Notes under the pieces: model-generated
Told to the model about the DNA's origin: nothing
Databases searched by the model: none
What the model saw: the letters and a program-made list of their open reading frames with translations, nothing else
In this document: positions 1 through 21,553 of the stretch, one piece after another
How the letters are laid out: every line of letters begins with the position of its first letter
How positions within the stretch are numbered: position 1 is the stretch's first letter
Source: a virus
Direction: 5' to 3' (one strand)
Length of the DNA stretch: 21,553 bases
IMG/VR virus record: IMGVR_UViG_3300033273_000136
Location: 1 to 21,553 of that record
Translations under genes and position numbers: made by a program

Positions 1-2
1 AG

Positions 3-137
3 AGATCTTTCACCAGATCTTGGACCCTCTCAGATGAAACGGAAGTTAGATCAGTTGTATTTGAGAATGGGCTTCTAACCATTTCTCTTGCAAAGGTTGT
101 TCCAGATCATCACGCACGTAGGGATTTCGATCTCTAA
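3..137 (+). CDS. hsp20: Small heat-shock protein Hsp20, C-terminal end only
   Basis: Only the last 44 codons are present; the gene begins before the window. The reading frame contains RSFTRSWTLSDE and then ENGLLTISL, followed by K, V, V and P. This is the usual end of the alpha-crystallin domain of small heat-shock proteins, which hold unfolding proteins in a refoldable state. An hsp20 gene just upstream of gp43 is a known feature of T4-like cyanophages, so the neighbourhood agrees. The short tail ends DHHARRDFDL. The stop codon TAA lies inside a CTAAATA motif, and a strong terminator follows 26 bases later, so this gene probably closes its transcription unit. The family call is fairly secure despite the fragment. 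Confidence 0.85.
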   Translation, partial: RSFTRSWTLSDETEVRSVVFENGLLTISLAKVVPDHHARRDFDL

Positions 138-140
138 ATA
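134..140 (+). promoter_or_regulatory. CTAAATA late-promoter-like motif
   Basis: CTAAATA is one base from the T4-type late promoter core and is a form known from cyanophages. Here it overlaps the Hsp20 stop codon. A transcript from it would run straight into the terminator hairpin at 164-193, so it is either inactive, attenuated or a chance match. Confidence 0.3.
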
Positions 141-163
141 ATTTCGCCTGCGTGCCATGCAGT

Positions 164-193
164 GGCCACTTGACTTCGGTCGGGTGGCCTTTT
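164..193 (+). terminator. Rho-independent terminator with UUCG loop
   Basis: Bases 164-174 (GGCCACTTGAC) pair with 179-189 (GTCGGGTGGCC). This is an 11-pair stem including two G-U pairs, closed by a TTCG tetraloop and followed by TTTT at 190-193. It sits 26 bases after the Hsp20 stop. The hairpin also argues that the next gene starts downstream of it. Confidence 0.88.
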
Positions 194-220
194 ATAATGT
201 CTACGGAGAAAATTTTTCAA

Positions 221-625
221 ATGAATATCAAACTTGTCGTGCTAAAATCTGGTGAGGATCTCATTGCAGATGTAAAAGAGATCCGAGGTACAGGTGGTAA
301 AGATGTTATTGGATATTGGTTTACCGATCCACTAATTCTTAAAATATTTTCAGAGGATGACCCTCAAGTCCTTAGTGAGGAGACGGGTGAAGAAACTGAG
401 AATGGAACTACGAAAAAATTTGGTTCTAAACTCAGTGTGACTTTCTATCCCTGGGTGCCTCTGTCAGCAGATCGTGAGATCCCTTGTTCTGCTGATTGGG
501 TGGTGACAATCGTTAATCCGCAGGAAAACCTGGTAAAATTGTATGAGGAACGTGTAAATGGAAGACCAGAAGATGATCAAGATTCTTCTGTTATCGACGA
601 ATCAGTTGATAATCTCACAGATTGA
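221..625 (+). CDS. Conserved-type cyanophage protein of unknown function, paralogue of the next gene
   Basis: A protein of 134 residues of unknown function. It opens MNIKLVVLKSGEDLIADVKE, has DPLIL and YPWVPL in the middle, and has VTIVNPQENLVKLYEE near an acidic end. It is probably soluble; no membrane segment or signal peptide is visible. The start at 221 is preferred: upstream in-frame ATGs at 152 and 197 fall before or right at the edge of the terminator hairpin, while GGAG at 205-208 lies upstream of 221. The N-terminus then lines up with that of the following gene, which shares the same pattern of motifs. The two look like a small tandem family sitting directly before DNA polymerase. 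A start at 197, adding eight residues, is possible. Confidence 0.75.
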   Translation: MNIKLVVLKSGEDLIADVKEIRGTGGKDVIGYWFTDPLILKIFSEDDPQVLSEETGEETENGTTKKFGSKLSVTFYPWVPLSADREIPCSADWVVTIVNPQENLVKLYEERVNGRPEDDQDSSVIDESVDNLTD

Positions 626-818
626 AGAAGTAGGAGCTGAAATCGGAGATCCGAATTGCAGACTCATCAAACCACACGTCATCGACGGAGACAACATGAC
701 TCCATGGATGAGTGAATGCACAACTCAGGATACGATGATGATCTGTTCTGATAAAATATTGACACTTGTTGACCCCAACAAAAAATACTTGAATCTGTAT
801 CAGGAAATCCTTAAGTGA
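573..818 (+). CDS. Small protein of unknown function, paralogue of the preceding gene
   Basis: A protein of 81 residues, function unknown. It begins MIKILLLSTNQLIISQIEEV, matching the opening of the gene before it, and ends LTLVDPNKKYLNLYQEILK, matching VTIVNPQENLVKLYEE there. Between these, LIKPHVI and MTPWMSE correspond to DPLILKI and YPWVPLS. The start overlaps the previous gene by 53 bases. An in-frame ATG at 558 would add five residues and has GAGG at 544-547, but the paralogue alignment favours 573. Its stop overlaps the GTG start of gp43 as GTGA, so translation of the two is probably coupled. Confidence 0.68.
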   Translation: MIKILLLSTNQLIISQIEEVGAEIGDPNCRLIKPHVIDGDNMTPWMSECTTQDTMMICSDKILTLVDPNKKYLNLYQEILK

Positions 819-3313
819 ATTTTTACACCAACGTACAACTCATCGGTAATCAGTTTCTTGTTCGTGGATATGAAAACGGTAAATATGTGATGAAACGTGA
901 GGAGTGGAAACCCACTCTGTTTGTGCCATCGAAAAGGAAGAGTGAGTATCGCACCCTAGAGGGTGAGTACGTTGAGGCTATTCAACCTGGATTTGTCAGA
1001 GACTGTCGTGAGTTCTATGACAAATACAAAGAGGTAGAGAACTTTCGTATCTATGGAAACGAAAGGTATGTGTATCAATACATCTCAGACAACTATCCTC
1101 AAGAACATCTAGAGTTTGATATTCGTAAGATCAAACTGTATACGATTGACATTGAGACCAAATCTGAAGAGGGATTTCCTGACGTTGAGAGTGCCAATGA
1201 AGAGGTTCTTCTGATCACTCTGCAGGACTTCAATACCAAACAGATCACCACCTGGGGCTTAGGGCCTTTCAATAACAAACAGGACAATGTGAACTATCTG
1301 CAGTTTGCGGATGAACACTCCATGTTGTCTGCATTCATCAACTGGTGGATGGAGTACACTCCTGATGTGGTGACAGGGTGGAACTGTGAGTTCTTTGACC
1401 TGCCATACCTTGCAGGACGCATCAGTCGCATCCTGGGTGAGAAGTTGATGAAGAGACTGTCTCCGTGGGGTCTGGTGACGCAGACAGAGATGTTTGTGCA
1501 GGGTCGCAAGAACCACTGTGTGGACATTGGTGGCGTGTCTATCTTGGACTACATGCGTCTGTATCGGTGGTCTCCTGGTACGCCTAACCAGGAATCATTC
1601 CGACTGGATTACATTGCACAACAGGAACTGGGTCAACAGAAACTCGACCACAGTGAGTTTGATACTTTCAAAGACTTCTACACTCATGGGTGGCAGAAGT
1701 TTGTTGAATACAACATCATTGACGTGGAATTGGTTGACAGATTGGAGGATAAACTTAAACTGATTGAGTTGGCATTGACTATGGCGTATGACGCCAAGGT
1801 GAATTACCAAGACATTTTCTTTCAAGTCCGACTGTGGGACTGCATCATCTATAACTATTTGAAGAGAAAGAACATTGTCATTCCTCCTAAGGAAAGATCT
1901 GATAAGGACTCTAAGTATGCGGGGGCGTATGTCAAGGAACCGATTCCAGGAAAGTATGATTGGGTGGTTAGTTTTGACCTTAATAGTCTGTATCCCCATC
2001 TTATTATGCAGTACAATATCTCACCAGAGACCTTACAAGATACTCGACACCCTTCGGCCACCGTCGATAAGATACTGAATGAGAAGTTGACATTTGAGAT
2101 GCACAAAGACTTTGCAGTCTGTGCTAACGGTGCGATGTATCGGAAAGACGAACAGGGATTTCTTCCTGAGTTAATGCAACAGTATTACAATGAACGTGTC
2201 ATCTTCAAAAAGAGGATGATTGATGCCAAGAAGAAAAATGAAAAAACCCCTTCAGTCGCGTTACAAAAAGAGATCGCTCGTTGTAACAATATCCAAATGG
2301 CTAAAAAGATCTCGCTCAACTCTGCATACGGTGCCATTGGTAATCAGTATTTTAGGTACTACAAACTGGCCAATGCGGAGGCGATTACGCTTTCTGGTCA
2401 AGTTTCTATCCGTTGGATTGAGAATAAGATGAATGGATATCTAAATAAACTGTTGCAAACAACTGACGAGGATTACGTAATTGCATCAGACACCGATTCA
2501 ATTTATCTTAATCTCGGACCTCTTGTTGATAAATTTTTTGCTAATAAGTCTGACGATAAAGCAGCAATTGTTTCCCTACTTAACAAGATCTGCGAAGAAA
2601 AGTTTGAACCGTTTATCGACAAGAGTTACCAGAATCTTGCGTCATATGTAAATGCCTATGATCAGAAGATGTTCATGAAGAGAGAGAACATCGCTGACCG
2701 TGGTATCTGGACTGCGAAGAAACGATATATCTTGAATGTGTGGGACAGTGAGGGCGTGCGTTATGCAGAACCCAAACTGAAGATCATGGGTATTGAGGCT
2801 GTGAAGTCTTCGACTCCTGCACCTTGCAGGAAGATGATTAAGGATGTTCTGAAATTGATGATGGTATCGACTGAGGACGATGTGATTGAGTTCATTGAGA
2901 ACTCCAGGAGAGAGTTTAAGAAACTTACACCAGAAGACATCTCTTTCCCACGCACTGTGACTAGTGTCGATAAGTATCGCAGTGTGAATGCCATCTATGA
3001 AAAGGGAACACCGATTCATGCACGAGGAGCACTTCTTTATAATCACTACATAAAGAAAAACAATCTCACTCAGAAATATTCCTTGATCGGTAATGGTGAG
3101 AAGATCAAGTTCTGTTATCTGAAGAAACCAAATCCGATTCAGGAGAACATCATCTCCTTTATTCAACAGTTTCCCAATGAGTTGGAACTTGACAAATATG
3201 TGGATTATGACTTACAGTTTGAGAAAAGTTTTCTCGAACCCTTGAAGATTATTTTGGACTCCATCGGATGGAAAGCCGAAAAAACTGCAAACCTTGAATC
3301 ATTTTTTATCTAA
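815..3313 (+). CDS. 43: DNA polymerase, family B, T4 gp43-like
   Basis: The replicative DNA polymerase of the phage, 832 residues, somewhat shorter than T4 gp43. The 3'-5' exonuclease is intact: Exo I DIET at 112-115, Exo II GWNCEFFDLPY at 188-198 and Exo III YNIIDVELVD at 299-308. Polymerase motif A is DLNSLYP at 388-394, motif B is KKISLNSAYGAIG from about 497, and motif C is DTDS at 559-562 with both catalytic aspartates. The start is GTG, overlapping the previous stop, with AGGA upstream. The gene runs without intein or interruption and overlaps UvsX by one base (TAATG). It works with clamp and clamp-loader proteins encoded outside this window and with gp41 and gp61 here. Confidence 0.98.
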   Translation: MNFYTNVQLIGNQFLVRGYENGKYVMKREEWKPTLFVPSKRKSEYRTLEGEYVEAIQPGFVRDCREFYDKYKEVENFRIYGNERYVYQYISDNYPQEHLEFDIRKIKLYTIDIETKSEEGFPDVESANEEVLLITLQDFNTKQITTWGLGPFNNKQDNVNYLQFADEHSMLSAFINWWMEYTPDVVTGWNCEFFDLPYLAGRISRILGEKLMKRLSPWGLVTQTEMFVQGRKNHCVDIGGVSILDYMRLYRWSPGTPNQESFRLDYIAQQELGQQKLDHSEFDTFKDFYTHGWQKFVEYNIIDVELVDRLEDKLKLIELALTMAYDAKVNYQDIFFQVRLWDCIIYNYLKRKNIVIPPKERSDKDSKYAGAYVKEPIPGKYDWVVSFDLNSLYPHLIMQYNISPETLQDTRHPSATVDKILNEKLTFEMHKDFAVCANGAMYRKDEQGFLPELMQQYYNERVIFKKRMIDAKKKNEKTPSVALQKEIARCNNIQMAKKISLNSAYGAIGNQYFRYYKLANAEAITLSGQVSIRWIENKMNGYLNKLLQTTDEDYVIASDTDSIYLNLGPLVDKFFANKSDDKAAIVSLLNKICEEKFEPFIDKSYQNLASYVNAYDQKMFMKRENIADRGIWTAKKRYILNVWDSEGVRYAEPKLKIMGIEAVKSSTPAPCRKMIKDVLKLMMVSTEDDVIEFIENSRREFKKLTPEDISFPRTVTSVDKYRSVNAIYEKGTPIHARGALLYNHYIKKNNLTQKYSLIGNGEKIKFCYLKKPNPIQENIISFIQQFPNELELDKYVDYDLQFEKSFLEPLKIILDSIGWKAEKTANLESFFI

Positions 3314-4317
3314 TGGATTTTCTTAAAGACGTAGTAAAAGAAATTGGCGATGAATACACACAACTCGCCTCAGATATCGATGACACTGAAACTTATGTTG
3401 ACACGGGTTCGTACATTTTTAACGGACTTGTTTCAGGGTCTATATTTGGTGGTGTATCTGGGAATAAGATTACTGCCATTGCTGGTGAGTCTAGCACTGG
3501 AAAAACTTTTTTCTCCCTTGCTGTCGTCAAGAACTTCCTTGATACTAATCCTGACGGGTATTGTCTATATTTTGACACTGAAGCCGCTGTTAACAAATCT
3601 CTTCTCGCAGATCGGGGCATCGATCTGGAACGTGTCGTAGTTGTAAACGTTGTTACAATTGAAGAGTTTAGATCCAAAGCTTTGAAGGCTGTGGATATAT
3701 ACTTAAAAACTCCTGAGGATTCTCGCAAACCCTGTATGTTTGTGTTAGACTCTTTGGGAATGCTCTCGACAGAGAAGGAGATTACTGACGCACTTAACAA
3801 CAAACAAGTTCGTGACATGACCAAATCACAACTTGTCAAAGGTGCGTTCCGTATGTTGACTTTGAAGTTGGGACAGGCTAACATCCCAATGATCGTTACC
3901 AACCACACCTATGATGTCATCGGCGCTTATGTCCCTACAAAGGAAATGGGAGGAGGCAGTGGTCTCAAGTATGCAGCAAGTTCAATCATCTATCTCTCAA
4001 AGAAGAAAGAAAAAGATGGTACAGAAGTCGTCGGAAATCTTATCAAGGCTAAGACTGCTAAGTCGCGTCTGAGTAAGGAGAACAAAGATGTTACGGTGCG
4101 TCTGTATTACGATGAGCGTGGTCTTGATCGATATTATGGTCTTCTTGAACTCGGTGAACTGGGTGGTCTCTGGAAAAACGTGGCAGGTCGTTATGAGATA
4201 GATGGTAAGAAGGTTTATGCGAAAGCCATCTACAAAGAACCAGAACAATACTTCACCCCTGAGGTAATGGAACAACTTGATGAAATCGCAAGGAAAGAAT
4301 TTTCGTACGGCGAGTGA
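3313..4317 (+). CDS. uvsX: RecA-like recombination protein UvsX
   Basis: The strand-exchange recombinase of T4-like phages, which coats single-stranded DNA and drives recombination-dependent replication and repair. It has 334 residues; T4 UvsX is longer. Walker A is GESSTGKT at 58-65. Residue E90 in FDTEAAV is placed like the catalytic glutamate of RecA. Walker B is MFVLDS at 142-147. NHTY at 197-200 followed by a glycine-rich stretch EMGGGSGLKYAAS at 211-223 fits the DNA-binding L2 region. The start overlaps the gp43 stop by one base. Helicase gp41 begins eight bases after the stop, so gp43, UvsX and gp41 form one replication operon. The call is secure. Confidence 0.97.
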   Translation: MDFLKDVVKEIGDEYTQLASDIDDTETYVDTGSYIFNGLVSGSIFGGVSGNKITAIAGESSTGKTFFSLAVVKNFLDTNPDGYCLYFDTEAAVNKSLLADRGIDLERVVVVNVVTIEEFRSKALKAVDIYLKTPEDSRKPCMFVLDSLGMLSTEKEITDALNNKQVRDMTKSQLVKGAFRMLTLKLGQANIPMIVTNHTYDVIGAYVPTKEMGGGSGLKYAASSIIYLSKKKEKDGTEVVGNLIKAKTAKSRLSKENKDVTVRLYYDERGLDRYYGLLELGELGGLWKNVAGRYEIDGKKVYAKAIYKEPEQYFTPEVMEQLDEIARKEFSYGE

Positions 4318-4324
4318 ATTTTAA

Positions 4325-5701
4325 ATGGAAAGAATTGAAAACATTGTCCTGAGGAACCTTGTTTTTCGGGAGGAATACATGCGGAAAGTTCTTCCATTCA
4401 TTGAACCTGAATATTTCAATGCCAGGGAAGAACGCATCATCTTTGAACAGATTGCAAAGTATGCTGCAGATTATGACAACTTGGTGACTCAGGAGATTCT
4501 TTCCATTGAGATTGAGAATCGCAATGACATTACTGAAGAAGAATCTGTCAACATCAATAAGATCATTAATTCTCTTGAGAATGTAGATGCAGACTTTGAT
4601 TGGTTGAGTGATACCACTGAGAAGTGGTGTCGTGATCGTGCGATCTATCTTGCACTGATGGAGTCTATTGGTATTGCAAACGATGAGGATCAGAAAAAAA
4701 CCAGAGATGCTATCCCAGACATTCTCTCAAAAGCCTTGGCGGTTTCTTTCAACCGTCATGTTGGACACGACTACCTAGAAGACTACGAACAACGCTATGA
4801 ACTCTATCATCGCAAGGAAGATAAGATTGAATTCGACCTTGAGTATCTCAACAAAATCACGAAAGGTGGTATACCTCGCAAGACTCTTAATGTCGCGCTT
4901 GCTGGTACGGGTGTCGGCAAGTCTCTATTCATGTGCCACTTCGCTAGCTCCGTGTTGCTCCAAGGACGGAACGTTCTGTACATTACAATGGAAATGGCAG
5001 AAGAGAAGATTGCTGAACGAATTGACGCAAACCTATTGAATGTAAATATTCAAGAGATCGTTGATCTACCCAAACAAATATTTGAATCAAAGGTATCAAA
5101 CCTTTCATCCAAAACTCAGGGTACATTGATCATCAAAGAATATCCTACCGCTTCCGCTCATGCTGGACACTTTAGGGCACTTCTTAGTGAACTTGCACTT
5201 AAGAAATCATTTAGACCTGATATTATTTTCGTTGATTACCTTAATATATGTGCTTCCTCTAGGTATCGCGGAAACAGCACTGTCAATTCATATTCGTATA
5301 TTAAGGCTATTGCAGAGGAACTTAGAGGGTTGGCTGTTGAAGCAAACGTCCCTATCGTATCTGCCACGCAGACCACTCGTTCTGGTTATGGTAGCTCTGA
5401 TGTTGAGCTTACTGACACTAGTGAGTCCTTTGGTCTCCCTGCTACTGCTGATCTTATGTTTGCCCTTATTTCTACTGAGGAACTTGAACAACTTGGTCAG
5501 ATAATGGTGAAACAATTGAAGAACCGATACAATGATCTCAACATGAATAAGAGATTTGTGATTGGTGTTGATCGTGCCAAGATGCGACTCTATGATTGCG
5601 AACAGTCTGCACAGGAAGACTTGCTTGACAGTGGACAGGATGAAGAGTATAATTACGAAGAAAAGAAAACTACCAAAAAATTTGAAGGTTTTAAGTTCTG
5701 A
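4325..5701 (+). CDS. 41: Replicative DNA helicase, DnaB-type, T4 gp41-like
   Basis: The hexameric 5'-3' replicative helicase that travels on the lagging strand with primase gp61. It has 458 residues, close to the family size. The N-terminal helical region (about 1-150) is followed by a RecA-like core: Walker A GTGVGKS at 194-200, a glutamate motif TMEMAEE from 221, Walker B IIFVDYLNIC at 300-309 and SATQT at 346-350. The C-terminus is acidic then lysine-rich. It ends in TGATG, overlapping the next start. The partner primase gene is about 10 kb away in the window, at 15363. No dedicated helicase loader gene was recognised here. Confidence 0.96.
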   Translation: MERIENIVLRNLVFREEYMRKVLPFIEPEYFNAREERIIFEQIAKYAADYDNLVTQEILSIEIENRNDITEEESVNINKIINSLENVDADFDWLSDTTEKWCRDRAIYLALMESIGIANDEDQKKTRDAIPDILSKALAVSFNRHVGHDYLEDYEQRYELYHRKEDKIEFDLEYLNKITKGGIPRKTLNVALAGTGVGKSLFMCHFASSVLLQGRNVLYITMEMAEEKIAERIDANLLNVNIQEIVDLPKQIFESKVSNLSSKTQGTLIIKEYPTASAHAGHFRALLSELALKKSFRPDIIFVDYLNICASSRYRGNSTVNSYSYIKAIAEELRGLAVEANVPIVSATQTTRSGYGSSDVELTDTSESFGLPATADLMFALISTEELEQLGQIMVKQLKNRYNDLNMNKRFVIGVDRAKMRLYDCEQSAQEDLLDSGQDEEYNYEEKKTTKKFEGFKF

Positions 5702-6111
5702 TGACTAATAGTATTGATTTCAAACGATATGAAAAGTTTGTTGATGCAGTCACCTCTGATGAATCGACAGACTTCCTTGCACTTTCTGACCGTCTGGTTG
5801 AACTTGATCGCAAGGGTGCAAACATCGAACGTCTTCTGACTGCAGGTGTTGGTATCAATGCTGAGGGTGGTGAGTTTCTTGAGATTGTCAAGAAGATGAT
5901 CTTTCAGGGCAAACCGTTCGATGCACACAACAAAGAACACATGATCATCGAACTGGGTGATCTGATGTGGTATGTTGCACAAGCTTGCATGGCACTTGAA
6001 ATTGATTTTGAAGATGTTATTTCACGTAACGTACAGAAACTTGAGAAACGTTACCCTGGTGGTAAGTTTGACATTTACTATTCTGAAAACCGCGCTGAGG
6101 ATGACCTGTGA
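5701..6111 (+). CDS. MazG-like nucleotide pyrophosphohydrolase
   Basis: A protein of 136 residues. The MazG superfamily hydrolyses nucleoside triphosphates to monophosphates and pyrophosphate using a four-helix bundle with EXXE and EXXD metal-binding motifs. Here EGGE (55-58) or EFLE (58-61) supplies the first, and ELGD at 84-87 the second, followed by the helix LMWYVAQACMALEI and the family-like NVQKLEKRYPGGKFD at 110-124. The gene overlaps gp41 at TGATG, so it is co-expressed with replication and may tune nucleotide pools. Whether it corresponds to the MazG gene studied in other cyanophages cannot be told without alignment. The substrate is unknown. Confidence 0.85.
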   Translation: MTNSIDFKRYEKFVDAVTSDESTDFLALSDRLVELDRKGANIERLLTAGVGINAEGGEFLEIVKKMIFQGKPFDAHNKEHMIIELGDLMWYVAQACMALEIDFEDVISRNVQKLEKRYPGGKFDIYYSENRAEDDL

Positions 6112-6305
6112 TTACTATTGAAATGGATGTGCAGACTGCAGCAGCAGTTCGTCAAGCTTTGTACGCCGAACAAGATAGGTATACTTATGATCCGAAATGT
6201 GTTCCTCCACGAATTTCTAACATTCGTACAGTGATCACTGATCTTGATGATCTAATTGAAAAAGAACTTGACCTTGAGGTAGAAGATGAAACTCCTAACA
6301 CTTGA
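6108..6305 (+). CDS. Small protein of unknown function
   Basis: A protein of 65 residues opening MITIEMDVQTAAAVRQALYA and ending in an acidic stretch. It looks like a short two-helix protein: a helix with alternating alanines, then IRTVITDLDDLIEKELDLEV. The start is GTG inside the GTGA overlap with the MazG-like gene, so it is probably translated by coupling. Nothing in it points to a function. It is clearly coding-like in composition and sits in an unbroken operon. Confidence 0.72.
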   Translation: MITIEMDVQTAAAVRQALYAEQDRYTYDPKCVPPRISNIRTVITDLDDLIEKELDLEVEDETPNT

Positions 6306-6489
6306 AGATTACGAAAAAGCAGGCGAGTCATTTTGGCCTAAGTATTGGTATGTTGCCAAAGAACTTGGTGAAAATGCCACAGCAGAAGACATTCTGAAAG
6401 TTCTTGAGTCTATTGGTACGGTTGCACTGAGACTGAAGATGGAAGAAAAGGAAGGTCCATTTGGATTCAATAAAAAAGAAGAAGACTGA
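6286..6489 (+). CDS. Small acidic/basic protein of unknown function
   Basis: A protein of 67 residues beginning MKLLTLEDYEKAGESFWPKY. It is mostly helical in appearance and ends with a run of charged residues (KEEKEGPFGFNKKEED region). It overlaps the previous gene by 20 bases and is the last gene of the replication block before a gap of 40 bases holding a late promoter motif. No domain is recognised and no function is offered. Confidence 0.7.
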   Translation: MKLLTLEDYEKAGESFWPKYWYVAKELGENATAEDILKVLESIGTVALRLKMEEKEGPFGFNKKEED

Positions 6490-6500
6490 TCTCACCCCTT

Positions 6501-6507
6501 CTAAATA
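6501..6507 (+). promoter_or_regulatory. Late promoter motif CTAAATA, extended form CTAAATAAGG
   Basis: The motif lies 23 bases before the start of the gene at 6530, at a suitable distance for a late promoter. The ten bases CTAAATAAGG recur exactly at 20885-20894. It sits in a small inverted context: CCTT at 6497-6500 with AAGG at 6507-6510, inside GATCTC (6488-6493) and GAGATC (6519-6524). Confidence 0.6.
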
Positions 6508-6529
6508 AGGTATAAAAAGAGATCGGAGA

Positions 6530-7828
6530 ATGGCATACGAACCCTCTGAAGGATTGTATGCAGGAGCATCATTCCTGTCTACAAGTGAAATGAACAAAGC
6601 AGGACAAGATCCTGCTGCTTTTGATTCGTTATATGAAAAAATACTATCAAATTTAGAGAGTGGTAATGTACTCGATGCGGCAGGAAATGCCACAAAAAAG
6701 GGTATGATTGCTGCAATCCAAATTCCAAATGAAGCAGCAAAGAGAAAAGTTTATGCTGATATGGCAGCAGCAGTTTCTGCTGTATTAGGTACAAGAAGTA
6801 AAGTCAATCCTGGTATACCGGCAAAAGTTTATCTTACTGGTAACAAATGGCATCCTGATGTGGAGAGATTTAAGATCAATGCATATGGCATGGCAGATTA
6901 CAACTCTTCCGATGTTATTTTGTTGTATCCTCCAAGAACATATGTTGGTATATCCTTGAAAAAGAAACCAACAGCAGCAGCGGCAAGTCCTACCCTAATT
7001 AACAATGCTTTTTCAAAGTTTATTGAGGGCCCACAATTTAAATCAGTGCGTGATAAATTAAACGATCATCGTATTAAGTTCTTTGCTAGTGTAATTAAAG
7101 ATGCGTGTCAACCAGGTGGACCATTAGAGAATATTGCCCTTGCAAAAAGAGAGATTAGATATTACAATCCCAATAATAAACCTGATGCTCGTGCATTATG
7201 GGATATGAAAGTTGAGAGGATAAAAAATGGTAAACCGCAAGCAGTTGCACTCATTAATTTAAAAGGGGAGAGTGATTTAGGAAGAGATGGTATAATACAG
7301 AAGAGTGGAAGAGAACCATCACAACAAAGTTTCAGAAACTATGTTAACCAAAGACTGCAAAGTACAGGTGGTGCATTAAATCCTTTGTATCAAGGATTCT
7401 TGGATATTATGAATCAACCTCAGGTTGCTAACACTCTTGCAGACGCATTATTGACGAGAGTTCTTAAGTTAAATCTTTTAGATGAACTAAATACATGGAA
7501 ACAAGCAGATTTTGGTTTCTATTTAACAGAAGGTGTTGGTAGTGTTGATGGTTCTTTGAAACCTAATATAGGAAGTGCTAATGTGGTAGACATTCATAGT
7601 GTTATGATGACAATGGCATCATTGTCTAAACAATCTGCAAGTATGCAATTAGATAGGAAAAAGACATTTGCAAGAGATGCTGCTAAAGTGTTCTTTACAT
7701 TATATAAAGGATCATTGCCAATTCTTGATATTGAGCTAAGATATAAAGGATCATTTACTGCTTACCCACAATTTTTTGCAGGCATTACACCACAATTTAA
7801 GAAATTATTGAAAGATGGAAAGTTCTGA
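6530..7828 (+). CDS. Unknown protein, possible PD-(D/E)XK-like nuclease
   Basis: A protein of 432 residues that I do not recognise. It is soluble-looking, with alanine-rich helices at the start. A stretch at 123-146, DYNSSDVILL then YVGISLKKK, resembles a PD-(D/E)XK nuclease core of an acidic residue followed by a small residue, one position and lysine (D128, S142, K144). The C-terminus has a conserved-looking DIELRYKGSF from 400 and YPQFFAGITPQF. The nuclease reading is weak. The gene is visibly richer in A+T than its neighbours and favours AGA, TTA and ACA codons. The start has GGAG only one base before ATG, which is unusually close, but a later start would remove a plausible N-terminus. 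It has its own late promoter motif at 6501, suggesting an inserted expression unit. Confidence 0.85.
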   Translation: MAYEPSEGLYAGASFLSTSEMNKAGQDPAAFDSLYEKILSNLESGNVLDAAGNATKKGMIAAIQIPNEAAKRKVYADMAAAVSAVLGTRSKVNPGIPAKVYLTGNKWHPDVERFKINAYGMADYNSSDVILLYPPRTYVGISLKKKPTAAAASPTLINNAFSKFIEGPQFKSVRDKLNDHRIKFFASVIKDACQPGGPLENIALAKREIRYYNPNNKPDARALWDMKVERIKNGKPQAVALINLKGESDLGRDGIIQKSGREPSQQSFRNYVNQRLQSTGGALNPLYQGFLDIMNQPQVANTLADALLTRVLKLNLLDELNTWKQADFGFYLTEGVGSVDGSLKPNIGSANVVDIHSVMMTMASLSKQSASMQLDRKKTFARDAAKVFFTLYKGSLPILDIELRYKGSFTAYPQFFAGITPQFKKLLKDGKF

Positions 7829-7921
7829 ATGAACACTTACATCAAACAACTCAAGTTCTATGTGGAGGCTGACAAAGCGGCATACGCATCATGGCATACC
7901 AGACCATCCGTAGTATACTAA
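7829..7921 (+). CDS. Possible 30-residue peptide gene
   Basis: A complete 31-codon frame starts with ATG immediately after the TGA of the preceding gene and ends five bases before the ATG of the next one. The peptide opens MNTYIKQLKFYVEADKAAYA and ends WHTRPSVVY. It fills the only gap between two genes exactly, and its start-on-stop placement fits translational coupling. Its opening faintly recalls the T4 head-targeting leader (M, x, T, Y ... E, A). It may instead be a leader for the following gene or non-coding spacer; no function can be given. Confidence 0.5.
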   Translation: MNTYIKQLKFYVEADKAAYASWHTRPSVVY

Positions 7922-7925
7922 AGGT

Positions 7926-9104
7926 ATGAAAAACACACACCTGGAACACCTAGAAGACAACATCATGAATGATGGGTCACGGGGTGGACGTGAGGCGATT
8001 GCATTTCTCCGATCACTTGGTGACATGTTGGATCAGGGTGCAGAGGATACTCGCGTGACCGTGAAGTGGGATGGTGCTCCTGCAGTTATCTGTGGTATCG
8101 ATCCACAAAAGGGTGACTTCTTTGTTGGTACAAAGTCTGTGTTCAACAAAGTGAACCCTAAGATCTGTTACTCTGAACAGGATGTGGATAAGATCTATCC
8201 ACCTGGACAACTTGCAGAGAAACTCAAAGCGTCATATCGATATCTTTCCAAACTTCCTATCCGTGGGGTAGTGCAGGGTGATCTCCTGTTCACTGATGAT
8301 AAGTATGTTGCAACCATCGGTGGTGATCGTTGCATTGCTTTCACACCGAATACCATCACCTATGCAGTGCCTGTAAAGAGTCCTTTGGGGCAGACGATTC
8401 AGACTGCTAAGTTGGGTATCGTATTTCACACCACATACTCTGGTAGTACTCTGGACACAATGGCTGCATCTTTTGGTGCGAATGTCCCTGGTGATGCGGA
8501 TGTGTTCGTTGCATCTGCAGAGTTCTCCAATGCGTCTGGTGAAGCCAACATGACTGTCACAGACAAGGCTAGGTACAACGCACTCATCAATCGTGCAGAG
8601 GGTTCTCTTCGACAATCCTCCAAGTTCTTGGATCTGATGAAGGGGAACGATAAGTTCTCTCTCAACTACATGTTCAAGATTTTTTTCAATCGTTATGTCC
8701 GTGAGGGTAAGTCTGGAATGACTGTCCGCAATACTGCGATGGACTTCGCGAAGTATTTCAGTGATGCCCTTGACAAAGAGATTGCATCAAAGAAGACAAA
8801 AAAGACACAAGATAAATACTTACAAATCAAGACCAATGGTCTTCGATTCATTTCTGCAAATTCAAATTCAATTTATATGACAGTTGCGTCGTATTACAAT
8901 TTGCAGGCAGCGAAACAGTTTATGATTAACAAGTTGCAAAAGGTAAATACTTTTGGCACTTTTCTCAGGACTGACGATGGTTACAGAGTCACTGCACCTG
9001 AGGGTTTTGTTGCAATTCGTTCTGGAAGAGCTTTAAAACTAGTAGATAGACTTGAGTTCAGTAGAGCCAACTTCACCGCAGCAAAGAACTGGGATAAACC
9101 ATGA
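7926..9104 (+). CDS. Ligase-like nucleotidyltransferase candidate (DUF6267-type phage protein)
   Basis: A protein of 392 residues. Near the N-terminus is VKWDGAPAV with K47-W-D-G50, matching motif I (K-x-D-G) of ATP-dependent DNA/RNA ligases and capping enzymes, where the lysine takes the nucleotide. FVGTKS follows at 66-71. VVQGDLLF at 115-122 could be motif III (usually G-E-L), and KLGIVFHTTY at 162-171 could be IIIa. No clear motif IV or V was found, so activity is uncertain. The opening HLEHLEDNIMNDG and the KWDG segment recall a family I remember as DUF6267 in marine T4-like phages. AAGG lies just one base before the ATG. The gene overlaps the next by four bases (ATGA), pairing it with another nucleotidyltransferase-type protein. 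Confidence 0.85.
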   Translation: MKNTHLEHLEDNIMNDGSRGGREAIAFLRSLGDMLDQGAEDTRVTVKWDGAPAVICGIDPQKGDFFVGTKSVFNKVNPKICYSEQDVDKIYPPGQLAEKLKASYRYLSKLPIRGVVQGDLLFTDDKYVATIGGDRCIAFTPNTITYAVPVKSPLGQTIQTAKLGIVFHTTYSGSTLDTMAASFGANVPGDADVFVASAEFSNASGEANMTVTDKARYNALINRAEGSLRQSSKFLDLMKGNDKFSLNYMFKIFFNRYVREGKSGMTVRNTAMDFAKYFSDALDKEIASKKTKKTQDKYLQIKTNGLRFISANSNSIYMTVASYYNLQAAKQFMINKLQKVNTFGTFLRTDDGYRVTAPEGFVAIRSGRALKLVDRLEFSRANFTAAKNWDKP

Positions 9105-10300
9105 AGAGTTTTAGTAAATTTATTCTTGAGGTTGTCACACAGGCATCCGATCAGGCCAAGAAGATGGGTCTGCAGAGTGATGGTCATGGCGATTATTATG
9201 ACAAGAGAGGTAAGTTAGTTGCCAAGACTGTCAATGGCAAACTGAAGTTCTTTGGTGCCAGTCGTCCACCCACTCCTGATGAAAGGAGTGCGATGGCTGC
9301 ACAACAACAGGCAGATGCAGAAGCCAAAGAGAAGGCAGAACGCGAAGAAGTCCGTAAGAGAGAGGGTGATCCTGCAGATCTGACAGTTGCGTTTGGTCGT
9401 TTCAATCCTCCTACGGTTGGACATGAGAAACTTCTGAACCGTGTGAAGAGTGCTGCAGGTAAGGGTGAGTATTTGATTTATCCTTCACGGTCAAACGATC
9501 CGAAGAAGAACCCTCTGGATCCCAAGACCAAGATCTCTTACATGCAAGCCATGTTCCCTGGCCATGCAGAGAACATCGTTGATGACCCAAGTGCAAAGAC
9601 CATCTTTGATGTTCTCAAGGGTGCCAGTGGTCGTGGTGCCAGAAGTATTAACATCGTTGTTGGTGCAGACAGACTCAAAGAGTTTGAGAACCTGGCAAAC
9701 AAATACAACGGTGACCTGTATGACTTCGATCGCATTCGTGTGATTTCTGCAGGTGAGAGAGATGCAGAGTCTGAAGGTGTGGAAGGAATGTCCGCATCCA
9801 AACTGCGTGCTGCTGCAGTCAAGGGTGACTTTGAAACCTTCCGTAAAGGTGTACCCAAAGCTCTGGGTGATGAAGGAACTGAAAAACTTTATGGCACCAT
9901 CCGTAAGAGTATGGGTGTCAAAGAGAAGGAAGTTCAGAAGGAGATGTGGAAGATCGCTCCTAAGTTTGATTGGAAGAACCTGAGAGAGAACTATGTGAAT
10001 GGTAATCTCTTCCGCATGGGTGACATCATTGAGAACGATAATACTGGATTGGTTGGAAAGATTATTCGTCGTGGTGCAAACTACATCATCGCGGTGACTG
10101 AAGACAACATGATGTTCAAGTCTTGGATTAAGGACATCGCTGAGAAGTTCACAGATGTGTCTGGTGTACCCCCAGATCAACGTTTGATTGGTACTGACGC
10201 ACACCGTGAATATGTTCAGCGTCTTGCACACAATCCAGTTATCATTAATTTTATAAATAAATCTAGGAAAAAACGTGCAAAGAGAAATGTTTCCAACTGA
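9101..10300 (+). CDS. Cytidylyltransferase-like protein with head-targeting-type leader and KOW-like domain
   Basis: A protein of 399 residues with three parts. Residues 1-10 are MKSFSKFILE, close to the T4 internal-protein leader MKTYQEFIAE, which ends in the E cut by the prohead protease. A charged linker follows (about 60-92). The core at 94-270 is a nucleotidyltransferase of the HIGH superfamily: GRFNPPTVGH at 99-108 gives the TxGH motif, VVGADRL is at 186-192, and SASKLR at 231-236 resembles the second nucleotide-binding motif. Such enzymes move a nucleotide onto a phosphate-bearing substrate; the substrate here is unknown. Residues 306-345 (GDIIENDNTGLVGKIIRR and after) look like a small KOW/SH3-like barrel. 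The C-terminus is basic. It overlaps the ligase-like gene by four bases. Confidence 0.9.
   Translation: MKSFSKFILEVVTQASDQAKKMGLQSDGHGDYYDKRGKLVAKTVNGKLKFFGASRPPTPDERSAMAAQQQADAEAKEKAEREEVRKREGDPADLTVAFGRFNPPTVGHEKLLNRVKSAAGKGEYLIYPSRSNDPKKNPLDPKTKISYMQAMFPGHAENIVDDPSAKTIFDVLKGASGRGARSINIVVGADRLKEFENLANKYNGDLYDFDRIRVISAGERDAESEGVEGMSASKLRAAAVKGDFETFRKGVPKALGDEGTEKLYGTIRKSMGVKEKEVQKEMWKIAPKFDWKNLRENYVNGNLFRMGDIIENDNTGLVGKIIRRGANYIIAVTEDNMMFKSWIKDIAEKFTDVSGVPPDQRLIGTDAHREYVQRLAHNPVIINFINKSRKKRAKRNVSN
10252..10259 (+). promoter_or_regulatory. Perfect T4-type late promoter TATAAATA
   Basis: This is an exact match to the T4 late promoter core, within the 3' end of the nucleotidyltransferase gene and 28 bases before the ATG of the next gene. 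Transcription from it would begin near 10265, leaving a short leader with AGGA. It supports late expression of the genes that follow. Confidence 0.65.
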
Positions 10301-11126
10301 TAGTTCAAGTAAATTTGACAAGTCGTTAATGGATGCGTACTCCTCCATTCACGAGGGTGCTAGAAAAGGTCACGCTGCTGGTGACTCTGACGTAGAGAAA
10401 CAAGCCTCTCAGTTGGCTTCTGACGTTCGTTACAAGGCAAAGGGTAAGGTAAAACCTGGTGCAAGTAAGGAACAGATGTTTAAGGTTTATATGTCTGTTC
10501 TTGCAAGTTCTCCTGCACCTGCAATTGTTAAAACTATGGCTAAAAAGAAACTTCTTGGTGAAGGCACCATGGACATCAGGGGATTTGAGATTCCTAAGTC
10601 CGAACGTGAAGCTGCTGCAAAGAGAATCAAAGATAAGACCAAGAAGAAAATGGCTGAGGGTGTTCGTGACGAAGATCCTGAAGAGGGTACTAAGAAGAGA
10701 AAGGAACGTCTTGAGAAGAAACGTGGTATGAAACTGGATGATCATCCTCAGTATAGGAAAGAGGAAGTTGAAAATGTTGATGAGATGATTGATCCTAAGG
10801 GTGCTGCCCGTATGGATGCTGCAAAGAAAAAAAAGAAGGTTGATGTCTTTGCTTATGACAGAAAACTTCAAGCACAAGGAAAACTTAAAGGTAAAAAACT
10901 TCCTCCCGCTCCAACTAATGAGGCACTTGATCCTGTAGGTCAGGAAGATGGTGATGTCAATAATGACGGTAAGAAGGATGGCACTGATAAGTATCTGATG
11001 AAGCGTCGTGGTGCTATCAAGAAAGCTATCGCCAAGAGACGTGAGAAGAGTGGTAAGAAAGTAAGTGAGGGATACTCCAGTTGGAGAATGGATCTCAATT
11101 ACTTTGAGGAAGAGGGAAAAAAGTAA
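10287..11126 (+). CDS. Probable virion-associated protein with dockerin-like calcium loop
   Basis: A protein of 279 residues, very rich in Lys and Glu and probably largely helical. The first part, to about 90, is better ordered and includes SIHEG (E23-G24) and LLGEG (E92-G93), both matching the T4 prohead protease pattern. Lysine-rich runs follow. At 223-234 the segment DVNNDGKKDGTD has acidic or polar ligands at positions 1, 3, 5 and 12 of an EF-hand/dockerin loop. SSWRMDLNYFEE closes the protein. ATG at 10287 is preferred over an in-frame GTG at 10275, since the late promoter at 10252 would start transcription about 20 bases upstream. The gene overlaps the preceding one by 14 bases. No enzymatic motif is seen; a role in the virion is inferred. 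Confidence 0.82.
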   Translation: MFPTDSSSKFDKSLMDAYSSIHEGARKGHAAGDSDVEKQASQLASDVRYKAKGKVKPGASKEQMFKVYMSVLASSPAPAIVKTMAKKKLLGEGTMDIRGFEIPKSEREAAAKRIKDKTKKKMAEGVRDEDPEEGTKKRKERLEKKRGMKLDDHPQYRKEEVENVDEMIDPKGAARMDAAKKKKKVDVFAYDRKLQAQGKLKGKKLPPAPTNEALDPVGQEDGDVNNDGKKDGTDKYLMKRRGAIKKAIAKRREKSGKKVSEGYSSWRMDLNYFEEEGKK

Positions 11127-11128
11127 AC

Positions 11129-11168
11129 GGGGCATCGCCTAAATCACCTCACTGTGTGGTGATGCCCC
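11129..11168 (+). promoter_or_regulatory. Hairpin covering the start codon of the following gene
   Basis: GGGGC (11129-11133) pairs with GCCCC (11164-11168), and ATCACC (11143-11148) pairs with GGTGAT (11158-11163). GGGGCATC can also pair directly with GATGCCCC. Both folds bury the candidate start codons at 11156, 11159 and 11162. No T-run follows, so it is more likely a translation control or processing site than a terminator. Confidence 0.5.
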
Positions 11169-13453
11169 CTAAGGACGATGATGATCCTGCATCGACCAAA
11201 GAGGTAGTTACTAAGAAACAAAAACAACTTCTCAATCGTGAGGAGTTGAACCTCGCTGCGATTGCAGAAGCCTTTGGTGGTCTTCTGTTAGAAGCACCTG
11301 CTAAGAAAGGATCTGGTAAAGGTTCTGATCTACCATTCAAAGAACCAGAACCAGATCCAGTATCTAAGAAAGATGCGAAAAAACTTCAGAGGATGACCAG
11401 AGCCTCTGGACCTGCAGCTGAAAGAATTCAGAGAGGACTTGAATCACAAGAGAAGTTAAGTAAGACAAGAAAAACACGTTCTTCTGCACAAACTTCAAAA
11501 TATCAGTTTGATCCAAAGACTGGAGCACCTACCAGAAAGAGTGTAGAGACTTACGCAACTAGACTTACAACTAGAGGTTATGGTGATGCAGGATATGATC
11601 CTTCGAAGAGAGGTGTATCCGATCCTGCTGGACAAGCTAAAGGTGTAAGAGATACTTTTGCAGCTGCTGATAGAGGTGATGCAAAAGCAAAACAACAAGT
11701 TCAGAAATGGACAGACGCTTTAACTAAAAAACATGGTCCATCCGCTGGGGTAACAGAACCTCGGGGTGGACAAAGAATCAGAAGTAGAGTTACTGGTCAA
11801 ACTAGACGGACTAGAACTTCTGCCGACAGAGGTCTTCGTGACATGCAGGGTAGAAAAGGTCAAGCACCTTTAGATCCTGAATTGCAAAGAGCTGCATCGC
11901 GTCGTGCAGGTCAAGTTCCAGACGAACCAACAGTTGGTAAACCAACGGTTAAAAAAGGTGAAGCTGCTAGAACCAGAGCAAGGGGTCAAGCACAAGCACA
12001 AGGTGCTGGAAGACCTGGACGTGGTTCAAGTGGTAGAACTGGTCGTCAGATTTTGAGATCTCTTATTGGTAGAGAAGCTGATATTGAAAGAATCAAGTCT
12101 GAAATTGATGCTAAGGAGAAGAGACAGGCTGAAAGAAGAAAAGCCGGTCAAGTAAAGAGACAACAAACTCTGGTTAGAAAAGACACTGCAACCAGAATAG
12201 GTGCTCAGGACACTCCTAAAGTTCGTAGCACACCAAAGGTCGGTGGTCCTGTAGGTGGATATAGAGCCCCTGCACAACCCACACCTGGTAATGTTGCAAG
12301 ACAAATGCAGGTTCCTAAAGGTGAGATGACCAGACTCAGAGCAAAAACCACTCCTAGCGGCCAACCTAGAGGTGCTAGTGGTGGTGATGCTGGTGCTAGA
12401 GCAAGAACAAGGTTAGCAATAAAACGAGCAACTGCAGGAAGCGATGCAGCCGCTAGACGTGTTGCATCCACCGCCAAACCCACACCCACGCCAACACCAA
12501 CACCAACACCTACGCCAACACCTAAACCAACACCTACGCCAACACCTAAACCAACACCTGTTGTAACTAGATCGGTTGGACAATCAGTAGCAGGTGAGCC
12601 AGTGCCTTCTTATTCCCCTCCACCAAGAACTGAGAGACCAAAGATTCTTGATGCAACTGATCGTTTTAATGATCGATTTGCAGCTGCCGCTGCCGATGAT
12701 CTTAAGAAATCTGGGCTTGGTGCTGACTTAGGTGCAGATGAGTTACTTGATAAAATTAATCAAGGTAGAAAATCAAAACCAACACCAACACCAACACCTA
12801 CGCCAAAACCAAAACTGCCTCAGTGGATGCAAGACTTCCGAAGAGGAGCTGAAAGGGCTCGCAAAAAGATTCCTTCAGTTGCTAAAATTCTTCCTGGTGT
12901 TCAAAAAGCTGCGATAGCTGCTGACATAGGTGCTGTTGTTGGAGGGGGAGTAGGTGAAATACGAAGAGCTCAAATTGACAGAAAACTTAAAAAATTACCA
13001 ACAACAAAAACGAAAACTGGCACAACGATCACTTACGTTCCTCCAGACAAAGATGGTAACTTCAATGCCCGCATGTATCCTGATGCAATCAAACAACTAA
13101 CAAAGGCACAGTTGGATGCACTGACTCCAGCACAAAAATACATGACTCAAGCTCAATATGATAAATCAATTGCTGGGACTGATCTGGCAATAAAGACGGA
13201 GCCAAAGACAGAACCGGCGACAGTAAAGGCACCTCCAAAACCAAAAGGTTCAGTGACAACAGCTGATCCGAATAATCAAACTGGAGTAAATCCAGACGCT
13301 GCTGCAGCCACTGCCGCTGCTTTGGCTGCAGCGAATCAGGTTAATCGTCGTGGAAGAAAAACTACCCGCAAAACTCCTGGAGGTGGTAGATTACCTGGTA
13401 TTGGACTGCCTGGTTATCGCGGAAAAATTGGTAGGAGATCGAATCCACAATAA
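11162..13453 (+). CDS. Large basic low-complexity protein with Thr-Pro linkers, probable virion or internal head protein
   Basis: A protein of 763 residues (765 if the GTG at 11156 is used), strongly basic and low in complexity, with many Arg, Lys, Gln, Thr, Ala and Gly. The start DDDD cluster is followed by a helix with AIAEAF (cut pattern E36-A37) and LLLEAP (E44-A45), both matching the prohead protease consensus. A long Arg-rich region to about 430 suits nucleic-acid binding. Thr-Pro repeats occupy about 440-466 and 540-550 and act as stiff linkers. A more hydrophobic, Gly-rich stretch (AAIADIGAVVGGGVGEI) lies between basic segments at about 575-600. The tail is Gly/Arg-rich. No Shine-Dalgarno sequence precedes the start, which lies inside a hairpin. 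No enzyme domain is recognised. Confidence 0.82.
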   Translation: MPPKDDDDPASTKEVVTKKQKQLLNREELNLAAIAEAFGGLLLEAPAKKGSGKGSDLPFKEPEPDPVSKKDAKKLQRMTRASGPAAERIQRGLESQEKLSKTRKTRSSAQTSKYQFDPKTGAPTRKSVETYATRLTTRGYGDAGYDPSKRGVSDPAGQAKGVRDTFAAADRGDAKAKQQVQKWTDALTKKHGPSAGVTEPRGGQRIRSRVTGQTRRTRTSADRGLRDMQGRKGQAPLDPELQRAASRRAGQVPDEPTVGKPTVKKGEAARTRARGQAQAQGAGRPGRGSSGRTGRQILRSLIGREADIERIKSEIDAKEKRQAERRKAGQVKRQQTLVRKDTATRIGAQDTPKVRSTPKVGGPVGGYRAPAQPTPGNVARQMQVPKGEMTRLRAKTTPSGQPRGASGGDAGARARTRLAIKRATAGSDAAARRVASTAKPTPTPTPTPTPTPTPKPTPTPTPKPTPVVTRSVGQSVAGEPVPSYSPPPRTERPKILDATDRFNDRFAAAAADDLKKSGLGADLGADELLDKINQGRKSKPTPTPTPTPKPKLPQWMQDFRRGAERARKKIPSVAKILPGVQKAAIAADIGAVVGGGVGEIRRAQIDRKLKKLPTTKTKTGTTITYVPPDKDGNFNARMYPDAIKQLTKAQLDALTPAQKYMTQAQYDKSIAGTDLAIKTEPKTEPATVKAPPKPKGSVTTADPNNQTGVNPDAAAATAAALAAANQVNRRGRKTTRKTPGGGRLPGIGLPGYRGKIGRRSNPQ
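12479..12559 (+). repeat. CCAACA/CCTACG-type microsatellite encoding Thr-Pro repeats
   Basis: Degenerate six-base units (CCAACA, CCTACG, CCTAAA) repeat through 81 bases and encode alternating Thr-Pro with two Lys-Pro steps. The longer unit CCAACACCTACG/CCAACACCTAAA is itself duplicated. It is in frame throughout the large basic protein. Confidence 0.85.
12779..12811 (+). repeat. Second Thr-Pro coding repeat
   Basis: A shorter copy of the CCAACA/CCTACG array in the same reading frame, about 220 bases after the first, encoding Pro-Thr-Pro repeats between lysines. It probably arose from the first array or by the same slippage process. Confidence 0.8.
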
Positions 13454-13456
13454 GGA

Positions 13457-13470
13457 TTCCTATATAGGAA
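13457..13470 (+). repeat. Perfect 14-base palindrome next to a ribosome-binding site
   Basis: TTCCTATATAGGAA begins three bases after the stop of the large basic gene, and its last two bases belong to AAGGAG (13469-13474), the likely ribosome-binding site of the next gene. It may be chance or a small operator. Confidence 0.35.
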
Positions 13471-13488
13471 GGAGTTGCTTTTAAAATC

Positions 13489-13689
13489 ATGTTTTCATTC
13501 CTCCTTCCCCTCGCATCAAAAATCATTACAGATGCAGTAGCCAAGATTCCTGAAAATGAGGAACTTGGAGAGAAACTAATCGATATTTGTCTGGTCATTC
13601 TCGGTAAAGCCGTCAAACTGACTAAGACTGATATGGATGACAAACTTCTTGAAACTGTTGCAGCTGCAATTAGAAATAGAGAAGAGTGA
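13489..13689 (+). CDS. Small protein of unknown function
   Basis: A protein of 66 residues opening MFSFLLPLASKIITDAVAKI, followed by PENEELGEKLIDICLVILGKAVKLTKTDMDD in two pieces. The hydrophobic beginning and the ICLVILGKAV segment suggest amphipathic helices that could contact a membrane, but charged residues break both. AAGGAG stands 14 bases upstream of the ATG, rather far. A terminator starts seven bases after the stop, so this is the last gene of the middle block. A holin-like role cannot be excluded, but there is no good evidence for it. Confidence 0.75.
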   Translation: MFSFLLPLASKIITDAVAKIPENEELGEKLIDICLVILGKAVKLTKTDMDDKLLETVAAAIRNREE

Positions 13690-13695
13690 TTATAG

Positions 13696-13719
13696 AGGAG
13701 ACTCACGTCTCCTTTTTTT
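13696..13719 (+). terminator. Rho-independent terminator
   Basis: GGAGAC (13697-13702) pairs with GTCTCC (13707-13712) around the loop TCAC. A further A-T pair lies at the base, and seven T residues run from 13713 to 13719. It closes the middle block and leads directly into a perfect late promoter. Confidence 0.92.
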
Positions 13720-13726
13720 ATAAATA
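13719..13726 (+). promoter_or_regulatory. Perfect T4-type late promoter TATAAATA
   Basis: An exact match to the T4 late promoter core that begins in the last T of the preceding terminator, 33 bases before the ATG of the next gene. Terminator and late promoter together mark a clean boundary between transcription units. Confidence 0.78.
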
Positions 13727-13759
13727 TGTTTATACAAGGAATTTTATAGGCAAAGTAAA

Positions 13760-14338
13760 ATGGCTCTTTGGTCGAATACAGACGCGGTTCCAGGTCTTGC
13801 GACCGCTAGATATACAGTTGGAACCAGTGTTGCAGACAACGGAACTATGACCGTGACTGCGGTTGGAAGTTCTTTTGGTATCGATACTTGTGCTCAAGTT
13901 GGTGACGTAATTCGTTTCGGTGCCGACGATAGAGGTGCCACAGGTGCAGGTCACACGTATTTCGGTGATGCAGTTATCGTTGCAGTTGCTAGTAGTTCTA
14001 GTTGCACCATCGGTTCTACTGATGGTCTGAGTGCTGTTGGTTTTACCACCTCTGCAAGATTCAGCAGACTGCCTAAGTCCACGGTTCTTGATTCCAGTCT
14101 GGGTGTAAACGCAGACTCCTCCGTCGATAATGTGGTCTACGGTATCTCCACTACTTCTACTTCTACCTATTCTATTCCTCACCAGGGATGGGTCGGTGTT
14201 ACAACTTACATCGATAACCACGGTACACTGAGAGTGAAGAGTGAAGTTCTCGTTGCAATGTCTGGTATCTCCACGGATCTGGATGCAGTCAGCAGTACAC
14301 CTTCCATCAGCTTCCCAACAGATAAAGGACGTTCTTGA
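13760..14338 (+). CDS. Probable virion structural protein
   Basis: A protein of 192 residues, rich in Thr, Ser, Gly, Val and Asp, with an alternating pattern typical of beta-strand proteins. It opens MALWSNTDAVPGLATARYTV and contains VGDVIRFGADD, YFGDAVIVAVASSS and GWVGVTTYIDNHGTLRVKSE. There is no signal peptide or membrane segment. The opening resembles a class of structural proteins seen repeatedly in cyanomyoviruses. The gene is placed directly behind a terminator and a perfect late promoter, which fits late, abundant expression. It could be a capsid-decorating or tail/neck component; the sequence alone does not decide. AAGGA lies at 13736-13740. Confidence 0.82.
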   Translation: MALWSNTDAVPGLATARYTVGTSVADNGTMTVTAVGSSFGIDTCAQVGDVIRFGADDRGATGAGHTYFGDAVIVAVASSSSCTIGSTDGLSAVGFTTSARFSRLPKSTVLDSSLGVNADSSVDNVVYGISTTSTSTYSIPHQGWVGVTTYIDNHGTLRVKSEVLVAMSGISTDLDAVSSTPSISFPTDKGRS

Positions 14339-14347
14339 TAATATGGT

Positions 14348-14719
14348 ATGAGATTTGATGCGCTGAATGAAAACAACTACATGATGTTTGCGATCAAACA
14401 TTATGATAACCCTCAAGCCGTAACCCAAGAAGATTTTTACGAGGACTTAAAAAAGTTCAAGTATATCAAACGTCTATTAAAGAGATATATTAAAACAGGT
14501 GAGCTCAAAACTCACCTGTTGTTAAATCATTTTATCTGTCTATACAATGTCTTTGGTGATGCAGCAACACCGTTGTTGTTTTATAAAATCGATAGAGATC
14601 TTTGGTCTGTATTGAAAACATTCCTTTTGTTCCTACAGAGAATACCAGAGTATCCCAAGACGAGTGTAAGTGATATCCCTGTAGACATACACTGTTTAGA
14701 TCAACTCAATAAGGTATAA
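14348..14719 (+). CDS. Conserved-type T4-like phage protein of unknown function
   Basis: A protein of 123 residues opening MRFDALNENNYMMFAIKHYD. It is likely all-helical, with KKFKYIKRLLKRYIKTGELK and a hydrophobic core segment LLLNHFICLYNVFGDAATPLL. The look matches a family common in marine T4-like phages (possibly the one called DUF7207), but I cannot confirm that. Its stop overlaps the next start as TAATG. No ribosome-binding site close to the start is evident; AAGGA lies about 18 bases upstream. It stands between late-type genes and the primase, so its timing is unclear. Confidence 0.78.
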   Translation: MRFDALNENNYMMFAIKHYDNPQAVTQEDFYEDLKKFKYIKRLLKRYIKTGELKTHLLLNHFICLYNVFGDAATPLLFYKIDRDLWSVLKTFLLFLQRIPEYPKTSVSDIPVDIHCLDQLNKV

Positions 14720-14979
14720 TGGACTCAAGACTATCCAAAGTCATCGACATGATTCGTTCCCGCCGTGGGGACTTACAGGAGTCTCCTACGATGTCTGCGG
14801 GTGCAGGTGGGTTCACTGGTTCTGCAGCTGCCACTGGTCCAGTTGCGGGATATGATCCAGTGTTGAACATCATTGATAGAAGAAAGAAGAAAAATAAAAA
14901 CTATCCAAAGGGATATGTGTCCATGTACCGTGCCTTGATGAAGGGTAAGAACATTTACAACGCAGTCAAAAATGTCTGA
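14719..14979 (+). CDS. Small basic protein of unknown function
   Basis: A protein of 86 residues. The first 20 form a charged helix (MDSRLSKVIDMIRSRRGDLQ). It then has a Gly/Ala-rich flexible stretch containing SAGAGGFTGSAAATGPVAG, then YDPVLNIIDRRKKKNKNYPK and a basic end. The Gly/Ala section resembles the linkers of several cyanophage structural proteins, which makes a virion link conceivable. The start overlaps the previous stop by one base and has AAGG at 14711-14714. It overlaps the next gene by eight bases. Confidence 0.72.
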   Translation: MDSRLSKVIDMIRSRRGDLQESPTMSAGAGGFTGSAAATGPVAGYDPVLNIIDRRKKKNKNYPKGYVSMYRALMKGKNIYNAVKNV

Positions 14980-15376
14980 TGAAGTACAGGTTGCAGTGTT
15001 GACACAAAAGATGGTGGACTTTGAACGCCTTGTCCTCAAACTTGATGAAACCATCATCAAGATGAGTGAGGTAAATACTAATGTGTCGCGTGTGCTTGGA
15101 ATTCATGAGGAGCGAATATCCCAACAGGAAAAGATTGACGAAGTTTTATTTGACAAGATTGATAAGTTACGCGATAAAATTGACGACGACCATAACCAAC
15201 TCCTTGCAAGGATCAACTTTATAGAGAGAAAGGTCTGGATGGCCATCGGTGCGATCACCGTGTTGTCCCTTGCGATCAATGGAAATACGAACGGATTTTT
15301 AAAAAAGATGTTGTCAGGAACTCAAACAGCTGATAGAATAGAACAAGTTCAACCTCTTGTTCGTGAGTTATCTTGA
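14972..15376 (+). CDS. Coiled-coil protein with C-terminal membrane anchor (XhlA-like)
   Basis: A protein of 134 residues. Residues 10-85 show long heptad-like spacing of hydrophobic residues (FERLVLKLDETIIKMSEV, IDEVLFDKIDKLRDKI), a coiled coil. A single membrane segment follows at about 88-104 (KVWMAIGAITVLSLAI), then a short polar tail. This architecture is like the haemolysin XhlA/holin-associated family, proteins that sit at the cell membrane and may aid lysis, though the match is one of shape rather than sequence. It overlaps the preceding gene by eight bases, and gp61 begins inside its 3' end. Confidence 0.75.
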   Translation: MSDEVQVAVLTQKMVDFERLVLKLDETIIKMSEVNTNVSRVLGIHEERISQQEKIDEVLFDKIDKLRDKIDDDHNQLLARINFIERKVWMAIGAITVLSLAINGNTNGFLKKMLSGTQTADRIEQVQPLVRELS

Positions 15377-16358
15377 TAGTAAGTATATTGGACTCATCTC
15401 ACCCCGACTAGAGAAGTTCAAGAAAGTTCGGGAGGGTCTGTATAACTTCAGGTGTCCATACTGTGGTGACTCTTCGCGGAACAAAAATAAGACTAGGGGC
15501 TACATCTACAGGTCGAAGAACGACTACAACTTCAAGTGCCACAATTGTGGAATGTCCCGTTCGTTTACATATTTTCTGAAGGACAGAGATCGCCCTCTGT
15601 ACGATCAATATGTCATGGAAAGATACAGTGAGGGTCTCACTGGGAAGGGAAGTGTTACTCCTGAACCAGAATTCAAGTTTGAAACTCCGAAGTTTAGAGA
15701 CAAAGATATTTGTGATGAACTGGAGAAGATATCCGATCTAAATACTACGCATCCAGCAAGACGATATCTTGTTGAACGTGGAATCCCAGAAGATCATCTT
15801 AAGAGACTCTATTATTGTCCCAACTTCAAAGAGTGGACAAACAAACACAAGAAGACCTTCAAAGATACGCAACATGATGATGCAAGAATCATCATCCCAC
15901 TACGAGGAACCGATGGTAAGTTGTTTGGTTATCAAGGAAGATCTCTTGATCCAAAGACGCAACTGCGGTACATTACCGTCATGCTTCAGGATCAACAGAA
16001 AATATATGGATTGGACCAGGTAGATGAAACCAAACAAGTCTTTGTCGTCGAAGGACCCTTTGACTCCCATTTCCTTGGAAATGCTGTTGCTATGTGTGGT
16101 AGCGATGTTGACCTGCGCTCTCTGGATTATCAGTTCGTATTCGTCTTCGACAACGAACCGAGAAACAAACAGATCGTCGATAGAATTCACAACACCATAG
16201 ATAAAGGTTACAAGGTAGTCATCTTCCCAAAGGAGGTCAAACAAAAAGATTTGAATGACATGGTTCTCGCTGGAATCAATGTGCAAGATGTGGTAGAATG
16301 TAACATCTACTCAGGGCTAACTGCAAAACTCAAGTTTAACGATTGGAAGAAAGTATGA
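15363..16358 (+). CDS. 61: DNA primase, T4 gp61-like
   Basis: The primase that makes RNA primers on the lagging strand and works with helicase gp41. It has 331 residues, near the size of T4 gp61. An N-terminal zinc ribbon uses CPYCGDS (C31, C34) and CHNCG (C59, C62). The TOPRIM catalytic core has VVEGPFDS with E230, and VFDNEP with D263 and E265. KDLNDM follows at 295-300. The start GTG at 15363, giving MSYLDSKYIG, is preferred over an in-frame TTG at 15357 because the protein then begins as expected for the family. It lies within the 3' end of the membrane-anchor gene. The stop overlaps the NrdA start as ATGA. Confidence 0.96.
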   Translation: MSYLDSKYIGLISPRLEKFKKVREGLYNFRCPYCGDSSRNKNKTRGYIYRSKNDYNFKCHNCGMSRSFTYFLKDRDRPLYDQYVMERYSEGLTGKGSVTPEPEFKFETPKFRDKDICDELEKISDLNTTHPARRYLVERGIPEDHLKRLYYCPNFKEWTNKHKKTFKDTQHDDARIIIPLRGTDGKLFGYQGRSLDPKTQLRYITVMLQDQQKIYGLDQVDETKQVFVVEGPFDSHFLGNAVAMCGSDVDLRSLDYQFVFVFDNEPRNKQIVDRIHNTIDKGYKVVIFPKEVKQKDLNDMVLAGINVQDVVECNIYSGLTAKLKFNDWKKV

Positions 16359-18652
16359 CAAACGGTATCAAGGTAAAGAAGCGCAACGGTTCAATTGAGT
16401 CACTGGACCTAGAAAAGATGCATAAGATGGTGGATGAAGCCTGTAAAGACCTTGCAGGTGTGTCTGCTTCCCAGGTTGAAATGCAGTCTGGTATTCAGTT
16501 TTATGATGGTGTTACTACTGGAGAAATTCAAGAGATTCTGATTCGGTCTGCGAGTGACCTGATCAGTCTTGACAATCCCAACTATCAGTTTGTCGCAGCT
16601 CGACTTCTTCTCTTCTCATTGCGGAAGAGTCTGTTCGGTCGTATGCATGAGACTCCTAAGTTCTTTGATCATATTACAAAGTGTGTCAAACTTGGTGTCT
16701 ATGATAAAGAAATTCTGGATAACTATACAGAAGAAGAAATTGCAACAGTTGAAAGATTCATTGATCATGAACGTGATTATCTGTTCACCTATGCTGGTCT
16801 GCGTCAAGTCGTAGACAAGTATCTGGTACAGGATCGCAGCACTGGGAAGGTATATGAATCTCCTCAGTTTGCCTACATGATGATTGCTCTCACAATTTTC
16901 GCAAGGTATCCAAAGGAGACTCGTATCGATTATGTCAGAAGATACTACAACGCAATCTCAAAACACAAAATCAACATTCCCACACCTATCATGGCGGGAG
17001 TGCGAACTCCACTTCGACAATTTGCTAGCTGTGTTCTTGTTGATGTTGATGACACCCTCGATTCTATCTTTAGCTCTGATATGGCTATTGGTAGATACGT
17101 TGCACAAAGGGCGGGCATCGGTATCAACGCAGGTGCAATCCGCGGCATCAACAGTAAAATCCGAGACGGAGAGGTTCAACACACAGGTGTGGTCCCCTTC
17201 CTCAAAAAGTTTGAATCAACTGTCCGATGCTGCACACAAAACGGCATCAGAGGTGGGTCAGCGACTGTCCACTTTCCTATCTGGCATCAGGAAATCGAAG
17301 ACATCATCGTTCTGAAGAATAACAAAGGAACAGAAGACAACCGTGTCAGAAAACTCGACTACTCCATCCAAATCTCCAAACTCTTCTACGAACGGTTCAT
17401 CCAGAATGGAGAGATCTCACTGTTCTCCCCTCACGATGTTCCAGGTCTTTTTGATGCTTTCGGTACTGATCGATTTGATGATCTCTATACAGGTTATGAA
17501 TCTGATGAATCGATTCCAAAAAAGGTTGTCAATGCTCAAGAACTTATTCTCTCACTCCTGAAAGAAAGGGCAGAGACAGGTCGTATCTACATTATGAATA
17601 TTGACCACTGCAATTCACACTCTTCCTTCAAAGACAAGGTGAATATGAGTAATTTGTGTCAGGAGATTACTCTGCCTACCAAACCACTTCAACACATTGA
17701 TGATCCTGAGTCTGAGATTGCTCTGTGCATTCTCTCTGCTGTCAATGTCGGAAAGATTAAACAGCTGGATGATTTGAAAGAACTCTGTGACCTGTCTGTA
17801 CGGGGTCTGGAGGAGTTGATTGACTATCAGGGATACCCAGTCACGGCCGCATTGAATTCGACCATCAATCGTCGTTCTCTTGGTGTAGGATACATCGGTC
17901 TTGCACATTACCTCGCCAAGAATGGAGTTCAGTACAGTGACTCAGAATCTTGGAAACTTGTTCATGATCTGACTGAAGCTTTCCAATACTACCTTCTGGT
18001 GTCTTCTAATGAAATCGCCAAGGAGAAAGGTGCATGTGGATTCTTCAGTCGCACTAAGTATGCAGATGGTATTCTCCCCATCGACACTTACAAAAAAGAA
18101 GTAGATGAAATTGTAGAGAACAAACTGAATTATGATTGGGAGTCTCTTAGAACATCTATCTTGGAACACGGTCTCCGACACAGCACACTGTCCGCACAAA
18201 TGCCTTCAGAGAGCAGTTCCGTTGTGTCAAATGCCACAAACGGAATCGAACCACCTCGCGACTACCTGTCCATTAAGAAGTCAAAGAAAGGGCCTCTTAA
18301 ACAGATTGTTCCACAGTATTCTTCGTTGAAGAATAACTATACTCTTCTGTGGGAGATGCCAAATAACGAGGGATACATTAACATTGTTTCTGTAATCCAG
18401 AAGTTCTTTGATCAAGCTATCTCTGGTAACTGGAGTTACAATCCAGAAAATTATCCAGATAATGAGGTTCCTGTGTCCGTGATGGCAAAAGATTTTTTAA
18501 CTACATATAAGTACGGTTGGAAGACTTCTTATTACCAGAACACACATGACCTTAAGACGGATGAAGTTTCTGATGTAAAAGAACATTTGAATAAACTGCT
18601 AGAAGAAATTACAAACGCTGACGAGGAGGAATGCGAATCGTGCAAGATTTAA
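16355..18652 (+). CDS. nrdA: Ribonucleotide reductase class Ia, large subunit NrdA
   Basis: The catalytic subunit converting ribonucleoside diphosphates to deoxy forms for phage DNA synthesis. It has 765 residues, close to E. coli NrdA. The N-terminal region (about 1-95) looks like an ATP-cone. Active-site residues are complete: C226 in FASCVLVDV, N433 and C435 and E437 in SNLCQEITLP, and C458 in ALCILSAVN. The tyrosine pair for radical transfer is Y726-Y727 (SYYQNT). MPSESSS and NATNGIEPPRDY form the phosphate-binding region. The tail ends in CESC (C760, C763), the pair that is re-reduced by a glutaredoxin or thioredoxin. ATG at 16355 has GGAAG upstream; an in-frame TTG at 16343 is unlikely. 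NrdB follows directly. Confidence 0.98.
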   Translation: MTNGIKVKKRNGSIESLDLEKMHKMVDEACKDLAGVSASQVEMQSGIQFYDGVTTGEIQEILIRSASDLISLDNPNYQFVAARLLLFSLRKSLFGRMHETPKFFDHITKCVKLGVYDKEILDNYTEEEIATVERFIDHERDYLFTYAGLRQVVDKYLVQDRSTGKVYESPQFAYMMIALTIFARYPKETRIDYVRRYYNAISKHKINIPTPIMAGVRTPLRQFASCVLVDVDDTLDSIFSSDMAIGRYVAQRAGIGINAGAIRGINSKIRDGEVQHTGVVPFLKKFESTVRCCTQNGIRGGSATVHFPIWHQEIEDIIVLKNNKGTEDNRVRKLDYSIQISKLFYERFIQNGEISLFSPHDVPGLFDAFGTDRFDDLYTGYESDESIPKKVVNAQELILSLLKERAETGRIYIMNIDHCNSHSSFKDKVNMSNLCQEITLPTKPLQHIDDPESEIALCILSAVNVGKIKQLDDLKELCDLSVRGLEELIDYQGYPVTAALNSTINRRSLGVGYIGLAHYLAKNGVQYSDSESWKLVHDLTEAFQYYLLVSSNEIAKEKGACGFFSRTKYADGILPIDTYKKEVDEIVENKLNYDWESLRTSILEHGLRHSTLSAQMPSESSSVVSNATNGIEPPRDYLSIKKSKKGPLKQIVPQYSSLKNNYTLLWEMPNNEGYINIVSVIQKFFDQAISGNWSYNPENYPDNEVPVSVMAKDFLTTYKYGWKTSYYQNTHDLKTDEVSDVKEHLNKLLEEITNADEEECESCKI

Positions 18653-18669
18653 CCAAGGATGTAAATGGA

Positions 18670-19800
18670 ATGACAGTATTCAATACAAAACAAGTTGATA
18701 CTAAGAAACAGCCAATGTTCTTTGGTCAACCATTGGGAGTTCAAAGGTATGATGGTTCCAAATATCCTGTATTTGAGAAACTGACTCAACAACAACTTGG
18801 TTACTTCTGGAGACCTGAAGAGGTCTCCCTTCAAAAAGATCGCGGTGACTATCAACATCTTCGTCCAGAACAGAAACACATTTTTACTTCCAACCTGAAG
18901 TATCAGATCATGTTGGATTCTGTTCAAGGTCGCGGGCCTGGAATGGCCTTCACCCCATACTGTTCTCTCCCCGAACTGGAGGCTTGCATGAAGGTATGGG
19001 AGTTCATGGAAATGATTCACTCTCGTTCATACACTTACATCATCAAGAATGTGTATCCAGACCCATCAGAGGTATTTGACACAATCATTGACGATGAAAA
19101 AATTGTGGAACGCGCTACTAGCGTGACCAATGCATATAATGAATTTATTCATTCTGCACAAGAATACGGGAACTCAAACTGTTGGCAGTTCGCACTGGAT
19201 CAAGTTCCCTCCGCACAACTAGAAAGGTATGAACTCAAAAGAAAACTTTACCGAGCAGTTGCGAACGTCAACATCCTGGAAGGAATTAGGTTCTATGTCT
19301 CCTTCGCGTGCTCGTTTGCTTTTGGAGAACTTAAGCTTATGGAAGGATCGGCAAAGATCATCAGCCTTATCGCCAGGGACGAGAATCAACACTTAGTCAT
19401 CACGCAAAACATCCTGAACAAGTGGCGTCAGGGTGATGACCCTGAGATGTTGGAAATTGCCAAAGAGGAAGAGGAGAACATCACCAAGATGTTCCAGAAA
19501 ACTGTAGAAGAAGAGAAACGTTGGGCTGAGTATTTGTTCAAAGATGGATCTATGATCGGTCTGAATGACAAACTACTCAGTCAGTACGTTGAGTGGATTG
19601 CAAATCGTCGTATGAAGTCGATTGGTCTCAAACCAATCTATGATATTCCTGCAAAGAACAATCCTCTTCCTTGGACGGAACACTGGATCTCCTCCAAGGG
19701 TTTACAAGTTGCTCCCCAAGAAACTGAGGTAGAAAGTTATGTCGTCGGTGGAATCAAACAAGATGTCGAAAAAGACACATTTGCTGGATTTAAACTCTGA
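18670..19800 (+). CDS. nrdB: Ribonucleotide reductase class Ia, small subunit NrdB
   Basis: The di-iron tyrosyl-radical subunit that activates NrdA. With the ATG at 18670 it has 376 residues, almost the E. coli length, and the opening FNTKQVDTKKQPMFFGQP aligns with that protein. Iron ligands are D83, E114, H117, E204, E238 and H241 (in RDENQH); the radical tyrosine is Y121 in HSRSYTY. The tail QDVEKDTFAGFKL fits the NrdA-binding end. An in-frame ATG at 18631 would overlap NrdA and add 13 residues. It is rejected because its only purine-rich stretch is one base away and lies within coding for the acidic NrdA tail. AAGGA at 18655-18659 suits 18670. Confidence 0.97.
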   Translation: MTVFNTKQVDTKKQPMFFGQPLGVQRYDGSKYPVFEKLTQQQLGYFWRPEEVSLQKDRGDYQHLRPEQKHIFTSNLKYQIMLDSVQGRGPGMAFTPYCSLPELEACMKVWEFMEMIHSRSYTYIIKNVYPDPSEVFDTIIDDEKIVERATSVTNAYNEFIHSAQEYGNSNCWQFALDQVPSAQLERYELKRKLYRAVANVNILEGIRFYVSFACSFAFGELKLMEGSAKIISLIARDENQHLVITQNILNKWRQGDDPEMLEIAKEEEENITKMFQKTVEEEKRWAEYLFKDGSMIGLNDKLLSQYVEWIANRRMKSIGLKPIYDIPAKNNPLPWTEHWISSKGLQVAPQETEVESYVVGGIKQDVEKDTFAGFKL

Positions 19801-19804
19801 TATT

Positions 19805-19969
19805 ATGCCAAGAAATGTGGTGAAGAAAGACGAACTGGAATGTAGAGTTCTTAAATTAAAGAACGAACTCTACAACGGTTCTTGGTCTAGTCGTGGACAG
19901 GATTGGCATGACGGTGCTCATACGATGTTGAATCGTGTGTTGGAGATGTTATCAGAATACAGATTCTAA
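19805..19969 (+). CDS. Small protein of unknown function after NrdB
   Basis: A protein of 54 residues, MPRNVVKKDELECRVLKLKN in its first part, then a middle with SRGQDWHDGAH and a helix ending EMLSEYRF. The start at 19805, four bases after the NrdB stop, is preferred; an upstream in-frame ATG at 19739 lies inside NrdB. It looks like two helices around a Gly/Trp/His-containing turn. No function is recognised. Its position suggests co-expression with ribonucleotide reductase. The stop TAA is inside a CTAAATA motif. Confidence 0.7.
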   Translation: MPRNVVKKDELECRVLKLKNELYNGSWSSRGQDWHDGAHTMLNRVLEMLSEYRF

Positions 19970-19972
19970 ATA
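19966..19972 (+). promoter_or_regulatory. CTAAATA late-promoter-like motif
   Basis: The motif overlaps the stop codon of the preceding small gene and lies 24 bases before the ATG at 19996, at a workable distance. AAGGGG at 19979-19983 would be the ribosome-binding site of the transcript. It is plausible but unproven. Confidence 0.5.
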
Positions 19973-19995
19973 CTGACAAGGGGAAAAAAATTAGT

Positions 19996-20313
19996 ATGCT
20001 TTCTACAGAGTATCGTCTTCGACTAGAAGGCATTTGCAATCAGATTGCTGCATCTGAACCAGTTGATCTGAACGATATGATTTGGGCAAACAAACTTGCG
20101 AAAGCAAATAGGTCTGCTGGGGAAATGTTACGAAAGGCTAGAAGAATCTCTCAGAACCCCGATGTTCAGGAGGGCAGTCTAGATGATTTTATGAACAAGA
20201 TGGATCTGGGTGATCCCGATCCATCGAATCACAAAACTGGTTTCAGTGGTGCAGATGAAATTGTAGAATGGTTCAAACAAGACAAACCCGATGATTGGAG
20301 GCAACGCGACTGA
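19996..20313 (+). CDS. Acidic helical protein of unknown function
   Basis: A protein of 105 residues beginning MLSTEYRLRLEGICNQIAAS. The first 60 residues look helical (IWANKLAKANRSAGEMLRKARR). The rest is acidic and flexible: GSLDDFMNKMDLGDPDP, then ADEIVEWFKQDKPDDWRQRD. AAGGGG stands 12 bases before the ATG, and a CTAAATA motif lies just upstream, so it may have its own promoter. It ends in TGATG, overlapping the glutaredoxin-like gene. Function unknown; the neighbours suggest some connection with nucleotide metabolism only by position. Confidence 0.75.
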   Translation: MLSTEYRLRLEGICNQIAASEPVDLNDMIWANKLAKANRSAGEMLRKARRISQNPDVQEGSLDDFMNKMDLGDPDPSNHKTGFSGADEIVEWFKQDKPDDWRQRD

Positions 20314-20549
20314 TGCAAGCAGTAATTTACAGCAACGGCAATCAAGAATGCGAACGTGCTAAAACTCTGCTAGAAAAACTAAACTTTCAAATTCAAGTAT
20401 ACAGACTAAACCAACATTTCTCAGAAAAAGGATTTCGTATGGAGTTTGGTTCTGATGCAGAATACCCTCAAATTAATGTCGGATTCCGACATATTGGTGG
20501 GTTAAAGGATACACTTCAATACATGAACGATAAGGGAATGTTTTTATGA
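20313..20549 (+). CDS. Glutaredoxin-like protein (NrdC position), one active-site cysteine missing
   Basis: A protein of 78 residues with the glutaredoxin outline: first strand AVIYS (3-7), active-site loop, helix ECERAKTLLEKL, cis-proline region EYPQINVG with P52, and HIGGLKDTL (60-68) as the glutathione-binding GG-x-x-D element. Glutaredoxins normally carry C-x-x-C; here the loop is NQEC, so the first, nucleophilic cysteine position is N10 and only C13 remains. The start at 20313 overlaps the previous stop, with GGAGG at 20297-20301. An in-frame TTG at 20295 is unlikely. Its place after NrdA/NrdB is where T4-like phages often carry nrdC, the electron donor for the reductase. With one cysteine that role is doubtful. 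Confidence 0.85.
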   Translation: MQAVIYSNGNQECERAKTLLEKLNFQIQVYRLNQHFSEKGFRMEFGSDAEYPQINVGFRHIGGLKDTLQYMNDKGMFL

Positions 20550-20755
20550 ACCCAGTAATCCTGATTGCTTGTTTCTCACCGTTAGTGGCGATTTGGATTG
20601 TGATGAAGATAGCAGTTTGGTTTTCCGCAGTTAATGACGAAAGAAACTATGTCAGAGCCGAATCCAAAAAACCACACGGACCTTATCTGGCAGACGCATA
20701 TGCAGACGTTGATGAGGAGGAAGAGGAGTATGGAAGTCGCACAGATTATAGATGA
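20546..20755 (+). CDS. Small single-pass membrane protein
   Basis: A protein of 69 residues. One hydrophobic segment at about 3-28 (VILIACFSPLVAIWIVMKIA) should span the membrane, followed by a polar, acidic tail with DVDEEEEEYGS. The lack of a positively charged N-terminus beyond the start and the K at 21 leave the orientation unclear. The start overlaps the glutaredoxin-like stop as ATGA, with AAGGGA at 20530-20535. It could be a membrane-acting host-takeover or lysis-related peptide; no family is recognised. Confidence 0.72.
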   Translation: MNPVILIACFSPLVAIWIVMKIAVWFSAVNDERNYVRAESKKPHGPYLADAYADVDEEEEEYGSRTDYR

Positions 20756-20879
20756 TGCTCTCTATGAGTATTATGTTGTGGAACGTGGAGAGAAGGTTCC
20801 CAACTGGAGGTATATAAAAGATGAAGATTGGTGGATAGAATATCTTAAAAGTTTAGGAATGGACCCAAGAAATCCATGA
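20730..20879 (+). CDS. Very small acidic protein of unknown function
   Basis: A protein of 49 residues, MEVAQIIDDALYEYYVVERG then VPNWRYIKDEDWWIEYLKSL. It is rich in aromatic and acidic residues. The ATG at 20730 has a good ribosome-binding site, AAGAGGAG at 20721-20728. Earlier in-frame starts at 20634 and 20649 lie within the membrane protein gene and give an unlikely N-terminus. It overlaps the preceding gene by 26 bases in another frame, typical for this genome. Confidence 0.7.
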   Translation: MEVAQIIDDALYEYYVVERGEKVPNWRYIKDEDWWIEYLKSLGMDPRNP

Positions 20880-20884
20880 CTTGC

Positions 20885-20891
20885 CTAAATA
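20885..20891 (+). promoter_or_regulatory. CTAAATA late-promoter-like motif within a small palindrome
   Basis: CTAAATAAGG here equals that at 6501-6510. TGCCT (20882-20886) can pair with AGGCA (20892-20896), placing the motif in a hairpin loop. It stands only four bases before the next ATG, so a transcript would have almost no leader. Confidence 0.45.
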
Positions 20892-20895
20892 AGGC

Positions 20896-21093
20896 ATGAA
20901 GGTTTATACTAGACCTGTCGTTCATCCCATGTTAGATCTACTTCTATACGCTACACTCAATTGTGAAGATTCTGATGCCATTATGCTCAGAATTGCTAAA
21001 CATGAATCTTTATCTCCTAGAGTAAAGATTGAATTGGTTGAGACCGTAAGGGAAGCAACCGAACCTGAGTGTCACTGGGACGCAAACAACTGA
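20896..21093 (+). CDS. Small protein of unknown function
   Basis: A protein of 65 residues, MKVYTRPVVHPMLDLLLYAT at the start and ending CHWDANN. It appears mostly helical, with one cluster of leucines (LDLLLY) too short to span a membrane. AAGG is one base before the ATG and the late promoter motif four bases before that, so either the mRNA is leaderless or the true start is the internal ATG at 20929. Segments of this gene reappear in the non-coding stretch downstream (bases 21174-21185 and 21235-21244), in the same reading frame. It is the last gene before the repeat region. Confidence 0.65.
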   Translation: MKVYTRPVVHPMLDLLLYATLNCEDSDAIMLRIAKHESLSPRVKIELVETVREATEPECHWDANN

Positions 21094-21103
21094 AGGAACG
21101 ACT

Positions 21104-21172
21104 GAAGGAAACACTTTTAAATAAATAAAAGTGTTTCCTTCGAAGGAAACACTTTTAAATAAATAAAAGTGT
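21104..21172 (+). repeat. Tandem 31-base repeat built of perfect inverted arms
   Basis: Two identical 31-base units lie at 21104-21134 and 21142-21172. The arm GAAGGAAACACTTTTA at 21104-21119 pairs perfectly with 21126-21141 around AATAAA. Bases 21126-21157 form a perfect 32-base palindrome with no loop. A shorter 9-pair hairpin (ACACTTTTA with TAAAAGTGT) is left at the 3' side. The AT-rich centre AAATAAATAAAA resembles a late promoter core on the + strand. It may be a bidirectional terminator, a protein-binding site or a recombination product. Confidence 0.85.
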
Positions 21173-21173
21173 A

Positions 21174-21255
21174 CGTTCATCCCATCAGATAATGAGGCAG
21201 TGCTTTAAAGTATCTGCAAGAGATGAAATCTGAATGGGACGCAAGTAGAGCATAA
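21174..21255 (+). pseudogene. Possible decayed partial copy of the gene at 20896
   Basis: The 12 bases CGTTCATCCCAT (21174-21185) equal those at 20919-20930, and TGGGACGCAA (21235-21244) equals 21076-21085 near the end of that gene. Both segments keep the same reading frame (V-H-P and W-D-A) and order. Two stop codons follow V-H-P, and the part between is much shorter and not alike. A stable fold in this stretch could equally explain its conservation. Confidence 0.3.
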
Positions 21256-21342
21256 GGGAACGGTACGTTCGGAAAGGAAATCATCTCAACCTTTCTGCGT
21301 TCTATGCTCCAAGGAACGGGAACTCGGATCACCCTACGGGGT
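21180..21342 (+). promoter_or_regulatory. Structured non-coding leader before the DUF4278-like gene
   Basis: No open frame of size is seen. Several stems can form. TCCCATCAGAT (21180-21190) pairs with 21228-21239 with one bulged A. GAGCATA (21248-21254) pairs with TATGCTC (21303-21309), enclosing GAACG/CGTTC (21258-21262 with 21298-21302) and GAAAGG/CCTTTC (21272-21277 with 21290-21295). ACCC-TACG-GGGT (21331-21342) has a UNCG-type loop. The arrangement suggests a 5' leader with a control role or a small RNA. No sure sigma-70 promoter was found. Confidence 0.5.
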
Positions 21343-21381
21343 TAAAGGAGAAAAAGCCACCCATTCTTTTAGGAGTCAATC

Positions 21382-21546
21382 ATGAACACCTTACAACTCA
21401 TCAAGAAGCAGATCAACAAAGCATCTGCTCTTCACGATGCACAGATCACTCACACCGTATATCGCGGTGTTCAGTGTGAAGTTCACAAGCCAGTAGGAGA
21501 GTCTCACGGCACCTTCTGCTATCGTGGTCGTACTTACGTAAAGTGA
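21382..21546 (+). CDS. DUF4278-like small protein
   Basis: A complete gene of 54 residues ending seven bases before the window end. The C-terminal half has two copies of a YRG motif, THTVYRGVQCEV (24-35) and TFCYRGRTYVK (44-54), separated by HKPVGESHG. This is the outline of DUF4278, a short domain of unknown function common in cyanobacteria and their phages. The first 20 residues form a helix (MNTLQLIKKQINKASALHDA). TAGGAG at 21370-21375 is six bases before the ATG, one of the best ribosome-binding sites in the window. A long structured leader precedes it. The link to a cyanobacterial family supports a cyanobacterial host. Confidence 0.85.
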   Translation: MNTLQLIKKQINKASALHDAQITHTVYRGVQCEVHKPVGESHGTFCYRGRTYVK

Positions 21547-21553
21547 TATGGGA

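Follow-up and report, generated by a model that had tools for sequence, protein, structure and literature searches.

The active site of the Hjc Holliday junction resolvases, which like HincII belong to the PD-(D/E)XK superfamily, has the form D...ExK; in HinP1I and MspI the middle residue of the motif is non-acidic (Q and N, respectively). The window analyzed here, 21,553 nucleotides long, derives from a T4-like cyanophage that infects ocean cyanobacteria. Marine T4-like phages keep the recombination genes of T4, and UvsX, UvsY, gp46, and gp47 are reported for all cyanomyoviruses (PMC2984593). The S-PM2 protein named gp49 is a homing enzyme (PMC6083498). The gene at positions 6530–7828 of the window is probably a late nuclease gene of the PD-(D/E)XK type, long established in T4-like cyanophages.

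The open reading frame is intact over its 432 codons. Genes for gp43, UvsX, gp41, and MazG are located to its left, and those for a DUF6267 protein, a cytidylyltransferase-like protein, gp61 and ribonucleotide reductase to its right (Table 1), several of these names being taken from gene order and similarity to S-SM2. The product matches PHROG 3060 over its full length (E 1.2e-72, residues 1–430 against profile positions 146–557 of 562). It is thus a member of this PHROG, which is itself unannotated (function unknown) and whose S-MbCM6 and S-MS29 members are longer at the N-terminus by about 145 residues. No Pfam family, including the Endonuclease_7 domain, matched the protein at E ≤ 1, and neither Rfam families nor tRNAs were found within the window.

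Table 1. Features of the locus (positions in the window)
Feature	Position	Strand	Remarks
MazG	5701..6111	+	marks the left side of the slot
CTAAATA, putative T4-type late promoter	6501..6507	+	29 nt before ATG
GGAGA	6525..6529	+	adjoins the start codon directly; not conserved in relatives
CDS	6530..7828	+	432 aa; belongs to PHROG 3060; nuclease fold of the PD-(D/E)XK type predicted
E7	6548..6550	+	nearly invariant acidic residue, first helix; possible motif I
D128	6911..6913	+	invariant Asp at strand E129-133, putatively binding metal
S142-L143-K144	6953..6961	+	invariant; (D/E)xK motif in its SxK form, strand E137-146
R404-F415	7739..7774	+	R404, Y405, G407, P413, F415 invariant
DUF6267 gene	7926..9104	+	frequent right neighbor of the slot
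Cytidylyltransferase-like gene (T4-GC190 type)	9101..10300	+	right landmark of the slot

Other genes of the window have features of their own. The DUF6267 protein contains a KWDGAPA stretch, which we take to resemble a nucleotidyltransferase/ligase motif, and matched RNA ligase below the threshold (E 0.03). A C-terminal GDVNNDGKKDGTDKYLMKRRGAIKKAI-like stretch in the product of 10275–11126 matches the otherwise different PHROGs 3326, 38880, 764, and 22379; could it be a shared tag or binding module? The gene at 11156–13453 codes for a long PT/TP-repeat protein and resembles the 6530–7828 gene in its low GC3 (0.218) and preference for AGA (49 of 76 Arg codons).

The initial annotation had noted a motif just upstream of the gene and assigned it to a late promoter. 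The motif, CTAAATAAGG, is indeed present at 6501–6510; the cyanophage late promoter given for S-PM2 is NATAAATA (PMC2984593). The assignment is supported by the relatives: of 99 distinct PHROG 3060 upstream regions, 92 have NTAAATA between positions −50 and −16, against 7.9 expected from shuffles. It was also found upstream in 22 of 23, 9 of 10 and 8 of 8 regions of three other families that occupy the same slot, which is bounded by mazG on one side and by the DUF6267/cytidylyltransferase genes on the other. The unusually tight ribosome-binding site noted in the same annotation exists as well, but its lack of conservation deprives it of weight.

A recount confirmed the low G+C content of the gene (20 of 60 at 7141–7200 against 33 of 60 at 8041–8100) and its preference for AGA (13 of 18 Arg codons) and TTA (16 of 41 Leu codons). 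Its GC3 is 0.226, against roughly 0.22–0.51 in the rest of the window, and in the codon-usage comparison with the rest of the window it ranks first of the 16 genes tested (z = 13.2), followed in synonymous codon z by the 11156–13453 gene (11.9) and gp43 (7.5). This composition exceeds chance, yet it does not indicate recent arrival. In S-SM2 (64% identity) and Sf-CH8 (33%) the gene likewise lies after mazG and before the cytidylyltransferase gene, and Syn33, S-MS29, and S-MbCM6 carry remote, mostly longer versions at the same place. GC3 is below that of the measured neighbors in 86 of 90 loci with a related gene (mean difference −0.081), these loci not being mutually independent; loci with fewer than 900 bases of neighbors or with identical first 600 bases of the target were excluded.

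Codon style in S-SM2 differs between expression classes, which were assigned by the author from gene names, with gp20 absent from the list. The 26 late virion genes, compared with 26 early/metabolic ones, have a mean AGA share of 0.67 vs. 0.24, a TTA share of 0.21 vs. 0.10 and a GC3 of 0.30 vs. 0.42 (p 2e-6 for GC3 and likewise for A-ending codons), gp23 and gp21 being exceptions among the late genes. The S-SM2 relative of the 6530–7828 gene (AGA 8/10, TTA 18/44, GC3 0.20) groups with the late genes. The S-SM2 genome has tRNAs for the AGA and UUA codons, recovered again by ARAGORN, and the AGA/TTA bias may serve late translation. The gene is probably long established and late-expressed. An AT-rich, AGA/TTA-rich composition in such genomes can signal late expression rather than recent transfer.

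In the S-SM2 record (GU071095.1) the tRNA annotations lie about 55 bases downstream of the ARAGORN positions (tRNA-Ala is annotated at 129365–129437 and found at 129310–129382), so that the apparent overlap of a tRNA with the start of the target gene is an annotation slip. In 8 of the 27 scanned loci (L010, L013, L014, L017, L025, L026, L030, and L042), the end of a tRNA-Ala(TGC) gene lies about 28–35 bases upstream of the target gene.

Residues D128, S142, L143, and K144, in which the initial annotation had seen a hint of a PD-(D/E)XK-like core, are invariant in an alignment of 68 relatives, as are T103, G104, W107, Y124–D128, G140, P154, and N158. The alignment was limited to ATG-starting ORFs of at least 250 codons, with the loss of fragment loci, and 68 of 157 sequences were then kept. 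The arrangement typical of the superfamily, Asp and (D/E)xK in adjacent strands, is present as a variant in which Ser replaces Asp/Glu. The AlphaFold2 model of the protein has a pLDDT of 90.3 and a pTM of 0.85. Its best match in VIA-align 2 is HinP1I (2fkc; Z 8.2, rmsd 4.6, 219 aligned of 247), followed by the second HinP1I entry 1ynm (Z 7.9) and MspI (Z 7.5), with the next row at 4.6; Hjc and HincII appear at Z 4.4–3.2 among weaker unrelated rows. According to the note of the tool, best Z values of 7–8 are common without kinship and a Z near 8 is borderline; for this reason the fold assignment leans on motif agreement and on a second model, that of the S-SM1 slot protein. Foldseek against PDB revealed no match at E ≤ 0.001 for either model, and a PDB sequence search, of a kind that misses distant relatives, revealed no nuclease. 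Seven matches at E ≤ 0.001 in a viral structure library are all uncharacterized or unnamed phage proteins. The suggestion that the gene encodes a nuclease is supported by the combination of the invariant D128...S142-L-K144 residues and the confident predicted model nearest to HinP1I and MspI.

The same interval was inspected in 23 named isolates, picked by the author for diversity (the cytidylyltransferase occurs in 519 records, 60 of which were listed). In 18 of them the slot holds one protein with the pattern D-hydrophobic-hydrophobic...hydrophobic-S/E-x-K, and these proteins belong to eight PHROGs: 3060 in five isolates (S-SM2, Sf-CH8, Syn33, S-MS29, and S-MbCM6), 1462 in four, 19894, 2496, and 22045 in two each, and 13937, 26930, and 8438 in one each. 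Assignment was run on the slot proteins, while S-MbCM6, S-SM2, and Syn33 were assigned by whole-genome search. PHROGs 1462 and 19894 are related, the 1462 profile also matching the slot of both 19894 genomes. A slot protein is absent in S-SRM01, ACG-2014f, S-CAM7, S-CRM01, and MC09. Whole-genome searches with PHROGs 3060, 1462, 22045, and 2496 found these four in the slot only and never two per genome. NTAAATA precedes the slot gene in all 17 isolates checked; in Syn33 it stands before a separate upstream ORF, and S-MbCM6 is outside these lists. The occurrence of one D...(S/E)xK protein at this slot in 18 of 23 cyanophages, with a late promoter in 17 of 17 checked, is new here: no description of the slot was found in the open-access literature, in a search that did not query it by name and whose coverage leaves out most subscription papers.

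All 19 slot proteins (those of the 18 isolates plus that of the window) have the D...(S/E)xK pattern, against 7 of 159 control ORFs (other ORFs of 200 or more codons from the same loci) and 4% of shuffles; as the sequences had already been inspected when the pattern was defined, the p value of this comparison is not blind. In S-ShM2 and S-B64 the reported string is another match, and the DIW...SLK match was seen separately. The S-SM1 slot protein (PHROG 22045) was modeled independently, with a pLDDT of 88.8. Its best structural matches are MspI (Z 8.5) and HhaI endonuclease (Z 6.0); I-Ssp6803I and Hjc score lower, with unrelated rows interspersed. The structural models thus cover two of the eight PHROGs (3060 and 22045), the remaining six being represented by the motif alone. 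Profile–profile comparison (hhalign) revealed no link between the target and the S-SM1 type (E 0.49), between the target and the S-T4 type, or between the S-SM1 and 1462 types; the target and 1462 share only a 26–27-column stretch around GISLKK (probability 8 and 19%). It is conceivable, although somewhat short of an even chance, that sequence-unrelated PD-(D/E)XK nucleases with SxK (once ExK) motifs interchange at this late-promoter slot, one per genome, and supply an unrecognized late nuclease function, perhaps that of the missing Holliday-junction resolvase. If true, the slot nuclease set would put a name to eight PHROGs of hitherto unknown function.

The slot protein might instead be a restriction-like nuclease with sequence specificity that is produced late and directed at the DNA of the host or of competing phages, with its own genome free of the sites and the slot serving to swap weapons. 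The nearest folds of both slot models are restriction enzymes, and the exchange of eight PHROGs at a single slot, where each genome has one of the families searched, would agree with such a role. A restriction enzyme with a short site implies that its own genome should be without that site, and a cyanophage with such an enzyme can purge it fully: CTAG, the site cut by MjaI, is absent from the 190,789 bases of S-SM2 (0 vs. 291 expected), which carries a free-standing MjaI-family gene (PF09568, E 1.2e-46) at 50147–50671 (147–671 of L174). Among the 23 genomes this family occurs in S-SM2 alone, also the only sampled genome that lost CTAG, and site purging was rejected as a sign of restriction by the slot protein, the CTAG loss being attributable to this separate gene and nothing being family-specific. 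No 4-bp palindrome is purged across PHROG 3060, every one being present in all four 3060q subgroups, and depletion of 6-bp palindromes (AGCGCT, GACGTC, and others) is alike across slot families and partly seen in genomes without a slot protein. No methyltransferase family was found by Pfam and PHROG among the scanned neighbors of the gene. Most slot carriers have no CCGG or next to none (Syn33 0/35 and S-B64 0/44, observed/expected), but S-SM2, Sf-CH8, and each of the five isolates that lack a slot protein do contain it; its loss was set aside as evidence because it tracks lineages and is inconstant within PHROG 3060 (74/165 in S-SM2, 40/57 and 82/123 in two 3060q subgroups). The window contains 3 CCGG vs. 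19 expected and 7 GCGC vs. 21 expected, DNA modification being outside the reach of such counts. The absence of family-wide 4-bp loss, together with 6-bp depletion common to other slot families, leans, without proof, toward a structure-selective nuclease, and the restriction-like role appears rather unlikely.

Replacement of the second acidic residue by Ser would also suit a protein that keeps the nuclease fold but no longer cuts, acting in DNA binding or as a virion component; also in favor of this reading, the S-SM1 orthologue of the neighboring cytidylyltransferase-like protein (9101–10300) was detected in virions (PMC3037559). However, D, S, K and the nearby Asn/Pro are invariant in the 68 relatives, as expected of a working site, MspI and HinP1I are likewise non-acidic at the middle position, and the accessible part of PMC3037559 contains no report of the target protein in virions. 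Loss of cutting is improbable, and catalysis by the 6530–7828 protein quite likely. The initial annotation had proposed a newly acquired gene, in view of how strongly its codon and base use departs from the rest of the window. This proposal fails by its own test and was rejected, because in relatives the gene occupies the same slot and shows the same composition (86 of 90 loci) and the AGA/TTA style is common to S-SM2 late virion genes; with the promoter conserved as well, recent acquisition of a foreign gene is very improbable.

Samples of 51–53 kb from S-SM1, ACG-2014d, S-ShM2, S-CAM7, S-CAM1, and DSL-LC02 have each lost one short site (single-strand counts GTAC 0/160, TCGA 0/90, TTAA 0/178, and GGCC 0/64; both-strand counts CTNAG 0/239 and GACC 0/153). 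Other orphan restriction enzymes are possibly behind these losses. The TaqI family, found in 0 of 23 genomes, was rejected as the cause of the TCGA loss in ACG-2014d.

For the preferred assignment, a late PD-(D/E)XK nuclease, a course of action can be proposed. The late promoter would turn the gene on together with the virion genes, in keeping with its late-style AGA/TTA codons; D128 and its neighbors would hold the metal and K144 would activate the attack, by analogy with MspI and HinP1I; and the likeliest mechanism would be that the enzyme, with the help of metal ions, cuts phage DNA that is branched or nicked, late in infection and before or during packaging, by analogy with T4 endonuclease VII. 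This debranching role is put forward tentatively. The endonuclease VII family was found in 1 of the 23 genomes searched, S-SRM01, whose slot is without such a protein, and no match was detected in the other 22. Mutual exclusion with the slot nuclease was not accepted, a single genome with that family being too few. The main difficulty is that ACG-2014f, S-CAM7, S-CRM01, and MC09 have neither, which means that such phages would not strictly need a resolvase of this kind. Debranching by a nuclease made late would close the endonuclease VII gap, and the slot-conserved set would provide a testable candidate for DNA debranching in these abundant viruses.

Overall, the likeness to T4 endonuclease VII (gp49) is confined to the proposed role, late DNA cutting before packaging; that enzyme has its own zinc/His-based fold (PMC6083498), and the target is without an Endonuclease_7 match. 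Hjc resolvases are weaker structural matches (Z 4.4 and 3.7, below the trust level of the tool), and the target has SxK in place of their ExK. HinP1I and MspI differ from the target in having no detectable sequence similarity to it and in their length (241–262 vs. 432 residues), while the target is a phage late gene with no methyltransferase found beside it and no purged 4-bp site. They are the best structural matches of the two slot models, accompanied by HhaI for the S-SM1 protein, and share with them a pair of strands bearing D...xK in which the middle residue is not acidic.

What the first reader, a model, noticed from the sequence alone, without database searches (positions are those of the whole stretch)
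9101..9133. Nucleotidyltransferase carries a T4-type capsid-targeting leader
The protein at 9101 starts MKSFSKFILE. T4 internal head proteins start with the ten-residue leader MKTYQEFIAE, cut after the final E by the prohead protease gp21. Length, opening M-K-[ST]-[FY], hydrophobic positions and final E agree. If real, a catalytic enzyme of the HIGH superfamily is packaged in the cyanophage head and injected with the DNA, as T4 Alt is. The leader is seen directly; the packaging role is inference.
Basis: partly seen in the sequence, partly recalled or inferred. Interest (0 to 1): 0.72.

Follow-up and report, generated by a model that had tools for sequence, protein, structure and literature searches.

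The report
Ten-residue packaging tag on virus enzyme
An enzyme of a marine T4-like cyanobacterial virus begins with almost the same ten-residue tag that phage T4 uses to load proteins into its head; related enzymes have already been found inside purified virus particles, and the same tag sits in front of dozens of unrelated proteins in marine viruses, so it probably marks proteins that are carried into the next host cell.

Summary
The leader is real. The ORF at 9101-10300 starts MKSFSKFILE|VV. A leader profile built only from marine viral contigs ranks it far above every other start codon in the window (22.4 bits; next 0.4). On 44 kb of T4 the same profile puts ipIII, ipII and ipI first of 402 starts (22.9, 22.9, 13.4; next 3.9). 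In homologues fetched without using the leader, the conserved positions are 4, 7, 8 and 10, the positions T4 genetics assigns to targeting (4, 7) and processing (8, 10). [quoted passage not shown] In S-CREM2 all five top-scoring leader ORFs are virion proteins. In viral contigs the leader precedes about 50 unrelated families, and the neighbouring DUF6267 protein occurs with and without it. Best reading: a T4-type capsid-targeting sequence that loads a PPAT/NMNAT-fold adenylyltransferase into the prohead. Cleavage after E10 and injection are inferred. Virion presence of the enzyme was already published; I found no report of the leader as its mechanism. Split and jumbo-phage homologues lack the leader.

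The parts
9101..9130 (+). Capsid-targeting leader MKSFSKFILE, presumed cut after E10
   Evidence: Sequence; profile score 22.4 vs next 0.4 in the window; F4, F7, I/L8 and E10 conserved in homologues
9131..9133 (+). Residue V11, first of the presumed mature protein (A in most relatives and in T4 ipII/ipIII)
   Evidence: cleavage itself not tested
9101..10300 (+). Nucleotidyltransferase (cytidyltransferase-like, phrog_395), 399 aa, leader-bearing cargo protein
   Evidence: Pfam CTP_transf_like above cut-off; phrog_395 E=2.7e-102; relative of S-SM1 T4-GC190 and S-SCSM1_91, both detected in virions
9140..9262 (+). Small 'DGHGxxYD...VAKTVNGKL' module, residues 14-54, also found in the S-CREM2 virion proteins gp12 and gp14
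   Evidence: (phrog_3561)
9371..9919 (+). Catalytic domain, residues 91-273, PPAT/NadM/NadD adenylyltransferase fold
   Evidence: AlphaFold2 model plus VIA-align 2: Z 14.6, rmsd 2.8, 152 residues to PPAT 6b7a_A
9395..9424 (+). Nucleotide-binding motif GRFNPPTVGH (residues 99-108)
   Evidence: Conserved or invariant in the 49-sequence alignment
9788..9808 (+). Second superfamily motif MSASKLR (residues 230-236)
   Evidence: S231, S233 and R236 conserved
9983..10144 (+). C-terminal beta-rich domain, residues 295-348 (GDIIENDNTGLVGKIIRRGANYIIAVTEDNMMFKSW)
   Evidence: phrog_4808 and phrog_22379; strands 309-348 in the model; a separate ORF in P-HM1, S-CAM1 and ACG-2014h
7926..9104 (+). DUF6267 protein, RNA-ligase-like (KWDG motif), start-stop overlap with the leader gene; no leader here, but relatives carry one
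   Evidence: PF19782 E=1.2e-129; cassette comparison; weak structural matches mostly to RNA/DNA ligases, Z up to 7.7
10275..11126 (+). Neighbour sharing segments with S-SCSM1 virion proteins 89 and 92 (82% over 45 aa, 64% over 42 aa)
   Evidence: virion labels
11273..11293 (+). Leader-like possible protease site FGGLLLE|APAKK (residues 40-46) in the 765-aa low-complexity protein 11156-13453
   Evidence: Motif scan; resembles the presumed cyanophage major-capsid propeptide end ..FLAE|APT; inference only

Best explanation
The first ten residues are a T4-type capsid-targeting sequence. During late infection F4 and F7 bind the prohead scaffolding core (gp22 side), so the adenylyltransferase is built into the prohead. 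The gp21-type prohead protease then cuts after E10 (recognising I8-x-E10). The propeptide leaves, and the mature enzyme stays among the packaged DNA and enters the next host with it, where it acts before phage genes are expressed. Shown here: the leader, its conserved positions, its match to T4 internal proteins, its modular spread, the enzyme fold, and that leader-bearing homologues are reported in purified virions. Inferred: core binding, cleavage after E10, ejection into the host, and the substrate (NMN/NaMN or phosphopantetheine-like; fold and motifs do not decide).
For: (1) A profile built from marine metagenomic leaders ranks T4 ipIII, ipII and ipI 1-3 of 402 starts in T4 56-100 kb, and the window ORF first of 335. 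(2) In 16 divergent homologues fetched by internal peptides: F4 16/16, F/Y7 15/16, I/L8 15/16, E10 15/15, with positions 3, 5, 6 and 9 variable. Published T4 ipIII mutants: residues 4 and 7 target, 8 and 10 process (PMC9026906). (3) Homologues were detected by MS in virions: S-SM1 T4-GC190, confirmed as SSM1_190 by its GenBank note; S-SCSM1_91; S-SZBM1_140; S-CREM2 gp154. All four carry the leader. (4) In S-CREM2 the five top leader scores (gp154, gp136, gp14, gp13, gp6) are all among the 52 MS-detected proteins of 219 (p=6e-4); a start-anchored motif gives 4 of 4, p=0.003. (5) About 50 unrelated families share the leader; conservation falls to background from residue 12. (6) DUF6267 exists with and without exactly this cassette. 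(7) Presumed major-capsid propeptide ends in the same phages read FLAE|A, LLTE|A and ILTE|T, and gp21-type proteases occur in leader-bearing contigs.
Against: No N-terminal peptide starting at residue 11 has been reported that I could read, so cleavage is unproved. The proteomics authors themselves warn that abundant proteins might co-purify in CsCl. Some homologues lack the leader: split genes in P-HM1, S-CAM1 and ACG-2014h, and jumbo phages PBECO4 and XbC2. One leader ORF, SSCSM1_30 (106 aa), is not listed as a virion protein. Other virion proteins of the same gene cluster have no leader, so it is not the only route into the particle. The S-CREM2 test is small and the five-ORF cut was placed at a gap in the scores. 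The window is a 21.5-kb fragment without head genes.
Confidence: 0.86

Rival explanations
1. The leader is a docking helix for another assembly or intracellular partner (for example the neighbouring DUF6267 protein or a replication complex), and the enzyme reaches virion preparations as a contaminant.
For: The gene lies between helicase and primase/nrdAB genes, away from head genes. Authors of the proteomics papers raise carry-over.
Against: The same leader heads unrelated proteins far from this locus. It ranks T4 internal proteins first. Four independent virion proteomes contain the enzyme, and replication enzymes such as DNA polymerase are absent from the S-CREM2 virion list.
Confidence: 0.07
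2. The leader targets the protein into the prohead but is not removed; the intact protein works as a minor internal structural or DNA-condensing protein, and catalysis is incidental.
For: In T4, Asp at position 10 blocks processing but not targeting, and natural D10 variants exist, such as L242. The protein has a basic C-terminal end.
Against: E10 is kept in 15 of 15 divergent homologues and A11 dominates as in T4. Both catalytic motifs are conserved. The major-capsid sites of the same phages fit the same pattern.
Confidence: 0.1
3. The resemblance is convergent or chance: an ordinary amphipathic N-terminal helix.
For: Short motifs are easily matched by chance; GroES homologues (L162) show a look-alike.
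Against: The core motif is 33 times denser in the first 30 residues than inside S-CREM2 proteins. The gap between leader ORFs and the next start is 10 to 22 bits in T4, S-SM1, S-SCSM1 and the window. Asp or Lys at position 10 gives fewer real ORF starts than Glu.
Confidence: 0.02

Closest known systems
T4 internal proteins IPI, IPII and IPIII with their capsid-targeting sequence (Mullaney and Black 1996, reviewed in PMC9026906 and PMC3012670)
   Same: Ten-residue N-terminal leader MK[TS][FY]xxF[IL]xE followed by A/V/S; same critical positions 4, 7, 8, 10; diverse mature parts behind one shared leader
   Different: Here the cargo is a conserved catalytic enzyme, core to many cyanomyoviruses, with FxxF instead of YxxF; T4 IPs are small and poorly conserved, and none is an adenylyltransferase
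T4 Alt (packaged, injected ADP-ribosyltransferase)
   Same: An enzyme with an N-terminal propeptide removed by gp21, delivered with the DNA
   Different: Alt's propeptide is 7 residues by the literature (PMC9026906) and the conserved CTS is reported for IPII/IPIII, not for other core proteins (PMC9958956)
Cyanophage virion NMNAT/cytidyltransferase (S-SM1 T4-GC190, S-SCSM1_91, S-SZBM1_140, S-CREM2 gp154)
   Same: Direct homologues, 37-51% identical, all with the leader
   Different: Published as virion-associated proteins without any packaging signal or mechanism
PPAT (CoaD), NadM and NadD adenylyltransferases
   Same: Fold and the two sequence motifs of the catalytic domain
   Different: Extra leader, DGHG module, variable linker and C-terminal beta domain; substrate unknown

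Membership tests
T4-type capsid-targeting sequence (CTS) | Ten residues at the extreme N-terminus with targeting residues at 4 and 7 | tested here: met
   F4 16/16, F/Y7 15/16 in divergent homologues
T4-type capsid-targeting sequence (CTS) | Processing residues at 8 and 10 ([IL]xE) and small residue after the cut | tested here: met
   I/L8 15/16, E10 15/15, A11 10/16 and V11 4/16 (sequence only)
T4-type capsid-targeting sequence (CTS) | Transferable: one leader on unrelated proteins | tested here: met
   53 clusters; DUF6267 with and without the cassette
T4-type capsid-targeting sequence (CTS) | Recognisably the same signal as in T4 IPs | tested here: met
   Marine profile ranks ipIII, ipII, ipI first of 402 T4 starts (only 56-100 kb of T4 tested)
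T4-type capsid-targeting sequence (CTS) | Leader-bearing proteins are in the virion | tested here: met
   Literature lists matched to sequence: S-SM1, S-SCSM1, S-SZBM1, S-CREM2 homologues; 5 of 5 top leader ORFs in S-CREM2. The window's own protein was not assayed
T4-type capsid-targeting sequence (CTS) | gp21-type prohead protease in the same phage | tested here: inconclusive
   The window is a fragment without head genes; Peptidase_S77 found in 6 of 13 leader-bearing records, 5 of 6 longer than 85 kb, and annotated in S-SM1, S-SCSM1, S-CREM2
T4-type capsid-targeting sequence (CTS) | Cleavage after E10 by the prohead protease | not testable with these tools
   Needs N-terminal peptides from virions
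T4-type capsid-targeting sequence (CTS) | Leader necessary and sufficient for encapsidation; cargo injected | not testable with these tools
   Needs fusions and infection assays
HIGH-superfamily nucleotidyl/adenylyltransferase | GxFxPxTxGH-type motif and SxSxxR motif | tested here: met
   GRFNPPTVGH and MSASKLR conserved; Pfam CTP_transf_like above cut-off
HIGH-superfamily nucleotidyl/adenylyltransferase | Rossmann-like adenylyltransferase fold | tested here: met
   Z 14.6, rmsd 2.8, 152 residues aligned to PPAT 6b7a_A; NadM 13.8 and NadD 13.5 effectively tied
NMN adenylyltransferase (NMNAT) | Makes NAD from NMN and ATP | not testable with these tools
   Published name only; PPAT and NMNAT matches are tied

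The most novel reading that the evidence does not exclude
The leader is a general address tag used by marine T4-like phages to load a whole set of injected effectors: adenylyltransferases, RNA-ligase-like DUF6267 proteins, SAM lyases, kinases, ADP-ribosyltransferases, HicA-like and HD-domain proteins, a Cas9-annotated nuclease. It can therefore be read from sequence alone to list what these viruses deliver into cells.
Probability: 0.7. Interest if true: 0.86.

Novelty: new member of a known kind. Interest (0 to 1): 0.75.

Why it matters
Enzymes keep turning up in cyanophage virion proteomes, and their authors could not say whether they are cargo or contaminants. A short, scorable leader gives a mechanism and a prediction. 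It bears out a suggestion in the T4 literature that the CTS is a general way for T4-like phages to add proteins to their capsids (PMC9026906). It also turns metagenomes of abundant marine phages into a source of candidate injected effectors, including likely counter-defence enzymes.

Tried and rejected
Part of the Asp set belongs to the same leader families with a second [IL]xE just downstream, so Asp is not a clean negative control. GroES (L162) was dropped from the profile as a chance look-alike. The 62-relative set is partly fetched by leader patterns, so position conservation was recomputed on 16 homologues found by internal peptides only. A literature search for the leader strings found nothing; only open-access PMC was searched, so earlier notice in other papers is possible. 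Foldseek gave no significant match for DUF6267; VIA-align 2 gave mostly RNA/DNA ligases at Z 5-7.7, below the level I would call decisive. S-SM1 Table S8 and peptide-level supplements could not be read.

Full report
Observation. The ORF at 9101-10300 begins MKSFSKFILEVVTQASDQ. Its ATG overlaps the stop of the upstream DUF6267 gene. The window is the whole 21,553-base record, a T4-like cyanophage fragment whose genes read as DNA polymerase, UvsX, helicase, primase and nrdA/B-type products by eye and by order (compare S-SM1). The protein is phrog_395 'cytidyltransferase' (E=2.7e-102) with Pfam CTP_transf_like just above cut-off. It has matches in 536 phage records, mostly T4-like cyanophages.

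Is it more than chance? I built an 11-position profile from about 100 non-redundant leaders found in IMG/VR, scored on ten positions. I scored all ATG/GTG starts with at least 50 codons. In the window the finding's ORF scores 22.4 and the next best of 335 starts scores 0.4. In 44 kb of T4 the three best of 402 starts are ipIII 22.9, ipII 22.9 and ipI 13.4; the fourth is 3.9. The profile was not trained on T4. T4 ipI is 95 residues and its mature form 76, so it is cut after E19 (..TITE|A), behind a leader that begins MKTFKEF.

Which residues matter? In 16 homologues below 85% identity, fetched by internal peptides, F4 is constant (16/16), position 7 is aromatic in 15/16, position 8 is I or L in 15/16, and E10 is present in 15/15 with one gap; positions 3, 5, 6 and 9 vary. 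T4 mutant work summarised in PMC9026906 assigns targeting to residues 4 and 7 and processing to 8 and 10. In the leader set, the position after the presumed cut is free in the search pattern and is most often A (41 of 102), and information falls to background from residue 12.

Virion evidence. Sullivan et al. 2010 detected a putative citidylyltransferase, T4-GC190, in purified S-SM1 virions (PMC3037559). The GenBank note on SSM1_190 reads T4-LIKE GC: 190, and that protein is 42% identical to the window protein and starts MKKFSAFLNE|A. S-SCSM1_91 (51% identical, MKSFLQFLKE|A) is listed as a virion protein (PMC9602691). S-SZBM1_140 (MRFRQFIIE|A) is in that phage's virion proteome (PMC9146016). 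S-CREM2 gp154 (MKNFSSFLTE|A) is too (PMC10665884).

A blind test in S-CREM2. The five highest leader scores in its 174.9-kb genome are gp154 (17.7), gp136 (11.0), gp14 kinase (10.8), gp13 (7.5) and gp6 SAM hydrolase (6.6); the next is 4.4. All five are among the 52 MS-detected proteins of 219 (hypergeometric p=6e-4, with the cut placed at the gap). A start-anchored motif gives 4 of 4 (Fisher p=0.003). gp12, annotated as Cas9 and also in the virion, carries the motif near residues 18-25 followed by the same DGHG module as the window protein. S-SM1 has a single outlier, the cytidyltransferase. S-SCSM1 has two, the NMNAT and a 106-aa protein that is not listed as virion.

A mobile cassette. The first 120 IMG/VR contigs with M-K-[ST]-F-x-x-F-I-x-E gave 130 matches; 120 begin an open frame of at least 50 codons with an in-frame stop close upstream. 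Behind the leader lie 53 unrelated clusters. Pfam finds adenylate kinase, zeta-toxin-like kinases, ART-PolyVal, DUF3990, SAM lyase, HicA, HD, GNAT, HNH, DUF6267 and others. The best internal proof is DUF6267, the window gene directly upstream. Most relatives start M(A)KNTHLEHLED, but L100, L111, L165, L212, L260 and L151 start with the leader followed by the same sequence. With Asp at position 10 there are 68 contigs and 42 real ORF starts, with Lys 118 and 34. Several Asp cases have a second acidic [IL]xE or xEE site directly before a conserved SS[ML][ST]R start. In T4, Asp at 10 blocks processing but not targeting.

The enzyme. An AlphaFold2 model from 49 sequences (mean pLDDT 74.6) gives residues 91-273 an adenylyltransferase fold: PPAT Z 14.6 (rmsd 2.8, 152 residues), NadM 13.8 and NadD 13.5, effectively tied. 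GRFNPPTVGH and MSASKLR are conserved, so the enzyme should be active; the substrate is open. I therefore treat 'cytidyltransferase' and 'NMNAT' as names, not results.

Mechanism, with status. Core binding by F4/F7 and cleavage after E10 follow from T4 biology (established knowledge plus sequence match). Presumed major-capsid propeptide ends of S-SCSM1, S-CREM2 and S-SM1 read FLAE|A, LLTE|A and ILTE|T (the sites are my reading by analogy with T4). gp21-type proteases are present in leader-bearing contigs. Delivery into the host is inference.

Limits. The leader is missing where the gene is split (P-HM1, S-CAM1, ACG-2014h) and in jumbo phages (PBECO4, XbC2). Other virion proteins of the cluster lack it. 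No N-terminal peptide data were readable. Proteomics authors mention possible co-purification. The literature search covers open-access PMC only.

Verdict. The finding is right in observation and, as far as sequence and published proteomics can show, in interpretation. The enzyme's virion location was known; the leader that explains it, and its use on dozens of cargo families, appears to be undescribed in the library searched.

Noticed in passing
window 7926-9104: DUF6267 has an invariant KxDG motif plus EG and K[LV]V[DN]R motifs, and weak structural matches that are mostly RNA/DNA ligases (Z up to 7.7); it looks like an RNA-ligase-type nucleotidyltransferase paired with the adenylyltransferase.
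   Followed up: partly
L400:4656-5297, L085:23567-24211, L395:3706-4356, L405, L406: The gp21-type prohead proteases themselves end in a leader-like F..FL motif (e.g. LFNEFLNSL) in 11 of 14 sequences against 1.4% of ORFs by a slightly narrower motif; S-CREM2 gp12 and S-SCSM1 virion protein 93 end similarly (KTFRDFLN, RTFKEFLEYIE). Possibly a C-terminal version of the same core-binding signal.
   Followed up: partly
L399:7704-10313 (S-CREM2 gp12): A virion protein annotated as Cas9 carries the leader motif near residues 18-25 and the DGHG module seen in the window enzyme. Its nuclease annotation was not checked.
   Followed up: no
window 14719-14979: Small protein with the motif GAGGFTGSAAATGPVAGYDPV, like the arm just after the propeptide end of cyanophage major capsid proteins; similar small proteins are in S-SCSM1 (97) and S-CREM2 (gp160) virions.
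   Followed up: partly
L211, L217, L237, L252, L132, L202; S-CREM2 gp6: One protein family keeps a mature start [ST]S[ML][STN]R with [IL]xE or xEE directly before it while leader length varies, as expected for a cleavage site at that point.
   Followed up: partly
L394:44215-44535 (SSCSM1_30) and many IMG/VR loci (e.g. L094, L095, L120, L131): A 104-106-aa family MKSFKQFISESVNI..GDFNGNLY is one of the commonest leader carriers; it was not listed in the S-SCSM1 virion proteome.
   Followed up: no
window 11156-13453: 765-aa low-complexity protein with Pro-Thr repeats and a leader-like site FGGLLLE|APAKK near residue 46; no clear homologue in the proteome-tested phages.
   Followed up: no
L188:5900-9422: Five different leader-bearing genes within 3.6 kb, an apparent cassette array of cargo genes.
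   Followed up: no
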